A stretch of DNA of 64,000 nucleotides from positions 558,001-622,000 of the forward strand of contig NZ_JAUMIT010000001.1 in NCBI RefSeq assembly GCF_030519655.1, given 5' to 3'. Below the pieces are notes generated by a model. It ran no database searches. It saw only the letters and a program-made list of their open reading frames with translations, and was not told the DNA's origin. The DNA is from Wenyingzhuangia gilva (GTDB taxonomy: Bacteria > Bacteroidota > Bacteroidia > Flavobacteriales > Flavobacteriaceae). The first letter of the stretch is position 1. The number at the start of each line of letters is the position of its first letter. Positions 1 to 64,000 of this stretch are shown here, piece after piece. A program made the translations under genes and the position numbers.

Positions 1-1310
<1,310 letters not shown>

Positions 1311-1351
1311 CTAGTTTTCCCTCAATTCAATCAGTCTGAATTAAGTGTTTG

Positions 1352-1381
1352 CAAAGATAATTTTTTTATCAATGCCTACAA
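1352..1381 (-). promoter_or_regulatory. Promoter of atpD
   Basis: On the minus strand TTG, 19 bases, then TATCTTTG, matching the Flavobacteriia consensus TTG-N17-23-TAnnTTTG. The predicted transcript start is about 64 bases before the atpD ATG. It shows that atpD is transcribed independently of the F0 and alpha/gamma genes. Confidence 0.65.
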
Positions 1382-1460
1382 CTCATTTCATAAAAAAATA
1401 GAGCTGTTATTAATTATAATTTAAATTGCTTGAGGAATTTGCAATTTTATTTTAAAAAAG

Positions 1461-4379
1461 CTAGAAATTATAAGTCCACGAACCATAAAACTGAGAACCA
1501 ATTGTTCCCGTACCTGGTGCTGCTTCGTATTCATTTCCTAAAATGTTTGCTCTTCCTATTTTAATATTTGAATTCCAGCTTTTGATATCATACATAATCT
1601 GAGCATCTAACAAAGTTCTCGCATCAATTTGACCATCGATAAAAGAGGATTCCCAATAATATGCATCTTGCCAACGCGCATTAATTCCAAAACCTAATCC
1701 TTTGTAAAAATTTGTATTTCCAAAAGACACTTTTACTTTGTGTTCAGGTGTATTAAAACTCGTTTCAAAATCTGGATCTTGAGACTGATCAAAATCTTGT
1801 TTGGCATAGCTATAGTTAATTCCAAAATCATAATTACCAAATACTTTTGCTTCTAATCCAATATTAGCTCCATAAGAAGCAATATCAGCATCTGTATTTG
1901 TGTACAAAGAAGTAACTGTTCTATCTCCATTAATCAATGCCCATGCAGCATTCGGTAATGTAACCAATCCTGCACCAGGGACAGGTAAAGTACCCATGTC
2001 ACTTAAGTTGGTATTTCCATAATTTGGAGCCAATACGGTAACCAGTGAAATAAAATCTTTATACTTATTGTAGTATGTACTCATGTCTACAATAATTTTT
2101 GATGTTATTTTACCTCTATACCCTACTTCATAAGAAGATACTTGTTCTGGTTTTACCAAATCAACATCAGACATTCTTAAAGAAGTAACAGCTCCAGCAA
2201 AATCTCCAACAGCCGCTTTAGCACCAAAAGTCTGTGCCGAGGAAAGTGTAAATGCATTCTCATAAGCTTTTCTACCTGTAAAAGTTCCTGTAGCTCCAAA
2301 TCCTAAACCTTGTCCTCCTGCACTATTTGAATATGATTTTGAATATCTATCTAAATTATCTGCTGCGGTTCCAATTAAAATAGTATTCCCTAAATTCAAC
2401 CCAACATATTGATCTTGTGTTGTTGGATTTCTAAATCCTGTTTGATAAGAAGCTCTAAAAATATGATTCTTCTCTTCATCTGGACTAAATGACACTGATA
2501 GTCTTGGAGAGAAATTACCATCAAAATTTTTGGCTTTGTCATAACGGATAGATCCCGTTAACTTTAACCTATCGTCCATTGTCTTTTTTTGTAACTGGGT
2601 ATAAATACCAAATTCATCATAAGTAATGGTTCCATCTGTTGGGTCTGTAAAAATAGTCCCATCAGAATTTAACATATATCTTCTTGCTGAACCTCCAATT
2701 TGCACTTCTGCAAAATCGATTAATTCATGAAAATTATAATTGATATCTGTGTGATATAATCTTGAGCTATCTACAAATTTTGCTCCTTGAGTTAAATCAG
2801 GATTTTTAATAACACTGTTGAATAACGTTTTAAATGCTGATGAATTTGGATCTAACCTTAATGACGTGTCTGCCTGATTTCTGGCTGCAGCATGAGCCGC
2901 AGCAGGAATTCCTCCAGGCACCCCATTCCCTGCCAACTCTCCATTAATTGCAGAAGCATAAATAGTAGCATACGTTCCAAACCATTGTTCATTGGTTCCA
3001 TTAGCACTTAACGTATTGATTCCTGCAAAACGTATGTCATAAGAATCTCCGGCATCTTCAAAAGTTACATAACTACGTAACATTAAATGTTTAGACTGTA
3101 TTTCTAATTTGTGTTGATGCATGATGAAATTACGCAGCGCATACCTACTACCACCTTGATAAATAGTATTTCCTGTTCCGAACTTACTGCTGTAAATAAT
3201 TTCCGTTTCGTCATTCCCCTTAAACGGTCTCCAATGCATGGCTATTGCGGCTCTAAAACTATCTGTATCAGGATTAACTAAACTTTGCTCACTATATCCT
3301 GTTCTAGAAACATTTTCCTTATTAAAATCATCCGCATCAATTGGATTTCCTCCTATGGTAGTCGCACCTGCACTTTCTAACTTTTTAGCAACTTCTTTAA
3401 TATCTGTTTTAATTAAATCACCATAAACGTTGATTCCGTTATAATCAATTGTATTTCTATCACCTGCAATGATGTTCCCATCATCATCTATATTTCTTTT
3501 ATCAGTAGCAAACCAGTCTGTTGCTTTTAATAAAGAAGTCGTAAACTTAACTGCAAATTGATCTGTTACTTTTTTAGCGACTCTAACTCCAACATCTACA
3601 AACTCATTTACTCCTGCATTTTCTGAAGAAGTCACTCCTGTTTTTCCATATACACTAGTTCCTTCTTGACTAAAAGGACTCTTACTACGCATAAATAAGA
3701 TTCCGTTAAAAGCATTGGCTCCATATAAGGCAGAAGAGGCACCTGGTAACAATTCAACCGATTGAACATCTAACTCATTTAAACCTATTAAGTTCCCTAA
3801 AGGAAAATTTAAACCAGGAGATGAATTATCCATTCCATCAACCAACTGTACAAAACGAGTATTAGAAAAAGTGGCAAACCCACGAGTGTTGATAGATTTA
3901 AAAGTTAAACTGCTTGTATTTACATCTACCCCTTTTAAATTTTCTAAACCATCGTAAAAAGTAGCAGATGTAGTACTTACAATTTCTTTTGTTCCCATAC
4001 GCTCAATAGAAACAGGAGATTCAAAAACACTCTCCGGCGTTCTTGAGGCAGAAAGAACAATCGCATCTAAGCTAGTGACTCCCTCTTTTAATTTTATTGT
4101 TACGTTTTCTTCTCTTTGGGTAATGATATATTTATAATCATTAAAACCTAAAGCATTTACTACAATTTCTACAGGAAGTGATTGAGACAACTCTAAAACA
4201 AAACCTCCTTTTGCATCGGTAATTACAAATTCAGAAGAACCCAAAACCATGATTGTTGCTGTTGTTATTGGTTTCCCATTTTTCTCTTCTACAACTTTTC
4301 CTTTAATATGTATGGTCTGTTGCGCATAAAAATTAACACAAGACATCATTATAATAAAGAATAAATATTTAGTCCTCAT
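1461..4379 (-). CDS. TonB-dependent outer membrane receptor
   Basis: Outer membrane receptor for TonB-energised uptake of a large or scarce substrate. Visible parts in order: signal peptide (residues 1-19, ending NFYAQ), a CarboxypepD_reg-like beta-sandwich (about 24-100, KGKVVEEKNGKPI...), a plug domain (about 110-235, with TRGFATFSNTRFVQLVDGMD), and a long beta-barrel ending in WTYNF, the usual aromatic C-terminus. At 972 residues it has normal receptor length. No SusD-like lipoprotein gene follows, so it is not a SusC/SusD pair. Both neighbours are unrelated housekeeping genes, so the substrate cannot be inferred; the sequence does not tell siderophore, cobalamin or peptide apart. Confidence 0.9.
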   Translation of the reverse strand: MRTKYLFFIIMMSCVNFYAQQTIHIKGKVVEEKNGKPITTATIMVLGSSEFVITDAKGGFVLELSQSLPVEIVVNALGFNDYKYIITQREENVTIKLKEGVTSLDAIVLSASRTPESVFESPVSIERMGTKEIVSTTSATFYDGLENLKGVDVNTSSLTFKSINTRGFATFSNTRFVQLVDGMDNSSPGLNFPLGNLIGLNELDVQSVELLPGASSALYGANAFNGILFMRSKSPFSQEGTSVYGKTGVTSSENAGVNEFVDVGVRVAKKVTDQFAVKFTTSLLKATDWFATDKRNIDDDGNIIAGDRNTIDYNGINVYGDLIKTDIKEVAKKLESAGATTIGGNPIDADDFNKENVSRTGYSEQSLVNPDTDSFRAAIAMHWRPFKGNDETEIIYSSKFGTGNTIYQGGSRYALRNFIMHQHKLEIQSKHLMLRSYVTFEDAGDSYDIRFAGINTLSANGTNEQWFGTYATIYASAINGELAGNGVPGGIPAAAHAAARNQADTSLRLDPNSSAFKTLFNSVIKNPDLTQGAKFVDSSRLYHTDINYNFHELIDFAEVQIGGSARRYMLNSDGTIFTDPTDGTITYDEFGIYTQLQKKTMDDRLKLTGSIRYDKAKNFDGNFSPRLSVSFSPDEEKNHIFRASYQTGFRNPTTQDQYVGLNLGNTILIGTAADNLDRYSKSYSNSAGGQGLGFGATGTFTGRKAYENAFTLSSAQTFGAKAAVGDFAGAVTSLRMSDVDLVKPEQVSSYEVGYRGKITSKIIVDMSTYYNKYKDFISLVTVLAPNYGNTNLSDMGTLPVPGAGLVTLPNAAWALINGDRTVTSLYTNTDADIASYGANIGLEAKVFGNYDFGINYSYAKQDFDQSQDPDFETSFNTPEHKVKVSFGNTNFYKGLGFGINARWQDAYYWESSFIDGQIDARTLLDAQIMYDIKSWNSNIKIGRANILGNEYEAAPGTGTIGSQFYGSWTYNF

Positions 4380-4489
4380 AGCATTAGTTATAAAATAAAG
4401 TTTAACCTAAAATACAAAAAATAAACATATACAAAATGTTTAATTAAGATAACAAAAAATAGATGCTATTAATTATCGTTTGATCGATA

Positions 4490-4518
4490 TTGATTTTAAA
4501 ATAGTATTCTTAAATTTG
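4490..4518 (+). promoter_or_regulatory. Promoter of ribF
   Basis: TTG, 18 bases, then TAAATTTG, a full match to the Flavobacteriia promoter form. The predicted start of transcription (about 4523) lies downstream of the first in-frame TTG of the open frame (4480) and 14 bases before the TTG at 4537, so it decides the start codon of ribF. Confidence 0.6.
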
Positions 4519-4536
4519 CTCACAAATATTTTGAAT

Positions 4537-5484
4537 TTGCAAGTAATTCACAACTATCATAATTTTCCAGAAAACATCAGTACTGTAGTTACTATAGGAA
4601 CCTTTGATGGTGTTCATGTAGGCCACAGAAAAATTTTAGATCAACTTATTTCTGAGTCTAAAAAGAAAGGATTAAAATCTGCCTTGCTTACTTTTTTTCC
4701 ACATCCTAGAATGGTGATTCAGGCAGACAACACTATCAAATTAATCAATACCATAGAAGAACGTATCGAAATTTTGTCAAAAACAGATTTGGATTACTTA
4801 GTCATTCACCCTTTTGATAAAGAATTTTCTAACCTTGGGGCTTTTGATTTTGTGAGAGATGTTTTGGTCAATCAATTAAATGTAAAAGAATTGGTAGTAG
4901 GCTACGATCATCGTTTTGGAAAAAACAGAGAAGGTGATTTTGAACAGTTGAAAGAATACAGTCATACTTTTGATTTTAATATCAAAGAAATCAAAGCTCA
5001 AGATATTAATAACACTGCTGTTAGTTCTACAAAAATTAGAACCGCCTTAAAATCTGGAGACATTCAAACTGCTAATGAATTTTTAACTACTCCATTTTTT
5101 ATTCATGGAACGGTGGTAAAAGGTCAACAACTTGGAAACACTATCGGATTCCCAACAGCCAATATAGAAATTCCGCAAGTTTATAAGTTAACCCCAAAAA
5201 ATGGAGCTTATATTATAAAGGCTACTCACAAAGAAAATATTTACTACGGAATGTTAAATATAGGAAACAGACCAACCGTGAGTGGCAAAAACAAAACCAT
5301 AGAAGCACATCTTTTTAATTTTGACTCTGATATTTATGGTAATGACATCAAAATTGAATTCTTACAATTCTTAAGAGAAGAACAAAATTTTAAGTCTATT
5401 GAAGGTCTTAAAGAGCAGTTAGAAAAAGACAAAAAAGACAGCTTAGAATACTTACAAACAATTACATCTAGCAACGCATCTTAA
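4537..5484 (+). CDS. ribF: Bifunctional riboflavin kinase / FAD synthetase
   Basis: Converts riboflavin to FMN and FMN to FAD in the cytoplasm. The N-terminal adenylyltransferase domain shows GTFDGVHVGHRK at residues 21-32 and SSTKIR near 163; the C-terminal flavokinase domain shows GNTIGFPTANI near 200-210. With the TTG start used here the protein is 315 residues, the usual family length. An upstream in-frame TTG would add 19 hydrophobic, non-conserved residues and lies upstream of the predicted transcript start, so I reject it. No ATG is available at the conserved beginning (QVIHNYHNF). serS follows on the same strand with its own promoter. Product certain; start fairly certain. Confidence 0.93.
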   Translation: MQVIHNYHNFPENISTVVTIGTFDGVHVGHRKILDQLISESKKKGLKSALLTFFPHPRMVIQADNTIKLINTIEERIEILSKTDLDYLVIHPFDKEFSNLGAFDFVRDVLVNQLNVKELVVGYDHRFGKNREGDFEQLKEYSHTFDFNIKEIKAQDINNTAVSSTKIRTALKSGDIQTANEFLTTPFFIHGTVVKGQQLGNTIGFPTANIEIPQVYKLTPKNGAYIIKATHKENIYYGMLNIGNRPTVSGKNKTIEAHLFNFDSDIYGNDIKIEFLQFLREEQNFKSIEGLKEQLEKDKKDSLEYLQTITSSNAS

Positions 5485-5492
5485 ACAAAAGA

Positions 5493-5526
5493 TTGTTTCT
5501 GTGTTTCAACGGAAAGTTTAACTTTG
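5493..5526 (+). promoter_or_regulatory. Promoter of serS
   Basis: TAACTTTG matches the -7 consensus, with a TTG 23 bases upstream, at the upper limit of the accepted spacing. The predicted start lies about 16 bases before the ATG of serS and excludes the longer open frame that begins at 5493. Confidence 0.5.
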
Positions 5527-5546
5527 TTGCAAATATTATTATAGGT

Positions 5547-6821
5547 ATGTTACAAGTCCCTTTTATTAGAGAAAATAAAGAACAGGTATTAATTGGTTTA
5601 GCCAAGCGTAATTTTAAAAACGCCGAAGCAATTATTGAAGAAGTAATTGCTACAGACGAATTAAAAAGAAGCACTCAAGTTAAACTAGATACTATTTTAG
5701 CCGAATCTAACTCTTTAAACAAAGAGATTGGAATACTATACAAATCTGGTGAAGCACAAAAAGCAAATATTTTAAAAGAAAAATCTGCGCAATTAAAGGT
5801 AACTTCTAAAGATTTACAAGAGGAATACAATAAAGCTGAACAAGATTTATTAAACCTATTATATACCATTCCTAACGTACCTAACAAAATTGTTCCAGCA
5901 GGATCTTCTGAAGAAGACAACGAAACTATTTTTGAAGAAGGTGATATTCCTACTTTACACACAGAAGCATTGCCACATTGGGAATTGGCAAAAAAATATA
6001 ATTTGATTGATTTTGAATTAGGAAACAAAATCACAGGTGCTGGTTTCCCTGTTTACAGAGGAAAAGGAGCAAGATTACAACGTGCCTTAATTAACTACTT
6101 TTTAGATAAAAACACTGCTGCTGGTTATGAAGAAACGCAAGTTCCTCATTTGGTAAACGAAGCTTCTGGAATGGGAACCGGACAGTTACCAGACAAAGAA
6201 GGACAAATGTACCATGTTAATGAAGATGGTTTATATTTAATTCCTACTGCTGAAGTCCCTGTGACCAATATTTTTAGAGATGAACTTGTTAAAGAAGAAG
6301 ATTTCCCTATTTGTTTAACGGCCTACACACCATGTTTTAGACGTGAAGCAGGTTCTTATGGAGCACATGTTCGTGGATTAAACAGATTACATCAGTTTGA
6401 CAAAGTAGAAATTGTAAGAATAGAACATCCTGATAATTCTGCAGAGGCGTTAAACGGAATGGTAGATCATGTAAAAGGAATTCTAAGAGAATTAAAATTA
6501 CCATATAGAATCTTAAATTTATGTGGAGGAGACTTAGGTTTTACCTCAACATTAACTTATGATTTTGAAGTTTTTTCTACAGGACAAGACAGATGGTTAG
6601 AAATTAGTTCGGTTTCTAACTTTGAAACTTTCCAAGCAAATAGATTAAAATTACGTTTTAAAAATAGTGAAGGAAAAAGTCAATTAGCCCATACTTTAAA
6701 TGGTAGTTCTTTGGCATTGCCTAGAGTATTGGCTGCCATTTTAGAAAATTATCAAACACCTGATGGAATTAAAATACCCGAAGTATTAGTTCCTTATACA
6801 GGATTTGACTATATTAAGTAA
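5547..6821 (+). CDS. serS: Serine--tRNA ligase
   Basis: Charges tRNA-Ser with serine. The N-terminal 110 residues form the tRNA-binding coiled-coil arm (charged heptads around LNKEIGILYKSGEAQKANILKEK), followed by the class II synthetase core: motif 2 around PCFRREAGSYG and motif 3 around LNGSSLALPRVLAAILENYQ. The start MLQVPFIRENKEQ gives 424 residues, the usual size; an upstream frame extension of 18 residues overlaps the promoter and was rejected. The next gene begins 8 bases after the stop, so a small membrane protein may be co-transcribed with it. Confidence 0.97.
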   Translation: MLQVPFIRENKEQVLIGLAKRNFKNAEAIIEEVIATDELKRSTQVKLDTILAESNSLNKEIGILYKSGEAQKANILKEKSAQLKVTSKDLQEEYNKAEQDLLNLLYTIPNVPNKIVPAGSSEEDNETIFEEGDIPTLHTEALPHWELAKKYNLIDFELGNKITGAGFPVYRGKGARLQRALINYFLDKNTAAGYEETQVPHLVNEASGMGTGQLPDKEGQMYHVNEDGLYLIPTAEVPVTNIFRDELVKEEDFPICLTAYTPCFRREAGSYGAHVRGLNRLHQFDKVEIVRIEHPDNSAEALNGMVDHVKGILRELKLPYRILNLCGGDLGFTSTLTYDFEVFSTGQDRWLEISSVSNFETFQANRLKLRFKNSEGKSQLAHTLNGSSLALPRVLAAILENYQTPDGIKIPEVLVPYTGFDYIK

Positions 6822-6829
6822 AAAAATAC

Positions 6830-7171
6830 ATGCCAAAACAACACAAAGCAAGCCTTTTAAAAAACATAATAATATTGGGCGTGGTGTTTTGTGTTGTTTT
6901 GGCTCCTACTTTAAAAGCTGTTATAAATAATCTTAACAATTCTAAAAAGACTTGTCAAGTAACAGAAGAAAACCAAGACCTTAAAGATACTTCTCAAGAA
7001 AAAGAACTTTTTTCTAAATTTTTATACCCTATAGATGTTGTTTTTAAAACGGTTAGCTTACCCTATATAATTACTACTTACCAATGTGTATTTCACACAA
7101 GTAATCTACACTTAAAAATACACACACCTCCTCCTGATTTTTTATTGTTTTTAGCTAATAAATTACTTTAA
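6830..7171 (+). CDS. Small single-pass membrane protein, unknown
   Basis: I do not recognise this 113-residue protein. One hydrophobic segment at about residues 12-29 (NIIILGVVFCVVLAPTL) follows a basic N-terminus, so it may be an anchored or secreted protein; the middle is polar (residues 35-60) and the C-terminus has a short hydrophobic stretch and a TPPPDF motif. It sits 8 bases after serS and about 70 bases before the SulP transporter, all on one strand, so it could be co-transcribed with either. Its codon use and base composition match the neighbours. It is probably real because the frame is clean and the gap structure is tight, but no function can be given. Confidence 0.6.
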   Translation: MPKQHKASLLKNIIILGVVFCVVLAPTLKAVINNLNNSKKTCQVTEENQDLKDTSQEKELFSKFLYPIDVVFKTVSLPYIITTYQCVFHTSNLHLKIHTPPPDFLLFLANKLL

Positions 7172-7243
7172 CCATAGCTATACAAATTCAGATCCTAATT
7201 TAATATTGAGATGTATGGTTTGTTGGGCTTCAAACAAAAAAAA

Positions 7244-8770
7244 ATGAAACTACTTAACGTTAATTATTATTCATTTAAAAAAAATCTAAAACACGACTTT
7301 TCTGCCAGTATTGTTGTTTTCTTAGTAGCCCTTCCTTTGTGTTTAGGAATTGCGCTAGCCTCTGGAGCTCCCTTATACTCTGGGATTATTAGCGGAATTA
7401 TTGGAGGAATTATTGTTGGTAGTATCTCTAACTCTGCCTTAGGAGTTAGTGGACCTGCAGCTGGATTGGCAGTCATTGTACTACATGCCATTTCAGATTT
7501 AGGAAGTTTTGAGATATTCCTTGTAGCCATCGTCATTGCCGGATTAATACAATTGATTATGGGACTTTTAAAAGCAGGAATCATTGCTTATTATTTTCCA
7601 TCTTCAGTAATTAAAGGAATGCTTGCTGGAATTGGGATCTTAATTTTTTACAAACAAATTCCAAATGCATTAGGAATTAAATCCATAGGAGAAATAGCTA
7701 ACGGTATTCATTTAAATGTTACCCTAATAACTTTAATTTCTTTGGGAATTTTATTGTTTTGGCAAACTAAATTTGTTCAAAAAATTGGATTTTTAGCCGC
7801 CATTCCTGGAGCGCTATTGGCCGTAATTATTGGAATTGTACTTCAACTATTTAGTCTATCTATTGATACAACATTTTTGGTTAAAATACCTATTGCTACA
7901 TCTCCAGCCGAATTCTTCAACAACTTTACTTTCCCCAATTTTGGAGTAGGATTAGCGAATCCTAAAGTATATTCTACCGCTATTGTAATTGCTGTAGTTG
8001 CAAGTTTAGAAACATTATTATGTGTAGAAGCATCAGACAAACAAGATCCTAAAAAAAGAACTACTTCTACCAATAAAGAATTAATTGCACAAGGAATTGG
8101 AAACATGTGCGCTGGACTTATTGGTGGTTTGCCTGTAACACAAGTTATTGTTCGTAGTTCTGCCAACCAACAGGCAGGAGGACAAAGTAAAGCCTCTACT
8201 ATTTTTCATGGAATTTTATTATTTATTAGTATTTTATTAATCCCAACACTCTTGAATAAAATACCCCTAGCAACTTTGGCTGCAATTTTATTAATTATTG
8301 GTTATAAATTAGCAAGTCCTTCTAACTTTAAAAAAATGTACAAAGAAGGATGGGATCAATTTCTACCTTTTATTGTAACCATTGTAGGAATTGTAGCTAC
8401 GGATTTATTAATGGGTATTGGAATGGGAATTACCATAGCTATTTTTATTGTTTTAAGAAACAATTATAAAATCCCTTATTTTTTAGAAAAAGATATGGAT
8501 GGATTAATTCATACTTATTTTATTGAACTTTCTGAAGATGTAACCTTTTTAAACAAAGCCTCTATCTTAAAAATGTTAGATAAAATTCCTGAAAAAAGTA
8601 AAGTAGAAATCAACGCAACCAAAACGCAGTTTATCCATAATGATGTTATTGAAATTATTCAAGATTTTGTAATAAAAGCCTCAAACAAAGATATTCAACT
8701 CACAGTGGTAGATTTAGATTTACATAAACAAGGAAAACCACTCCCTCATTTTAAAATTATAAAAACGTAA
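7244..8770 (+). CDS. SulP family anion transporter (probable bicarbonate or sulfate uptake)
   Basis: Inner-membrane transporter of the SulP family, with about a dozen hydrophobic segments and the family N-terminus KHDFSASIVVFLVALPLCLGIALASGAPL. A short C-terminal cytoplasmic part (about residues 425-508) resembles a STAS domain. The start chosen, MKLLNVNYY, gives 508 residues; an upstream ATG (7211) would add 11 poorly conserved residues and cannot be excluded. The gene is followed 54 bases later by a beta carbonic anhydrase on the same strand. SulP plus carbonic anhydrase pairs are a known bacterial pattern taken to mean bicarbonate transport; the anion is inferred from that neighbour, not read from the sequence. 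Confidence 0.9.
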   Translation: MKLLNVNYYSFKKNLKHDFSASIVVFLVALPLCLGIALASGAPLYSGIISGIIGGIIVGSISNSALGVSGPAAGLAVIVLHAISDLGSFEIFLVAIVIAGLIQLIMGLLKAGIIAYYFPSSVIKGMLAGIGILIFYKQIPNALGIKSIGEIANGIHLNVTLITLISLGILLFWQTKFVQKIGFLAAIPGALLAVIIGIVLQLFSLSIDTTFLVKIPIATSPAEFFNNFTFPNFGVGLANPKVYSTAIVIAVVASLETLLCVEASDKQDPKKRTTSTNKELIAQGIGNMCAGLIGGLPVTQVIVRSSANQQAGGQSKASTIFHGILLFISILLIPTLLNKIPLATLAAILLIIGYKLASPSNFKKMYKEGWDQFLPFIVTIVGIVATDLLMGIGMGITIAIFIVLRNNYKIPYFLEKDMDGLIHTYFIELSEDVTFLNKASILKMLDKIPEKSKVEINATKTQFIHNDVIEIIQDFVIKASNKDIQLTVVDLDLHKQGKPLPHFKIIKT

Positions 8771-8824
8771 AATCTAAACTTCTAAAAAATAGATTTTCTT
8801 AAATTTAACCTCAAAACAGCATAA

Positions 8825-9451
8825 ATGGATATCAATAAAATATTTGACAATAATAGAGAATGGGTAAAGAATAAATTAGAATTAAACAATGATTATTTCA
8901 AAGATTTATCTAAAGGACAAAGCCCTGAGATTTTATACATAGGTTGCGCAGATAGCCGTGTAACTGCTGAAGAACTAATGGGAGTTGGACCTGGTGAGGC
9001 ATTTATTCACAGAAACATAGCCAATATGGTTCCTAATACAGATTTAAGTGCCATGTCTGTGATTGACTACGCTTTAACCCATTTAAAAGTAAACCATGTA
9101 GTTGTTTGTGGTCACTATTACTGTGGTGGAGTAAAAGCGGCTATGCAATCTGAAGACTTAGGAATTTTAAATCCTTGGTTACGTAATATTAGAGATGTAT
9201 ACAGAATTCATAGAAAAGAATTAAACGCCATTGAAAACGAAGACGAAAAGTATAACAGATTGGTTGAATTAAACGTACAAGAACAATGCGTAAACGTAAT
9301 TAAAACTTCTCAATATCAAAAAGCTTTTACTGATAGAAATGTTACGGTTCATGGTTGGGTATTTGATATTCACTCAGGAAAATTAATAGATTTAAAAATA
9401 GATTTTGAAGAAAAACTTCATGACATTCAAGAAATCTATAGAATTTCATAA
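8825..9451 (+). CDS. Beta-class carbonic anhydrase
   Basis: Zinc enzyme interconverting CO2 and bicarbonate in the cytoplasm. All expected residues are visible: zinc ligands Cys41, His97 and Cys100 (in GCADSRV and CGHYYCGG) and the Asp43-Arg45 dyad. Length 208 is normal for the class. It follows the SulP transporter closely and ends in a strong bidirectional terminator, so the two form an operon; together they would take up bicarbonate and equilibrate it with CO2 for carboxylases. A weak promoter-like TAAATTTA lies about 18 bases upstream and could give extra expression. Confidence 0.96.
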   Translation: MDINKIFDNNREWVKNKLELNNDYFKDLSKGQSPEILYIGCADSRVTAEELMGVGPGEAFIHRNIANMVPNTDLSAMSVIDYALTHLKVNHVVVCGHYYCGGVKAAMQSEDLGILNPWLRNIRDVYRIHRKELNAIENEDEKYNRLVELNVQEQCVNVIKTSQYQKAFTDRNVTVHGWVFDIHSGKLIDLKIDFEEKLHDIQEIYRIS

Positions 9452-9453
9452 AT

Positions 9454-9486
9454 AAAAAAGAGGCTGTAAACACAGCCTCTTTTTTG
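9454..9486. terminator. Bidirectional intrinsic terminator
   Basis: Nine-base stem AGAGGCTGT / ACAGCCTCT with a 4-base loop, an A-run before it and a T-run after it. It can end both the carbonic anhydrase transcript (plus) and the unit downstream of trpA (minus). Confidence 0.85.
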
Positions 9487-9488
9487 TT

Positions 9489-10283
9489 TTAATTATTATA
9501 AACTTGAATTGAATCTTCTAAATATCTATACTTCTTTTTTGATGTAAAATAATTAATAATCCCTGTTGTTAAACCCAACAAACCTATAGTTAAATTAACA
9601 GGTTTTATTTTCTTCTCTTCATAAGTTTCATATCTATTAGTATCAAAGTTATAACCACTTTTCATTTCACCGGTACCTTCAAAAGCAGTTAGCAAGCCTC
9701 CTAAAGTTGCTGCCGCTGCGAATACATATGTAAAAATTTCTCTATTCCTTACTTTCTTATAACTCTGTAAAAGAAGTAGACTCTCCTGATTATCAACCAA
9801 ATCAACAACTAAATTTTCATAATTAGCCTTCTTCATTGGTCCAAATCCTTTGTTATAATAACGGTCTACCCTGGTAGAATAACCTCCACCTCCCATAAAT
9901 TGACCATTAGGACCCATTGCAGGAGCATTATAAACTGCTGACTCAGATTCATAATAATTCACTTTTCCTTTTAAAATTCTTCTAGCAAAAGAATTTCGGT
10001 TTGTAGCATTGTAAATGTTTCCATAGAAATCTTCTCCACTTTTGTAAAACTGGACTGTTGATATATTGTATTCTACACCATCAGCTTCAACCTTTTGTTT
10101 TCCTAAAAATGGTGATTTTACCCTGACAATTCCCTTAACCTCTTTTTTATCGCCTTTATAAAAATATATGTAGTTTTTATTTTCACCAACCTCGCCATCA
10201 TTAAAATACGAAGTAAAACTTTGACTAAATAATTTGGTTACACATAGCAATGTAACAACAAAAATTAAACTTTTCTTTTTCAA
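9489..10283 (-). CDS. Exported or membrane protein of unknown function downstream of trpA
   Basis: Not recognised. The 264-residue protein has a signal peptide (residues 1-20, ending LFSQ), a polar region with a glycine-rich stretch (MGPNGQFMGGGGYS, about 123-136), and two hydrophobic segments at about 184-201 and 230-247 in the C-terminal third. The first half resembles small beta-rich domains seen in secreted Bacteroidetes proteins, but I cannot name a family. It begins 11 bases after the trpA stop and lies before the bidirectional terminator, so it is probably transcribed as the last gene of the trp operon. Nothing in it suggests a role in tryptophan synthesis; it may be a passenger. Confidence 0.75.
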   Translation of the reverse strand: MKKKSLIFVVTLLCVTKLFSQSFTSYFNDGEVGENKNYIYFYKGDKKEVKGIVRVKSPFLGKQKVEADGVEYNISTVQFYKSGEDFYGNIYNATNRNSFARRILKGKVNYYESESAVYNAPAMGPNGQFMGGGGYSTRVDRYYNKGFGPMKKANYENLVVDLVDNQESLLLLQSYKKVRNREIFTYVFAAAATLGGLLTAFEGTGEMKSGYNFDTNRYETYEEKKIKPVNLTIGLLGLTTGIINYFTSKKKYRYLEDSIQVYNN

Positions 10284-10294
10284 TTTATCTTTTA

Positions 10295-11062
10295 TTAACC
10301 TATAATATCTTTTACAAAAGCATCAATATGATCAACGCCATTAGTTCCCACATACTTTACAAAAGCAGAACCAATAATAGCTCCATTTACATGATTACAA
10401 ACTGTATCAAAAGTATCTTTGCTAGAAATTCCAAACCCTGCAATTAACGTACTTTTTAAATTGTATGATTTAATTCTATTAAAATATGCTATTTGTTTAT
10501 CAGAAATAGTTCCTTTTGCTCCGGTAATAGAAGAGGATGCTACTACATAAATAAAAGCATCTGTCATTTCATCTATCTTTTTAATACGCTCTTCTGAAGT
10601 TTGAGGGGTGATTAAAAACACATTAGACAAACCGTACTCTGCGAACATCGCTTTATAAGTATTCTCATACTCAATCATTGGCATGTCTGGTAAAACCAAG
10701 GTTTCTATACCAACAGACTGACATTTTTTACAAAATCTCTCAGCTCCATATCTAACCACTTGGTTAAAATATCCCATGGCAACTAAAGGAATATTTATTT
10801 CATCCTTAATTTCATCTAGTTGATTAAAAATAAGATCTAAATTGATTCCATTTTTTAACGCAATAGAACTACTTTCTTGAATAGTCGGTCCGTCTGCCAT
10901 AGGATCAGAATAAGGCAAACCTACTTCTAAAAAATCTACCCCAGCAGCCTCTAAACCTTTAATTACAGTCGCCGTATCATTTAAATTTGGATATCCGGAT
11001 GTAAAATATACCGAACACAATCTGTTTGGCTTTTCTTTAAATAGTTGATTGATTTTACTCAT
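10295..11062 (-). CDS. trpA: Tryptophan synthase alpha subunit
   Basis: Cleaves indole-3-glycerol phosphate to indole, which passes through a tunnel to the beta subunit. The catalytic Glu46 and Asp57 lie in [16 protein letters not shown], and the phosphate-binding glycine region GFGISS lies near 210. The length of 255 is normal. Its first 8 bases overlap the end of trpB, so the two subunits are translationally coupled, which fits their 1:1 complex. Confidence 0.98.
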
Positions 11063-12260
11063 GTTTTCTAGCTTCTCTTTTTTCTAATTCGTCGATGTAA
11101 GTTTCTAAATCCTTATCTCCTCTACCAGATAAATTAATCACAACTACCTGATCTTTTTTCAAATCCATTTTACCTAAAACAGCCAATGCATGAGAACTTT
11201 CTAAAGCAGGAATAATTCCTTCTAATTCTGTTAATTCAAAAGCAGCATCCAACGCTTCTTGATCGGTAGCATTCATAAAAGTTCCTCTACCACTTTCAAA
11301 CAAATGTGCATGTAAAGGTCCTACTCCAGGATAATCCAATCCTGCAGAAATGGAATAAGGCTCAGTAATTTGTCCGTATTCATCTTGCATTAAAATGGTT
11401 TTTGAACCGTGAATTACTCCCACTTGTCCTAACTGAGAGGTTGCTGCACTTTCTCCTGAATTAATTCCCAATCCAGCAGCTTCTACCGCTACCAAAGCCA
11501 CTTCTTCATCATCCATATAATGATAAAATGCTCCAGCAGCATTAGATCCACCACCCACGCAAGCAATAATTGTATCCGGATTTTCTTTTCCTGTTTGTTC
11601 TTTTAACTGCCATTTTATTTCTTCTGAAATAATAGCCTGTAAACGTGCCACCATATCAGGATAAGGATGTGGTCCCACCACAGAACCTATTAAATAATAA
11701 GTTTCTTCTGGATGTTGGATCCAATCACGGATGGCTTCGTTAGTCGCATCTTTTAAGGTTTTAGAACCGCTAGTTGCCGCTACTACTGTTGCTCCTAACA
11801 TTTTCATTCGAGCCACATTTGGAGCCTGACGTTTGATGTCTACCTCTCCCATAAACACAATACACTCCAAGTTCATCAAAGCACAAACTGTTGCCGTAGC
11901 TACTCCATGTTGACCTGCACCTGTTTCGGCAATAATTCTCTTTTTACCTAAGTGCTTGGCAATTAAAATTTGTCCTATGGTATTGTTTACTTTATGCGCT
12001 CCTGTATGGTTTAAATCTTCTCTTTTCAAATAAATATGCGCTCCATATTTTTTAGATAAATTAGGTGCTAAATACAAAGGCGTTGGCCTTCCAACATATT
12101 GTTTTAATAAGTACAAATACTCTTTTTGAAAAGCCTCAGAATTGATAATCTCTAAATAATTATCTTCCAATTCTTTTACGTTTGGATACAACAATTCAGG
12201 AATATAAGCTCCCCCAAACTGCCCGTAATAACCATGTTCGTCTACTTGAAATTTTGACAT
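11055..12260 (-). CDS. trpB: Tryptophan synthase beta subunit
   Basis: PLP enzyme condensing indole with serine to give tryptophan. The PLP lysine is Lys90 in [13 protein letters not shown], and the phosphate-binding glycine loop is [10 protein letters not shown]. The start [21 protein letters not shown] gives 401 residues, typical of the main TrpB1 form. It lies in the trp operon between trpF and trpA; the 161-base spacer before it (toward trpF) carries an inverted pair of GC-rich palindromic repeats, while the junction with trpA overlaps. Confidence 0.98.
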
Positions 12261-12352
12261 CTCTTTATGTTTATTTGTTGAATTGTTTATTTGCTAAATC
12301 GACTCAACGATTCATCAAAAAACAAATCATTTTTTTATTTCTATTTATAAAC

Positions 12353-12376
12353 TGTTCTCGACTACGCTCGAACACC
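12353..12376 (+). repeat. GC-rich REP-like palindromic unit, copy 1
   Basis: Core CTCGACTACGCTCGA with pairing flanks GTTC/GAAC and a trailing ACC. It forms an inverted doublet with copy 2, 14 bases away, in the trpB-trpF spacer. Confidence 0.85.
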
Positions 12377-12390
12377 TTCTATCATAGTAA

Positions 12391-12413
12391 GGTCATCGAG
12401 CGGAGTCGAGATG
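12391..12413 (-). repeat. GC-rich REP-like palindromic unit, copy 2
   Basis: Inverted orientation relative to copy 1. Read on the minus strand the core is CTCGACTCCGCTCGA with flanks CATC/GATG and trailing ACC. It ends 8 bases from the trpF stop codon. Confidence 0.85.
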
Positions 12414-12421
12414 TTATTATT

Positions 12422-13051
12422 TTAAACACACTCCCCCTTTATTTCTTTAAAAAACTGTTGTAACAAATTCACATCTTTTTCTACTCCTTCAACTTCAAAC
12501 TTGCTGTTGATATCTAAGGCATAAATAGGTAAATCTGTTTTTAAAATTTCTTTTACTTTCTCTATTTCTTCTACTCCAATTCCACCACTTAAAATAAATG
12601 GTTTTTGTGATGGATAGTTTTTTAACACCGACCAATCAAAAGTATAACCGTTTCCTCCTTTGTCTTTTCCCTTGGTATCAAACAGAAAGTAATCTACAAA
12701 AGATTCGTAAGGTGATAATACAGAAAAATCAAACTCATCTTTAATTGAAAAGACTTTAAATAACTCGATATCTAAATCGTGACTATTTAGTTCTTGACAA
12801 TATGCTACAGATTCCGATCCATGTAATTGTACTGCTTTAAATCCGTATTGATTTACTTTTTGAACTACATCTCCAATAGGTGCATTGACAAAAACGCCTG
12901 TTTTTTTGATGTTTTCATCAATTTCAGGAATTACTCCTTCAAAATTTCTAGGCGATTTTGGATAAAATATAAAGCCCATGTAATCTGGTTGTAATCCAGC
13001 TACCGCTTTGATATTCTCCCCATATTTCATTCCACAAACTTTGATTTTCAT
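12422..13051 (-). CDS. trpF: Phosphoribosylanthranilate isomerase
   Basis: Amadori rearrangement of phosphoribosylanthranilate, third step of the tryptophan branch. The catalytic pair is Cys6 (KVCGMKYGEN) and Asp125 (FLFDTKGKDKGG); VQLHG lies at 74-78 and the C-terminal phosphate-binding LSGGIG at 154-159. It is a free-standing 209-residue enzyme, not fused to trpC as in enterobacteria. The spacer to trpC upstream consists of a 7-base tandem repeat and an opposing arm (see repeat entry). Confidence 0.97.
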   Translation of the reverse strand: MKIKVCGMKYGENIKAVAGLQPDYMGFIFYPKSPRNFEGVIPEIDENIKKTGVFVNAPIGDVVQKVNQYGFKAVQLHGSESVAYCQELNSHDLDIELFKVFSIKDEFDFSVLSPYESFVDYFLFDTKGKDKGGNGYTFDWSVLKNYPSQKPFILSGGIGVEEIEKVKEILKTDLPIYALDINSKFEVEGVEKDVNLLQQFFKEIKGECV

Positions 13052-13058
13052 TATTTTC

Positions 13059-13131
13059 GGTATCTGGTATCTGGTATCTGGTATCTGGTATCTAAAAATT
13101 CTTGATACTCAATACTAGCTACTTGATACTA
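13059..13131. repeat. Word-repeat inverted spacer, trpC-trpF junction
   Basis: Five exact tandem copies of GGTATCT (13059-13093), then a right arm (13101-13131) in which GATACT occurs twice and AATACT once, the complement of the left word. The whole spacer folds as an imperfect hairpin GTATC/GATAC. It fills the gap between trpC and trpF. Confidence 0.8.
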
Positions 13132-13133
13132 TT

Positions 13134-13916
13134 TTACATTTGCCCAATAAACTCTTTACAAGCTTGACCCGGATTATCTGTTTTCATAAAGTTTTCTCCT
13201 ATTAAAAACCCTTGAAAACCATATTGTTTTAATCCCATAATAATTTTAGGATCACTAATTCCACTCTCCGAAACTTTGATACAGCTATCTGGAATTTTAG
13301 AAGCCAATTCTATAGAATGTTCTAAATCTACCTTAAACGTATTTAAGTTTCTGTTGTTAATTCCGATAATTTTATCGTGGGCATCAATCTTATCCAATTC
13401 TTCTTGGGTATGGATTTCATACAAAACATCCATTCCTAAATCTGTTGCTAATTGTCCGTAATTCTTTAACTCTTCTTTGGTTAAACAAGCGGCAATCAAT
13501 AAAATAACATCGGCACCAATAGCTTTGGCTTCTACAATTTGAAAACCATCAACAATAAAATCTTTTCTAAGGATTGGCTTTACTTCATTAATGCTACGTG
13601 CTTTCATCAAATCAACCATGGTACCTCCAAAAAAGTGAGTATCGGTTAAAATAGATTGAGCAGCAACATTGGCATCTAAATACCCATTGGTTACTTCTAA
13701 AATATCAGCCTTATCGTTAATAATTCCTTTTGATGGAGACTGTCTTTTAAACTCAGCGATGATTCCTGTAGAACCTACTTCTAACAAAGATTTTTTTAAA
13801 GAAAGTGGTGTTCTTTTAAAATTAGGGCTCTCTACCAATTTTTGAACTGGCACCTCACTTTTAATTTTGGCAACTTCCTTTTTTTTGTATGCTATTATTT
13901 TTTCTAAAATTGTCAT
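13134..13916 (-). CDS. trpC: Indole-3-glycerol phosphate synthase
   Basis: Closes the indole ring: CdRP to indole-3-glycerol phosphate. The family block AEFKRQSPSKG lies at residues 54-64 with catalytic Glu55 and Lys57, and the C-terminal VSESGISD and LIGENFM blocks are present. I use the second ATG (MTILEKIIAYKKKEV), giving 260 residues and the usual family N-terminus; the ATG four codons earlier (MNDN) is possible. The gap to trpD carries one REP-like unit. Confidence 0.97.
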   Translation of the reverse strand: MTILEKIIAYKKKEVAKIKSEVPVQKLVESPNFKRTPLSLKKSLLEVGSTGIIAEFKRQSPSKGIINDKADILEVTNGYLDANVAAQSILTDTHFFGGTMVDLMKARSINEVKPILRKDFIVDGFQIVEAKAIGADVILLIAACLTKEELKNYGQLATDLGMDVLYEIHTQEELDKIDAHDKIIGINNRNLNTFKVDLEHSIELASKIPDSCIKVSESGISDPKIIMGLKQYGFQGFLIGENFMKTDNPGQACKEFIGQM

Positions 13917-13945
13917 ATTATCATTCATTACAAATTATAAACAAT

Positions 13946-13970
13946 TGTTCTCGACTCCGCTCGAACACCT
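13946..13970 (+). repeat. GC-rich REP-like palindromic unit, copy 3
   Basis: Core CTCGACTCCGCTCGA with flanks GTTC/GAAC and trailing ACC, in the trpD-trpC spacer, 6 bases from the trpD stop. Confidence 0.85.
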
Positions 13971-13975
13971 TTCTT

Positions 13976-14965
13976 TTATAACTCTATTAATGTTTTTAAA
14001 CTCTGTTTTGCTTTTCCTGAAACTAAACTTTCTTTGGCTTTTGCAAAAGATTCTTTAAACGACTTGCTATGATCAAAAGTCATTAAAGCATAGGCAGCAT
14101 TGGTTAACACTACATTATTTTGTGCTTCAGTTCCTTTTCCATCTAAAATAGAGGTGAATATTTGGGCGGCCTCAGGAACACTATTTCCACCAAAAATATC
14201 AGAAGGTTTGATGACCTCCATTCCAATTTCATGAGGTTTAATAATTTGTTCTTTCTCTTTGGTGTACATTTTAAAATTTCCTGTTAGAGAAATTTCATCA
14301 TATCCGTCTAGAGCATGAACCACCGCAAAATTATCAGAAGTTTTGCTCAACACCTCTTTATACAATCTACCTACATACAAATTAAACACTCCCACCATTT
14401 GGTTTTGAGGCATACTTGGATTTACCAAAGGTCCTAACATGTTAAAAAAAGTTTTCATTCCTAACTCTTTTCTAACAGGCCCAACGGCTGCCATAGCTGG
14501 ATGAAAAAGTGGTGCATGTAAAAAACAAATATTGGCCTTGTCTATTTGATTTTTTAAAATACTCTCATTATTGGTGAACTTGTACCCTAAATGTTCTAAC
14601 ATATTTGAAGAACCCGATGCCGAAGACACTCCGTAATTACCATGCTTAGCGACTTTATGTCCCGTTCCTGCAACCACAAAAGAAGTTAAGGTTGAAATAT
14701 TAAACGTGTTCTTACCATCTCCTCCTGTTCCACACAAATCAATGGTATTAAAGTCTGATAAATTGATTTTTAAAGCCAACTCTAACAAAGCTTCTCTAAA
14801 CCCTGAAAGTTCTGCTACCGTGATAGGTCTCATCAAAAAAACCGTTACAAATGATGCTATTTGAGAATGGTTACATCCTCCGTTGGCTATTTGTATAAAA
14901 ACTTCTTTGGCTTCTTGTTGAGTTAAATGTTCGTACTCAAATAATCTCGCTAATATTTTCTTCAT
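13976..14965 (-). CDS. trpD: Anthranilate phosphoribosyltransferase
   Basis: Transfers phosphoribose from PRPP to anthranilate. The PRPP-binding loop GTGGDGKNTFN lies at residues 79-89 and KHGN at 107-110, both diagnostic. The length of 329 is normal, and it is separate from the glutaminase subunit trpG, which precedes it in the operon. The 78-base gap to trpG contains AGTAT/AGGTA-like words that look like a decayed form of the spacer between trpG and trpE. Confidence 0.97.
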   Translation of the reverse strand: MKKILARLFEYEHLTQQEAKEVFIQIANGGCNHSQIASFVTVFLMRPITVAELSGFREALLELALKINLSDFNTIDLCGTGGDGKNTFNISTLTSFVVAGTGHKVAKHGNYGVSSASGSSNMLEHLGYKFTNNESILKNQIDKANICFLHAPLFHPAMAAVGPVRKELGMKTFFNMLGPLVNPSMPQNQMVGVFNLYVGRLYKEVLSKTSDNFAVVHALDGYDEISLTGNFKMYTKEKEQIIKPHEIGMEVIKPSDIFGGNSVPEAAQIFTSILDGKGTEAQNNVVLTNAAYALMTFDHSKSFKESFAKAKESLVSGKAKQSLKTLIEL

Positions 14966-15043
14966 TTTTTTAGTATTGGATCTCTAACAGCAGGTAACTA
15001 GAACTAGTATATTAGATTTTGTCTTAATCTCTAGAATTATTAA

Positions 15044-15637
15044 CTACTTCTTACTAATTTCTTTTTGTGCGTTCTCAATAAATTCTCTCACCATTGCCTC
15101 ACCATCTGGTGTTAAGATAGACTCTGGATGAAATTGTACCGCACTAATGTTATACTTTTCATGCTGAATAGCCATCACTCCACCATCTTCATCTAAACAA
15201 GTAATTTTTAATTCTTTTGGCATGGTTTCTCCATCAGCAATCCAAGAATGATAACGAGCTGCTGTAAAGAAAGTTGGTATGTTCTTAAAAATTAAAGCAT
15301 CATCATCCACCACTTTCATTTCTGTAGCTACACCATGAAAAACATTGTCCATGTTGATGATTTTTCCACCAAAAACTTCTGTTATGGCTTGCAAACCTAA
15401 ACACACCCCAAAAATAGGTCTCTTTCCTGCATATTCAGCAATCACTTCCTTCAAAATTCCCGCTTCATCAGGAACTCCTGGCCCAGGAGACAACATAATT
15501 AAATCATAATCTCCCACTACTTCTAGCGGAATTTCATCATTTCTAAAAACATCTGGTGTTTCTCCTGTAATCTCTTCTACCATATGAACCAAGTTATAAG
15601 TAAAAGAATCGTAGTTATCTAATATTAATATTTTCAT
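15044..15637 (-). CDS. trpG: Anthranilate synthase glutamine amidotransferase subunit
   Basis: Class I glutamine amidotransferase that supplies ammonia to TrpE. The triad is visible: Cys79 (GVCLGLQAI), His170 and Glu172 (FHPESILT); the oxyanion region SPGPGVPDEAG lies at 50-60. The length of 197 is normal for a free-standing subunit. It could in principle also serve p-aminobenzoate synthase (pabA function), since many bacteria share one subunit; no separate pabA is in this window. Confidence 0.97.
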   Translation of the reverse strand: MKILILDNYDSFTYNLVHMVEEITGETPDVFRNDEIPLEVVGDYDLIMLSPGPGVPDEAGILKEVIAEYAGKRPIFGVCLGLQAITEVFGGKIINMDNVFHGVATEMKVVDDDALIFKNIPTFFTAARYHSWIADGETMPKELKITCLDEDGGVMAIQHEKYNISAVQFHPESILTPDGEAMVREFIENAQKEISKK

Positions 15638-15643
15638 ATCTCT

Positions 15644-15731
15644 TAGTATCAGGTATCTAGTATAGGGTATCTAGTATCTTTTTTTAAGCATAAGCTATAT
15701 CTTGATACTTGCTACCTGTTACCAGATACTA
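15644..15731. repeat. Word-repeat inverted spacer, trpE-trpG junction
   Basis: Left arm (15644-15679) is built from AGTATC/GGTATC words; right arm (15702-15731) from GATACT/CTACC/GATACTA words. The reverse complement of the right arm aligns with the left over about 30 bases with a few mismatches. Same architecture as the trpC-trpF spacer but not the same sequence. Confidence 0.75.
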
Positions 15732-15734
15732 AAT

Positions 15735-17129
15735 TTATATTTTCTCTGCCAACACCAAAGCTTTCTTTAATGCCGCTAACTTGTTGTTTACTTCTTGTAA
15801 TTCTCCTTCTTCTGTAGAATCTGTAACAATTCCTGCTCCTGCTTGATAATACAAGGTGTTATTTTTACTTACAAAAGATCTAATGGCAATGGCTAAATTT
15901 ACCTCTCCAGACAAACCAATCACCCCTACTGCTCCTCCGTAAAAACCTCTTGCTTGCGCTTCGTAAGTATCAATTAACTGCATGGCTTTGTATTTTGGAG
16001 CTCCACTTAAAGTTCCTGCAGGAAAAGTATCTCCTACAATTTTTAAAGGATTTCCTTTGATTTTTCCTTCTACAGTAGACACTAAATGAATTACATGACT
16101 AAAATATTGTACTTCTTTAAAAACCTCAACCGTTACATTGTTAGCATGTTTACTTAAATCATTACGAGCTAAATCTACCAACATCACGTGTTCTGCAGTT
16201 TCTTTTTTATCGTTTGATAATTTTTCTCCTAACAAATGATCTTCTCTTGCGTTTCCTGTTCTTCTGAACGTTCCTGCAATTGGATTGATGGTTGCCACAC
16301 CTTTTTGTACTTTAATTTGTGCTTCAGGTGATGAACCCATCAAACGGAAACTACCATAATCAAAATAGAATAAATATGGAGATGGGTTGATAGAACGTAA
16401 CGCTCTATACAAGTTAAAATCGTCTCCTTGATATTTTTGTTGAAATTGTCTAGACAATACTATTTGAAAAACATCTCCTCGTTTACAATGAGCTTTTCCT
16501 TTTCTTACATATTCCTTAAATTCTTCATCTGTACAGCTTGATGTTTCACTATCTGCATCATAAGAAAAACTTTGAGTTTGATAGGTTGGATTGTTAATAA
16601 TTGAAATAATTTCATCAATATTAGATTCCTCTCCTTCTGGCACATTTTCTATCACAACCATTTCATCGTTAAAATGATTGATGGCAATTACATATCTGTA
16701 AAAACTATATTGTAAAAACGGAATGGCAGATGCTGCTGGTTTAGCATTTAATTTAATATTTTCAAAATATTGAACAGCATCATAAGTAGAATATCCATAC
16801 AAACCGTTATAGGCTTTGTGAGCATCATCACAATCTGTTTGAATTAAATCACTGTAATATTGAAAAACTTCGTGAAAATTTCTTTGTAAAGGAGCACTGG
16901 TTAACAACTCTCCTCTATACACTAAATTTAAAGCCTCTTTTTCTACTTTGATATTTACCAAAGGATCTATAGCCATAAAAGAATAACTATCTTCTTTTGA
17001 ATGATAATCAGAACCTTCTAGCAAAACGGTGTTTGCAAAACGATCTCTAAATCTTAAATAAAGCGACACAGGGGTAACTGTATCGGCCATTTGTTCTTTA
17101 ATAACGGTCTTAAACTGTAATTTTTTCAT
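15735..17129 (-). CDS. trpE: Anthranilate synthase component I
   Basis: Makes anthranilate from chorismate with ammonia from TrpG; entry point of the tryptophan branch. The C-terminal chorismate-binding domain shows GSSPEAQ, PIAGTFRRTGN, DLARNDLSKHA, GTLSGAPKYKAMQLID and GFYGGAVG in order. The N-terminal VLLEGSD (about residues 34-40) corresponds to the LLES element where tryptophan binds for feedback inhibition; here a Gly follows the Glu. The length of 464 is normal for Bacteroidetes. Expression is predicted to be controlled by the leader peptide and intrinsic terminator immediately upstream; the terminator T-run ends 14 bases before the ATG. Confidence 0.98.
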   Translation of the reverse strand: MKKLQFKTVIKEQMADTVTPVSLYLRFRDRFANTVLLEGSDYHSKEDSYSFMAIDPLVNIKVEKEALNLVYRGELLTSAPLQRNFHEVFQYYSDLIQTDCDDAHKAYNGLYGYSTYDAVQYFENIKLNAKPAASAIPFLQYSFYRYVIAINHFNDEMVVIENVPEGEESNIDEIISIINNPTYQTQSFSYDADSETSSCTDEEFKEYVRKGKAHCKRGDVFQIVLSRQFQQKYQGDDFNLYRALRSINPSPYLFYFDYGSFRLMGSSPEAQIKVQKGVATINPIAGTFRRTGNAREDHLLGEKLSNDKKETAEHVMLVDLARNDLSKHANNVTVEVFKEVQYFSHVIHLVSTVEGKIKGNPLKIVGDTFPAGTLSGAPKYKAMQLIDTYEAQARGFYGGAVGVIGLSGEVNLAIAIRSFVSKNNTLYYQAGAGIVTDSTEEGELQEVNNKLAALKKALVLAEKI

Positions 17130-17143
17130 ACGTTATAAACTAT

Positions 17144-17173
17144 AAAAAAAGGCTTATCGTGAGATAAGCCTTT
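17144..17173 (-). terminator. Tryptophan attenuator terminator
   Basis: Perfect 11-base stem AAAGGCTTATC / GATAAGCCTTT with loop TCAC, followed on the minus strand by seven T. It lies between trpL and trpE. Its loop and stem edge (CTCACG on the minus strand, plus coordinates 17158-17163) complements CGTGAG at 17206-17211 just after trpL, giving a competing antiterminator. Confidence 0.88.
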
Positions 17174-17216
17174 ATATATTTATTTTTTTAAAATACACAT
17201 TGATACTCACGCTTAA

Positions 17217-17264
17217 TTAATTAAGAGTGTACCACCACCAAGTATTTTTTCTATCTAATTTCAT
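17217..17264 (-). CDS. trpL: trp operon leader peptide
   Basis: A 15-residue ORF, MKLDRKNTWWWYTLN, with three consecutive Trp codons (TGG at plus coordinates 17232-17240) and an adjacent Tyr, too short for standard gene finding. It sits between a strong promoter and the intrinsic terminator in front of trpE. In classical attenuation a ribosome stalled on the Trp codons blocks segment 1, so that segment 2 (CGTGAG) pairs with segment 3 (CTCACG) and the terminator cannot form. When Trp is plentiful the palindrome CTTAATTAATTAAG with CAC/GTG can form the 1:2 hairpin. The ATG is 5-6 bases after the -7 element, so the mRNA may be leaderless. It probably belongs to the trp-leader class known from Bacteroidetes. 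Confidence 0.9.
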   Translation of the reverse strand: MKLDRKNTWWWYTLN

Positions 17265-17269
17265 TGACA

Positions 17270-17300
17270 CAAATTTAACATTCATTTTTAATAAACCAAA
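17270..17300 (-). promoter_or_regulatory. Promoter of the trp operon
   Basis: On the minus strand TTTG, 19 bases, TAAATTTG; a full consensus match. The predicted start coincides with the first base of trpL or the base before it. Confidence 0.75.
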
Positions 17301-17420
17301 TTATTTGAGTTCTAAATATTTTGAGTGTTTTTAAAAAGAAAAAAGTTATTAAAACAACCTGTAACAAGCTCTTTTTAATAGATTTTTAATATTTTAACCA
17401 AAATTTAAAACAATAAAAAA

Positions 17421-17780
17421 ATGAATTGGTATTTAAAAGTATTAAAACAGTACGCAGACTTTAACGGAAGAGCAAGAAGAAAAGAATATTGGATGTTTAT
17501 TCTTTTTAATGCGATTGCTAGCTACACTTTAATGTTTATTGGTTTACAAATAAACTTCATCTTTTTAAGCTCCATTTATTCATTGGCCGTTATGGTTCCT
17601 AGTATTGCTGTTGGTGTTAGAAGAATGCATGATGTTGGAAAATCTGGATGGTATATTTTAATTCCAATTTACAACCTTATCTTACTTTGCACAAACGGAG
17701 AAGAAGGACCAAACGAATACGGTTCTGACCCCAAAAACCCTACTGATGAATTAGACGAAATTGGAACTGCACAAGCATAA
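17421..17780 (+). CDS. DUF805 family membrane protein
   Basis: Small integral membrane protein of the DUF805 (YhaH-like) family; molecular function unknown. Family features are visible: FNGRARRKEYWMFILFNAI at the start, hydrophobic segments at about 24-42, 44-63 and 77-92, the RRMHDVGKSGWY block, and the acidic tail GEEGPNEYGSDPK. The length of 119 is typical. It lies alone between the trp promoter region and a terminator shared with the convergent RDD gene. Confidence 0.92.
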   Translation: MNWYLKVLKQYADFNGRARRKEYWMFILFNAIASYTLMFIGLQINFIFLSSIYSLAVMVPSIAVGVRRMHDVGKSGWYILIPIYNLILLCTNGEEGPNEYGSDPKNPTDELDEIGTAQA

Positions 17781-17789
17781 AACTTAAAA

Positions 17790-17824
17790 TAAAAAAGCCT
17801 CTTTAAATTTAAAGAGGCTTTTTT
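17790..17824. terminator. Bidirectional intrinsic terminator
   Basis: Near-perfect palindrome AAGCCTCTTTAAA / TTTAAAGAGGCTT with A- and T-runs, between the convergent DUF805 and RDD genes. Confidence 0.85.
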
Positions 17825-17829
17825 ATTCA

Positions 17830-18582
17830 TTACATATTCTGAGTGTAATAATTATAATCTTTAATCACCGTATCTAAAAACTGTTCCGTAGTTTGTTCTG
17901 GTAGTGGTTCTTTATTCATGACTACTACTATTTTTTCTCTAAGTTTTAATAACAAATCATGATCTTTTTTTGCTTTTGCTCTTAAATAATTTTCTTTGAT
18001 AATTCTTACATCATTGTCCGACAATCTTACTACTGAAGGATAAGTAGGTTGATAGTTATTAGTTGAGATGGTTTCATCTAAAATAGTGTGACTTATATTT
18101 ACTTTATTTCTTAAACTCACCACAGCCGTTCCCGATGCCATTCCTCCCAAACGTTGTGCTTTTTTAGAACTCCCTATAAACACCAAAGCAATAATTCCTG
18201 AAAACATATTTAAGTCAACAATACGCATGATCCATCTGATAAAAAAATCTATAAATCCAGTTTGATAACCATCAATTTTTAAAACTTTAAGTTTCATCAC
18301 TTTCTTTCCTACAGTTTGTCCGTCAAAAAAAGACTCCATGACCAGTGTATAAAAAATAACTGGTATTCCTAAAACAATTACAACCGCCATCATAGACCAA
18401 GTATCTAACTCTTGAAAACTTTTCAAAAGATCTAAAAGACCAAATAAAATATAGGCTAATATTGATATATAAGCCCCTTTTATTAAAAAATCTATAAACC
18501 ATGCCAGCATACGATGATTGAGCTCTGCAGACTTAAAATCTAAGTTTACATTTTGCGTAGTGGTTATTTGTATTTCTGCCAT
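17830..18582 (-). CDS. RDD family membrane protein
   Basis: Integral membrane protein of the RDD family. The N-terminal part has the typical ELNHRMLAWFIDFLIKGAY (Arg and Asp in the first helix), GQTVGKKVMKLKV in the connecting loop and FFIRWIMRIVD before the last helices; the C-terminal 90 residues are soluble and charged. It is divergent from the SpoIIM-like gene with only 23 bases between start codons. RDD genes commonly neighbour SpoIIM/DUF4129/MoxR/DUF58 clusters in Bacteroidetes, so it is likely part of the same functional set. No substrate can be given. Confidence 0.9.
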   Translation of the reverse strand: MAEIQITTTQNVNLDFKSAELNHRMLAWFIDFLIKGAYISILAYILFGLLDLLKSFQELDTWSMMAVVIVLGIPVIFYTLVMESFFDGQTVGKKVMKLKVLKIDGYQTGFIDFFIRWIMRIVDLNMFSGIIALVFIGSSKKAQRLGGMASGTAVVSLRNKVNISHTILDETISTNNYQPTYPSVVRLSDNDVRIIKENYLRAKAKKDHDLLLKLREKIVVVMNKEPLPEQTTEQFLDTVIKDYNYYTQNM

Positions 18583-18605
18583 TTTATCAGGTTATTTGTT
18601 TTACT

Positions 18606-19583
18606 ATGAGAGAGATTGCATTTATCAAACAAAATAAGGAAAAATGGTTGCAGTTTGAAAGCGCAATCAAAGAAAAAAACATATCGTATCCAGAAGAGTT
18701 ATCAAAACTTTACTTACACTTAATTAACGACTTAGCTTTTGCTCAAACTTATTACAAAAAAAGCAAGTTGGTGGTGTACTTAAATCACTTGACTATTTTG
18801 GCCTTCCAAAAAATTTACAAATCTAAAAAGGAGGAAAAAAACAGAGTCTTACAGTTTTTTTTACTAGATGTTCCTTTGCTTTTTTATCACTACAAAAAAT
18901 ACATTTATTACTCATTTATCATCTTTGGTGTTTCGGTAGGAATTGGATTGATTTCTGCTATTTATGATGACAGCTTTGTTAGACTTATTTTGTCTGATGG
19001 TTATGTCAATCAAACTTTAGAAAACATCAAAGAAGGAAACCCTACAGCGGTTTATAAATCAGGATCTAATTGGGGAAGTTTTATAGGCATCACTTTTAAC
19101 AATTTATACGTGGGCTTAAAAGCATTTGTCTTTGGAATTACCGGTGGTATTGGTACTGCTTATGTAATGTTGTACAATGGTATTATGTTAGGGTCTTTTC
19201 AATACTTTTTTGCCAAACACGGGGTTTTATTACAAAGTGTAAAAGGAATTTGGATTCATGGTGCCATGGAAATTTTTGCCATTGTGATGGAAGGAGCTAT
19301 TGGATTGATGTTAGGTGCCAGTATTATTTTTCCGAAAACTTTTAAAAGGTTAGATTCTTTTAAAAGAGGGATGAGAGACGGCATTAAAATGATGATTGCT
19401 ACTTTTCCTTTTACCATTGCAGCCGGATTTTTAGAAGGATTTGTATCAAGATACGGAAATGATATGCCCACAGTACTTGCCTTTTTTATTATTCTTAGCA
19501 CATTGAGTCTAATTTCTTATTATTTTTTAATTTATCCACACAAAGTAGTGGCTAAAATAACTTCTGATTCTTCTTTGGTATGA
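18606..19583 (+). CDS. Stage II sporulation protein M-like membrane protein
   Basis: Polytopic membrane protein of the SpoIIM/DUF95 family, here in a non-sporulating lineage. The N-terminal 90 residues are soluble and begin in the family manner (REIAFIKQNKEKWLQFE); about five hydrophobic segments follow from residue 98 on, with the conserved NNLYVGLKAFVFGITGG region near 155. The length of 325 is normal. The stop overlaps the start of the next gene (ATGA), so the five plus-strand genes are a tightly coupled operon. Confidence 0.88.
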   Translation: MREIAFIKQNKEKWLQFESAIKEKNISYPEELSKLYLHLINDLAFAQTYYKKSKLVVYLNHLTILAFQKIYKSKKEEKNRVLQFFLLDVPLLFYHYKKYIYYSFIIFGVSVGIGLISAIYDDSFVRLILSDGYVNQTLENIKEGNPTAVYKSGSNWGSFIGITFNNLYVGLKAFVFGITGGIGTAYVMLYNGIMLGSFQYFFAKHGVLLQSVKGIWIHGAMEIFAIVMEGAIGLMLGASIIFPKTFKRLDSFKRGMRDGIKMMIATFPFTIAAGFLEGFVSRYGNDMPTVLAFFIILSTLSLISYYFLIYPHKVVAKITSDSSLV

Positions 19584-20281
19584 TGGCAAAAAACTTAAAA
19601 AATATTTTTGCGATTGTAATGTTACTACTCAGTAATATGCTTTTAGCAGCAAATGATACTATTCAGAAAGTACAAAGAGCTATTCCCGAAAATTTTAAAG
19701 AAGCATATACTTCTAAAGATTACGTATACAATAGTGAGCCTACTTTTATGGAATCTTTTAAATTATGGTTAAATCAATTAATCTATAATTTTTTAAAAAA
19801 CTTTGGTATTACTAACAAAGGTATTTATTACACCAAACTTGGCTTTTATGCTCTAATTGCGGGTGCTGCTATTTATATTATTGCTAGGATGTTTTTTTAT
19901 AAAGAAGGAGCATGGATTTTTAGAAAAAACAAATCACAAAACAATTTAACCTACCAAAACGAAGTAGAAATTATTGAAATGGCCAATTTTGAGGAATTGA
20001 TTAAAAAGGCTACCCAACAAGAAGATTATCGTTTGGCAGTGAAATATGGATATTTTTGGGTGCTTCAAAAATTTGCAGAAAAAGAAATTATTGAATTGAG
20101 TAACCTAAAAACAAATGCCGATTATCAATTAGAAACAGAAGACACGCCTTACCACAAAACATTTAAAAGCATTTCTTATTACTACAATTACATTTGGTAT
20201 GGGGAATTTATCATAGACAAAACGGCTTATGATAAAGTAGAAACTATTTATAAAGAACTATTAAACAACATCAAATCATGA
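19580..20281 (+). CDS. DUF4129 domain membrane protein
   Basis: 233 residues: a signal peptide or N-terminal anchor (about 5-22), a short periplasmic part, a transmembrane segment near 90-110, then a cytoplasmic C-terminal region with LAVKYGYFWVLQKFAEKEIIELSNLKTNADYQLE, the DUF4129 signature. DUF4129 proteins accompany MoxR/DUF58 genes and are sometimes fused to transglutaminase domains, which is not the case here. It overlaps both neighbours by 4 bases (ATGA). The start could be the second of two adjacent ATG codons. Confidence 0.85.
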   Translation: MMAKNLKNIFAIVMLLLSNMLLAANDTIQKVQRAIPENFKEAYTSKDYVYNSEPTFMESFKLWLNQLIYNFLKNFGITNKGIYYTKLGFYALIAGAAIYIIARMFFYKEGAWIFRKNKSQNNLTYQNEVEIIEMANFEELIKKATQQEDYRLAVKYGYFWVLQKFAEKEIIELSNLKTNADYQLETEDTPYHKTFKSISYYYNYIWYGEFIIDKTAYDKVETIYKELLNNIKS

Positions 20282-21558
20282 AAAAGAAAGGATTTATTAT
20301 TCTTGGGATTGTAATTGTTGTGATCATAGCTATTATTGATAGCATTACGCCCAAAAAAGTAGTCTGGACCCCTACTTACAACGAAAAAGAAACCAGTCCT
20401 TTTGATTTAAAAATATTTCACGATCAACTAAATGATATTTTTAAGGAGGAAAAAATTGTGACTATTAAAAATACTTTTTACGAGTATTATCAGGAAAAAC
20501 CTTTTATAGGTTTAACCGCTAACAGTACTTATATCAACATTGATGAACAATACCAACCCGACCCTAGTTCAGAAGAAAACTTGTTAGAATTTATTGGGAA
20601 AGGGAACATGGCGTTTATTAGTGCAAATCGTTTTTCTAAATCGTTGTTAGATACTTTAGGAATTCGTAAGAACTATGACAGCAAAAATTTATTGATGGTA
20701 GATAGTTTAAAAGTTACCATCAATAAAAGTGAAGCTTTTTTAAAGTATGACAATAAATTTAAGTTTCAGCAAGGATATTTTAAAGACAGTAGTAATGTTA
20801 AATCTTTAGGAAAAGTTTCTTTTACAACTAAAAAAGACAGTATTGCCACTAACAAAACCAATTTTATAGAAGTAAAATATAAAAGAGGTCTATTTTATTT
20901 ACATACACAACCCGAAATATTTACCAATTATCACTTGTTAAATGCTATTAACACCCAATACATCAACAAAGTATTATCTACCATTCCTACTAAAATCTCC
21001 AGTGATTTAGAGGCTTATAAAACAAATGACTTTGTAACTATTGAACCTAGTAAAAACACCATTTATTTTGAAAGTAATTTTAAAACAAATGATGCGCTTA
21101 CCAATTCTCCTTTAAGATTTATCAAAAGTCAAAAGGAATTATATGCTGCTTGGATTCTTTTAATCATCGCCATAGGGATGTTCTTGCTGATTAACGCCAA
21201 AAGAAAACAAAGAATTATTCCTATCATTCCAAAGGTGAGAAACACCAGTATAGATTTTGTAGAAACCATTGCGATTCTTTATGAAGAGGCCGATAATTTT
21301 CAACCCATCATTCATCATAAAATCAATATTTTTTACAAAAACATTAGGAATGCCTATAATATTGTAACAGACAACACCAATCCAAAATTGGTCGCTCAAT
21401 TGAGTTTAAAATCGGGATATGACCTTAAGAAAACAAAAGAATTAATTCGTTTTGTGAATGCTCTTAAAGTCAGAGAAACCTCCTCAATTACCCTTTTAAA
21501 AAAGCTGAATAAAGAAATAGAAGATTTTAATAAAAATACAAACACATGGAAGAATTAG
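20278..21558 (+). CDS. DUF4350-like membrane-anchored protein
   Basis: 426 residues with one N-terminal transmembrane helix (about 4-19), a large extracytoplasmic domain (20-285), a second helix (about 287-306) and a cytoplasmic tail. This is the layout of the DUF4350 proteins that sit next to MoxR in Bacteroidetes. No catalytic motif is visible. The final 13 bases overlap the MoxR gene. Confidence 0.8.
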   Translation: MKKKGFIILGIVIVVIIAIIDSITPKKVVWTPTYNEKETSPFDLKIFHDQLNDIFKEEKIVTIKNTFYEYYQEKPFIGLTANSTYINIDEQYQPDPSSEENLLEFIGKGNMAFISANRFSKSLLDTLGIRKNYDSKNLLMVDSLKVTINKSEAFLKYDNKFKFQQGYFKDSSNVKSLGKVSFTTKKDSIATNKTNFIEVKYKRGLFYLHTQPEIFTNYHLLNAINTQYINKVLSTIPTKISSDLEAYKTNDFVTIEPSKNTIYFESNFKTNDALTNSPLRFIKSQKELYAAWILLIIAIGMFLLINAKRKQRIIPIIPKVRNTSIDFVETIAILYEEADNFQPIIHHKINIFYKNIRNAYNIVTDNTNPKLVAQLSLKSGYDLKKTKELIRFVNALKVRETSSITLLKKLNKEIEDFNKNTNTWKN

Positions 21559-22520
21559 AGTTTACAAACCGTATAGATTTAACCGAGTTACACGAAGGAA
21601 TTAACACCATAAAAAAAGAAATATCTAAAGTAATTGTTGGACAGAAAAACATGGTTAATTTATTATTAACTGCTTTGTTATGCGAAGGTCATGTGTTGAT
21701 AGAAGGAGTGCCAGGAGTTGCCAAAACGGTTACTGCAAAGTTGTTAGCTAAAAGTTTATCTATTGACTATCAAAGAATTCAGTTTACACCAGATTTAATG
21801 CCTTCGGATGTATTGGGAACTTCTATTTTTGATTTAAAAAAATCAGAATTTGAATTTAAAAAAGGACCTATTTTCTCAAACCTTATTTTAATTGATGAAA
21901 TTAACAGGGCTCCTGCCAAAACCCAAGCTGCCTTGTTTGAGGTAATGGAAGAACAACAAATTACCATTGATGGACATCAGTTTAGTTTAGACTCTCCCTA
22001 CATGGTGGTGGCTACTCAAAACCCAGTAGATCAAGAAGGAACTTATAGATTACCCGAAGCGCAATTAGACCGTTTTCTATTTAAAATTACTGTAGATTAT
22101 CCAAATTTAATGGATGAAGTAGAGATCATCAACCGAGAACATTTGGCTACACAACCTAAATTAGATTTTATAACAGCAAGCATTACCAAAGAACAAATAT
22201 TGGCTTATCAGCAATTGGCAAAACAAGTAATTGTTGAACCTAATTTAATTAAATACATTGCCGACATTGTGGTGAGCACCCGTAGCAATTCTTTTTTATA
22301 TTTAGGAGCCTCGCCAAGAGCTTCTATTGCCTTGCTAAAAGCATCAAAAGCGTTTGCCGCTATTAACGGAAGAGATTTTGTAACGCCTGAAGATATTAAA
22401 CAAGTAGCCATTCCTGTATTGCAACACAGAGTAATTGTAACGCCTGAAAGAGAAATGGAAGGAATTACAGCAGCACAAATTATTAACGACAGTATTCAAT
22501 CTACCGAAATTCCTAGTTAA
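21546..22520 (+). CDS. MoxR family AAA+ ATPase
   Basis: Cytoplasmic AAA+ ATPase thought to act as a chaperone for assembly or activation of partner proteins. Walker A GVPGVAKT lies at residues 54-61, Walker B LILIDEINRAP near 114-123, sensor 1 ATQNP near 155, and the arginine-finger region DRFLF near 174. The length of 324 is normal. It is coupled to DUF4350 upstream and to the DUF58 gene 4 bases downstream, the classic MoxR-DUF58 pair. Confidence 0.96.
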   Translation: MEELEFTNRIDLTELHEGINTIKKEISKVIVGQKNMVNLLLTALLCEGHVLIEGVPGVAKTVTAKLLAKSLSIDYQRIQFTPDLMPSDVLGTSIFDLKKSEFEFKKGPIFSNLILIDEINRAPAKTQAALFEVMEEQQITIDGHQFSLDSPYMVVATQNPVDQEGTYRLPEAQLDRFLFKITVDYPNLMDEVEIINREHLATQPKLDFITASITKEQILAYQQLAKQVIVEPNLIKYIADIVVSTRSNSFLYLGASPRASIALLKASKAFAAINGRDFVTPEDIKQVAIPVLQHRVIVTPEREMEGITAAQIINDSIQSTEIPS

Positions 22521-22524
22521 GGAT

Positions 22525-23886
22525 ATGCCAAAAACAAACATCTTTACTCCTTTTAAAAAAGCATACCAAAGTGTGTACATCAACAATTTGTTTTTTTACA
22601 TTTTGTTTGGTCATATATTTTTGTTTGTCTTAAGCTTTTTTATCAAAGAATTATTTGTGTTAACCCTATTGTTCACTGCAATTTTTGCAGGTGTTTTTTG
22701 TTTTGATCTTTTTGTGGTATTTAGACTTAAAAACGGGATTGAGTCTAAGAGAATTTTACCTGAAAAATTTTCTAACGGAGATAATAATGACATCACTTTA
22801 GAAATTAAAAACAATTATCCTCTAGAAGTGTTTTTAGAAATTATTGATGAAATTCCTGATCAATTTCAAATCAGAGATTTTAACATCAAAGCAAAACTAA
22901 AAGCACAAAGCTCTAAAATATTTCCGTATCAATTAAAACCTACAGAAAGAGGAGAATATCATTTTGGAAACACCAATATTTATGTTCGTTCGATTTTAAA
23001 TCTTGTGACCAAAAGATATGTTTTAGGAGATGAAAAAATGGTAAAAACCTATCCATCGTTCTTAAAACTAAAACAGTTCGATTTAAAAACAATCAATAGC
23101 ATGACCTCCGCTTACGGAATTAAAAGAGTCCGTAGAATTGGAAATTCTTTTGAGTTTGAACAAATTAAAGAATATGTTCAAGGGGACAATATTAGAGACA
23201 TCAACTGGAAAGCCACTGCTAAGAAAAACCAATTGATGGTGAATCAATTTGTAGATGAGAAAGCTCAAAATGTTTACATGCTCATTGATAGAGGAAGAAC
23301 CATGAAAATGCCTTTCGATGGATTAAGTTTGTTAGATTATGCCATCAATGCTTCTTTAATTGTGAGTAATGTGGTCATTCAAAAACAAGACAAAGTAGGA
23401 TTGTTTTCTTTTTCTAAAAACGTGAATGACTATGTGGCTGCTGAAAGAAGAAATCACCAAATGGGTATGATTCTTGAATCTCTTTACAATGTAAAAACAA
23501 ATTTTGAGGAAACCGATTTTGGCGTTTTGTACAGTGCGGTAAAACACAACATCAAACAAAGAAGTTTACTATTATTGTATACCAATTTTGACAGCATGGA
23601 TGCGCTAGAAAGACAAATGAATTATCTTAGAGCCATCAATAAAAATCATTTGCTAATTGTCATCTTTTTTAAGAATAGTGAAATTGTAGAACTAGCCAAC
23701 AAAAGCACCCATTCTGAACAAGAAATTATTAAAAAAACAGTAGCCGAAAAATTTATTTACGACAAAGAACAAATGGTCTTAGAGTTAAGCAAATACGGAG
23801 TAAATTCCATTTTAACCACTCCAAAAAACTTAACCATTGATGCCATTAATAAGTATATAGAAATAAAATCAAAAGGTTTAATATAA
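22525..23886 (+). CDS. DUF58 domain protein (MoxR partner)
   Basis: 453 residues with two N-terminal hydrophobic segments (about 22-40 and 45-65), a beta-rich middle, and the DUF58 core GDNIRDINWKATAKKNQLMVNQF near 215. The following part resembles a von Willebrand A fold (MLIDRGRTM near 252), the usual form of MoxR partners. It ends 2 bases before an M3 peptidase gene, which may be co-transcribed. The role is inferred to be in cell-envelope or stress functions. Confidence 0.92.
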   Translation: MPKTNIFTPFKKAYQSVYINNLFFYILFGHIFLFVLSFFIKELFVLTLLFTAIFAGVFCFDLFVVFRLKNGIESKRILPEKFSNGDNNDITLEIKNNYPLEVFLEIIDEIPDQFQIRDFNIKAKLKAQSSKIFPYQLKPTERGEYHFGNTNIYVRSILNLVTKRYVLGDEKMVKTYPSFLKLKQFDLKTINSMTSAYGIKRVRRIGNSFEFEQIKEYVQGDNIRDINWKATAKKNQLMVNQFVDEKAQNVYMLIDRGRTMKMPFDGLSLLDYAINASLIVSNVVIQKQDKVGLFSFSKNVNDYVAAERRNHQMGMILESLYNVKTNFEETDFGVLYSAVKHNIKQRSLLLLYTNFDSMDALERQMNYLRAINKNHLLIVIFFKNSEIVELANKSTHSEQEIIKKTVAEKFIYDKEQMVLELSKYGVNSILTTPKNLTIDAINKYIEIKSKGLI

Positions 23887-23888
23887 TT

Positions 23889-25925
23889 ATGAACAACCCA
23901 TTATTACAAGAATTTAACACTCCATATAACACTGCTCCTTTTGAACAAATAAAAAACGAGCATTATCAACCTGCTTTTGAACAAGCCATCAAAGAAGCTA
24001 GACAGGAAATTGATGATATTACCAACAATAAAGAAACCCCAACTTTTGAAAACACCATTAAAGCCTTAGACTTTTCTGGACATAGATTGAGTAGAATTTC
24101 TTCTATTTTCTTCAATTTAAATTCAGCAGAAACCAATGATGAAATGCAAAAAATTGCACAAGAGGTTTCTCCTATTTTAACTGCTTTTTCTAATGACGTG
24201 AGTTTAAATGAAGAACTATTTAAACGTGTAAAAGAAGTTTACAATCAACGAGAATCTTTAGACTTAACGCCTGAAGAATTGATGTTACTTGAAAAAAAGT
24301 ACAAAGGTTTTTCTCGTAACGGAGCTAATTTAAGCGATGATAAAAAAGAAGAATTAAGAAAAATTGATACGGAATTATCAAAACTATCTTTAACTTTTGG
24401 AGAAAATGTATTGGCTGAAACTCAAAACTACGAGTTACACATTACCAATGAGGCTGACTTAAAAGGATTGCCTGAAGGAGCTATTGAAGATGCTGCCCAA
24501 ACTGCCAAAGATAAAAACAAAGAAGGTTGGGTTTTTACTTTAGATTTCCCTAGCTGCATTCCGTTTTTAACTTATGCAGACAACAGAGAACTTCGTAAAG
24601 AAATGTCTATTGCTGCGGGTAAAAAAGGATTTCAAAACAACAAAAATAACAACGAAGAAATTGTATTAAAAATAGTACAACTACGTGCCAAACGTGCTCA
24701 ACTATTAGGATATAAAACCCATGCACATTTTGTTTTGGAAGAACGCATGGCAGAATCTGCTGATAAAGTAACAGAATTTTTAGAAGATTTTGTTCAAAAA
24801 GCAAAACCAAAAGCAACAGAGCAATTTAACCAATTAAAAGAATTTGCTCGTAAAAAAGATGGAATTACTGAATTACAAAAATGGGATGGTGCTTATTATA
24901 GCGAAAAGTTAAAACAAGAATTGTTCGACTTTGATGAGGAAATTTTAAAACCTTATTTTCAATTAGAAAATGTCATCAACGGTTCTTTTGAAATTGCCAA
25001 ACGTTTATATGATTTGCATTTTGAAGAAGTCAACAATATTGAAAAATATCACAAAGACGTTAAAACCTACAAAGTGACCAACGGAAATGGTGATTTTATT
25101 GCAGTTTATTATGCCGATTTTCATCCTAGACCTGGAAAAAGAAATGGAGCTTGGAAAACAGGATATAAAAGTCAATGGATTTTAGACGGTGAAAATTCTA
25201 GACCTCATATTTCTATCGTTTGTAACTTTACCAAACCTACCGCTACCAAACCTAGCTTGTTAACCTTTAACGAGGTGACCACTTTGTTCCATGAATTTGG
25301 ACACGCTTTACACGGAATGTTAGCCAACACTACTTTCCCTAGTTTATCGGGGACTTCGGTTTCTTGGGATTTTGTGGAATTGCCTAGTCAGGTAATGGAA
25401 AACTGGTGTTTTGAACAAGAAGCTTTAGAGTTATTTGCCAAACATTATAAAACTGGTGAAATCATCCCAAATGAATTGATTCAGAAAATCAAAAAGGCTT
25501 CTAACTTTTTAGAAGGTCTTCAAACTTTAAGACAAATCAGTTTTGGTCTCTTAGACATGGCTTGGCACGGGCACAGCCCGGATAGTTATGACAATTGTGA
25601 CGTGAAAGAATTTGAAACGGAAGCTTTTAAGAGTACTCAATTGTATCCTGATGTTGCAGAAAATTGCATGAGTACAGCTTTCTCACACATTTTTCAAGGT
25701 GGATATTCTGCTGGATATTATTCGTATAAATGGGCAGAAGTATTAGATGCCGATGCGTTTGAATATTTTAAAGAAACTGGAATATTTAACAAAGAAACAG
25801 CTACAAAATTTAAAGACTTTGTACTAAGCCAAGGAGGAACTCAAAAACCAATGGAATTATACAAACAATTTAGAGGACATGAACCTACTCCAGATGCTTT
25901 GCTAAAAAGAGCTGGTTTGTTGTAA
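23889..25925 (+). CDS. M3 family zinc metallopeptidase (Dcp / oligopeptidase A type)
   Basis: Cytoplasmic or periplasmic peptidase degrading short peptides. The zinc motif HEFGHALHG starts at residue 468, with the downstream Glu in a helix (VELPSQVMENW), the standard M3 arrangement. The length of 678 matches the Dcp/OpdA subfamily, and no signal peptide is visible, which favours a cytoplasmic oligopeptidase. It follows DUF58 by 2 bases and ends in a strong terminator, so it closes the operon. Confidence 0.95.
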   Translation: MNNPLLQEFNTPYNTAPFEQIKNEHYQPAFEQAIKEARQEIDDITNNKETPTFENTIKALDFSGHRLSRISSIFFNLNSAETNDEMQKIAQEVSPILTAFSNDVSLNEELFKRVKEVYNQRESLDLTPEELMLLEKKYKGFSRNGANLSDDKKEELRKIDTELSKLSLTFGENVLAETQNYELHITNEADLKGLPEGAIEDAAQTAKDKNKEGWVFTLDFPSCIPFLTYADNRELRKEMSIAAGKKGFQNNKNNNEEIVLKIVQLRAKRAQLLGYKTHAHFVLEERMAESADKVTEFLEDFVQKAKPKATEQFNQLKEFARKKDGITELQKWDGAYYSEKLKQELFDFDEEILKPYFQLENVINGSFEIAKRLYDLHFEEVNNIEKYHKDVKTYKVTNGNGDFIAVYYADFHPRPGKRNGAWKTGYKSQWILDGENSRPHISIVCNFTKPTATKPSLLTFNEVTTLFHEFGHALHGMLANTTFPSLSGTSVSWDFVELPSQVMENWCFEQEALELFAKHYKTGEIIPNELIQKIKKASNFLEGLQTLRQISFGLLDMAWHGHSPDSYDNCDVKEFETEAFKSTQLYPDVAENCMSTAFSHIFQGGYSAGYYSYKWAEVLDADAFEYFKETGIFNKETATKFKDFVLSQGGTQKPMELYKQFRGHEPTPDALLKRAGLL

Positions 25926-25943
25926 TTTAAAACTTAACTGTTA

Positions 25944-25985
25944 TAAAAAAGGAGAGAAGTTTAAATAAACTTCTCTCCTTTTTTA
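25944..25985. terminator. Intrinsic terminator
   Basis: Long stem AAGGAGAGAAGTTTA / TAAACTTCTCTCCTT with flanking A- and T-runs, between the M3 peptidase and the convergent lipoprotein gene; works on both strands. Confidence 0.87.
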
Positions 25986-25997
25986 TTTTCTTACTCA

Positions 25998-26534
25998 TTA
26001 ATCAACGGATAAAGTCTCTATACTTTTAATGGTAATCCCATAAAAACAATCATCCATACAGTTTTTTGGAACATATCCACAAGTAGAGATCAATCCATTA
26101 TTTTCAGTCTCAAAATATATAGAAACATCTTTTCTTTTGATTAACCATTCTTTTTTTGCTTTATCATAAACCTCATCTAAAGTTAAAGCAGTAGCTGCAC
26201 TTGTATATTGATGCTCCTCACTGTTTATTTCATTTTCATTCTCTGTCCATTCTAAATTCTCTTCAGGAATATTTTCTGGATCAGCGTTATATTTAAAATG
26301 TCTTTTTATAATGACTCCGTTATACACCGTAATGGTAGTTTCCCAACCATAAGTAGTAAAAACCGAACCACCAGTAACAATATATTGATATGAATTATTA
26401 GACGATTGTTTAAAACTAATCCAAGCTTTTTCACTGTTTTTAAAATCATTTTGATAATTCAAATCATCAGATTCACACGAGAGTGTACAACAAATGACAA
26501 ATAATAAACTGATAACATAAATCGTTTTTTTCAT
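25998..26534 (-). CDS. Lipoprotein of unknown function
   Basis: 178 residues with a lipoprotein signal peptide (lipobox LSC, Cys20) followed by acidic residues typical of surface-bound Bacteroidetes lipoproteins. The mature part is beta-rich and contains WISFKQSSNNSYQYIV and several Cys (near 152-164). I recognise no named family beyond a general DUF6174-like look. It stands alone, with a divergent neighbour upstream. Confidence 0.75.
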   Translation of the reverse strand: MKKTIYVISLLFVICCTLSCESDDLNYQNDFKNSEKAWISFKQSSNNSYQYIVTGGSVFTTYGWETTITVYNGVIIKRHFKYNADPENIPEENLEWTENENEINSEEHQYTSAATALTLDEVYDKAKKEWLIKRKDVSIYFETENNGLISTCGYVPKNCMDDCFYGITIKSIETLSVD

Positions 26535-26660
26535 AATTTTTTAGAGTAGTATAGTTCTTATATCCCTAAGATGTAATAACCTCCATTTAGTTGCGTTAAA
26601 ATATTTTTAATTAATTAGTTATCAGCTCTTTTTTTGTAAATTTAAAGAAACCTTGTTTCT

Positions 26661-27098
26661 ATGAAATCTTTATTCTTAAAAATACTTATAACCATTATTA
26701 TTTTTAGCTCCATTACTTTCTGTAGTACTGCGAAAAAAAATATGGTTGATAAAAGTATCCATACAGAAACAGACACCATTAAAATTGTAAATGAAGAGGA
26801 AGAATATGAAGTTATCATTATAGATGCTGGATTTAATTCGTGGTTGCTAGGAAGAGCCAAACCAAGGAATTTTTACTCATTACAATATTTAGAAAACAAA
26901 AATTACCTTTATGTTACCGAATGGAATATTAGAGTAAATAATCCTAGCAGGTATTCATCAGAATTATACGGCATGAGAATTGATTATGACCCTAATATTA
27001 AATATGGTTATGAAGTCAATTATTTGCTCTATAATTATTTTATTTATTTTCAACAAAAATATAGTCAACGCTTAACGGGAGGCATTGTTCCTTGGTAA
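26661..27098 (+). CDS. DUF6146 family lipoprotein
   Basis: 145 residues; a lipoprotein signal with Cys21 (ITFCSTAKK), an acidic linker, then the conserved block IDAGFNSWLLGRAKPRNFYSL at 55-75 and WNIRVNNP, which I take as the DUF6146 signature. Function unknown. The CPBP gene starts 3 bases after the stop, and the two are commonly adjacent in flavobacteria, so they probably act together. Confidence 0.8.
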   Translation: MKSLFLKILITIIIFSSITFCSTAKKNMVDKSIHTETDTIKIVNEEEEYEVIIIDAGFNSWLLGRAKPRNFYSLQYLENKNYLYVTEWNIRVNNPSRYSSELYGMRIDYDPNIKYGYEVNYLLYNYFIYFQQKYSQRLTGGIVPW

Positions 27099-27101
27099 TT
27101 T

Positions 27102-27734
27102 ATGATAAAAACACTTCCTAAAAACAGTATAGAGTTTATCTTGTTTTTTATTTTGTATCCTATTTTTTTAGCAATTTCTATCATTCCATTAAATTATAAA
27201 CTTTACACAGTTCCCTTTGTTTTTACATATGTGCTATATGTTAGTTATTTAGATCGTAAAGTGTTATTTATCAAAAGAAAATTCCTGCAACCTCCATCTT
27301 TTTGGAGAACAACTAGTTTTAGATTGTTAATGGTAATTGTTTCTTCTCTAATTTATATCCTTATTACCAACAAAGACTTGTTGTTTATATCCATTTTAAC
27401 CCAACCTGTTCTATGGGTAAAAATGATTTTTGTTTACACTGTATTTTCTGTCATTCCACAAGAATATGTTTATCGTGTACTCTATTTTCATCGTTATAAA
27501 GATTTATTTAAATCTCCTAACACTTTCTTTTTGGTAAATGCATTTGTATTTTCTTTAGGACATTTAATGTTTCAAAGTACCTTGGTTTTAATCATCACCT
27601 TTATTGGTGGATTGCTATTTGCAAATACTTATCAAAAAACAAAATCTATTTTTTGGGTAAGTGTAGAACATCTTATTTACGGTGGATGGTTATTTACAGT
27701 AGGAATGGGTAAAATGTTAGGATTTCCTATATAA
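27102..27734 (+). CDS. CPBP family intramembrane protein, degenerate active site
   Basis: 210 residues, about seven hydrophobic segments. It has the CPBP (Rce1-like) fold signature: QEYVYR at 120-125 in place of EExxxR, FSLGH at 150-154, and a third His at 190. The first Glu of EExxxR is Gln, and the usual Asn four residues after the third His is Gly194. The family includes prenyl-protein peptidases and proteins that only scaffold; the substitutions leave activity in doubt. The common database label 'abortive infection' should not be read as phage defence here. Confidence 0.82.
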   Translation: MIKTLPKNSIEFILFFILYPIFLAISIIPLNYKLYTVPFVFTYVLYVSYLDRKVLFIKRKFLQPPSFWRTTSFRLLMVIVSSLIYILITNKDLLFISILTQPVLWVKMIFVYTVFSVIPQEYVYRVLYFHRYKDLFKSPNTFFLVNAFVFSLGHLMFQSTLVLIITFIGGLLFANTYQKTKSIFWVSVEHLIYGGWLFTVGMGKMLGFPI

Positions 27735-27812
27735 GTACGTATAAAAAAATCAACAAAAAGTAAAAAAACGTTATTTGATGTCTTTTGATTAAAACACTTG
27801 CTCGCTTTTATT

Positions 27813-27820
27813 TACTTTTG
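27813..27820 (+). promoter_or_regulatory. Promoter -7 element of lpdA
   Basis: TACTTTTG, a full -7 match, about 22 bases before a plausible short leader and the ATG. The best upstream TTTG is 25 bases away, slightly too far, so the call is tentative. Confidence 0.4.
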
Positions 27821-27846
27821 TTATACATAAAGAAAAAAACACTTTC

Positions 27847-29250
27847 ATGAACAAGTACGATGTAACCGTTATCGGTTCTGGACCAGGAGGATATGTAGCA
27901 GCTATTCGTTGCGCACAATTAGGATTAAAAACTGCTATTATTGAAAAGTACAGCACTATGGGTGGTACTTGTTTAAATGTAGGATGTATTCCTTCTAAAG
28001 CACTGTTAGATTCATCTCATCATTATCATGATGCTTTGTCTCATTTTGATAAACACGGAATTGGTGTAGAAAACATCACATTAGATTTTCCTAAAATGAT
28101 TGAGCGTAAAGCCGAAGTTGTTTCTCAAACTTCTGCTGGAATCAATTTTTTAATGGACAAAAATAAGATTGATGTTTATGAAGGTCGTGGAGAGTTTTTT
28201 GATACTACACACATTAACATTCATAAAAATGATGGTTCTGTAGAAAAAATTGAATCTGCCAAAACCATTATTGCCACAGGATCTAAACCAGGATCTTTAC
28301 CTTTTATCAACATTGATAAAGAAAGAGTAATTACTTCTACCGAAGCCTTAAAGTTAAAAGAAGTACCTAAACACTTAATCGTGATTGGTGGTGGGGTGAT
28401 TGGATTAGAATTAGGACAAGTTTACAAGCGTTTAGGAGCAGAAGTTTCTGTCATTGAATATATGCCTAAAATTGTTCCAGGAATGGATGATATGTTGTCT
28501 AAAGAATTACAAAAATCTTTAAAGAAACAAGGTCTTAAATTCTTCGTAAGTCACAAAGTAACCTCTGTAACCAATACTGGTGATGGTGTAAAAGTTACTG
28601 CTGATAACAAAAAAGGAGAAGAAGTGGTTTTTGAAGGAGATTATACCTTAATTTCTGTAGGTCGTGTTCCTTTTACAAAAGGATTAGGATTAAACAATAT
28701 TGGAATTAAAACGACTCAAAGAGGACAAATAGAAACCAACGAGCATTTACAAACCAACATCGAAAATATTTATGCTATTGGGGATGTAGTTAAAGGTGCT
28801 ATGCTGGCTCACAAAGCAGAAGAAGAAGGAACTATGGTTGCTGAAATCATTGCTGGTGAAAAACCACATATTAACTATAACTTAATTCCAGGAGTTGTTT
28901 ATACTTGGCCAGAAGTTGCTGCTGTTGGTAAAACCGAAGCACAATTAAAAGAAGAAGGTATTGCTTATAAATCGGGGTCTTTTAATATGAGAGCTTTAGG
29001 TAGAGCAAGAGCAAGTATGGATACTGATGGGGTAGTAAAAGTTTTAGCTGATGCTACTACTGATGAAATTTTAGGAGTTCACATGATTGGTGCTCGTGCT
29101 GCAGATATGATTGCTGAAGCGGTGGTTGCTATGGAATTTAGAGCATCAGCTGAAGATGTTTCTAGAATGTCTCATGCACATCCAACATATACCGAAGCTA
29201 TTAAAGAAGCTTGTTTGGCTGCTACGGCTGACAGGGCGATACACGCTTAA
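27847..29250 (+). CDS. lpdA: Dihydrolipoyl dehydrogenase (E3)
   Basis: FAD flavoprotein re-oxidising dihydrolipoamide in the 2-oxo acid dehydrogenase and glycine cleavage complexes. The redox disulfide is Cys42/Cys47 in GGTCLNVGCIPSK, the FAD motif GSGPGG is at 10-15, the NAD motif GGGVIGLELG near 181, and the C-terminal catalytic base is in HAHPTYTEA. The length of 467 is normal. It stands alone with its own promoter-like TACTTTTG about 27 bases upstream and a terminator after it, so it probably serves several complexes encoded elsewhere. Confidence 0.98.
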   Translation: MNKYDVTVIGSGPGGYVAAIRCAQLGLKTAIIEKYSTMGGTCLNVGCIPSKALLDSSHHYHDALSHFDKHGIGVENITLDFPKMIERKAEVVSQTSAGINFLMDKNKIDVYEGRGEFFDTTHINIHKNDGSVEKIESAKTIIATGSKPGSLPFINIDKERVITSTEALKLKEVPKHLIVIGGGVIGLELGQVYKRLGAEVSVIEYMPKIVPGMDDMLSKELQKSLKKQGLKFFVSHKVTSVTNTGDGVKVTADNKKGEEVVFEGDYTLISVGRVPFTKGLGLNNIGIKTTQRGQIETNEHLQTNIENIYAIGDVVKGAMLAHKAEEEGTMVAEIIAGEKPHINYNLIPGVVYTWPEVAAVGKTEAQLKEEGIAYKSGSFNMRALGRARASMDTDGVVKVLADATTDEILGVHMIGARAADMIAEAVVAMEFRASAEDVSRMSHAHPTYTEAIKEACLAATADRAIHA

Positions 29251-29274
29251 CATAAAACCACAAATAATCATAAA

Positions 29275-29308
29275 AAAAGCACTTAGATATTCTAAGTGCT
29301 TTTTATTT
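29275..29308 (+). terminator. Intrinsic terminator of lpdA
   Basis: Stem AAAAGCACTTAGA / TCTAAGTGCTTTT with a 3-base loop and trailing T-rich run. The T-run overlaps TATTTTTG (29304-29311), a full -7 match that may serve the next gene. Confidence 0.85.
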
Positions 29309-29328
29309 TTGCTAGAAAAAATAATACT

Positions 29329-30363
29329 ATGAAAAAGCTAATCTTTTTAATTTCAATCATCATCACTTCTTGTAGTCCTTATATCAGAAGTGACTTTTCC
29401 AGAAACTATGCTAGTTTAACATCTAACGATTCTATTAAAGTACTTTCTCCTGAAATTTATTTGAATAGAAATAATTCTAGAGATTTAAAAATTGGAACTA
29501 TCATCATTGGAGACAAAGGAGCTACTAAAAACTGTGATTCCATAACCATGCTTAATATTATTAAAGATTCTGCAAGAGTACATGGAGCAGATTTAATTGG
29601 TTTAACAAAACACATAAAACCTAGTTTTTGGGGATCTACCTGTCATCAATTTTCGGCTGATTTCTTAAGAGAAAATGTCATAAAAATTGATTCTTCAAAT
29701 CAAGAGTATATTACATTGGCTGAAAAAATAAAAAAAGAAAATTCTTACAATAAATTTTTATTCACTTATGAAGCTAGCTACTTATATAGAACAGTAAAAG
29801 AAGACAATAGTAATGAATTTAACCAAAAAGTTTCTAAACTATTAAAAAACGGATATGGAATGTCCTTTGCTGCCTACTATAATAATATAAAAAACTCAGG
29901 GTTTGGTTTAAAATACAAAATCATGAAATATGGTGGGGAGTTAGGGAATGCATTCATTTCTTTTGACGATGGAAGATCTACTGAAAATGGAACACTTAGT
30001 ATTGATGCAAATGTTAATTATTTTGCTTTATCAGGTCGATCTGATTTTCGTTTTGGACAAAAACAGAAAAATAATTTCTATTTTGAATATTCTGTAGGGT
30101 ATGCATCGTACAATGAAAGATCTGGAATCAATACAAAAATTAAAACCACTGGAGGAAACATTGGATATGATTTCAACTTTGGATATCTAAGAAATATTAA
30201 TTCTTCTTGTGAAATTGGTTTAAACTTAGGATACTTTGCAAGTAATATTTCTCAATTAACTATTGATAATGGCAGAGAGACGAATACTTTTAACCTAGAA
30301 AAATCTGAAGCTTTAAATTTAAACAACTTAAACATTGGAGTTGTACTGACTTATGGATTATAA
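29329..30363 (+). CDS. Lipoprotein with beta-barrel-like C-terminus, unknown
   Basis: 344 residues from the ATG at MKKLIFLISIIITSCSP; an upstream ATG in the same frame lies inside the lpdA terminator and was rejected. The lipobox Cys is residue 15. The C-terminal half has alternating, aromatic-rich strands (YFEYSVGYASYNERSG, NSSCEIGLNLGYFAS) like an outer membrane barrel, ending VVLTYGL. A lipid-anchored protein with barrel-like repeats is unusual; it may instead be a beta-rich surface protein. No family name can be given. Confidence 0.7.
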   Translation: MKKLIFLISIIITSCSPYIRSDFSRNYASLTSNDSIKVLSPEIYLNRNNSRDLKIGTIIIGDKGATKNCDSITMLNIIKDSARVHGADLIGLTKHIKPSFWGSTCHQFSADFLRENVIKIDSSNQEYITLAEKIKKENSYNKFLFTYEASYLYRTVKEDNSNEFNQKVSKLLKNGYGMSFAAYYNNIKNSGFGLKYKIMKYGGELGNAFISFDDGRSTENGTLSIDANVNYFALSGRSDFRFGQKQKNNFYFEYSVGYASYNERSGINTKIKTTGGNIGYDFNFGYLRNINSSCEIGLNLGYFASNISQLTIDNGRETNTFNLEKSEALNLNNLNIGVVLTYGL

Positions 30364-30387
30364 CGACATCTAAGTGTTCATTAACAT

Positions 30388-30425
30388 AAAAAATCCCTCT
30401 TGAAAATTTCAAGAGGGATTTTTTA
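30388..30425. terminator. Bidirectional intrinsic terminator
   Basis: Stem AAATCCCTCTTGAAA / TTTCAAGAGGGATTT with A- and T-runs, between the convergent lipoprotein and PEBP genes. Confidence 0.85.
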
Positions 30426-30441
30426 TTTTTTTTACACAAAA

Positions 30442-30993
30442 TTATCTTTTATAATAAGCTACAATACTTGCCTTGGCTAATGTATTGTTCCATAAATAAT
30501 AACCAACGGTTGCAGGATTGGTATTCGCATCCAAACCTAATTTATCTGTTTTTAAAGCATGAACCGTAATAATGTATTGATGTAATCCATGTCCTTCTGG
30601 TGGACAAGGACCTCCGTAACCAGGTACTCCAAAGGTTGTAACGCTTTGAATCGCTTTTTCAGGAGCTAGTTTTAAGGCTACATTCCCAGCATTGCTCACC
30701 AACTCGTTTACATCAGCAGGAATATCAAAAACTACCCAATGCCACCATCCACTTCCTGTAGGAGCATCAGGATCATACATGGTTACTGCAAAACTTTTAG
30801 TCTCTTCTGGAGCATTTGTCCAAGATAATTGTGGTGATTCATTTTTACCCGTGCATCCAAAACCATTAAACTCTTCAGTAATGGTAGCTTCACCTCCAAG
30901 TGTTTTACTTGTTAGTGTAAATGTTTTTTGAGCAAACAAAGTGGTTCCTAAAAAGAACAACACAACACTCAATTGATAGAATTTAACTTTCAT
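30442..30993 (-). CDS. YbhB/YbcL family PEBP protein (Raf kinase inhibitor-like), exported
   Basis: 183 residues with a signal peptide (1-21, ending LFAQ). The phosphatidylethanolamine-binding fold is clear from MYDPDAPTGSGWWHWVVFDIP and GYGGPCPPEGHGLHQYIITVHAL, which carry the ligand-pocket Asp/Pro and His residues. Bacterial members have no settled function. It is divergent from the CDGSH genes with 96 bases between, which must hold both promoters. Confidence 0.93.
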   Translation of the reverse strand: MKVKFYQLSVVLFFLGTTLFAQKTFTLTSKTLGGEATITEEFNGFGCTGKNESPQLSWTNAPEETKSFAVTMYDPDAPTGSGWWHWVVFDIPADVNELVSNAGNVALKLAPEKAIQSVTTFGVPGYGGPCPPEGHGLHQYIITVHALKTDKLGLDANTNPATVGYYLWNNTLAKASIVAYYKR

Positions 30994-31089
30994 ATAATTT
31001 GATTTTTTAATTACTATAAAGTTAGTAAGCTTAAAGCAATACTCATAAATTTGTATACCAATTTACATTATTTGTAACCAAAATTAGTA

Positions 31090-31311
31090 ATGAATAAACC
31101 CATTCCAACGCCTAGAGCTTGTTATTTACTTAAAAACAAAGCTTATGCTTATTGTACATGTAATAATAGCAAGGACAAACCTTATTGTGATGGGACCCAT
31201 AAAGGAACCGAATACAAACCTCTATTGTTTAAAGTTCCTGAAAACGAAAAAGCTTTTTTGTGTACTTGTGGTAGCACTAAAAATGCTCCTTATTGCGATG
31301 GTTCTCATTAA
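31090..31311 (+). CDS. Double-CDGSH iron-sulfur protein
   Basis: 73 residues containing two CDGSH motifs: CTC...PYCDGTH and CTC...PYCDGSH, each with the three Cys and one His that hold a 2Fe-2S cluster. No transmembrane anchor, so cytoplasmic. The protein ends at the second motif. Two-motif proteins of this size are known in bacteria; proposed roles are redox or cluster transfer. A second such gene follows after 60 bases. Confidence 0.92.
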   Translation: MNKPIPTPRACYLLKNKAYAYCTCNNSKDKPYCDGTHKGTEYKPLLFKVPENEKAFLCTCGSTKNAPYCDGSH

Positions 31312-31371
31312 TTTATATTCTATCTAAAGGGAATTCTAATTAATTTTATTCTTTAACCAAAAAGATAAAAC

Positions 31372-31581
31372 ATGCCTGTAATAGAACTAAAAAAAGGAAA
31401 AACCTATAAATATTGTACTTGTGGACATTCAGAAGTAATGCCATTTTGCGATAGTGCTCATGCAACCAAAGGAGGAGGAAAACCAATTCTCTTTACTGCT
31501 GAAAAAGATGGAGGTGTTGCACTTTGTGGTTGTGGTAACAGTAATAACAAACCTTATTGTGACGGAAGTCATAACGGATAA
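31372..31581 (+). CDS. Double-CDGSH iron-sulfur protein, second copy
   Basis: 69 residues, again two motifs: CTC...PFCDSAH and CGC...PYCDGSH. The first has SA in place of GS/GT but keeps the Cys3His ligands. It resembles its neighbour only in the motifs, so this is a pair of related paralogues rather than a recent duplication. It is followed directly by an intrinsic terminator; the two genes probably share one transcript. Confidence 0.92.
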   Translation: MPVIELKKGKTYKYCTCGHSEVMPFCDSAHATKGGGKPILFTAEKDGGVALCGCGNSNNKPYCDGSHNG

Positions 31582-31586
31582 AATAC

Positions 31587-31617
31587 AAAAGCCTCACTAT
31601 TTCTAGTGAGGCTTTTT
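31587..31617. terminator. Bidirectional intrinsic terminator
   Basis: Stem AAAAGCCTCACTA / TAGTGAGGCTTTT with loop TTTC. It is nearly identical to the terminator at 35086-35117. Confidence 0.85.
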
Positions 31618-31645
31618 ACTCTTACCTTTTCATATCAATCAAACA

Positions 31646-32767
31646 TTAATCAAAAATTTCTTTCATATTTTCTTCTAAAAATACATGACATACATTATAC
31701 AAACCTTCACTATATTTCTCTCCATCAACTTCTATCCAAGAAGCATTTTTAGAAAATCTATTTTCAACGGTTGCCAAACTAATACCTCCTATATTTTGAT
31801 ATGCACTGCTATTTAAACTAGGTGATATTGTTTGCTGTCTTTGATAAGCGCTAATTTTATCCTTTTTCATAACTCCTAAAATTTCCACTGGATCTTTTAA
31901 ACCTCCTGTATATGATGCCAATGGGGATCCTCCTATTTTATTTTTACCATATACAATATCTACACTTGATATTACATCAGTAGCCACAGCAGCCCCTTTA
32001 GAACCTAAACTACCCAATAACCCCATTTTTTCTGTATCGGCAGATTTTACAACTGTATAATTGTCTATCAAACGTAGATTTGTAACAATTTTAACTTTTG
32101 CTACTTTATCTAAACTACTTGGTAATTTAAAACCTCCTTTGGGTTGCTCTGTAAACATTACATACATGTTAATATCCATAACCATCACATCACCTAGGTC
32201 TTTAGAAATATTTTGTTTTGCTGAGTACTGAGAAAAATTAAATTTACTAGTTAACTTATTTACTGCTTTTCCTAGCTCTGTTTTTTTAGGATCTTTATAC
32301 ATAAAAGAATATCCTGATGGAACACTTTGTATGACTCCCGGTAAATGATCTTGCTCTATCATAAAAGGTCCTTTTCCAACTAAATAATCCTCAAAAAACT
32401 CTATTTTTTTTGCTTCTTCAATCCCCACTAACTCAAACCCTTTTTCCTTAATTTTTGTAATCGTTTCTTGGTATAACAAATCTGTTTTGGCCTGAACAGC
32501 ATCAATATCAACACCTTTTAAACCAACACCTAGCCTAACCTTTGCATCTCCTGTAACCTTACCTCTAGTCCCTTTATACCCTTGTTTAGAATCTGCCACT
32601 TCTTTATAAATTTCAAAATAGACACTAAAGGAGTTGATGAAAATTTTATTTTGCTTTTTTGCTTTTTTAAGATTGTAATCTTTCGTTTTTAATTTTACTT
32701 CCGTAATCTGTTGTGCATAAAAATTCATTGACATCAACACAAAAACTAGGCATATAATTTTTTTCAT
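31646..32767 (-). CDS. Secreted protein of unknown function
   Basis: 373 residues with a signal peptide (1-19, ending NFYAQ); no other domain recognised. The mature part shows a mixture of predicted helix and strand, with a conserved-looking middle (GDVMVMDINMYVMF) and a C-terminal acidic helix. It follows the lipoprotein gene by 29 bases on the same strand, giving a two-gene unit that the 7TM AraC-type regulator gene upstream may control. Confidence 0.72.
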   Translation of the reverse strand: MKKIICLVFVLMSMNFYAQQITEVKLKTKDYNLKKAKKQNKIFINSFSVYFEIYKEVADSKQGYKGTRGKVTGDAKVRLGVGLKGVDIDAVQAKTDLLYQETITKIKEKGFELVGIEEAKKIEFFEDYLVGKGPFMIEQDHLPGVIQSVPSGYSFMYKDPKKTELGKAVNKLTSKFNFSQYSAKQNISKDLGDVMVMDINMYVMFTEQPKGGFKLPSSLDKVAKVKIVTNLRLIDNYTVVKSADTEKMGLLGSLGSKGAAVATDVISSVDIVYGKNKIGGSPLASYTGGLKDPVEILGVMKKDKISAYQRQQTISPSLNSSAYQNIGGISLATVENRFSKNASWIEVDGEKYSEGLYNVCHVFLEENMKEIFD

Positions 32768-32796
32768 TGTTTTTAAATTTTAATTGTATTAGATTT

Positions 32797-33663
32797 TTAA
32801 ACTCCTATAATTTGACCCGTAAAAGTAGTTTCTGAACCATCTGCTGCTTTCATTACTATATCTTTAAACTTTAGATCTATTTTAGAGGAATCACTAGCAT
32901 TAACAGTAACCTCAACTGTTCCTGATTGCGCAAACCAATTCTTAGAATCATGACTATAAAACACCATGGTTAATTTTCCTACCCCTGGAACCACATTAAT
33001 TCCTTCAGAAGCTAAAACATTATAAGTACCTGCATTGATAACTTTCATCAAATCAAAATAAAATGTTAAAGCGGCACTACTAGATTGACATGGGTTTGAA
33101 ATAATATGAACTGTAGAAACCAAAGGTTTTCCTTGTGAAATTGGTGTACACTCTATCTTATCATCTCCAAAAAAATAATATGAATCCGTTTTATCTCCTC
33201 CATTGTTACCACCTACAATTACTTCTTTTAGTGAAGCATAAAGAAGGTGGGTTGATGTTTTAAGAACATTTATTTTATTGATAAAATTATCTGCTTTTAG
33301 AGATAAAGCATAAGACAAATCGTTTTTGGTATCTTTCCAAACATATTCATCTCCATTGATTGTAAAAACGGGTAATTCTATTTCATCACCATCATTTTTA
33401 TCAGGATCAGTATCTATGAATAACATTCCAGAACTAGAAAATGTTAAAGTTATTTTTTGATTCTCTACGAATGGTGCTCCCGATATAGCTGTATTGGTAT
33501 TAAAAGAAACACTTTGTGTTGGATAATTAGATTTTAAAATGGATATAAATTCTTTTTGTTCAGTTGTTAATTCTAACTCTTCTGTTAATGAAGTATCACC
33601 AGAAGAGCAAGAGCTAAAAAGTGCAGTAAGCATTAAACTCGCTGCAATGATGTAATTTTTCAT
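32797..33663 (-). CDS. Lipoprotein of unknown function
   Basis: 288 residues; lipoprotein signal with lipobox Cys19 (LFSSCSSGD) and an acidic tether. The mature part is beta-rich and Ser/Thr/Asn-rich, as in DUF-type surface lipoproteins of flavobacteria. Two repeated motifs and an inverted repeat in the 116-base gap upstream may be the binding site of the neighbouring regulator. Confidence 0.72.
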   Translation of the reverse strand: MKNYIIAASLMLTALFSSCSSGDTSLTEELELTTEQKEFISILKSNYPTQSVSFNTNTAISGAPFVENQKITLTFSSSGMLFIDTDPDKNDGDEIELPVFTINGDEYVWKDTKNDLSYALSLKADNFINKINVLKTSTHLLYASLKEVIVGGNNGGDKTDSYYFFGDDKIECTPISQGKPLVSTVHIISNPCQSSSAALTFYFDLMKVINAGTYNVLASEGINVVPGVGKLTMVFYSHDSKNWFAQSGTVEVTVNASDSSKIDLKFKDIVMKAADGSETTFTGQIIGV

Positions 33664-33703
33664 TCTAGATATTAAGTTTAAGTTTTAACCAAAACTACAT
33701 CTA

Positions 33704-33764
33704 GTCCCAAACAAAAACATATTATGTTTACTGAACTATGTCTCAAAAACAGCAATTGAGACAT
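33704..33764. promoter_or_regulatory. Candidate operator between AraC-type regulator and lipoprotein operon
   Basis: Contains the direct repeats GTCCCAAACAAAAACA (from 33704) and GTCTCAAAAACA (from 33740), 36 bases apart, and the inverted repeat ATGTCTCAA / TTGAGACAT (33738-33746 / 33756-33764). Direct repeats phased near whole helical turns are typical AraC-family sites. There is no T-run on the minus strand, so it is not the regulator's terminator. Confidence 0.4.
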
Positions 33765-33779
33765 TTTTTAGGACAAAAT

Positions 33780-34922
33780 CTACTGAAAATATTGAGAAGG
33801 GCTAGTCTGTTTGATATTTTTAAAGACTCTATAAAAAGAGCTTCTACTCTTAAAACCTGCTTTTTCTGCAATAGCATCAATAGTTAGTTTATCCTTTTCT
33901 AATTTTAAAAGCACAATAGCTTCTTCAACTCGAAATTCATTAATTAACTGAATAAAACTTTTATTTAATTCTGAGTTAATCACTTTAGAAACTGTTCTTG
34001 GAGATTCATTTAAATCTGCTCCCAATTGATGGATGGTATAATCTTTATTTAAGTATGTTTTATTTTTTTGTAAAAAACTTAATATTTTATCAGAATTTAA
34101 TTCCTCATTATGTTCTTCTTGTACAATAAAGGTCGGCTCTGATAATTGAACCTCTTTAGATTTTATTTCTTTTTTATCAAAAAACCCTGTGTTATATGTC
34201 ACCTTATTCGAAAAACTTTTATAGACCATAATTGGATAAAAACAAGATGATGCTAAAGGTGTAGCCAAAAGATCTGAATATATTACATAACTTGGAAAAA
34301 AACTGATTTGAACCACGTATACCAACAGTATTAAAATATTAAGATATAATAAACGAGTGACAAAAAATTTTAACCATTTATAATTGGTTTTATCTACAAT
34401 AGACAAATAGGTTTTCATTTTTATCAAATTCACCTTTCTAATACTCCATGTAATATATATCGCAAAATGAATTAACTGAGCTAGGTAAATAATATTCGTT
34501 ACCATATCTTCTCCTGCTACTATATTTAAATAATTTTCATGAATAGATTCACTAGACTGAAGTCCAATATACACTCCGTAAAAAGTAATTGTAACAACAG
34601 GAAAAAAATGTAAAAGGTCTTTTATTTTAAAGTCATATGTGTTTTCTTGAACCAAATGAATATAGAGAAGTAATAAAGGACCAAATAAAAAACAGATAGA
34701 TGAACCTAAAAAAACAAACAATACTGATACAGAAAAGTATTGCATATACAAAAAGGCATTTGCCATTAAAACAACACTTGGTATAAATACCAATCCCCCA
34801 AGTACTTTATTAGCTAATATGTTATTCTTTTTAAATAATAAGACGAAACTAAGCACCATTAAATTTATGGCAGCAAGTAAAGAGAACATTATTAATAACT
34901 TTAATTCTTCCGAATTATTCAT
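33780..34922 (-). CDS. AraC-family regulator with seven-helix membrane domain
   Basis: 380 residues. The N-terminal 235 residues hold about seven hydrophobic segments (VLSFVLLFKKN, FVFLGSSICFLFGPLLLLYIHLV and others); the C-terminal 100 residues are an AraC DNA-binding domain with two helix-turn-helix units (LGADLNESPRTVSKVIN and IAEKAGFKSRSSFYRVFK). This membrane-tethered design is common in Flavobacteriia and suggests sensing at the membrane. Likely target: the adjacent two-gene secreted-protein unit. Confidence 0.9.
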   Translation of the reverse strand: MNNSEELKLLIMFSLLAAINLMVLSFVLLFKKNNILANKVLGGLVFIPSVVLMANAFLYMQYFSVSVLFVFLGSSICFLFGPLLLLYIHLVQENTYDFKIKDLLHFFPVVTITFYGVYIGLQSSESIHENYLNIVAGEDMVTNIIYLAQLIHFAIYITWSIRKVNLIKMKTYLSIVDKTNYKWLKFFVTRLLYLNILILLVYVVQISFFPSYVIYSDLLATPLASSCFYPIMVYKSFSNKVTYNTGFFDKKEIKSKEVQLSEPTFIVQEEHNEELNSDKILSFLQKNKTYLNKDYTIHQLGADLNESPRTVSKVINSELNKSFIQLINEFRVEEAIVLLKLEKDKLTIDAIAEKAGFKSRSSFYRVFKNIKQTSPSQYFQ

Positions 34923-35085
34923 AACCTTGATATTTATAAACTATAACTGCTACAAAAGACAGTAGTTTTAATATATATTGGAGACTAAAATATTATTTTT
35001 TCTGGTAAAAACCCTTTTTGATAATAGCAATATGAATCATAAAATTAACCTAAGAAGAAATTCTAACTAATTTTGACAGTTAAAC

Positions 35086-35117
35086 AAAAAGCCTCACTAA
35101 AAATAGTGAGGCTTTTA
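35086..35117. terminator. Intrinsic terminator of argH
   Basis: Stem AGCCTCACT / AGTGAGGCT with loop AAAAAT; on the minus strand a T-run follows. It lies 25 bases after the argH stop. Its arms match the terminator at 31587-31617. Confidence 0.83.
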
Positions 35118-35141
35118 TCTTTTTTATAAAAAACTAATTTC

Positions 35142-36422
35142 CTAAAAATTAGCTTCCATTTTTTCTTTAATCAAATCTAATCTTAGATTTCCTACCGAAC
35201 CAATGTGGGTATGATTTACATTTAAATCTGGTTTAAATTCTCCATTCTGGATTTTGGCCCCTACAATTTTATAAGCATCTCTAAAAGGCGTTCCAGCTTG
35301 TACCAAAGCGTTTACTTCTTCTACACTAAAAATATATTTGTACTTATCATCCTCTACAATGTTTTCTGTGATGATAATATTTTCTAAAGAAAAAACCATC
35401 ATGTCTAAACAAGATTTTAAAGTAGATACTGATGGAATCAATCCTTCTTTTACCAATTGTAAATCTCTGTGATATCCACTTGGTAAATTGTTTGTGATTA
35501 AGGTTAATTCGTATGGTAAGGCTTGTAATTTATTACACTTACCACGAATTAATTCAAAAACATCTGGATTTTTCTTGTGAGGCATAATACTAGAACCTGT
35601 AGTTAATTCATCAGGAAAAGTTACAAATCCAAAATTCTGACTCATATACAAACAAATATCCATGCTCATTTTTGCCAAAGTTGCTGATAAACTAGCAATG
35701 GCAAAAGAGATTGATTTTTCTAATTTACCACGTCCCATTTGAGCTGCAACAGAATTTACTTTTAAAGCAGAAAATCCTAATTCTTTGGTAGTCATTTCTC
35801 TATCAATAGGGAAAGAAGAACCATAACCTGCTGCAGAACCTAACGGATTTTGATCTGCTACTTTATAAGCAGCATCTAAAAAGTACACATCGTCTATCAA
35901 ACTTTCTGCATAGGCTGAAAACCACATACCAAAAGAAGATGGCATGGCTACTTGTAAATGTGTGTAACCTGGTAATAAGTGATTTTTATATTTTTCGGCC
36001 AATTCAATCAACAAATCGAATAGTTTTTTAGCCCAATCTTTTAATTCAAGAATCGCATCTTTGGAATACAAATGCACATCTAATAAAACTTGATCGTTAC
36101 GAGAACGTGCCGTGTGAATTTTCTTTCCAGCATCTCCCAACTTTTCAGTTAGTAACCACTCTACTTTAGAATGTACATCTTCAAAAGAATCTTCAATGGT
36201 AAAAGTTCCATCTTCAACCGTTTTTAAAATATTGTTTAACTCTGCAACTAAACCCTCTAACTCTTCATCTGTAATAGTTCCAATGGCATTTAACATTCTA
36301 GATTGAGCAATATTCCCAAGTACATCGTACTTTGCCAATTGCAAATCCAACTCTCTATCATTTCCTACAGTAAAAATGTCAATCTTTTTATCGGTTGCAT
36401 AACCTTTGTCCCAAAGTTTCAT
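35142..36422 (-). CDS. argH: Argininosuccinate lyase
   Basis: Last step of arginine synthesis, splitting argininosuccinate into arginine and fumarate. The superfamily signature GSSIMPHKKNPD is present near residue 275, with the catalytic Ser in GSS. The length of 426 is somewhat short of the usual 460, as in Bacteroidetes. It has its own promoter and terminator and is separated from argE by four unrelated genes, though all arg genes share the strand. Confidence 0.97.
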   Translation of the reverse strand: MKLWDKGYATDKKIDIFTVGNDRELDLQLAKYDVLGNIAQSRMLNAIGTITDEELEGLVAELNNILKTVEDGTFTIEDSFEDVHSKVEWLLTEKLGDAGKKIHTARSRNDQVLLDVHLYSKDAILELKDWAKKLFDLLIELAEKYKNHLLPGYTHLQVAMPSSFGMWFSAYAESLIDDVYFLDAAYKVADQNPLGSAAGYGSSFPIDREMTTKELGFSALKVNSVAAQMGRGKLEKSISFAIASLSATLAKMSMDICLYMSQNFGFVTFPDELTTGSSIMPHKKNPDVFELIRGKCNKLQALPYELTLITNNLPSGYHRDLQLVKEGLIPSVSTLKSCLDMMVFSLENIIITENIVEDDKYKYIFSVEEVNALVQAGTPFRDAYKIVGAKIQNGEFKPDLNVNHTHIGSVGNLRLDLIKEKMEANF

Positions 36423-36445
36423 ACGGTTGTTTTTTATTCTGCTGG

Positions 36446-36453
36446 CAAAGATA
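36446..36453 (-). promoter_or_regulatory. Promoter -7 element of argH
   Basis: TATCTTTG on the minus strand, a full -7 match, putting the transcript start about 19 bases before the ATG. No well-spaced -33 TTG was found. Confidence 0.45.
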
Positions 36454-36544
36454 CTCTTTTTTTAACGTTTCTTATTTCTTACCAAACGTCAATGCAAGCA
36501 TTTTTTTTATACCTCAACTTTGCAATATCTAAAATTAAAACATC

Positions 36545-37186
36545 ATGAAAAACTCAAAAATTATTGGACTACTTTATCTTTCTATTGCTATTATTGGTGG
36601 CTTTAGTATGGGGTATATTCCTATTGAACTTATTGACATTCACAACCTATCACAAACATTTATCAATATTCAAGAGAACCTACTGTTATTTAAACTTAGT
36701 ATTCTTGGTGATGGAATTGTGATTGTTCTTGAGTTGTTCATCACAATTTTATTGTATCATTTTTTTAAACAAACCGACACTTTATGGAGTGAAATAGCAA
36801 AATATTCTAGATTGGCTATGGCCTTCATCATGGCTATTAATATTCTCTATTACATTATTCCATTATACAATATTCAAACTGTAAATACTTCTATTGAAAT
36901 ATTTAATTTTTGTATGCAAGCTCACTTCTACACCGTTTACATTTGGCAGGTATTCTTTGGAATTCATATGATTTCGTTATCTGTTTTAACCTGTAAACAT
37001 ATTCAATTTTCTAAAATTTTATCAACGCTACTTCTTATGGGAGGAGTTGGTTATTTATTAGATTGTGTTGTGTATTTTTTTGAAGTTAAAAACATTATTA
37101 TTACTACTTTCGCAAATATTTTATTGGGAGTTGCCGCCGTTTCTGAATTAAGTTTTGCCATTCTTTTGTTGATTAAAAAAAATTAA
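36545..37186 (+). CDS. DUF4386-like membrane protein
   Basis: 213 residues with six hydrophobic segments (first at 7-25, last at about 190-210), consistent with the DUF4386 family. Function unknown. It overlaps none of its neighbours but the next gene starts 3 bases later, so it forms a unit with the hydrolase and possibly the LRR lipoprotein. The group is divergent from argH. Confidence 0.8.
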   Translation: MKNSKIIGLLYLSIAIIGGFSMGYIPIELIDIHNLSQTFINIQENLLLFKLSILGDGIVIVLELFITILLYHFFKQTDTLWSEIAKYSRLAMAFIMAINILYYIIPLYNIQTVNTSIEIFNFCMQAHFYTVYIWQVFFGIHMISLSVLTCKHIQFSKILSTLLLMGGVGYLLDCVVYFFEVKNIIITTFANILLGVAAVSELSFAILLLIKKN

Positions 37187-37189
37187 AAC

Positions 37190-38056
37190 ATGTCACTATA
37201 CAATTCTAAAGAATCAAAAAAGGAAATTTTTAATTTGTACGATCAAAAATTAGAAAGCCTTCACGTTAATTATGAATATTTAACAGTCTCTACAAGCTTT
37301 GGAAACACCAATATTATTACCTGTGGGGAGGAAAAAAATCCTCCAATAATTCTCCTACACGGATCTAATGCTTGTGCACCTATTGCACTAGAAACTTATC
37401 AAAAATTAATTCCACATTTTAAAGTCTATGCTATAGATATACTCGCTCAGCCCAATAAAAGTGATGAGATAAGGTTAAGTATGAAAGATGATTCGTACGG
37501 AAAATGGATGCACGAAATTATAGATCATCTACAAATTAAAAATATTACCCTAGCAGGTTTTTCTTTTGCTGGTTTGGTGATATTAAAAACATTGGAAGTT
37601 GATGAAAATAAAATCAGTAAAATATACTTATCAGCACCTGCATACATTGTAAACGGAAACCCTTTAAAAGCTTTGTTTAAGATTTTTATCCCTATGAAAA
37701 AATTCATAAAAAGCAAAAACACAAAATATTTAGAAAAGTTTTTAAAAGAAATTTTTAGCGAAAAAGACCCATTTGCACTAGAATTTATGTCTAAAGTATT
37801 GCCCAACTTTAATATGGATTTTACTCCAGTGCCTACCATCTCCAAACAGAGAGCAAATTCTATAAAAACACCAATCACCTTGTTTGCAGCAGAGAAAGAC
37901 CTTATGTTTCCTGGTAAAAAAATGATACAAAGAGCAATTAAGATTTTTCCTTCTTTAAAACATTATCAATTATTTAAAAACTCGAATCACGTTCTAAACA
38001 ATGTAAACAATAACATTGTTTGTGATATTATTATTAATGATATAACAAAACACTAA
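37190..38056 (+). CDS. Alpha/beta hydrolase
   Basis: 288-residue alpha/beta hydrolase: oxyanion region ILLHGSNACA near 60-70, nucleophile elbow AGFSFAG near 121-127 with Ser124 as nucleophile, and the catalytic His in SNHVLNN near 270. No signal peptide, so intracellular. The substrate cannot be guessed; it is one of three plus-strand genes inserted between argH and the rest of the arg cluster. Confidence 0.87.
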   Translation: MSLYNSKESKKEIFNLYDQKLESLHVNYEYLTVSTSFGNTNIITCGEEKNPPIILLHGSNACAPIALETYQKLIPHFKVYAIDILAQPNKSDEIRLSMKDDSYGKWMHEIIDHLQIKNITLAGFSFAGLVILKTLEVDENKISKIYLSAPAYIVNGNPLKALFKIFIPMKKFIKSKNTKYLEKFLKEIFSEKDPFALEFMSKVLPNFNMDFTPVPTISKQRANSIKTPITLFAAEKDLMFPGKKMIQRAIKIFPSLKHYQLFKNSNHVLNNVNNNIVCDIIINDITKH

Positions 38057-38060
38057 TTCT

Positions 38061-38975
38061 ATGAAAATCAGATCTCTAAAAAACAATACTCTTTACACTG
38101 TTCTAGCAATACTCTCTATTTTGTCTTGCTCTAGTGATCTTGACACTTCAGAAGTCCCCGCTAACAAATATATTTCCATACCCGACAGTTCTTTTGAAAA
38201 AATTTTGATTGAACAAAATATAGATTCTGATAATACTGTTAACGGGAAAATTTTAAAAAGCGATGCTGAAAAAGTAAGTATTCTAGACTTAAACAAAGAG
38301 CAACACTTTGGAAATATAGAAGACCTAAGAGGTATTGAAGGTTTTACTAATTTAACAAAATTAACTGCTATCAGTCATCAAATTACATCTGTTGATTTAA
38401 GTAACAATCAACTTTTAGACACTCTATATTTAATAGGAAATCATCTTAAAGAAATTAGCTTTGTAAAAAACCCTAACTTGGTATTAATTGATATACAAGC
38501 CAACGAATTAGAAAGTATAAAAGGGCTTTCTTATGCTACAAAACTAAAAAAACTAAATGCTTCTTGGAATCATCTCGAAACCTTTAACATTCAAAACCCC
38601 TCTATAGAAGTTCTGCATATTAGTCAAAACCTTTTAACAGAATTAAATATTGATGGAGCTATAAATCTTAAAAATCTACTATTAACAAGTAATAAATTAA
38701 CCCTTTTAAACACAAGCTCTAACACTAAATTAGAAACTTTATTAACCTCTGACAATCAAATTGAAAACATCAGTATAGAGAACAATAGAAATTTAACACA
38801 CCTTTATATCACTAGTAATAATTTAAATAGTTTAGACGTGAGTAATAATTTAAAACTGATTGAGTTAAAAGTAGACAGAAACCCAAATCTAACTTGTATT
38901 AAAAAGCATTACAACCAGAACATTCCGAGCACCTCCCTTTCAACATATCAAACCATTAGCAGTAACTGTAATTAA
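38061..38975 (+). CDS. Leucine-rich repeat lipoprotein
   Basis: 304 residues. Lipoprotein signal with Cys23 (SILSCSSDL), then from about residue 95 a run of about eight irregular leucine-rich repeats (LTKLTAISHQITSVDLSNN, LDTLYLIGNHLKEI and so on), closing with NPNLTCI and a terminal Cys, as in flavobacterial LRR proteins. Surface-exposed binding role likely; ligand unknown. It is the last gene of the plus-strand group and converges with the Crp-like gene 7 bases away without a visible terminator. Confidence 0.88.
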   Translation: MKIRSLKNNTLYTVLAILSILSCSSDLDTSEVPANKYISIPDSSFEKILIEQNIDSDNTVNGKILKSDAEKVSILDLNKEQHFGNIEDLRGIEGFTNLTKLTAISHQITSVDLSNNQLLDTLYLIGNHLKEISFVKNPNLVLIDIQANELESIKGLSYATKLKKLNASWNHLETFNIQNPSIEVLHISQNLLTELNIDGAINLKNLLLTSNKLTLLNTSSNTKLETLLTSDNQIENISIENNRNLTHLYITSNNLNSLDVSNNLKLIELKVDRNPNLTCIKKHYNQNIPSTSLSTYQTISSNCN

Positions 38976-38982
38976 CTTACTG

Positions 38983-39573
38983 CTAATTTTTTTCTTTTAT
39001 TTTCGCAAAAACACGTTTTTTAATTCTACTATAAGACTCTGGAGTCACCCCAATATAGCTAGCAATTAATACTTGTGGAACTCTATGAATTAAATTAGGT
39101 TGATTGTTGATTAAGGTTACAAAACGTTCTTCGGGAGTAGAGATCATAAAACTTGACATTCTATCTTGCATTTTTCCAGCTTCTTTTTCTACTTCTCTTC
39201 GGATAAGTTTTTCCAATCTAGGAACGCGCACAATCATATCATCAATTAAAGAATCATTCCCCACGGTTACAATACAATCTTCTAAACATTCAAAGTATGA
39301 TTTTGATGGACAACCTGTAACCTCGCTAGAAAAAGAATTTACGGGGTCTCCTTCTACAAAAAAAGACACCGTTTTTTCTACCCCATCTTTAATAATATAT
39401 TCACGAATACATCCTTTTACAACCGCATAACATTCTCTAGAAACGTCTCCTTCCCTTAAAAGAATCTCTCCTTTTTTAGGATTTCTTAACACCGTGTTGT
39501 CCACAATAATAGTGACTTCCTCTGGGGTTAAAAACTGAAAACTTTCTATAAAATGTCTTAATGCTTGTTTCAT
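38983..39573 (-). CDS. Crp/Fnr-type transcriptional regulator (cNMP-binding domain)
   Basis: 196 residues: a cyclic-nucleotide-binding beta-roll (about 15-115, with KKGEILLREGDVSRECYAVVKG) and a short C-terminal winged helix (TPEERFVTLI...IASYIGVTPESYSRIKKRV). The phosphate cassette of true cAMP sites is not apparent, so the ligand is unclear; no Fnr cysteine cluster is seen. Oddly, the terminator-like hairpin after argE ends in the T-run TTTTTTT that directly precedes this gene's ATG, so its transcription depends on read-through or on a promoter within the hairpin. Confidence 0.88.
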   Translation of the reverse strand: MKQALRHFIESFQFLTPEEVTIIVDNTVLRNPKKGEILLREGDVSRECYAVVKGCIREYIIKDGVEKTVSFFVEGDPVNSFSSEVTGCPSKSYFECLEDCIVTVGNDSLIDDMIVRVPRLEKLIRREVEKEAGKMQDRMSSFMISTPEERFVTLINNQPNLIHRVPQVLIASYIGVTPESYSRIKKRVFAKIKEKN

Positions 39574-39597
39574 AAAAAAACCGTGATAATCACGGTT
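39574..39597 (-). terminator. Terminator-like hairpin after argE, abutting the Crp-like start codon
   Basis: Stem AACCGTGA / TCACGGTT with a 3-base loop, then TTTTTTT and immediately ATG of the next gene on the same strand. It lies 6 bases after the argE stop. Confidence 0.7.
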
Positions 39598-39603
39598 TTA
39601 AAT

Positions 39604-40665
39604 TTAAACTATTTTCTTTAATAAGTTTACGTAAAAAGCTACACCATCATAAACCTCTTGCACATAGATAAATTCATCTGCTGAATGAGAACGTAAAGAA
39701 TCTCCAGGACCTATTTTTACAGATTGACATGTCAATCTACATTGATCAGATAAAGTTGGAGAACCATATGTTTTTTTTCCCAAAGCAACTCCAGACTTTA
39801 CAATATCATGATTAGGATCTATCGATGATGAATTCAATCGTAAAGAACGAGGAATCACCTCACATTCGGTATGTTCAGCAATAATTTCGGCAATTTCTGC
39901 ATTGGTGTATTGGTCGGTAACTCTACAATCTACCACAAAAGTTAATTCTGATGGCACTACGTTGTGTTGATTTCCTGCATTGATTTGAGAAACTGTCATT
40001 TTTACCTCGCCTAAAAAAGGAGATACTTTTGGAAATTTATAGGAATTGATCCACTCTAAATCCTTTAAAGCTTTAAATATTGGATTTTGATGATTTGGAA
40101 TGTGTGCAGCGTGACCAGGAGTTCCTGTTACTTTTCCATCAAAAACTACCAAACCTTTTTCTGCAATGGCCAAATCTAACAAAGTAGGTTCTCCCACAAT
40201 CGCTACATCTATTTTAGGCATGATCTCTTGCATATAAGCAATTCCGTTTTCCCCTGAAATTTCTTCTTCAGCTGTAGCCGCCAATACAAAATTATATTTT
40301 AAATTTTCTTGATTGTAGAAATACACAAAGGCAGACATCAGTCCTACCAAACATCCACCAGCATCATTAGATCCTAAACCATACAACTTGTCTCCTTCTA
40401 TTTTTGCTTCAAAAGGATCTCTTGTATACGCCTGATTTGGTTTAACCGTATCGTGATGAGAGTTTAGTAAAATAGTAGGTTTATGCTCATCAAAATATTT
40501 GTTGGTTGCCCAAACATTATTCAAATCACGTTTTACTTCAACACCTCTATCTATCAACCACTTTGTTAAAATTTCGGCAGTGGGTTCTTCTTCCTTTGAA
40601 AAGGATTGGGTTTGAATTAAAGATTGAAGTAATTCTAAAGCTTCTGATTGTAATTTTTCTATCAT
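39604..40665 (-). CDS. argE: M20 metallopeptidase: N-acylornithine/N-acylcitrulline deacylase
   Basis: M20-family zinc hydrolase, 353 residues, with the metal and catalytic residues in place: SHHDT near 70, GLGSNDAGGCL near 97 and TAEEEISG near 132. In an N-acylated arginine pathway with an ArgF'-type transcarbamylase, its expected job is to remove the acyl group from N-acylcitrulline. Succinyl-diaminopimelate deacylase (DapE) is a close relative, but the position inside the arg cluster supports ArgE. The spacer to argB upstream is a word-repeat hairpin. Confidence 0.9.
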   Translation of the reverse strand: MIEKLQSEALELLQSLIQTQSFSKEEEPTAEILTKWLIDRGVEVKRDLNNVWATNKYFDEHKPTILLNSHHDTVKPNQAYTRDPFEAKIEGDKLYGLGSNDAGGCLVGLMSAFVYFYNQENLKYNFVLAATAEEEISGENGIAYMQEIMPKIDVAIVGEPTLLDLAIAEKGLVVFDGKVTGTPGHAAHIPNHQNPIFKALKDLEWINSYKFPKVSPFLGEVKMTVSQINAGNQHNVVPSELTFVVDCRVTDQYTNAEIAEIIAEHTECEVIPRSLRLNSSSIDPNHDIVKSGVALGKKTYGSPTLSDQCRLTCQSVKIGPGDSLRSHSADEFIYVQEVYDGVAFYVNLLKKIV

Positions 40666-40672
40666 TTTATTT

Positions 40673-40758
40673 TTGGTTGTTGGTTATTAGTTGTTGGTTG
40701 ATAGCTTAATTAACAAATCCACTTTCTCCAACAACAATCAACTAGCAACAAACAACTA
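40673..40758. repeat. Word-repeat inverted spacer, argB-argE junction
   Basis: Left arm (40673-40704) from TTGGTTGTT words, right arm (40728-40758) from CAACAACAA words; the arms are imperfect complements over about 30 bases around an AT-rich loop. It fills the gap between argB and argE. Confidence 0.75.
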
Positions 40759-40759
40759 T

Positions 40760-41539
40760 TTACAACGTCAACGTTGTAAATAATTGTTCTTTGTTTATAA
40801 TCACCGTTGGATTTCCAATAATCACCTCAGAAACTCCTTGCTGCAAAGCATCAAAACAATTTTCCATTTTTGGCAACATTCCATCCGCAATAATTCCATC
40901 TGCTTTTAACTGATTATATTTTTCTGAGTTGATGTCTGTAATCACAGAATTATCATCCTCTACAGAAGTCAATACTCCATTTTTCTCAAACGTATACACC
41001 AAAGAAACATCATATAACGTTGACATTCCCACAGCAATAGTACTCGCAATGGTATCTGCATTGGTATTTAACAATTGTCCTTTTCCATCGTGGGTAATGG
41101 CACAAAAAACAGGTGTCATTCCTCCTTTAATAAACGTAGCTATGTTTTGTGCATTGATGCCATCAACATCTCCAGCAAAACCGTAATCTACGTCTACAAC
41201 TTTTCGTTTGTGAGCTTGAATAGAATTTCCGTCAGCACCAGACAAACCCAGTGCATTACAATTTTTACTCTGTAAAGTAGCTACTATGTTTTTGTTTAAC
41301 AAACCGGCATACACCATGGTTACAATTTCAATCGTCGCTTCATCAGTTACTCTACGACCATTGATCATGGTTGCTTCTATTCCTAAATCAGCTGCCAATT
41401 GCGTAGCACGTTTTCCACCTCCGTGAACCAATATTTTATTCCCTTCTAAAGCTGCAAAATCAGACAAGAAACTTTCCAACGCCTCAGCATTGTTAATTAC
41501 GTTTCCTCCTACTTTTACGATGGTTAGTTTTTGTTTCAT
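40760..41539 (-). CDS. argB: N-acetyl(acyl)glutamate kinase
   Basis: Phosphorylates the side-chain carboxyl of N-acylglutamate, second step of the pathway. Nucleotide-binding VKVGGNVINN at 8-17, substrate-binding HGGGKRATQL at 39-48 and NTNADTIASTIA near 182-193 are the amino-acid kinase blocks. The length of 259 is normal and lacks the N-terminal helix of arginine-inhibited hexameric kinases, so feedback by arginine at this enzyme is not expected. Confidence 0.97.
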   Translation of the reverse strand: MKQKLTIVKVGGNVINNAEALESFLSDFAALEGNKILVHGGGKRATQLAADLGIEATMINGRRVTDEATIEIVTMVYAGLLNKNIVATLQSKNCNALGLSGADGNSIQAHKRKVVDVDYGFAGDVDGINAQNIATFIKGGMTPVFCAITHDGKGQLLNTNADTIASTIAVGMSTLYDVSLVYTFEKNGVLTSVEDDNSVITDINSEKYNQLKADGIIADGMLPKMENCFDALQQGVSEVIIGNPTVIINKEQLFTTLTL

Positions 41540-41549
41540 ATTTCAAAAT

Positions 41550-41573
41550 GGTGTTCGAGCGTAGTCGAGAACA
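41550..41573 (-). repeat. GC-rich REP-like palindromic unit, copy 4
   Basis: Minus-strand core CTCGACTACGCTCGA with flanks GTTC/GAAC and trailing ACC. It forms an inverted doublet with copy 5 (3 bases apart), 10 bases before argB. Confidence 0.85.
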
Positions 41574-41576
41574 AAA

Positions 41577-41600
41577 CATCTCGACTACGCTCGATGACCT
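41577..41600 (+). repeat. GC-rich REP-like palindromic unit, copy 5
   Basis: Core CTCGACTACGCTCGA with flanks CATC/GATG and trailing ACC. It directly abuts the stop codon of argF'. Confidence 0.85.
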
Positions 41601-42557
41601 TTATAAATTCTCTAATATTTTCTTTAACACAATCTGTGCTGAATATGTTCTGTTATTTGCTTGTTTGATGACAATAGAATTTTCAGAATCTATCACCTCA
41701 TCAGCTACAATTACATTTCTACGAACGGGTAAACAGTGCATAAATTTTGCATTGTCTGTCACCGCCATTTTATCTGCTGTAATCATCCAAGAACTATCAG
41801 TATTTGCTACTTTTCCGTAATCTTTATATGATGACCAGTTTTTGGTATAAATAAAATCTGCTCCTTCAAAGGCTTTCTTTTGATCGTATTCAATCCTAGC
41901 ACCTTTGGTTCTTTCAGGACTTAATTCATATCCTTTTGGATGTGTAATAACCACCTCAAAACCATCTTCATGAGCCAACGCCATTTCTGCAAATGAATTC
42001 CCTACAGCATGAGGCAAAGCACGTGGATGTGGTGCCCAAGACAACACTACTTTTAGTTTCTTTTTAGCAGGTTTGTGCTCCTCAATAGTAATAGCATCTG
42101 CCAAAGCTTGTAAAGGATGTCCTACTGATGATTCCATATTTAAAATAGGAACCGTAGCATATTTTACAAAAGCAGACAATACTTCTTCTGCTTCATCTTT
42201 TTCTTTGTCTTCCAATCCTGCAAAAGCACGAATGGCAATGATATCACAATATTGAGAAATCACCTCAGCTGCTTCTTTTACATGCTCAGATTTTCCTTGA
42301 TCCATAATGGTTCCATCTTCAAACTCTAACTGCCATCCTTCTGCACCAAAGTTCATTACAATAGGCTCCATTCCTAAGTTCAATGCTGCTTTTTGAGTAC
42401 TTAAACGCGTACGCAAACTATTGTTAAAAAATAACAAACCAATGGTTTTGTTTTTCCCTAAAGCTTGATCTTTTAATGGATTCTTTTTGATTTCAATCGC
42501 TTCTTTTACCGTGTCTTTAATACTTGGTAAATCGTGAATGGATAAGTAGTGTTTCAT
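41601..42557 (-). CDS. argF': N-acylornithine carbamoyltransferase (ArgF'), probably N-succinylornithine type
   Basis: Transfers carbamoyl to N-acylornithine. The carbamoyl-phosphate loop is SLRTR at 47-51 (not STRTR as in ornithine transcarbamylase), with HPLQ at 147-150, HPRALPHAV at 177-185 and HCLP near 280. Length 318 and these motifs put it with the AOTCase/SOTCase group. At the position that separates Xanthomonas AOTCase (Glu92) from Bacteroides SOTCase (Pro90) it has Ser90 (GKSEH), a small residue that favours the bulkier succinyl substrate. The alignment is from memory. It follows argD with a terminator-like hairpin between. Confidence 0.93.
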   Translation of the reverse strand: MKHYLSIHDLPSIKDTVKEAIEIKKNPLKDQALGKNKTIGLLFFNNSLRTRLSTQKAALNLGMEPIVMNFGAEGWQLEFEDGTIMDQGKSEHVKEAAEVISQYCDIIAIRAFAGLEDKEKDEAEEVLSAFVKYATVPILNMESSVGHPLQALADAITIEEHKPAKKKLKVVLSWAPHPRALPHAVGNSFAEMALAHEDGFEVVITHPKGYELSPERTKGARIEYDQKKAFEGADFIYTKNWSSYKDYGKVANTDSSWMITADKMAVTDNAKFMHCLPVRRNVIVADEVIDSENSIVIKQANNRTYSAQIVLKKILENL

Positions 42558-42610
42558 ATAAATATGGGATTCTTTGAATCGTGAAATTGTTTATTTGCTC
42601 TCTTCTTAAC

Positions 42611-42641
42611 AAAAAAGAGTTCTTGATTACTCAAGAACTCT
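42611..42641 (-). terminator. Terminator-like hairpin between argD and argF'
   Basis: Perfect 11-base stem AGAGTTCTTGA / TCAAGAACTCT, 4-base loop, then TTTTT on the minus strand. It begins 25 bases after the argD stop and ends about 53 bases before the argF' ATG. Confidence 0.75.
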
Positions 42642-42665
42642 GTAAAATTACTAATAATATATATC

Positions 42666-43793
42666 TTATAATAATTCTTTCAGTGCTTTCACAAACACAT
42701 CAATATCTGCTTTTACAATATTTAAAGGTGGAAGAATACGTAACAAATTTTTATTGTTGGCTCCTCCTGTAAAAATCTTATGGTCATAAATTAATTTCTT
42801 GCGTAATTCACCTACTTCGTAGTTAAATTCCAACCCAAGCATCAACCCTTCTCCTTTTACTTGTTTCACTCCAGATAAGTCTTTTACTTGCTCCTTAAAG
42901 TATGCGTTTACCTCAACAACATTTTGCATAATGTTTTCTTGTTTCATCACATCTAATACTGCAATCCCTGCGGCACATGCTAAATGAGAACCTCCAAAAG
43001 TAGTTCCTAACATTCCGTACCAAGGCTCAATATGATTGGCAATTAAAACACCACCAATAGGAAAACCATTCCCCATTCCTTTTGCCATCGGAATGATATC
43101 TGCTTTTACTCCGTGATGTTGGTGCGCAAAGAATTTTCCTGAACGTCCATATCCTGATTGTACTTCATCAAGTATTAAACACACGTTGTTTTCTTGGGTA
43201 ATTTTTCTTACCTCTTGTAAAAATTCTGTGGTTGGCATGTCTAATCCTCCTACTCCTTGAATAGGTTCTACAATCACAGAAGAAACATCTCCTTTAGCAA
43301 TCTCTGCTTTTACCAATTCAATATCATTCAATGGTAAAATAGTTACCGGATTGTGTGCATTGATGGGAGCAATAATTTTTTGATTATCAGTAATAGAAAC
43401 CGCTCCTGAAGTACGTCCGTGGAATCCATTTTTAAAAGCAATCACTCTAGATTTTTGATTGTAGAATGATGCTACTTTAATCGCATTTTCATTTGCTTCT
43501 GCTCCCGAAGAACACAAAAACAAAGCATAATCTTCTCCACACCCAGACAATTCTCCTAATTTATCAGCCAATTCTTGCTGTAAAGGATTTTGAATCGCAT
43601 TTGAATAAAAACCAATTTTACTCAATTGATTTTCTAAAGCTGTTTTATAATATGGATGCGTGTGACCAATAGAAATCACTCCGTGACCTCCATATAAGTC
43701 TAAATATTTATCTCCTTTATCGTCCCAAACATAAGCTCCTTCTGCTTTTACAGGAGTTACGTTGTACAATGGGTATACGTCAAATAATTTCAT
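42666..43793 (-). CDS. argD: N-acylornithine aminotransferase
   Basis: PLP-dependent class III aminotransferase making N-acylornithine from the semialdehyde. The PLP lysine is in IPMAKGMGNGFPIGG, with CSSGAEANENAIK and FHGRTSGA blocks before it and LDEVQSGYGRSGK holding the PLP Asp. The length of 375 is normal. It belongs to the arg cluster between argC and argF'. Specificity for acetyl or succinyl forms cannot be read by eye. Confidence 0.95.
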   Translation of the reverse strand: MKLFDVYPLYNVTPVKAEGAYVWDDKGDKYLDLYGGHGVISIGHTHPYYKTALENQLSKIGFYSNAIQNPLQQELADKLGELSGCGEDYALFLCSSGAEANENAIKVASFYNQKSRVIAFKNGFHGRTSGAVSITDNQKIIAPINAHNPVTILPLNDIELVKAEIAKGDVSSVIVEPIQGVGGLDMPTTEFLQEVRKITQENNVCLILDEVQSGYGRSGKFFAHQHHGVKADIIPMAKGMGNGFPIGGVLIANHIEPWYGMLGTTFGGSHLACAAGIAVLDVMKQENIMQNVVEVNAYFKEQVKDLSGVKQVKGEGLMLGLEFNYEVGELRKKLIYDHKIFTGGANNKNLLRILPPLNIVKADIDVFVKALKELL

Positions 43794-43800
43794 TTTGATT

Positions 43801-43866
43801 TAGTATTAAGTACGGAGTACAGAGTACAGAGTATTCTTACTACTTTGTACTCTGTACTTTGTACTA
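43801..43866. repeat. Word-repeat inverted spacer, argC-argD junction
   Basis: Left arm (43801-43833) is GGAGTACAGAGTACAGAGTA-type words; right arm (43839-43866) is TTTGTACTCTGTACTTTGTACTA. The GAGTACAGAGTA / TACTCTGTACTT pairing makes a strong hairpin that fills the gap between argC and argD. Confidence 0.8.
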
Positions 43867-43867
43867 T

Positions 43868-44845
43868 TTAGAATGCACTTCCTTTTAAATTTAATCCTAA
43901 AGTTTCTTCAAAACCAAACATCAAATTCATATTCTGAATGGCTTGTCCTGAAGCTCCTTTTAATAAATTATCAATCGCAGAGTAAATTAAAATTTGATCT
44001 CCGTGTTTGATTAAGGAAATGGCACATTTGTTTGTATTCACAACTTGTTTCATATTTACAGGTGCATCCGTAATGTGAACAAAAGGTGCATCTGCATAAA
44101 ACCGAGTAAAAATTTCTTTAGCTTCTTCTAAAGTTCCATCAAACTTGGTATAAACCGAAGCAAAAATTCCACGACTAAAGTTTCCTCTGTTTGGAATAAA
44201 GAACAATTCTCCTGTTTTACTTTCTTGTAAACTGTCTAAAGTTTCTCCTATTTCCCCTAAATGTTGATGCGTAAAAGGTTTATAAACTGAAAAGTTGTTA
44301 TCTCTCCAAGGAAAATGAGAAGTTTCCGTTGGTGATACTCCAGCCCCTGTTGCTCCTGTAGTGGCATTGATATGGATATCGTTTCCTAATTTTTTAGCTT
44401 TTGCTAAAGGCAATAAAGCAAACTGAATACAAGTAGCAAAACAACCAGGATTGGCAATATAATTTGCCGTTTTGATTTCTTCTCTACTCACTTCAGGCAA
44501 TCCATATACAAACTTTTTTCCTTCAAAAACCATGTCGGCATTCAAACGGAAATCGTTACTTAAATCAATAATTTTAGTAGTGTCTGAAAAAATATTTTTT
44601 TGTAAAAATGCCGTTGAATTTCCGTGACCTAAACACAAAAACAATACGTCTACTTTTGGATTGATAGTATCTGTAAATTCTTGTTCAGTATCTCCCAACA
44701 AGTCAACATGTACTTTGTACAATTTATTTCCAGCATTAGAAGTACTGTACACAAAATCTAAAGTCAACTCAGGATGATTCATAATCAATCTGATTAACTC
44801 ACCTGCAGTATATCCTGCTCCTCCTACTATTCCTGCTTTTATCAT
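43868..44845 (-). CDS. argC: N-acyl-gamma-glutamyl-phosphate reductase
   Basis: NADPH-dependent reduction of N-acylglutamyl phosphate to the semialdehyde. Dinucleotide loop GGAGYTAGEL at 8-17 and the catalytic Cys in NPGCFATC near 130 are clear. I use the ATG at MIKAGIVGGAGY, giving 325 residues; the longer open frame (44890) reads IERSRD through a REP-like palindrome and is an artefact. It lies between argG and argD. Confidence 0.96.
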   Translation of the reverse strand: MIKAGIVGGAGYTAGELIRLIMNHPELTLDFVYSTSNAGNKLYKVHVDLLGDTEQEFTDTINPKVDVLFLCLGHGNSTAFLQKNIFSDTTKIIDLSNDFRLNADMVFEGKKFVYGLPEVSREEIKTANYIANPGCFATCIQFALLPLAKAKKLGNDIHINATTGATGAGVSPTETSHFPWRDNNFSVYKPFTHQHLGEIGETLDSLQESKTGELFFIPNRGNFSRGIFASVYTKFDGTLEEAKEIFTRFYADAPFVHITDAPVNMKQVVNTNKCAISLIKHGDQILIYSAIDNLLKGASGQAIQNMNLMFGFEETLGLNLKGSAF

Positions 44846-44868
44846 TTTTTTAGTTTTTAAAGTTATAT

Positions 44869-44892
44869 AATCTCGACTACGCTCGATCACCT
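44869..44892 (+). repeat. GC-rich REP-like palindromic unit, copy 6
   Basis: Core CTCGACTACGCTCGA with flanks ATC/GAT and trailing ACC, in the argG-argC spacer, which also carries AGTTTTTAAAGTT and AACAACTTTTAAAC words facing each other. Confidence 0.8.
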
Positions 44893-44968
44893 AACAACTT
44901 TTAAACGTTCTTGTTTCTAGTTAAATCGATTAAACAAATAAACGATTCACCTTATAAACAACTTTTAG

Positions 44969-46165
44969 TTATGCCTCTAACAAATCTTTATTTACGTGGT
45001 AAAAGATTTTGTTTTGCATACCATATATTTTTATGAATCCTTTGGCATCTTGACTAGACCATGCGTTGTTTTCTTCACCGTAATCAGCAAATCCTGAAGC
45101 CATTAAATCGTATTTAGAATCAATTCCTGTCACAATGAAGTGATAAGGTCTTAATGTTACATACACCTCTCCAGATACTGTTTTTTGAGAATCTTCTAAA
45201 AACTTCTCAATGTTACGCATTAAAGGCTCTAAATACTGCCCATCATGAAACAACGTTCCATAAGTAGTTCCCAATCCTTCTTTGGTAATTTGTTGTGCTT
45301 TAGACAAAGTATGTTTTTCTAATAAGTGATGAGCTTTGATAATTACTGTTGCTGCAGCAGCTTCAAAACCAACACGTCCTTTAATTCCAACAATGGTATC
45401 TCCTACGTGGATGTCTCTACCAATGGCAAAAGCAGAAGCTATTTCTTCTAACTTTAAAATATTATTTACTGGAGTGTCTTTTACTCCGTTAAAAGCAACG
45501 AATTGTCCTTTTTCAAAAGTCAAAGTCACTTGCTCTTCATCTTCTCTTTTTAATTGACTTGGATATGCTTCGCTTGGCAATGCTTTTTGAGATTTTAAAG
45601 TCTCTACCCCACCAACTGAGGTTCCCCAAATACCTTTGTTTACAGAATATTTAGATTTTTCCCAGTTCATATCTACTCCATGAGATTTTAAATAATCAAT
45701 CTCAGTTTGACGAGATAATTTTAAATCACGAATTGGCGTAATAATTTCTATTTCTGGTGCAATAGTTTGGAAAATCATATCAAAACGAACTTGGTCATTT
45801 CCTGCTCCGGTAGAACCATGTGCAATGTATTTTGCTCCAACAGATTTTGCATACTTTACTACTTCTATAGACTGGAATACACGCTCTGCAGAAACAGATA
45901 ATGGATAAGTATTATTTTTTAATACGTTTCCATACACCATGTACTTAATAGCTTTATCGTAGTATTTTTCTAAAATATCTTTGTTTTCATGAGAAGTTAC
46001 GCCCATTTCGTAAGCTTTTTTCTCAACTGCAGCCAATTCTTCTTTGGTAAAACCACCTGTGTTTACCAAAACTGAATGTACTTCTAGCTTTAATTCGTTG
46101 ATTAAATATTTTACACAATACGAAGTATCTAAACCTCCACTATATGCCAATACTACTTTATCCAT
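44969..46165 (-). CDS. argG: Argininosuccinate synthase
   Basis: Joins citrulline and aspartate using ATP. The PP-loop AYSGGLDTSYCVKYL lies at 8-22 and the citrulline/aspartate region AHGSTGAGNDQVRF near 115-128. The length of 398 is normal. The gene follows the GNAT gene, separated by 269 bases that hold a large imperfect inverted repeat and no promoter match I could see; it is first in the uninterrupted core of the cluster. Confidence 0.97.
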   Translation of the reverse strand: MDKVVLAYSGGLDTSYCVKYLINELKLEVHSVLVNTGGFTKEELAAVEKKAYEMGVTSHENKDILEKYYDKAIKYMVYGNVLKNNTYPLSVSAERVFQSIEVVKYAKSVGAKYIAHGSTGAGNDQVRFDMIFQTIAPEIEIITPIRDLKLSRQTEIDYLKSHGVDMNWEKSKYSVNKGIWGTSVGGVETLKSQKALPSEAYPSQLKREDEEQVTLTFEKGQFVAFNGVKDTPVNNILKLEEIASAFAIGRDIHVGDTIVGIKGRVGFEAAAATVIIKAHHLLEKHTLSKAQQITKEGLGTTYGTLFHDGQYLEPLMRNIEKFLEDSQKTVSGEVYVTLRPYHFIVTGIDSKYDLMASGFADYGEENNAWSSQDAKGFIKIYGMQNKIFYHVNKDLLEA

Positions 46166-46174
46166 GATATTATT

Positions 46175-46332
46175 TTAGTTTGTAAAGTTTTAAAGTTAAA
46201 AGTTCGTAAAGTTTTTACTTCTCTTTTTATACTTTTCTAAAACTTAATTTCCTTATTTCTATTTATTTGCTTTATTCTAAAGTTGAATTTTTAGATTAAA
46301 CTTTTTACTTTTTAACCTTCAACTTTATAAAC
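46175..46332. repeat. Word-repeat inverted spacer, GNAT-argG junction
   Basis: Left arm (46175-46217) is TAAAGTTTTAAAGTTAAAAG words; right arm (46297-46332) is TTAAACTTTTTACTTTTTAA then TTCAACTTTATAAACC. The arms pair imperfectly over about 38 bases around 80 bases of pyrimidine-rich sequence on the plus strand. Confidence 0.65.
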
Positions 46333-46434
46333 CAACAATTTCAGTCCGCAAAAATACGGAATGTGAATGAAACATTAAAAATTAACCCCTGAAAACACTA
46401 ATCCTGAACAGAATTATGTTTTTGTATAAAAAAT

Positions 46435-47049
46435 TTAGTCTTTTTTATGAAAGAATTTATCCTTCAATTTAGCCAACTTTGCTTTAAATTCCCAACTAGG
46501 TTCTTTGGCCGCTTTTTTTCGCTCCACCTCTTTGGGGTCATGTAACATACCTGTACACAAACACATTTTTCGTTCGTTGCGTTCTAAGATATCAAAGTTT
46601 TTACAAGACTTACATCCATTCCAAAAAGCTTCATCTCTAGTAAGTTCTGAGAAAGTAACAGGCTTATACCCTAACTCATAATTTATTTTCATTACAGCCA
46701 AACCGGTTGTAATTCCAAAAATTTTAGCATCAGGATACTTTTCTTTAGAGTGATTAAAGATTTTTGTTTTGATTTGTTTTGCCAATCCTTGATTTCTGTA
46801 ATCAGGATGTACAATTAAACCAGAATGCACTACATAAGATTTATTTTCCCAAGTTTCTATATAACAGAAACCTGCAAACTTTACGCCATCTAAGGCAATC
46901 ACTGCATCTCCACTTTCTAATTTTTTTTTGATATACTCCGGTGTTCTTTTAGCAATACCTGTTCCTCTTACTCTTGCAGAAGTTTCAATGGTATCGCAGA
47001 TGACATCGGCGTATTTAAAGTGTGATTTGTTAGCAGTTACAATTTTCAT
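46435..47049 (-). CDS. GNAT acyltransferase, candidate first enzyme of arginine synthesis
   Basis: 204 residues. The GNAT fold is shown by HPDYRNQGLAKQI (81-93), the acyl-CoA pyrophosphate loop, preceded by VHSGLIV and followed by GITTGLAVMKINYELGY. An unusual C-terminal extension has Cys146, Cys149, Cys163 and Cys165 (CKSC ... CLC), a likely metal site. It is the first gene of the arg cluster, directly behind an Arg-rich leader ORF, and the cluster otherwise lacks an enzyme for N-acylation of glutamate. The inference is therefore N-acetyl- or N-succinylglutamate synthase, not shown by sequence. No ArgJ or classical ArgA is in the window. Confidence 0.85.
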   Translation of the reverse strand: MKIVTANKSHFKYADVICDTIETSARVRGTGIAKRTPEYIKKKLESGDAVIALDGVKFAGFCYIETWENKSYVVHSGLIVHPDYRNQGLAKQIKTKIFNHSKEKYPDAKIFGITTGLAVMKINYELGYKPVTFSELTRDEAFWNGCKSCKNFDILERNERKMCLCTGMLHDPKEVERKKAAKEPSWEFKAKLAKLKDKFFHKKD

Positions 47050-47070
47050 TGTTGATGATATATTTTATAA

Positions 47071-47166
47071 GTTGTTTTCATGTTTTCTGATGTTGTCTAT
47101 AATTGTGAATAGCACTTTTTAAAGTTACTATTCCCTACATCGTCGTCTACGAAAACATACAACAAC
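47071..47166 (-). promoter_or_regulatory. Candidate RNA switch structure around the arginine leader
   Basis: Minus-strand segment GTTGTTGTATGTTTTC (plus 47151-47166, just before the Arg codons) can pair with GAAAACATGAAAACAAC (plus 47071-47087, just before the GNAT gene) over 8 + 6 base pairs. Between them GAATAGTAACTTTAAAAAGTGCTATTC (47107-47133) would be a local hairpin overlapping the leader stop codon (written as arms GAATAG / CTATTC). A ribosome stalled at the Arg codons would mask the first segment. Confidence 0.5.
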
Positions 47167-47229
47167 AGTTTTATAGATATACATATCTACAAAGTAAGAA
47201 GAAAAAAATAATTCACCTGCTAACTGCAT
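47128..47229 (-). CDS. Putative arginine leader peptide upstream of the arg operon
   Basis: A 33-codon ORF ending MYIYKTVVVCFRRRRCRE, followed by TAG. Five Arg codons (CGT, AGA, CGA, CGA, then AGG after one Cys) lie within six positions at the end. It lies 79 bases upstream of the GNAT start, with a -7 match TACTTTTG about 25 bases before the first ATG; a second in-frame ATG (47184) would give the 18-residue form quoted. Arg runs like this are expected only by rare chance, and the first arg gene is immediately downstream. There is no terminator with T-run in the gap, so control would be by RNA pairing that affects translation or processing, or by Rho. Not seen as an annotated class to my knowledge. 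Confidence 0.7.
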   Translation of the reverse strand: MQLAGELFFSSYFVDMYIYKTVVVCFRRRRCRE

Positions 47230-47253
47230 GATTTAAAATAAAAAAATAGGTGG

Positions 47254-47261
47254 CAAAAGTA
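47254..47261 (-). promoter_or_regulatory. Promoter -7 element before the arginine leader
   Basis: TACTTTTG on the minus strand, a full -7 match; the predicted start lies about 20 bases before the first leader ATG. The nearest TTTG upstream is only 12 bases away, so the -33 is unclear. Confidence 0.4.
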
Positions 47262-47392
47262 CAATTATTAAATCAAATAAAAGAAAAATATTTTGATTGA
47301 TTCAATAGAAATACAATTTCCTTTTTTAAGAAATCATGAAACCTTTTATGGTAAAATGACATAGCAAACTTTTAAATAAATGTATATAAAAC

Positions 47393-47426
47393 AAAAAAAC
47401 GCTGTCAAGTAACCAGCTTGACAGCG
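47393..47426 (-). terminator. Intrinsic terminator, downstream of mscS
   Basis: Ten-base perfect stem CGCTGTCAAG / CTTGACAGCG with a 7-base loop, then TTTTTTT on the minus strand. It lies 144 bases after the mscS stop, unusually far, so it may end a separate short RNA instead. Confidence 0.8.
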
Positions 47427-47569
47427 AAGAAATAATCAACATGAATATAATTAAATCAATTAATTATGAAACAATAAGTTCAACAAAACATTATTTATTT
47501 TTATTTCAATATTATCAAATATAAATATATTTTTTGTTAAATATTAAAAAAATATAGATAAAATTAATA

Positions 47570-49180
47570 TTACTTAAAATTTTCAACAACATTACTTATG
47601 ATATTCTCAATTCTTACTGATTCAGTATTGTAACTAATATTCACATTTTTTTTCTCGGGAAACTCTTCTATCATAACTGTTTGAGAAGGGAAAGCAAAAT
47701 CTACCCCTAGCTCTGCAGCTAAATTTAAAATAGCCATATGCAATCGATGTTTTGAAGATTGTTCTACCCCCCACTCTAAAGAAAGAAAATAAGTATTCAA
47801 CAAAATTTCTAAAGATGAATCTCCAAAGCCAGTAAACTCTACATTATAAGATTTTGTTAAAGTTTCTGGATGGATTTCAATTATTTTTCTAACTCCAACA
47901 ACAAAAGCTTCAATTAATTCTGGCGGGGTATCATATCTGATTCCAAGCTTTGTTTGATATCTTCTATATTGCCTTAATCCTTTATTATTAATGACAATTT
48001 CTGACAATTTACTGTTTGGTATTGAATATATAGAAGTGTCTACCGCTCTAATTCTTGTTGATCTAAAACCAACTTCTTCAACGGTTCCTTCAACACCACC
48101 TCCTTCAATCCAATCTCCAATCTGAAAAGGCTTGTCTAAAAAAATCATAAAAGTACCTATTAGATTTTTTACAGTGTCTTGTGATGCCAAAGCCACAGCC
48201 AAACCTCCAATAGAAGCTCCTGCAATAACCGTTGTGGTATTCACCCCAAAAACAGTTAACATTTTTAAGACTCCTAGTAACACAACCAAAACTTTTAACA
48301 GCCTACTTAAAATAGGAGCCAATTGATCATCTAATTTACTTTCAGTTCTAGAAGTATAGGACACAAAAACCTCTATGAAGACACTAACAATTTCTAAAAA
48401 GACATAAATCCATAAAACAATCTGACCGATTTCTAAACCTTTGATTAAAAAAGAATTGATATCTATTTGAAATTGTAACGTAGGGATATAAATTTCTACC
48501 AAATAAAACACTATTAACAACGCTGAAGGTCTTGATAATTTATCCAGTGTTTTACTTAAAGAATTATGAGTAAACCTCATAAACGAAGATTCTAAGAATT
48601 TTAAAATATAGAAAATCATTTTATTGATGATCCAACTTAAAAAGACCCCAATTACAATAAAAATAATAATTCCTAAATATTGCCACAGTTCTATTCCTAA
48701 CAATTCCATATGACCAAAACCAGGCACTATACTTTTAATAAAATCTGTACCTACAGGAAAAACATTATGATATAATGCATAAATTTTTTCATTTGTTTCC
48801 TCACTATAATACCATTTCCCGTTAATTCTTTCTAAATAAATTTCTGGCACTTTAGAAAACAAAACATATTGATTTTTAATCTCTACCCCTGAAATAGAAT
48901 CTTTATAGTTAGCTTCCAAGGGCACCTTTTTAAAATCAATCTTCAATCCTTTTCCATCTAAAACCTGTTTAATTTTTAAGGCAATATCAATAGATTTCTC
49001 AGGAGATTCTCCATAAATAGTTCTTGCGGCTTTTACTTCGTTATAAGTCTCTGGTTGTAAAAAGTGTAAATGTGTATAAATGGTTTTATAAGGACTTGAC
49101 AAATCTACTTTGGTTTCATCAGTTGTTTGAGCAAAAAGGCTTACAGAAATTAAATAGAATAAAAAGTATATTTTTTTCAT
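47570..49180 (-). CDS. MscS-type mechanosensitive ion channel
   Basis: 536 residues from the ATG at MKKIYFLFYLISVSLFAQ (an ATG five codons earlier precedes the signal peptide and is less likely). After the signal peptide comes a periplasmic domain (20-150), several membrane segments (about 165-300), the pore helix VVIAGASIGGLAVALASQDTVKNLIGTF and the MscS beta-domain (GDWIEGGGVEGTVEEVGFRSTRIR) with a C-terminal cytoplasmic part. It opens under membrane tension to release solutes in osmotic downshock. Confidence 0.94.
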   Translation of the reverse strand: MKKIYFLFYLISVSLFAQTTDETKVDLSSPYKTIYTHLHFLQPETYNEVKAARTIYGESPEKSIDIALKIKQVLDGKGLKIDFKKVPLEANYKDSISGVEIKNQYVLFSKVPEIYLERINGKWYYSEETNEKIYALYHNVFPVGTDFIKSIVPGFGHMELLGIELWQYLGIIIFIVIGVFLSWIINKMIFYILKFLESSFMRFTHNSLSKTLDKLSRPSALLIVFYLVEIYIPTLQFQIDINSFLIKGLEIGQIVLWIYVFLEIVSVFIEVFVSYTSRTESKLDDQLAPILSRLLKVLVVLLGVLKMLTVFGVNTTTVIAGASIGGLAVALASQDTVKNLIGTFMIFLDKPFQIGDWIEGGGVEGTVEEVGFRSTRIRAVDTSIYSIPNSKLSEIVINNKGLRQYRRYQTKLGIRYDTPPELIEAFVVGVRKIIEIHPETLTKSYNVEFTGFGDSSLEILLNTYFLSLEWGVEQSSKHRLHMAILNLAAELGVDFAFPSQTVMIEEFPEKKNVNISYNTESVRIENIISNVVENFK

Positions 49181-49297
49181 GATGGATGCTTTCATTTTTC
49201 ACATCAAAAATACGGATTTGTATGCCCTTTAAATAAAAAAATCAACTTTTATAACAAGATATATAAAAAATTATATTTAAAAGAACAGAAAAAGAAA

Positions 49298-50674
49298 TTA
49301 CTCATATTTTACAATTACTTCATTTAGACCCCAATAATTAGCATAACACTTATTCCCAAAATAATCACTATCACTCTTCATGTCATTTTCCAAGAGAGTG
49401 ATGGGTCTCCTTGTAATTGGCCTTAAAATCAAGGTTTCGTTTTTTTCTGAATGCTTAGTCTTCAAAACTCTCTCTTTAACTTCAATATTATAATTATATG
49501 CGGTACCTCTTCCCAAATCATCAATTACGTTAATCATATTCTTTTTATCGAACATAATTGAAAACACAATCATCATTAACAATAAAGATGTGTGTTTTAA
49601 GGAAAAAATTAGATTGAATTTTATATCGACCAAATACTTAAAAACTATATAAATAAATCCTACCATATAAAATAGATAAACTGAATTTACTGATCTAGCG
49701 GGAATAGGTTTTCCCATCGTCCAAAAACCTATAAAAAAACCTGAAAATAAAACAGCAACTACAATCATTAAACTAATAGAACTAGAAAAACTCAATTTTT
49801 CTCTTAAAAATTCCAGTCCTACACTTTTTGAAATCTTCAGATACAAGATAATAGAAATCAAAAAGGTTAAGCCTGACCACCTTAAAACATATCTAAAACC
49901 ATCTAAAGAAGCTAGCACTGAAGAAAACAAAAACCTATGTTGATTTGGGAAAAAACTACCTCTTACTGAATTTCCTGGTGCTACAAAAACAATTGCAGAA
50001 GAAATAAGTATCGCTAAAAAAACAACTAAGATTTGGTAATCTATTTTTTTGTTTAAGTAGGTACGGACAATTAAAACAGACACAAATAACACATTTAACA
50101 AAATCATTGAGGTTTCATTACATGCTGCCACTATAAATCCAACTAAAGAACCTAAAAAAACATTACAGACACTCTTATTTCTAATAAGAACCACTAAGGA
50201 TCTTAGTAAAAAAAGTGTTAAAATATTTGCAACCTGATAAGTAATTGCTCCAGACCACCAATATAAACCTTCTGAAATAATTGGCATTTGGGTTAAATAC
50301 AACAAAAATATTAAAATTGAAATTTCAACATTAACTACAAAACTCCTTATTTTAAAAAAATTTTTAACTAAAAAGTAAATACCAATTAATAAAAACATTA
50401 ACAATAAAATTGGGAATAACTTATACCAAATAAGGTTATTTTCATTTACTATATTCAAACTTAAAATAGCTGTTGAAATATATCTACCAGACCAGCCATT
50501 ATAAGTTGCTTTTTGAGCCGCCCAGAAACCCAATTCTTTTACTTGAGAAGCAAAGCAATAATCATCCGAAGAAGGATTATTGAAAAATGATATAATTATA
50601 AATGGAAAGACAAAAAAAACTCCTGCCATAACTACAATATATTTTTCTATAAAAGATAAACAACTTTTTATCAT
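49298..50674 (-). CDS. Polytopic membrane protein, DUF6056-like
   Basis: 458 residues with about eleven hydrophobic segments over most of the length. An Asp-rich loop after the first segment (NPSSDDYCFASQV) followed by a GWSGRYIS region recalls GT-C glycosyltransferases and the DUF6056 family, which are used for surface polysaccharides. The C-terminal 70 residues are soluble. No glycan genes are adjacent, so a role cannot be assigned. The start MIKSCLSFIEKYIVV is the only good ATG. Confidence 0.7.
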   Translation of the reverse strand: MIKSCLSFIEKYIVVMAGVFFVFPFIIISFFNNPSSDDYCFASQVKELGFWAAQKATYNGWSGRYISTAILSLNIVNENNLIWYKLFPILLLMFLLIGIYFLVKNFFKIRSFVVNVEISILIFLLYLTQMPIISEGLYWWSGAITYQVANILTLFLLRSLVVLIRNKSVCNVFLGSLVGFIVAACNETSMILLNVLFVSVLIVRTYLNKKIDYQILVVFLAILISSAIVFVAPGNSVRGSFFPNQHRFLFSSVLASLDGFRYVLRWSGLTFLISIILYLKISKSVGLEFLREKLSFSSSISLMIVVAVLFSGFFIGFWTMGKPIPARSVNSVYLFYMVGFIYIVFKYLVDIKFNLIFSLKHTSLLLMMIVFSIMFDKKNMINVIDDLGRGTAYNYNIEVKERVLKTKHSEKNETLILRPITRRPITLLENDMKSDSDYFGNKCYANYWGLNEVIVKYE

Positions 50675-50832
50675 CTATTTAAGTTTAATTACTAAATATT
50701 AATCAACGAAACACCATTCAAAACCCTTTAAACTATTTAAAAATAAATATTCTCATCATGAGTAATTCCATTTTCACATCAAAAATAAAGATTTATGACT
50801 CCCCTAAGCAAAAAAGATAAAACATGTTATTA

Positions 50833-50866
50833 ATAAAAAAACTCCTAACCCAAGGCTAGGAGTTTT
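50833..50866 (-). terminator. Intrinsic terminator, unassigned
   Basis: Stem AACTCCTA / TAGGAGTT extended by CC/GG inside, followed on the minus strand by a seven-T run. No gene ends here on that strand; the YgiQ stop is about 140 bases upstream and has its own terminator. Confidence 0.75.
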
Positions 50867-50970
50867 AAACTAACTAAACTAATTACACTGTAATATCCAA
50901 AAATATCTTTCTACTACTTGCAATCTATAATGTGACTTTATTTTTCACATAAGGTTTAATTTACCACAAC

Positions 50971-51000
50971 AAAAAAACCTTACATTTTTAATGTAAGGCT
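50971..51000 (-). terminator. Intrinsic terminator of the YgiQ gene
   Basis: Stem CCTTACAT / ATGTAAGG and seven T on the minus strand, 8 bases after the YgiQ stop. Confidence 0.8.
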
Positions 51001-51007
51001 CTTTTGT

Positions 51008-53053
51008 TTATCTCTTTCTTCTTTTCGGTTTTCTTTTTCTATCCGAAAATTTATCTTCTTTAGGAGTTCTATCTTTATCTAAAACACTCACAAACCCATC
51101 TTGATTTCTTTTTCCTCTTGTAGGTTTAGATTTTTTATGAATGATTCCTTTAGGCACGTCTACAGTATCATCAAAAGTGTTTTTTGCTTTAAAATCTTTT
51201 TTATAACCAGTACCTCCTCCTTTAGGTAACAATTTATTCAATAAATCTTGTCTCCCTATTTTGGTTAAAGATTTACGGATCCATGCTTGGTTCTCTTTTT
51301 TATACCAAAAAAAGAATCTATGTTGCTCTTCTTTTTCCTTAGCCGTTTTGGGCGTATCCATTTTTTCCAAAGTATAAGGATGGTATCCACTATAGTAAAT
51401 AACCGTTGCCACAGTCATTGGCGTTGGTGTAAATCCTTGTACTTGCTCTAATTGGAATCCCATATCTTTGGTTTCTGCAGCCATGTTTGCCATGTCCTCT
51501 ATGTCAGATTGTGGGTGACTAGAAATAAAATAAGGAATCAATTGTAGGTTTAACTTCTTTCTTAAATTGATTTTGTCAAAAATCTTTTTAAAATCATGAA
51601 AGTTAGAGAAAGATGGTTTACGCATCAACCTCAATACTTTATCTGAAGTATGCTCTGGAGCTACTTTTAAACGTCCAGAAACGTGATTGGTAATTACTTC
51701 TTCAGTATAAGCCTCTAACTCTTTAGGATCGGCATTTTTATTAAAATCTGGCACCAACATATCGTAACGAATTCCAGATCCAATAAATGATTTTTTAATT
51801 TTTGGATGTTTATCTACCGCCTGATACAAGTCCGTCATAGCAGCGTGAGAAGTATCTAAATTTGAACAAATTACAGGGTTGATACAAGAAGGAGCTACAC
51901 ATTTGTCACAAATCTCTTGAACTTTTCCTTTCATTTGATACATGTTGGCCGATGGCCCTCCAATATCAGACAAATACCCTTTAAAATCTGGCATATTTGC
52001 TACTTGATCTACTTCTTTTAAAATAGATTCTTTACTTCTACTTGCAATAAATTTTCCTTGATGCGCAGAAATGGTACAAAAACTACATCCACCAAAACAT
52101 CCACGATGCGTGTTGATAGAAAATTTAATCATTTCAAAAGCAGGAATAGGACCTCTTTTGTTGTATTTAGGATGCGGCAAACGAGTATAAGGCAAATCGA
52201 AAGAAGCATCAATTTCTTTTTCCAGCATGGTTGGATAAGGTGGATTGATCACCAAAACATCATCTCCTATGTCTTGTAAAATTCTACCTCCGTAGGTTTT
52301 GTTAGATTCTTGCTCTACAATTTTAAAATTGGCTGCAAAAGTTTTTTTATCTGCTAAACAATCTTCATGAGAACTTAATCTTTTATCTACCCAATTTTTA
52401 TTTTTTTGTAAAGGGTCTATTTTAGGTTGCAAATAAGCCGTTTGCTTTATGGTTTTTAACGATGAAAAAGGAACTCCTTTTTGCATTAAGGTTACAATTT
52501 CTTTAAGAGGTTGCTCCCCCATTCCGTATACCAAAATATCTGCTCCAGATTCTTTTAAAATACTTGGTTTTAAAGCATCAGACCAATAATCATAATGAGT
52601 TACACGTCTTAACGAAGCTTCAATCCCACCAATTAACACAGGTGTATCAGGGAATTTTTCTTTTAATATTTTACTGTAAACTGTTGTAGCATAATCGGGT
52701 CTAAAACCAATATCACCATTTGGCGTATAAGCATCCTTATCTCGTTTACGTTTGCTAGCTGTATAATTACTTACCATAGAATCCATCACTCCAGAAGTCA
52801 CTCCAAAGAACAATCTTGGGTTCCCAAGTTTTTCAAAATCCTGTAAATTATCAGTCACACTCGGTTGTGGAACAATAGCAACTCTTAACCCGTAACTCTC
52901 TAACAAACGACCAATTACTGCAGGTCCAAATGATGGATGATCCACATAGGCATCTCCACTAAATAGAATTACATCTAATTCCTCCCAACCTCTAATTTTA
53001 CATTCTTTCTTAGTTGTTGGTAACCAGCTTGATAGTCTTAACTCTTGTTCCAT
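51008..53053 (-). CDS. YgiQ family radical SAM protein
   Basis: 681 residues. The radical SAM cluster CFGGCSFC lies near residue 318; the N-terminal part is B12-binding-like (VILFSGDAYVDHPSFGPAVIGRLLESYGL) and the C-terminus is highly basic (RGKRNQDG...RKPKRRKR), perhaps binding RNA. The reaction is unknown. I use the ATG at MEQELRLSSWLP rather than MYLCKMEQ, because the promoter -7 box TATCTTTG lies inside the longer form and ends 4 bases before this ATG; the mRNA is probably leaderless. Confidence 0.93.
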   Translation of the reverse strand: MEQELRLSSWLPTTKKECKIRGWEELDVILFSGDAYVDHPSFGPAVIGRLLESYGLRVAIVPQPSVTDNLQDFEKLGNPRLFFGVTSGVMDSMVSNYTASKRKRDKDAYTPNGDIGFRPDYATTVYSKILKEKFPDTPVLIGGIEASLRRVTHYDYWSDALKPSILKESGADILVYGMGEQPLKEIVTLMQKGVPFSSLKTIKQTAYLQPKIDPLQKNKNWVDKRLSSHEDCLADKKTFAANFKIVEQESNKTYGGRILQDIGDDVLVINPPYPTMLEKEIDASFDLPYTRLPHPKYNKRGPIPAFEMIKFSINTHRGCFGGCSFCTISAHQGKFIASRSKESILKEVDQVANMPDFKGYLSDIGGPSANMYQMKGKVQEICDKCVAPSCINPVICSNLDTSHAAMTDLYQAVDKHPKIKKSFIGSGIRYDMLVPDFNKNADPKELEAYTEEVITNHVSGRLKVAPEHTSDKVLRLMRKPSFSNFHDFKKIFDKINLRKKLNLQLIPYFISSHPQSDIEDMANMAAETKDMGFQLEQVQGFTPTPMTVATVIYYSGYHPYTLEKMDTPKTAKEKEEQHRFFFWYKKENQAWIRKSLTKIGRQDLLNKLLPKGGGTGYKKDFKAKNTFDDTVDVPKGIIHKKSKPTRGKRNQDGFVSVLDKDRTPKEDKFSDRKRKPKRRKR

Positions 53054-53057
53054 TTTG

Positions 53058-53087
53058 CAAAGATACATTGATTAAAAGGAATAACAA
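53058..53087 (-). promoter_or_regulatory. Promoter of the YgiQ gene
   Basis: TTG, 19 bases, TATCTTTG on the minus strand; full match. The predicted start is at or next to the ATG at 53053. Confidence 0.75.
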
Positions 53088-53468
53088 TATCTGTTTCGTA
53101 AGATTATCTATTAAGGATAAGGACACATAACACCATGACCATAGTAAAATTAAAAAACTCAACTATTTGATATGATTTTTAATTTTAAACCACACTTATC
53201 TTAAGTAAACAATCTATAATAAGCTTTAGATATATACAAACAAAACAGGTGAATAAAAAAAAGAAGATTTTTTTTACGAATTTGATTAAACGTTTATCAT
53301 TTTTTAAAACATATCATCACAAACAAATTCGATATTTGTTAAAAAACTAATTATCAATTATCTAAGAATATTTTAACTGCTTTTTATTTTTTATCATAAC
53401 TATTTTTTTCAAATTTGAGAATGACAAATTAAAATCTTAACCTCTTAAACCTTATTAAATAACTCAAC
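53088..53468. other. Long AT-rich spacer upstream of alanine dehydrogenase
   Basis: About 380 bases without a coding frame. It contains an 8-base inverted repeat CGAATTTG / CAAATTCG (53277-53284 / 53324-53331) and AT-rich runs; no perfect TTG-N19-TAnnTTTG pair was found in the plus direction. Regulatory content for the ald gene is likely but not defined. Confidence 0.5.
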
Positions 53469-54557
53469 ATGAAAGTAGGTATACCTAAAGAAATTAAAAA
53501 CAATGAAAATCGTGTTGGTATGACACCTGGTGGTGTTTACGAACTCGTTAAAAATAATCATGAAGTTTTCATACAAACAACCGCTGGCGACAATAGTGGT
53601 TTTTCAGATGAAGCATATGTAAATGCTGGAGCTACAATTCTTAATACTATTGAAGAAGTATATCAAGTTGCAGAAATGATTGTAAAAGTTAAAGAGCCTA
53701 TTGAAAAAGAATATGATTTAATTAAAAAAGATCAAATAGTATTTACCTACTTCCATTTTGCATCTAGCGAAGCATTAACTAAAGCAATGATTAAGAGTAA
53801 AGCAATTTGTATTGCTTACGAAACTGTTGAAGACAAAGATGGTGGTTTACCTTTATTAACTCCAATGTCAGAAGTTGCAGGAAGAATGTCTATTCAACAA
53901 GGTGCTAAATACTTAGAAAAACCTGTAAAAGGTCGTGGTCTTTTATTAGGGGGAGTTCCAGGAGTATCTCCTGGAAAGGTATTAATTTTAGGAGCAGGAA
54001 TTGTTGGTATGCAAGCTGCTAAAATGGCTTCTGGTTTAGGAGCTCAAGTAACTATATTAGACATAGATATGAAACGTTTGCGTTACGCTAATGATGTATT
54101 ACCAAACAACTGTGTTACTGAGTTCTCTAATGAGTATAATATTAGAACAAACGTAAAAACTCACGATTTAATTATTGGTGGAGTTTTACTTAAAGGTAAA
54201 AAAGCTCCTAATTTAATCACTAGAGACATGCTTAAAACAATGAAACCTGGTGCTGTAATTGTGGATGTTGCGGTAGATCAAGGAGGATGTGTTGAAACAA
54301 CTAAACCAACTACACACGAGGATCCTATCTATATTATAGATGATGTTGTTCATTACTCTGTAGCCAATATGCCAGGAGCAGTTCCTTATACCTCAACTTT
54401 AGCTCTAACAAATGTAACAACAAGTTACGCTCTTAAAATAGCAAACATGGGTTGGGAAAAAGCTTTAGCCTCTGATGAAGGTCTTAAAAAAGGTTTAAAT
54501 ATTTCTAAAGGAGAAGTTATTTATAAAGAAATTATTGAAACTTTTGATTGGGTATAA
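53469..54557 (+). CDS. ald: Alanine dehydrogenase
   Basis: NAD-dependent, reversible deamination of L-alanine to pyruvate and ammonia. The family N-terminus MKVGIPKEIKNNENRVGMTPGG, the NAD loop GAGIVGMQAAKMASGLGA near 177 and DVAVDQGGCVETTKPT near 270 identify it against related NAD(P) transhydrogenases, which lack this spacing. At 362 residues it is slightly short of the usual 370. It stands alone with a long upstream spacer and its own terminator, so it is probably regulated by nitrogen or carbon supply. Confidence 0.95.
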   Translation: MKVGIPKEIKNNENRVGMTPGGVYELVKNNHEVFIQTTAGDNSGFSDEAYVNAGATILNTIEEVYQVAEMIVKVKEPIEKEYDLIKKDQIVFTYFHFASSEALTKAMIKSKAICIAYETVEDKDGGLPLLTPMSEVAGRMSIQQGAKYLEKPVKGRGLLLGGVPGVSPGKVLILGAGIVGMQAAKMASGLGAQVTILDIDMKRLRYANDVLPNNCVTEFSNEYNIRTNVKTHDLIIGGVLLKGKKAPNLITRDMLKTMKPGAVIVDVAVDQGGCVETTKPTTHEDPIYIIDDVVHYSVANMPGAVPYTSTLALTNVTTSYALKIANMGWEKALASDEGLKKGLNISKGEVIYKEIIETFDWV

Positions 54558-54575
54558 ATTAACAATCTTATTAAT

Positions 54576-54610
54576 AAAAAAGCGATTCTAAATTTAGAAT
54601 CGCTTTTTTT
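54576..54610. terminator. Bidirectional intrinsic terminator
   Basis: Near-perfect palindrome AAAGCGATTCTAAA / TTTAGAATCGCTTT with A- and T-runs, between ald and the convergent glucosaminidase gene. Confidence 0.86.
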
Positions 54611-55652
54611 AATCTTCTACTTTTAATTCTTGCCCTATAGACAAATCATTGCTTCTTAAATGATTCATTCTTTTTAACTCATCAACCGTTAAATTATATT
54701 TTTTAGCAATAGAATACAAAGTTTCTTTTTTCTCTACAACATGATAATCGCTGCGTTCTGCATCACTTCTTAGTTTCAACTCTTCTCCTTCATGAATAAT
54801 ATTATCATTTAGACCATTTAAAACTTTGATTTCATCAATTGGAATTCCGTATTTTTTAGAAATTGAATATAAAGTATCATCATCTTTTACGACATGAATT
54901 CCTTTTCTGTTAATTTTTTTTCGCCTTTTTGATTCTTCCTTGTAATCTTCTATCGTCGATTTAATTTCGTCCTCATTAACAGATACGTATTCTAAACTTT
55001 TCCCTTTTAAAACCATTTCATCATACTTGTACAATTCGTACTTTTCAATATAATTTATCAATTTATCTGGATATTTTGGATCGGTAGCATACCCTGCTTT
55101 TTTTAAACCTTTTGCCCATCGCTTGTAATCGTCTTTGTCTAAACCAAACAAACTTGCATATCTAAAACGAGTGGTTAAAAACAAAGAATGATCTTGATAA
55201 GAAGTTGCTGGATATTCATATTTTCTAAAACATTCTCCTTTTTCATCATCATCATGATATACTTTATCACCGTTCCAACCCGTGTGACATTTAATTCCAA
55301 AATGATTATTAGATTTTAAAGCCAAATTACTTCTTCCACTTCCCGATTCTAAAATTCCTTGAGCCAAAGTAATACTAGCCGGAATTTTGAATTTTCGCAT
55401 TTCTTCCATTGCAATTGGGGCATATTGCTCAATATAAGTTAGCGTATAATCGCTTAAATAATCTTTAGCATCTTTCTTGGTTTCTGCTACAACTTTTTCT
55501 ACTTCTTTTAAAGCCTCTTTGCTCGCCACCACTTTTACTTCATGATCGGTAGCCACATTTACAACTTTGGTTCTTTTTCTACTTGTTGTTTTTTTACTAG
55601 AACTACAAGAAACAATGATGAATACTGAAAGAAAAACTAAAAATTTATTCAT
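54609..55652 (-). CDS. LysM lipoprotein with glucosaminidase domain
   Basis: 347 residues: lipobox Cys16 (IIVSCSSSK), a basic linker, a mannosyl-glycoprotein endo-beta-N-acetylglucosaminidase-like domain (about 65-210; Glu102 in LAQGILESGSGRS is the likely catalytic acid, with HFGIKC after it), and two LysM peptidoglycan-binding modules (252-295 and 302-345). It would cleave or remodel peptidoglycan from the outer membrane. It overlaps the end of the upstream PLP-enzyme gene by 8 bases, so the pair is co-transcribed. Confidence 0.93.
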   Translation of the reverse strand: MNKFLVFLSVFIIVSCSSSKKTTSRKRTKVVNVATDHEVKVVASKEALKEVEKVVAETKKDAKDYLSDYTLTYIEQYAPIAMEEMRKFKIPASITLAQGILESGSGRSNLALKSNNHFGIKCHTGWNGDKVYHDDDEKGECFRKYEYPATSYQDHSLFLTTRFRYASLFGLDKDDYKRWAKGLKKAGYATDPKYPDKLINYIEKYELYKYDEMVLKGKSLEYVSVNEDEIKSTIEDYKEESKRRKKINRKGIHVVKDDDTLYSISKKYGIPIDEIKVLNGLNDNIIHEGEELKLRSDAERSDYHVVEKKETLYSIAKKYNLTVDELKRMNHLRSNDLSIGQELKVED

Positions 55653-56565
55653 TGATAATTGTTTTATTTTTTTGCTTTAAAAGAAGGTTCATTCCTGCTA
55701 TTCCTTGCAATCCACCGGTATGAATAGCCAAAATTTTACTTCCTTTTTTAAAGTGATTGTTTTTGATTAACTCTAAAATACCAAACAGCATTTTTCCTGT
55801 ATAAATAGGATCTAATAAAATGTTGGTTTGGTTTTTAAATTGATTGATAAAAGTAATGATTTCATCGGATACTTTCCCATAGCCTCCAAAATGAAAATCA
55901 GGAATTACTTCCCAATTTTGTTTATTTGGTTTCAAGCTGTTGATCTCATCTACCATCCAATTTCCTTTTAACGATGGAAACACTAAAATATGCTGTTCAG
56001 CAGTGCTACTATTAATAATTCCCGTAACCGTCCCTCCTGTTCCCATGGCACATGCAACATAACTGAATTCTTTGTCATTTTCCGATAAAATTTCTTCGCA
56101 ACCTTTAATTGCCAATACATTGGTTCCTCCTTCTGGAACGATATAACTATTAGGATATTTTATTAAAAGTGAGGTTAAAAAATCCGTTTCGTTTTTTTGT
56201 TGATACTCAGTACGAGACACAAATAGGAATTCCATTCCAAATTGATGTGCTTGTTTTAAAGTCGGATTTTGATTCAATGTTTTTTCTACCTCTATTCCTA
56301 ATTCCTCTCCACGAATCACTCCAACAGTTTTAAAACCATATTCTTTTCCAGCAGCAGCTGTGGCCAAAATATGATTGGAATAAGCTCCTCCAAAAGTTAA
56401 CAAACATTCTTTATTTTGTTTCTTGGCTTCTTGTAGATTGTATTTTAATTTCCTGAATTTATTTCCCGAAATAAAAGGATGTAACAAGTCTTCTCTCTTT
56501 ACGTACAACTCGACTTCTTTTTCTTGTAAAAGAGGAAGGTTGATTTGTATGTTTTTGGAAATCAT
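55645..56565 (-). CDS. 1-aminocyclopropane-1-carboxylate deaminase / D-cysteine desulfhydrase family PLP enzyme
   Basis: 306 residues from MISKNIQINLPLLQ; PLP-binding Lys36 in SGNKFRKLKYNL, the substrate loop TFGGAYSNH near 57-65, and GTGGTVTGI near 180 for the phosphate. These are shared by ACC deaminases and D-cysteine desulfhydrases, and sequence alone does not decide the substrate. The longer open frame upstream reads VIERSRDV through REP-like copy 7, so it is not used. It may supply D-amino-acid turnover. Confidence 0.92.
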   Translation of the reverse strand: MISKNIQINLPLLQEKEVELYVKREDLLHPFISGNKFRKLKYNLQEAKKQNKECLLTFGGAYSNHILATAAAGKEYGFKTVGVIRGEELGIEVEKTLNQNPTLKQAHQFGMEFLFVSRTEYQQKNETDFLTSLLIKYPNSYIVPEGGTNVLAIKGCEEILSENDKEFSYVACAMGTGGTVTGIINSSTAEQHILVFPSLKGNWMVDEINSLKPNKQNWEVIPDFHFGGYGKVSDEIITFINQFKNQTNILLDPIYTGKMLFGILELIKNNHFKKGSKILAIHTGGLQGIAGMNLLLKQKNKTIINE

Positions 56566-56578
56566 AAATATTTTGTTT

Positions 56579-56602
56579 ACATCTCGACTCCGCTCGATGA
56601 CC
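56579..56602 (+). repeat. GC-rich REP-like palindromic unit, copy 7
   Basis: Core CTCGACTCCGCTCGA with flanks CATC/GATG and trailing ACC, between the PLP-enzyme gene and the ABC-F gene. It is followed by a second, unrelated palindrome TCCCGAAGATTCGGGA (56617-56632). Confidence 0.85.
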
Positions 56603-56645
56603 AAGGTATTCAAGCATCCCGAAGATTCGGGAGAGAATACATTAA

Positions 56646-58565
56646 CTATCCTTCTCTAGACGAAATCTCATCATCTAACTCAAAAAGTTCTTCGGTTAAA
56701 TTATCCAATTCGTCTTTTTTAGCCTGATATTTTTCAAAGAAAGTTCCATCAGCAGCGTGTTTTTCATAATCTTCTGCCAACTGATCATCCATTTTTTTAA
56801 TGTCTTTTTCTAAATCAGAAATGGTTCTTTCTATTTTACTAAACTTATTTTTTAACTTTTTAAGTTCTTTCTCTTCTTCTCTACTTAATTTTCCGCTTTT
56901 AGGTTCGTTAGATTTTTCTGAGGCTACCACCGTTTTCATCTCCGCTTCTCGCATGTCTTCTAACTTATGCTCTGCCAAGAAATAGTCTAAATCTCCTAAA
57001 TACTCTTTAATTTCTTTGTCCTTAAAGTAGAATACTTTTTCCGTTAAACCTTGTAAAAAATCTCTATCGTGAGACACTAAAATCAAGGTTCCTTCAAAAT
57101 TTTCTAAAGCTTGTTTTAGCACATTTTTAGAAGCAATATCTAAGTGGTTGGTAGGCTCATCCATCACCAACACATTAAACGGATCTAGTAACATTTTACA
57201 CAATGCCAATCTATTACGTTCCCCTCCAGATAATACTTTTACCTTTTTCTCTACATCATCTCCACTAAATAAAAAAGAACCTAGCATATTTCTTACTTTT
57301 GCTCTATTACTATCATTCGCTGCATTTTCCATGGTTTCTAACAAAGTCATTTCCCCATTTAAATGTTCTGCTTGGTTTTGAGCAAAATATCCTATTTCTA
57401 CGTTGTGTCCTAACTTTAAGCTTCCTTGGTATTCGGTTTCTCCAACCATCATTTTGGCTAAAGTTGATTTGCCTTGTCCGTTTTGACCCACAAAGGCAAT
57501 TTTAGAACCACGTTCTATCATCATGTTTACATTGGCCAACACATGTTTGTCTCCGTAACTTTTAGATACCTTTTCTGCTTCTACCACAATTTTTCCTGGT
57601 TCTTTTGATATTGGAAAACGAACATTCATCACCGCATTATCCTCTCCATCTACCTCAATACGCTGGACTTTATCTAATTGTTTGATTAACGATTGTGCTA
57701 AAGAAGCTTTGGTTGCTTTGTATCGGAATCTTTCTATCAATTCCTCTTTGGCTTTGATTTCTTTTTCTTGATTTTTCTGAGCTTGAATTTGCTTTTCACG
57801 AATCTCATCACGCAACAACATAAACTGAGAGTACGATTTTTTATAATCGTAAATCTGACCTAAAGAAATTTCGATAGTTCTGTTGGTTACATTGTCTAAA
57901 AACATTTTATCGTGAGACACCAAAACTACTGCTCCTGCATAATTTCTCAAAAAATTTTCTAACCAAATAATAGATTCAATATCTAAGTGGTTGGTAGGCT
58001 CATCTAATAACAAAATATCATTTTGTTGCAAAAGCAATTTTGCCAATTCAATACGCATTCTCCATCCTCCGGAAAAAGTATCGGTTAGTTTATTAAAATC
58101 TGCTCGTTGAAACCCTAATCCTTGAAGTATTTTTTCTGTTTCTCCTTGGTAATTGTATCCTCCTAAAAGTTCGTAACGAGTAGTATTTTCTTCTAAACTG
58201 TGCATTAAGTTTACATAGTAATCACTTTCGTAATCTGTTCTTTCTGCTAATTCATTGTTGATTTTTTCTAACTCAACTTCTATTTTTTTAATTTCTTCAA
58301 AAGCTTGATAAGCTTCTTCTAAAATGGTTCTACCCGGGATAAAATCTATATCCTGACGTAAAAAACCAATTTGGATGTCTTTATCAAAAGCCATGGTTCC
58401 GCCATCGCTTGGTAAATCTTTAGAAAGCACTTTTAACAAGGTAGATTTTCCTGCTCCGTTTTTCCCTACCAATCCTACTCTATCTCCTTTTTCTAACTTA
58501 AAAGTAATCCCCGAAAAAAGATCTGTACCATTAAATGTAACTGTTAAATTATGTACGTTAACCAT
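56646..58565 (-). CDS. ABC-F family ATPase
   Basis: 639 residues, two ATP-binding cassettes without membrane domains: Walker A GKNGAGKST near 36 and GQNGQGKST near 362, signatures FSGGWRMRIELAKLL and LSGGERNRLALCKML, and Walker B LLLDEPTNHLD / LVMDEPTNHLD. A P-site linker (charged helix, about 240-290) and a C-terminal coiled coil (about 570-639) are visible, as in Uup/YbiT-like translation factors. It acts on the ribosome; antibiotic resistance is possible but not implied. A 5' leader of about 85 bases starts from a TACTTTTG element. Confidence 0.94.
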   Translation of the reverse strand: MVNVHNLTVTFNGTDLFSGITFKLEKGDRVGLVGKNGAGKSTLLKVLSKDLPSDGGTMAFDKDIQIGFLRQDIDFIPGRTILEEAYQAFEEIKKIEVELEKINNELAERTDYESDYYVNLMHSLEENTTRYELLGGYNYQGETEKILQGLGFQRADFNKLTDTFSGGWRMRIELAKLLLQQNDILLLDEPTNHLDIESIIWLENFLRNYAGAVVLVSHDKMFLDNVTNRTIEISLGQIYDYKKSYSQFMLLRDEIREKQIQAQKNQEKEIKAKEELIERFRYKATKASLAQSLIKQLDKVQRIEVDGEDNAVMNVRFPISKEPGKIVVEAEKVSKSYGDKHVLANVNMMIERGSKIAFVGQNGQGKSTLAKMMVGETEYQGSLKLGHNVEIGYFAQNQAEHLNGEMTLLETMENAANDSNRAKVRNMLGSFLFSGDDVEKKVKVLSGGERNRLALCKMLLDPFNVLVMDEPTNHLDIASKNVLKQALENFEGTLILVSHDRDFLQGLTEKVFYFKDKEIKEYLGDLDYFLAEHKLEDMREAEMKTVVASEKSNEPKSGKLSREEEKELKKLKNKFSKIERTISDLEKDIKKMDDQLAEDYEKHAADGTFFEKYQAKKDELDNLTEELFELDDEISSREG

Positions 58566-58657
58566 ATGTAACTTTTGTTGCTTTTATCAAAAAAATAGGA
58601 ACTATATTTGATGAATATTAAGAACCTTTAAATTGCTATTACGTCTTTTAGACGATG

Positions 58658-58665
58658 CAAAAGTA
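58658..58665 (-). promoter_or_regulatory. Promoter -7 element of the ABC-F gene
   Basis: TACTTTTG on the minus strand. It predicts a leader of about 85 bases that contains the small hairpin CGTCTAAAAGACG. The -33 is not well placed (24 bases). Confidence 0.4.
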
Positions 58666-58682
58666 CCATAAATATACAGACC

Positions 58683-59072
58683 ATGTTTACAAAAGAAAGC
58701 AAACTCTACAGCATCTTTAAATCTAAATGCCCACAATGTCATGAAGGAGATTTTTTTGAGAACAAACTTTCTTTTAAAATCTTAAAAACTACCGAAACCA
58801 AAAGTCATTGTCCTAAATGTAATTTAAAATACATGAGGGAACCTTCCTTTTTTTATGGAGCGATGTATGTGGGTTATGGACTGAGTGTTGCCATGGCCAT
58901 TGCCTTATACTTTATAAGCGTTGTCTTTTTTGGATTGAGCATGAGACAAAGCTTATTTGTGATTGCGGGAGGTCTTTTTATATTGGCTCCGTGGAGTTTA
59001 AGAATTTCTAGAGTAATTTGGATTCACCTATTTGTAAAATACCAAAAAGACCCAGAAAAAAGAGTAAAATAA
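58683..59072 (+). CDS. DUF983 family zinc-ribbon membrane protein
   Basis: 129 residues: a zinc-ribbon-like start with CPQC (17-20) and CPKC (43-46), then MREPSFFYGAMYVGYGLSVAMAIALYFISVVFFG and a second hydrophobic segment, the DUF983 layout. It is probably anchored in the inner membrane. Some members are linked to cytochrome oxidase assembly in other phyla; here the neighbours give no hint. It converges with the SPOR-like gene with only 3 bases between the stops. Confidence 0.92.
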   Translation: MFTKESKLYSIFKSKCPQCHEGDFFENKLSFKILKTTETKSHCPKCNLKYMREPSFFYGAMYVGYGLSVAMAIALYFISVVFFGLSMRQSLFVIAGGLFILAPWSLRISRVIWIHLFVKYQKDPEKRVK

Positions 59073-59075
59073 AAA

Positions 59076-59468
59076 TTACTCTTTTACAATTTTTCCATCT
59101 TTCATTTTTACAACAAAAGCATCTTTAATACTTAAATCTTTCATAATTTTAAGGAATTCTTGAGCTTCTTCTATTGTTTTAAAATCCCCTAAAACATAAT
59201 TGCTAAGACCATTGTTTTTTATATTCTTAATGCTCGATTCAAACTCTATGTCAAACTTTTTGTAAGCTCCAATTTGCACTCCATAAGAAATTACATTTAC
59301 CGGCTTTGCTATTTCTTGTTTCACTTCTTCCTTTTTCAATGGAGTGGCTACTTCTTGTTTTACAGGTGCTTCTTCTTTTTTGCCAGAACACGCAACTGAA
59401 ACAAAAATTAGCAATGCGCAAATTAATTTTCCAATGATCAATGATTTTGTTTTCTTTTCTAAGTTCAT
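59076..59468 (-). CDS. Small lipoprotein with SPOR-like domain
   Basis: 130 residues with a lipobox-like Cys27 (FVSVACSGKK), a Lys/Glu-rich linker (31-55), and a C-terminal domain YGVQIGAYKKFDIEFESSIKNI that resembles a SPOR fold. SPOR domains bind glycan strands stripped of stem peptides at the division site. A weaker match is possible, so this is stated as SPOR-like. It has its own start and no clear operon partner. Confidence 0.75.
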   Translation of the reverse strand: MNLEKKTKSLIIGKLICALLIFVSVACSGKKEEAPVKQEVATPLKKEEVKQEIAKPVNVISYGVQIGAYKKFDIEFESSIKNIKNNGLSNYVLGDFKTIEEAQEFLKIMKDLSIKDAFVVKMKDGKIVKE

Positions 59469-59497
59469 AATATTAAATTTTAATGATTCTTTTTCTT

Positions 59498-60547
59498 TTA
59501 GCTATTGGGTAAAAATCTTTGAATATCAATTTCTTTAGACAAAGGTTTATTATGTTCTATATGTTGGTACAATTGTTTTGCCACAGTTGGTGCAATCATT
59601 ACTCCACGAGTTCCCAACCCGTTAAAAACAATTAAGTTTTTATATTCTGGATGTTTCCCTACCAGAGGTCTTCTATCTTTCACCGTTGGTCTTATTCCTC
59701 CAAACTGATTGACAATCTCATAAGGAACATCAATCATGGTTTCTAATTTATCTAACAATTCTTTTCTTCCTTTTTCTGTAGGATCTAAAGTTTTGTCTGT
59801 CCAATTAAAAGTGGCTCCAATCCAATAAATATCATTACCAACAGGCAACACAAACAAACTTGATTTTATTTGTTCTGTTATCTTTAAATCTGGAGCTTTA
59901 ATAAAGAGCATTTCTCCTTTGGTTCCTGTTAAAGGTAAGTAATTAAAAAATGGATTCTCTTTTAAACCATATCCTTCGGCAAAAATAATTTTAGTAGCCG
60001 TTATATTTTTATAAGTAATGCTATCTTCCTGAATGTCCAATTCGCCATGCATAAAAGGAATATCCAAAAACTGCTCTTTTTCTTTTAAATATTTGATATA
60101 ATCATCTAACACATTCGTCACCAACACCCTTCCGGTTCCATTTACTTTTCCAAAACCTTCATAATGTGTAATTCCGTTCTTTTCTACCTTGATGATTTTA
60201 GGATCCATGTATTTTTCTAACAATGGATTGTCACAAGCCATAAACCAATTGTTTTGATCTTCTACAGATTTAAAAACTTTTAGCGTATCAAAAAAAGTAA
60301 GATACTGTCCTCCCAATCTTTTACTGATGTCTTTGTAAAAAGGAAATAAATTGTCCAATTGTTCATCCGCATTCCAAACAGGAGTAAAACGTTTTAAAAT
60401 AACAGGGTTAAAAACGCCTGCCGCCACTCTGGAAGACACTTGCGATGCATTGTCTAACACCACAAAAGAGTGTCCATGATCTTCTAACTCTTTGGAAATA
60501 GCCATCCCAGCCAATCCAAAACCTACAATAATATATTCTACTTGCAT
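59498..60547 (-). CDS. FAD-dependent amino-acid-oxidase-like oxidoreductase
   Basis: 349 residues of the DadA/glycine oxidase family. The FAD loop VGFGLAGMAISKEL starts at residue 8, and the C-terminal GLGTRGVMIAPTVAKQL is the second FAD contact. The substrate is not readable; members oxidise D-amino acids, glycine or related amines. It lies 29 bases upstream of the SPOR-like gene on the same strand, and the LacI regulator gene diverges from it with about 117 bases between. Confidence 0.88.
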   Translation of the reverse strand: MQVEYIIVGFGLAGMAISKELEDHGHSFVVLDNASQVSSRVAAGVFNPVILKRFTPVWNADEQLDNLFPFYKDISKRLGGQYLTFFDTLKVFKSVEDQNNWFMACDNPLLEKYMDPKIIKVEKNGITHYEGFGKVNGTGRVLVTNVLDDYIKYLKEKEQFLDIPFMHGELDIQEDSITYKNITATKIIFAEGYGLKENPFFNYLPLTGTKGEMLFIKAPDLKITEQIKSSLFVLPVGNDIYWIGATFNWTDKTLDPTEKGRKELLDKLETMIDVPYEIVNQFGGIRPTVKDRRPLVGKHPEYKNLIVFNGLGTRGVMIAPTVAKQLYQHIEHNKPLSKEIDIQRFLPNS

Positions 60548-60608
60548 AAAGCTAATTTACAATTTTAAGAAATCGTTGTATATTAATTTACAACTTATTA
60601 ATTATGAG

Positions 60609-60616
60609 TATATTTG
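60609..60616 (+). promoter_or_regulatory. Promoter -7 element of the LacI-type regulator
   Basis: TATATTTG, a full -7 match; the predicted transcript start (about 60621) leaves a 44-base leader before the ATG at 60665 and excludes the ATG at 60614. Confidence 0.5.
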
Positions 60617-60664
60617 ACATTGGAACGGAATAGATTGATTATTTTTTTTCACCAAACGTACTCT

Positions 60665-61714
60665 ATGAAAAAAAAGTTAACCATTAAAGACATTGCAAAG
60701 GAACTAAATGTTTCTATTTCAACGGTTTCTAAAGCTCTTAATGATAGCCACGAAATTGCTGAAGCTACCAAAAAACGTATTCAGGCCTATGCTAAAGAGT
60801 TTAAATACAAGCCTAATTTTAATGCGCTTAGTTTAAAAAACAAAAAAACCAAGACCATAGCCGTATTGATTCCTAATATGCTAAAATATATTTACGCACA
60901 AGTTTTTAATGGAATTGAACAAGTTGCCAATGAGGCTGGCTATAAAATTATTACTTGTGTATCTAACGAAAAAACAAGCAAAGAAATTGAAATTCTAGAA
61001 ATGTTATCTAATGGTAGTATTGATGGTTTTATTATTTCTCCTGCTTTAGAAAGTAGCATTAATAAGGATTATATACACTTTCAGAACGTCATTGATGAAG
61101 GTTTTCCTATTGTGATGTTTGATAGGGTTCCTAAAGAATTAGAGTGTGACAAAGTGATGATTAAAGACCATAAAGCAACTTTTAACGCTGTGGAACACCT
61201 AAAAAATACCGGTTGTAAAAACATTGCATTTATATCAACCCATAGAAAACTTGGGAGTACTAAAAAAAGAAAAAAAGGATATTTACAAGCTTTAGAGGAA
61301 TATAATTTTCCTGTAAACGAAGAACTTATTATTGACTTATCTGATTATAACTACAAAGAATACGAAAAATTACTAACGCCTATTTTAGAAAAAAATAAAA
61401 TAGACGGAGTCATTACTACCAACGAAGCTACAGCCATTGCTGCTCAAAAAGTAGCCTTGAAATTAGGATATAATATTCCTGGAAACTTTTCTGTCATCGC
61501 TTTTTCAAATGGAATTTTAGCAAGACACGCCAGTCCACAAATGACCACTATTAGTCAACATGGCGAAAAAATGGGTGCTAAAGCTGCTAAATTATTGATT
61601 GAAAGAATTGAGACAGAAGTTGACAATCTTCCTTACGTTACCAAAATTATTAAAACAGATTTGGTCATGAGAAGCTCTACCAAAAACTTTTTAAAGCTAA
61701 ATTACAATTCTTAA
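60665..61714 (+). CDS. LacI family transcriptional regulator
   Basis: 349 residues. LacI helix-turn-helix at 5-25 (LTIKDIAKELNVSISTVSKALND), hinge helix near 50, and a periplasmic-binding-protein-like sensor domain (KTIAVLIPNMLKYIYAQVFNGIEQVANEAGY and so on). I use the ATG at MKKKLTIKD; an ATG 17 codons earlier adds an unlikely hydrophobic tail before the DNA-binding domain. Its targets are usually sugar or nucleoside genes; none is adjacent, so the regulon lies elsewhere. Confidence 0.93.
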   Translation: MKKKLTIKDIAKELNVSISTVSKALNDSHEIAEATKKRIQAYAKEFKYKPNFNALSLKNKKTKTIAVLIPNMLKYIYAQVFNGIEQVANEAGYKIITCVSNEKTSKEIEILEMLSNGSIDGFIISPALESSINKDYIHFQNVIDEGFPIVMFDRVPKELECDKVMIKDHKATFNAVEHLKNTGCKNIAFISTHRKLGSTKKRKKGYLQALEEYNFPVNEELIIDLSDYNYKEYEKLLTPILEKNKIDGVITTNEATAIAAQKVALKLGYNIPGNFSVIAFSNGILARHASPQMTTISQHGEKMGAKAAKLLIERIETEVDNLPYVTKIIKTDLVMRSSTKNFLKLNYNS

Positions 61715-61828
61715 GAAGCTATTTTGAAACCACAATAGTTATTCATTATTACCATATAGGTTTTATCTAAGCTATAAAATTGTTAATTCATATTGTGAAA
61801 TGTACCTTTACACAAACATTTAAAACAG

Positions 61829-62224
61829 ATGAGATTTCACACAAGAAAATGGGTAAAACCCGAAGACCTAAACGCTAACGGAACTTTATTTGGCGGGAAA
61901 TTATTAGCATGGATAGATGAAGAAGCTGCCTTATATTCTATCATACAACTTGAAAACAGTAGAGTCGTTACTAAATACATGTCTGAAATTAACTTCTTAA
62001 GCTCTGCAAGACAAGGGGATATTGTTGAAATTGGAATGGAGGTAGAAAAATTTGGAAAATCATCTTTAACCTTAAATTGTGAAGTCAGAAACAAAATGAC
62101 TCGTGAAACCATTATCAAAGTAGATAATATTATTATGGTTAATTTAGGTGATGATGGAAAACCAAAACCACATGGTAAAACAGAAGTAGAATTTGTTAGA
62201 GACAGATTAAACAACGATAAATAA
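61829..62224 (+). CDS. Acyl-CoA thioesterase (hotdog fold)
   Basis: 131 residues of the YciA/hotdog group: NANGTLFGGKLLAWIDEEAALYS near 15-40 holds the catalytic Asp-containing helix, followed by MSEINFLSSARQGDIVEIG. The usual length is 130-150. It hydrolyses acyl-CoA esters, probably of medium chain length. It ends in its own terminator. A TTG-N20-TACCTTTA promoter-like pair lies just before it. Confidence 0.93.
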   Translation: MRFHTRKWVKPEDLNANGTLFGGKLLAWIDEEAALYSIIQLENSRVVTKYMSEINFLSSARQGDIVEIGMEVEKFGKSSLTLNCEVRNKMTRETIIKVDNIIMVNLGDDGKPKPHGKTEVEFVRDRLNNDK

Positions 62225-62229
62225 TTTCA

Positions 62230-62263
62230 TAAAAAAAGCGACTCGAATGAGTCGCTTTTTTTA
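62230..62263. terminator. Bidirectional intrinsic terminator
   Basis: Stem AAAAAGCGACTC / GAGTCGCTTTTT with a 4-base loop, between the thioesterase and the convergent YqeY gene. Confidence 0.86.
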
Positions 62264-62278
62264 ATATTCGTAATATTA

Positions 62279-62728
62279 TTATGACAATAATTGTTTGATG
62301 ACTGCAGAAATTGCCTTTCCATCTGCTTTACCAGCAAATTGTTGAGAAGCAACTCCCATTAATCTCCCCATATCTTTGATTGATGAAGCTCCTGTTTCAG
62401 AAATTAATTTAGACAAAGCCGCTTTTAATTCCTCTTCACTCATTTGTTCTGGTAAAAACTGAGAAATAATCTCCGCTTGTGCTATTTCAGGTTCTGCCAA
62501 ATCTGCTCTTCCTTGTTCTGTATATAAGGTTGCTGAATCTTTACGTTGTTTTACCAATTTTTGCAACAATTTAATCTCCGCATCTTCGGTTAACTCTTCT
62601 TTAGCTCCATTTTCTGTTTGTGCTAATAAAATTGCAGATTTTACAGCTCTTAATGCTTCTAAGGCTACGGTATCTTTTGCTCTCATGGCATCTTTCATTT
62701 TTGCCATGACTTCTGTTGATAAACTCAT
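62279..62728 (-). CDS. yqeY: GatB/YqeY domain protein
   Basis: 149 residues from MSLSTEVMAKMKDAMRAKDTVAL; the C-terminal YqeY core with ETGASSIKDMGRLMG and AGKADGKAISAVIKQLL is related to the tail of GatB, which binds tRNA. Function unknown. It follows ftsZ on the same strand, a common order in flavobacteria, but a terminator-like hairpin lies between. The longer frame upstream starts inside that hairpin and was rejected. Confidence 0.92.
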   Translation of the reverse strand: MSLSTEVMAKMKDAMRAKDTVALEALRAVKSAILLAQTENGAKEELTEDAEIKLLQKLVKQRKDSATLYTEQGRADLAEPEIAQAEIISQFLPEQMSEEELKAALSKLISETGASSIKDMGRLMGVASQQFAGKADGKAISAVIKQLLS

Positions 62729-62763
62729 TTTATTTGGATTTGATGATTGGACTACAAAAGTAT

Positions 62764-62794
62764 TAAAAAAACCCAACCAATGGTCGGGTTTTAA
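62764..62794 (-). terminator. Terminator-like hairpin between ftsZ and yqeY
   Basis: Minus-strand stem AAAACCCGACC / GGTTGGGTTTT with one G-T wobble and a 3-base loop, then a T-run, about 28 bases after the ftsZ stop. Confidence 0.7.
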
Positions 62795-62821
62795 AGCACT
62801 TGTTTTTATATATAACTAAGA

Positions 62822-64000
62822 CTAATCTACATTATCATGTAAAAAAGAATTATTCTTTCTAATCGTTACCTCATTGTCTTTGTCAACATCTATAGAGGTT
62901 CTTGATCTATTGTTTACATCTTGTTTGCTATGTAGCTCTAAACCTAATCTTTTATAGGCTGGTTCCTTTTCAATATCATCAATTACATCTTCATTAAATG
63001 CTGATGTTTTAAATCTATGATTATATTTTTTGAAGGTATTTTTTCGTTTTTCAGCACTTCGTTGCACTTCAGAGATGGTTAAATTTAAAGGAGAAACCTC
63101 TTCGTGGTCAATTACCTCCATTTGTTTTGGCTCTCTAACTTCAAATTTAATTTCTTCAACATCATTTACTTCTGTAGCTTCAACTTTCTTCTTTATTTCT
63201 AAAGAAGAAGAATTTTTAATCGTTGGCTGTGCATCAAAATGACCTAAAGTATATCTTTTAATCCCTGATAAACTTTCTTCTTGCTTTGCTATAGGCTGTG
63301 CAGATATTTCTTTTGCTTCTACAACTTCTATTTCATTAATATCTTCCTGCTCATCTTCTAAAACATAAACCGTTTTTTTTGGAGACTCTTCAAGTTTTCT
63401 TTCAAAAACGACTTCTTCAGCATCAATTACAGGCAAATCAAACACGTTAAAAACTTCTTCTTTAGCCTCATACTTTATCTCCTCAGCATCTATTACAGGG
63501 ATATCAAAAATATTGATAGGCTCTTCTTTTTTAACCTCAACAACCGAATTCACTGGTAAATCAAACACATTTACTTTAGCAACTGGCTCTTCCTCTAATT
63601 CTGAAAATAAATTTGGCGTGATGTCATTAATCACAAAATCATCTTCGCTAACAAAGTCATAAGATTCTTCTTCTTCAACTATTTCTGATGCTTCTTTTTT
63701 AACTTCTTCAAAAACAACTTCTAAATTCTCAATAGCTGTTGATGTTTCAATCAATTCGTTTTCAACTTTTTTCTTAGGTGTAAAAACTACTTTTTCTGGT
63801 TCTTCGTCTACCAATTGATGAACTACTTTTTTCTCTTCAATAGGCTCTTCTATAATACGAGTGGTTCTTGGTCTTACCACTGTTTGCTCATCTTCAAAAT
63901 TATAATGAGCTGTTTGTTCGTTGTTTAAAGTATGATATACTTTTTTAACCTCAGTATTGGTAATGTCTCGTTGTTGATCTATAGCGAAACCAGTAGCAAC
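62822..64000 (-). CDS. ftsZ: Cell division protein FtsZ, C-terminal part (5' end cut by window edge)
   Basis: Tubulin-like GTPase of the division ring. Only the tail is in the window: the first visible codons read VATGFAIDQQ, the end of the FtsZ core, then about 380 residues of acidic, low-complexity linker and the C-terminal SSFLHDNVD-type peptide (NNSFLHDNVD), typical for flavobacterial FtsZ. The linker has three repeats of the form NVFDLPV... . A GTG in the frame (63880) is not the start; the frame continues to the edge. The identification rests on core remnant, tail, and the following yqeY gene. Confidence 0.9.
   Translation of the reverse strand, partial: VATGFAIDQQRDITNTEVKKVYHTLNNEQTAHYNFEDEQTVVRPRTTRIIEEPIEEKKVVHQLVDEEPEKVVFTPKKKVENELIETSTAIENLEVVFEEVKKEASEIVEEEESYDFVSEDDFVINDITPNLFSELEEEPVAKVNVFDLPVNSVVEVKKEEPINIFDIPVIDAEEIKYEAKEEVFNVFDLPVIDAEEVVFERKLEESPKKTVYVLEDEQEDINEIEVVEAKEISAQPIAKQEESLSGIKRYTLGHFDAQPTIKNSSSLEIKKKVEATEVNDVEEIKFEVREPKQMEVIDHEEVSPLNLTISEVQRSAEKRKNTFKKYNHRFKTSAFNEDVIDDIEKEPAYKRLGLELHSKQDVNNRSRTSIDVDKDNEVTIRKNNSFLHDNVD
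63386..63574 (-). repeat. Triplicated segment in the FtsZ linker
   Basis: Three copies of about 20 residues each: VNVFDLPVNSVVEVKKEEP, INIFDIPVIDAEEIKYEAKE, FNVFDLPVIDAEEVVFERK. Phe-Asp pairs are spaced 19 and 22 residues. Confidence 0.8.

Follow-up and report, generated by a model that had tools for sequence, protein, structure and literature searches.

The window, a 64,000 bp stretch of the Wenyingzhuangia gilva genome, encodes on its minus strand a cluster of arginine biosynthesis genes headed by a GNAT-family acetyltransferase (Table 1). The product of this first gene matched the Pfam families Acetyltransf_7 and Acetyltransf_1 above the cut-off, gave no NCBIfam match at 1e-10 and shared 99.5-100% identity with the GNAT of W. 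marina. It is followed on the same strand by ArgG, ArgC, an ArgD-like protein, an N-acetyl/succinyl-ornithine carbamoyltransferase-like protein, ArgB and an ArgE/DapE-like protein; argG, argC, argB and PRK04523 were above the NCBIfam cut-off, and argD and DapE-ArgE were best matches that fell below it. Upstream of the GNAT gene is an unannotated ORF with the putative amino acid sequence MQLAGELFFSSYFVDMYIYKTVVVCFRRRRCRE. A preliminary description of this DNA had given its ending as CFRRRRCRE with five Arg codons among the last eight, which a reading of the ORF confirmed (TTT CGT AGA CGA CGA TGT AGG GAA); the distance to the first gene of the cluster, put there at 79 bases, was measured as 78 nt. 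It had also stated that the trp operon of the same window is under a leader peptide, and a trp leader, a hairpin and a T7 tract are indeed present before the TrpE-like gene.

Table 1. Positions of the leader ORF, its RNA pairings and the associated genes in the window.
Feature	Position (bp)	Strand	Description
Arg-rich leader ORF	47128..47229	-	33 codons, ATG to TAG, ending CFRRRRCRE
Arg run of the leader	47134..47151	-	CGT AGA CGA CGA TGT AGG
Candidate promoter -7 box	47254..47261	-	TACTTTTG; fits TAnnTTTG, 24 nt 5′ of the leader ATG
H0	47174..47189	-	TAGATA-TGTA-TATCTA, hairpin of six pairs within the leader ORF
Stop hairpin	47107..47133	-	GAATAG..CTATTC, at the H2 position; starts in the last sense codon, stop codon in the 5′ arm
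P0, 5′ strand	47159..47164	-	TGTTGT, leader codons directly before the Arg run; partner 47056..47050
P0, 3′ strand	47050..47056	-	last base adjoins the GNAT start codon
Alternative long-range strand	47071..47087	-	GAAAACAT..AACAAC, against 47166..47151 (GTTGTT..ATGTTTTC)
GNAT-family acetyltransferase	46435..47049	-	204 aa, first gene of the cluster
arg cluster after GNAT	39604..46165	-	from the NCBIfam scan
trp leader	17264..17217	-	MKLDRKNTWWWYTLN, then stop; contains WWW; before the TrpE-like gene
trp leader hairpin and T7	17170..17144	-	U7 terminator, from the terminator scan

Among the 1303 ORFs of 10-70 codons that the window has on its two strands, only the leader ORF itself had at least five Arg codons in its last eight. 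CGA and AGG made up 23 of the 243 Arg codons in 18 genes of the window versus three of the five in the leader (binomial P 0.007). The candidate promoter box upstream of the ORF fits TAnnTTTG, the Bacteroidota -7 consensus given in the available text of PMC9723704. Among 100 distinct Flavobacteriaceae leaders, 30 had this motif 2-22 nt upstream of an in-frame start, where 2.8 were expected by shuffling, and its commonest spacing was 7 nt; the 24 nt spacing in the window is outside the counted range.

The regions upstream of GNAT genes were compared across 30 relatives, drawn from a set in which six genomes were of the same genus, a set of genome_contigs loci (best 80 of 441), a class draw of 247 genomes with a GNAT match in 88, and a phylum draw of 296 genomes with GNAT in 124. 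A leader was defined as an ORF of at most 70 codons, with its stop at -180 to -40 relative to GNAT and at least three Arg among its last 12 codons. From the 88 class genomes 80 loci were compared, as the own genome and G040 were assigned to the relatives instead, and G083 and five genomes with only weak GNAT matches also lay outside the set. These 80 were split into 74 loci without and six with argR before GNAT, the weak ArgR matches of G223 (27.3 bits with neighbours, E 1.1e-5) and G234 (below the cut-off) being counted as without ArgR. The phylum draw covered 83 new loci; the matching new genomes G322, G333, G369, G445, G466, G478, G535 and G559 were left out. The groups overlap, in that L031-L034 and L040 are of species already among L001-L030. 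In G322, G445 and G478, all of family f93, the GNAT match lay within frames 588-630 residues long, as though the domain were joined to another protein.

An Arg-rich leader was present in 27 of 33 relatives (Markov shuffles 3.5%; reverse strand 0/33), in 75 of the 80 loci that were the best of 441 (4.6%; 5/80) and in 45 of the 74 Bacteroidia loci without argR at this place (8.8%; 8/74). When at least four Arg were demanded, these counts were 21/33, 65/80 and 23/74, and the shuffles yielded 0.3%, 0.4% and 1.6%. Among new genomes the leader was found in 9 of 13 from the class (shuffles 8.5%; reverse strand 2/13), 8 of 19 from the family (2.6%; 0/19) and 34 of the 51 loci from elsewhere in the phylum (16%; 7/51); leaders with at least four Arg numbered 6/13, 7/19 and 27/51 respectively, and across all groups 0-3.6% of shuffles reached that level. 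No qualifying ORF was found in 29 of the 74 class loci, 17 of the 51 outside the class and 11 of the 19 further family loci, most of the latter belonging to one genus, g51. The comparison with relatives had been proposed in the preliminary description, which took the lack of an Arg-rich ORF in close relatives as evidence against a leader; all six Wenyingzhuangia sequences and the neighbouring genus Ochrovirga have one of 32-33 codons at the same place.

The leaders end in various ways, with RRRP, RRPLRA or RRTFVRA in Flavobacteriaceae, YFFRV- or RSRI-type endings elsewhere in the class and RRIPRRR in family f94 outside the class. The f94 leaders (L287-L300, L332) are short, such as MQKSLAHRIDRRSVRRIPRRR, and a repeated long-range complement, AGAATTGA/TCAATTCT (AGGATC/GATCCT in L291), was noticed there by eye. 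In genus g51 (L162, L165, L256, L259, L262 and L263) the Arg-rich leader is replaced by a conserved distal ORF approximately 240 nt before GNAT (MNKISLH..SLSRTN..TSPEVRML..) that has just two or three Arg codons. Additionally, tandem Arg-rich ORFs were observed in 43 of 122 Flavobacteriaceae loci, at approximately -340 to -200 and -180 to -40 (for example L011, L053, L067, L068, L089, L264 and L286); 57 loci had one in the near stretch only, eight in the far stretch only and 14 in neither. In L075, L086 and L251, among others, the far ORF was clearly just the end of the gene upstream.

A search for the arginine repressor ArgR (PF01316) gave no match in 60 relatives, the own genome included, and was positive in 9 of 14 control genomes, one of which was that of Bacteroides ihuae. 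PF01316 was matched in 14 of the 247 class genomes, above the cut-off in 11. In the six class genomes with both ArgR and GNAT (G090, G131, G165, G197, G228 and G257) the ArgR domain is located approximately 300-360 nt before GNAT on the same strand, a distance that would have room for little beyond the rest of argR, and none of these six loci, which constitute the ArgR/leader contrast at GNAT, had a leader. In the phylum draw ArgR was present in 110 genomes and occurred together with GNAT in four (Fisher's P < 1e-27, not corrected for phylogeny): G090, G131, G223, where the 27.3 bits were reached only with neighbours, and G327, whose five like-scoring matches in 127-residue frames look more like a mobile element.

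Alignment of the leaders from three close pairs (window and W. marina, W. marina and L003, W. heitensis and W. aestuarii) showed that nine of 11 substitutions were at the third codon position. In the more distant comparisons with W. sp. 2_MG-2023, the leader peptide had diverged freely outside the Arg run, with 13 nonsynonymous codons. Four consecutive Arg codons were kept in all six Wenyingzhuangia sequences and the fifth was Ser in W. sp. 2_MG-2023. The codons used for Arg were tallied by clade in leaders with at least four Arg. Those of the genus were CGA (14), AGG (10), CGT (6) and AGA (3), those of other Flavobacteriaceae were CGC (182) and CGT (144), the f94 leaders used CGG in 75 of 97 cases, and CGN and AGR were mixed in the other groups. 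Arg is kept between clades while its codons swap between CGN and AGR. Both synonymous changes and a conserved Arg run with variable flanks had been named in the preliminary description as signs to look for, and on the pattern of its substitutions the leader ORF behaves as coding sequence.

In other Flavobacteriaceae the Arg run is continuous with a small hairpin, H1, which is formed around the last Arg codons and the stop (CGCCC-GUAA-GGGUG, with the stop codon in the loop, CGCAC-GUUU-GUGCG or GCCC-CUUGC-GGGC) and is followed by a second hairpin, H2 (GGAAAU-A-GG-UGAGU-CC-AUUUCC and variants). A covariance model built from 28 sequences of the A-bulge type, with the structure named by hand, matched 83 of 98 loci (110 minus 12 duplicates or near duplicates). 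In these matches 96.9% of pair cells formed and nine of 13 pairs were changed on both sides, a level reached by 0/500 shuffles in an alignment that was fitted to the structure. Searching whole genomes with the model revealed one match each in 19 Flavobacteriaceae genomes, seven of which had been used in building it, always 41-96 nt before GNAT; elsewhere there was a weak match (E 0.05) in G044, and none of seven Wenyingzhuangia genomes (0/6 of those bearing GNAT) was matched. When 62 elements in a mixed MAFFT alignment were folded jointly with RNAalifold, almost no structure emerged, because the H1 and H2 types differ by bulges. Searches against Rfam 15 gave no family match in the window and, in eight loci at E up to 0.5, a sub-threshold sok in L027 as the sole match.

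The loop of H2 is conserved as UGNGU in other Flavobacteriaceae and as UNNGY in other Bacteroidia. The UNNGY pattern was first noticed by eye and afterwards tested on new genomes. The hairpin was found in 13 of the 75 loci where it was noticed (shuffles 0.45 on average and 4 at most; 2 on the reverse strand; 2/74 far upstream), in 3 of 13 new class genomes (shuffle mean 0.03, maximum 1) and, beyond the class, in none of 51 loci. By eye, the H2 loop (GGUGAGU) could plausibly pair with Arg codons (ACUCGCC) in some loci; this pairing was not counted, as leaders with the loop variant UGUGU or UGCGU did not seem to carry the matching changes. Two further readings of the loop, as a mimic of a Shine-Dalgarno sequence (AGGUGA) and as an arginine site resembling that of tRNA or TAR, were dropped, since its third base varies and Lutibacter is without the bulge.

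The structure of the Wenyingzhuangia leader was analysed in a plain MAFFT alignment of six species, in which three helices, H0, the stop hairpin and P0, were tested. Three of the six H0 pairs were changed on both sides among the six species, with one mismatch in one species. The outer five pairs of the stop hairpin form in all six, one varying between A-U and G-U only, and its inner part differs between the two sub-clades. Two of the six pairs of P0, a helix chosen post hoc and by eye from these six related species, were changed on both sides. Taken together, 5/17 pairs were changed on both sides and 98.0% of cells pair, which 0/500 shuffles reached; a control slid by +3 likewise had three pairs changed on both sides. 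P0 is 9-10 bp long in three species (shuffle P 0.01-0.09) and 8 bp in L003 (0.07). In the window its longest helix is 6 bp, which 42% of shuffles reached, and the W. marina-like L002 also has 6 bp (P 0.35); the helix was looked for and not found in Ochrovirga L035. An alternative long-range pairing (47071..47087 with 47166..47151), seen in the minimum-energy fold of L001, excludes P0; it is present in the window's sub-clade of three and broken in the other three species. The preliminary description had placed alternative RNA pairings next to the Arg codons, and this held in so far as covarying helices exist; no textbook terminator/antiterminator pair was found.

Folding with the ribosome footprint blocked predicted, in five of seven genus loci, that a ribosome placed on the first Arg codon of the run leaves the GNAT start region more accessible than one placed at the stop. 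For the window locus the predicted start accessibility was 0.48 in all three states, and in Ochrovirga L035 the start region was not opened by the stalled ribosome. A test of the duplex energy of long-range pairing, which is noisy, gave a mean z of -1.62 for the genus, with 2/7 loci at P no greater than 0.05. A covarying helix thus joins the codons before the Arg run to the bases at the GNAT start in Wenyingzhuangia, which suggests translational control, weakly so for the window's own sequence.

A scan for intrinsic terminators between leader and GNAT found none in seven genus loci or 19 f94-like loci, two in 60 other loci and, in other Flavobacteriaceae, four in 87 where 1.2 were expected. 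The same scan detected both controls, the window's trp leader and the terminator of the upstream gene. An intrinsic terminator was thus rejected as the output, and the textbook arrangement is excluded as a rule because terminators were almost absent although the controls were detected. Outside the genus, sequestration of the start codon was rejected as a general output, both the folding and the duplex tests being negative. Predicted start accessibility changed in seven of 86 loci (four up, three down), none of 19, and six of 59 (three up, three down). Long-range duplexes were not in excess in other Flavobacteriaceae (86 loci, mean z 0.22); the other group had a mean z of -0.13 and the f94-like loci, in the same noisy test, -0.72.

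These results point to an RNA leader that would sense arginine through a short peptide gene. It is likely, from the comparison of leaders, that the arg operon has an arginine attenuator and that this ORF is its leader-peptide gene, and the broader proposition that an arginine leader peptide acts in cis on this operon is very likely. The ORF probably acts as an arginine gauge. Translation of the leader, stalling on it and the direction of the response are putative. Ribosomes would translate the short ORF; a shortage of charged tRNA-Arg would make them stall on the Arg run at its end, and with an ample supply they would run on to the leader stop. In Wenyingzhuangia, a stalled ribosome would cover the codons before the Arg run that otherwise pair, as P0, with bases at the GNAT start; stalling would free this start and turn the operon on, and run-through would allow P0 to re-form and turn the operon down. 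The output in this genus would then be a translational attenuator driven by starvation, although P0 in that role is a tentative proposal from the modelled helix, a little short of an even chance. Elsewhere in the Flavobacteriaceae and Bacteroidia this sensor may be coupled to different hairpins, H1 and the H2 whose loop is conserved, and the output there could depend on Rho or on a factor that reads H2. The sensor part of this mechanism is well supported by comparison; the output part, which we infer, would be lineage-specific.

The same leader peptide might instead have a transcriptional output that needs no U-tract, a reading that is possible and on the whole doubtful. Run-through would expose the RNA after the stop to Rho, stalling would hide that RNA or form a protecting structure, and H2 would be part of the switch. 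In most Flavobacteriaceae loci the leader stop and GNAT are separated by approximately 80-100 nt of untranslated RNA, which would suit this, as would the small number of intrinsic terminators found there, but a purely transcriptional output needs no helix next to the GNAT start, and in Wenyingzhuangia such a helix covaries.

Stalling could also have another cause. In nascent-peptide arrest, of which TnaC, SpeFL and the fungal arginine attenuator peptide are examples, an Arg-rich and often Pro-ending tail would pause the ribosome on binding arginine or a related metabolite, and the signal would be high arginine. Many Flavobacteriaceae leaders do end in RRRP-stop, and Pro ranks second among the residues of their last 12 codons (share 0.17). 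In the genus, however, the second commonest residue is Val, the residues around Arg vary freely (RRRP, RRPLRA, RRTFVRA, CRE, RRIPRRR, YFFRV) and the RP-stop ending would also be dictated by H1 (CGCCC-GUAA-GGGUG). Arrest by the nascent chain is consequently unlikely, and we rather favour stalling on Arg codons through a lack of charged tRNA. That the ORF is untranslated and owes its Arg codons to a GC-rich regulatory H1 or to an arginine- or protein-binding RNA is very improbable: it would fit the strong H1/H2 covariation (in an alignment fitted to the structure) and the conserved H2 loops, but the window's genus keeps the Arg run without R1-type H1/H2, substitutions fall at third positions, CGN and AGR codons swap, the TAnnTTTG box has a fixed spacing from the leader ATG, and outside the class Arg ORFs persist whereas the UNNGY hairpin was not found.

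The arginine leader may be ancient. A phylum-wide attenuator at the GNAT-led arg operon, situated where argR stands in other lineages and free of intrinsic terminators, is conceivable, and we put it forward with some reserve; it would act by start-codon sequestration of the P0 type in Wenyingzhuangia and through a UNNGY pentaloop hairpin, read by a factor or by the ribosome, in Bacteroidia. If true, such a leader would explain how Flavobacteria without ArgR adjust arginine synthesis. It would also be an attenuator that does without the usual terminator, and this in a phylum where Shine-Dalgarno initiation is largely lacking. The available text of PMC9723704 is consistent with the scarcity of Shine-Dalgarno initiation in the phylum.

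Leader-peptide attenuation is textbook for several amino acids, and we know of no bacterial arginine biosynthesis operon that is controlled in this way. A literature search, which covered main texts and few subscription papers, likewise revealed no such operon described under leader-peptide attenuation and no arginine leader of a Bacteroidota arg operon; a prior mention is possible. The accessible portions of PMC4833913, PMC7366714 and PMC4997734 describe no arginine leader of an arg operon.

Like the trp, his, leu and thr attenuators, the leader is a short ORF that heads a biosynthetic operon and has a tail crowded with codons for the end product, and this run stands directly before the operon. 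It differs in that the product is arginine and in the lack of an intrinsic terminator, with none in the seven genus loci and few elsewhere. The trp type has mutually exclusive helices, one of which the stalled ribosome blocks; for the arg leader, the analysis showed covarying helices, exclusive alternatives in the window's sub-clade and no general change of state on folding. In translational attenuators of the erm type a stalled leader ribosome frees the start of the next gene and the signal is an antibiotic. P0 is predicted to have the required geometry in Wenyingzhuangia, the one genus in which it was seen, and the signal here would be a lack of charged tRNA-Arg. In Staphylococcus aureus, the leader peptide rbfL reports arginine supply through Arg codons: it has two rare ones, and low arginine leads to a blocked ribosome site of a biofilm regulator, according to the part of PMC13009471 available. 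As described there, rbfL represses that regulator and not an arginine biosynthesis operon. Strong clues of leader-peptide attenuation before amino acid biosynthesis operons of Flavobacterium psychrophilum (PMC9723704) concern the same family, and arginine is not named in the text available. The ArgR repressor, lastly, would also control the arg operon and its gene occupies the leader's place in six class genomes; it is a DNA-binding protein, absent from all 60 relatives, and if our reading is correct a protein repressor and a leader peptide swap places at one operon.
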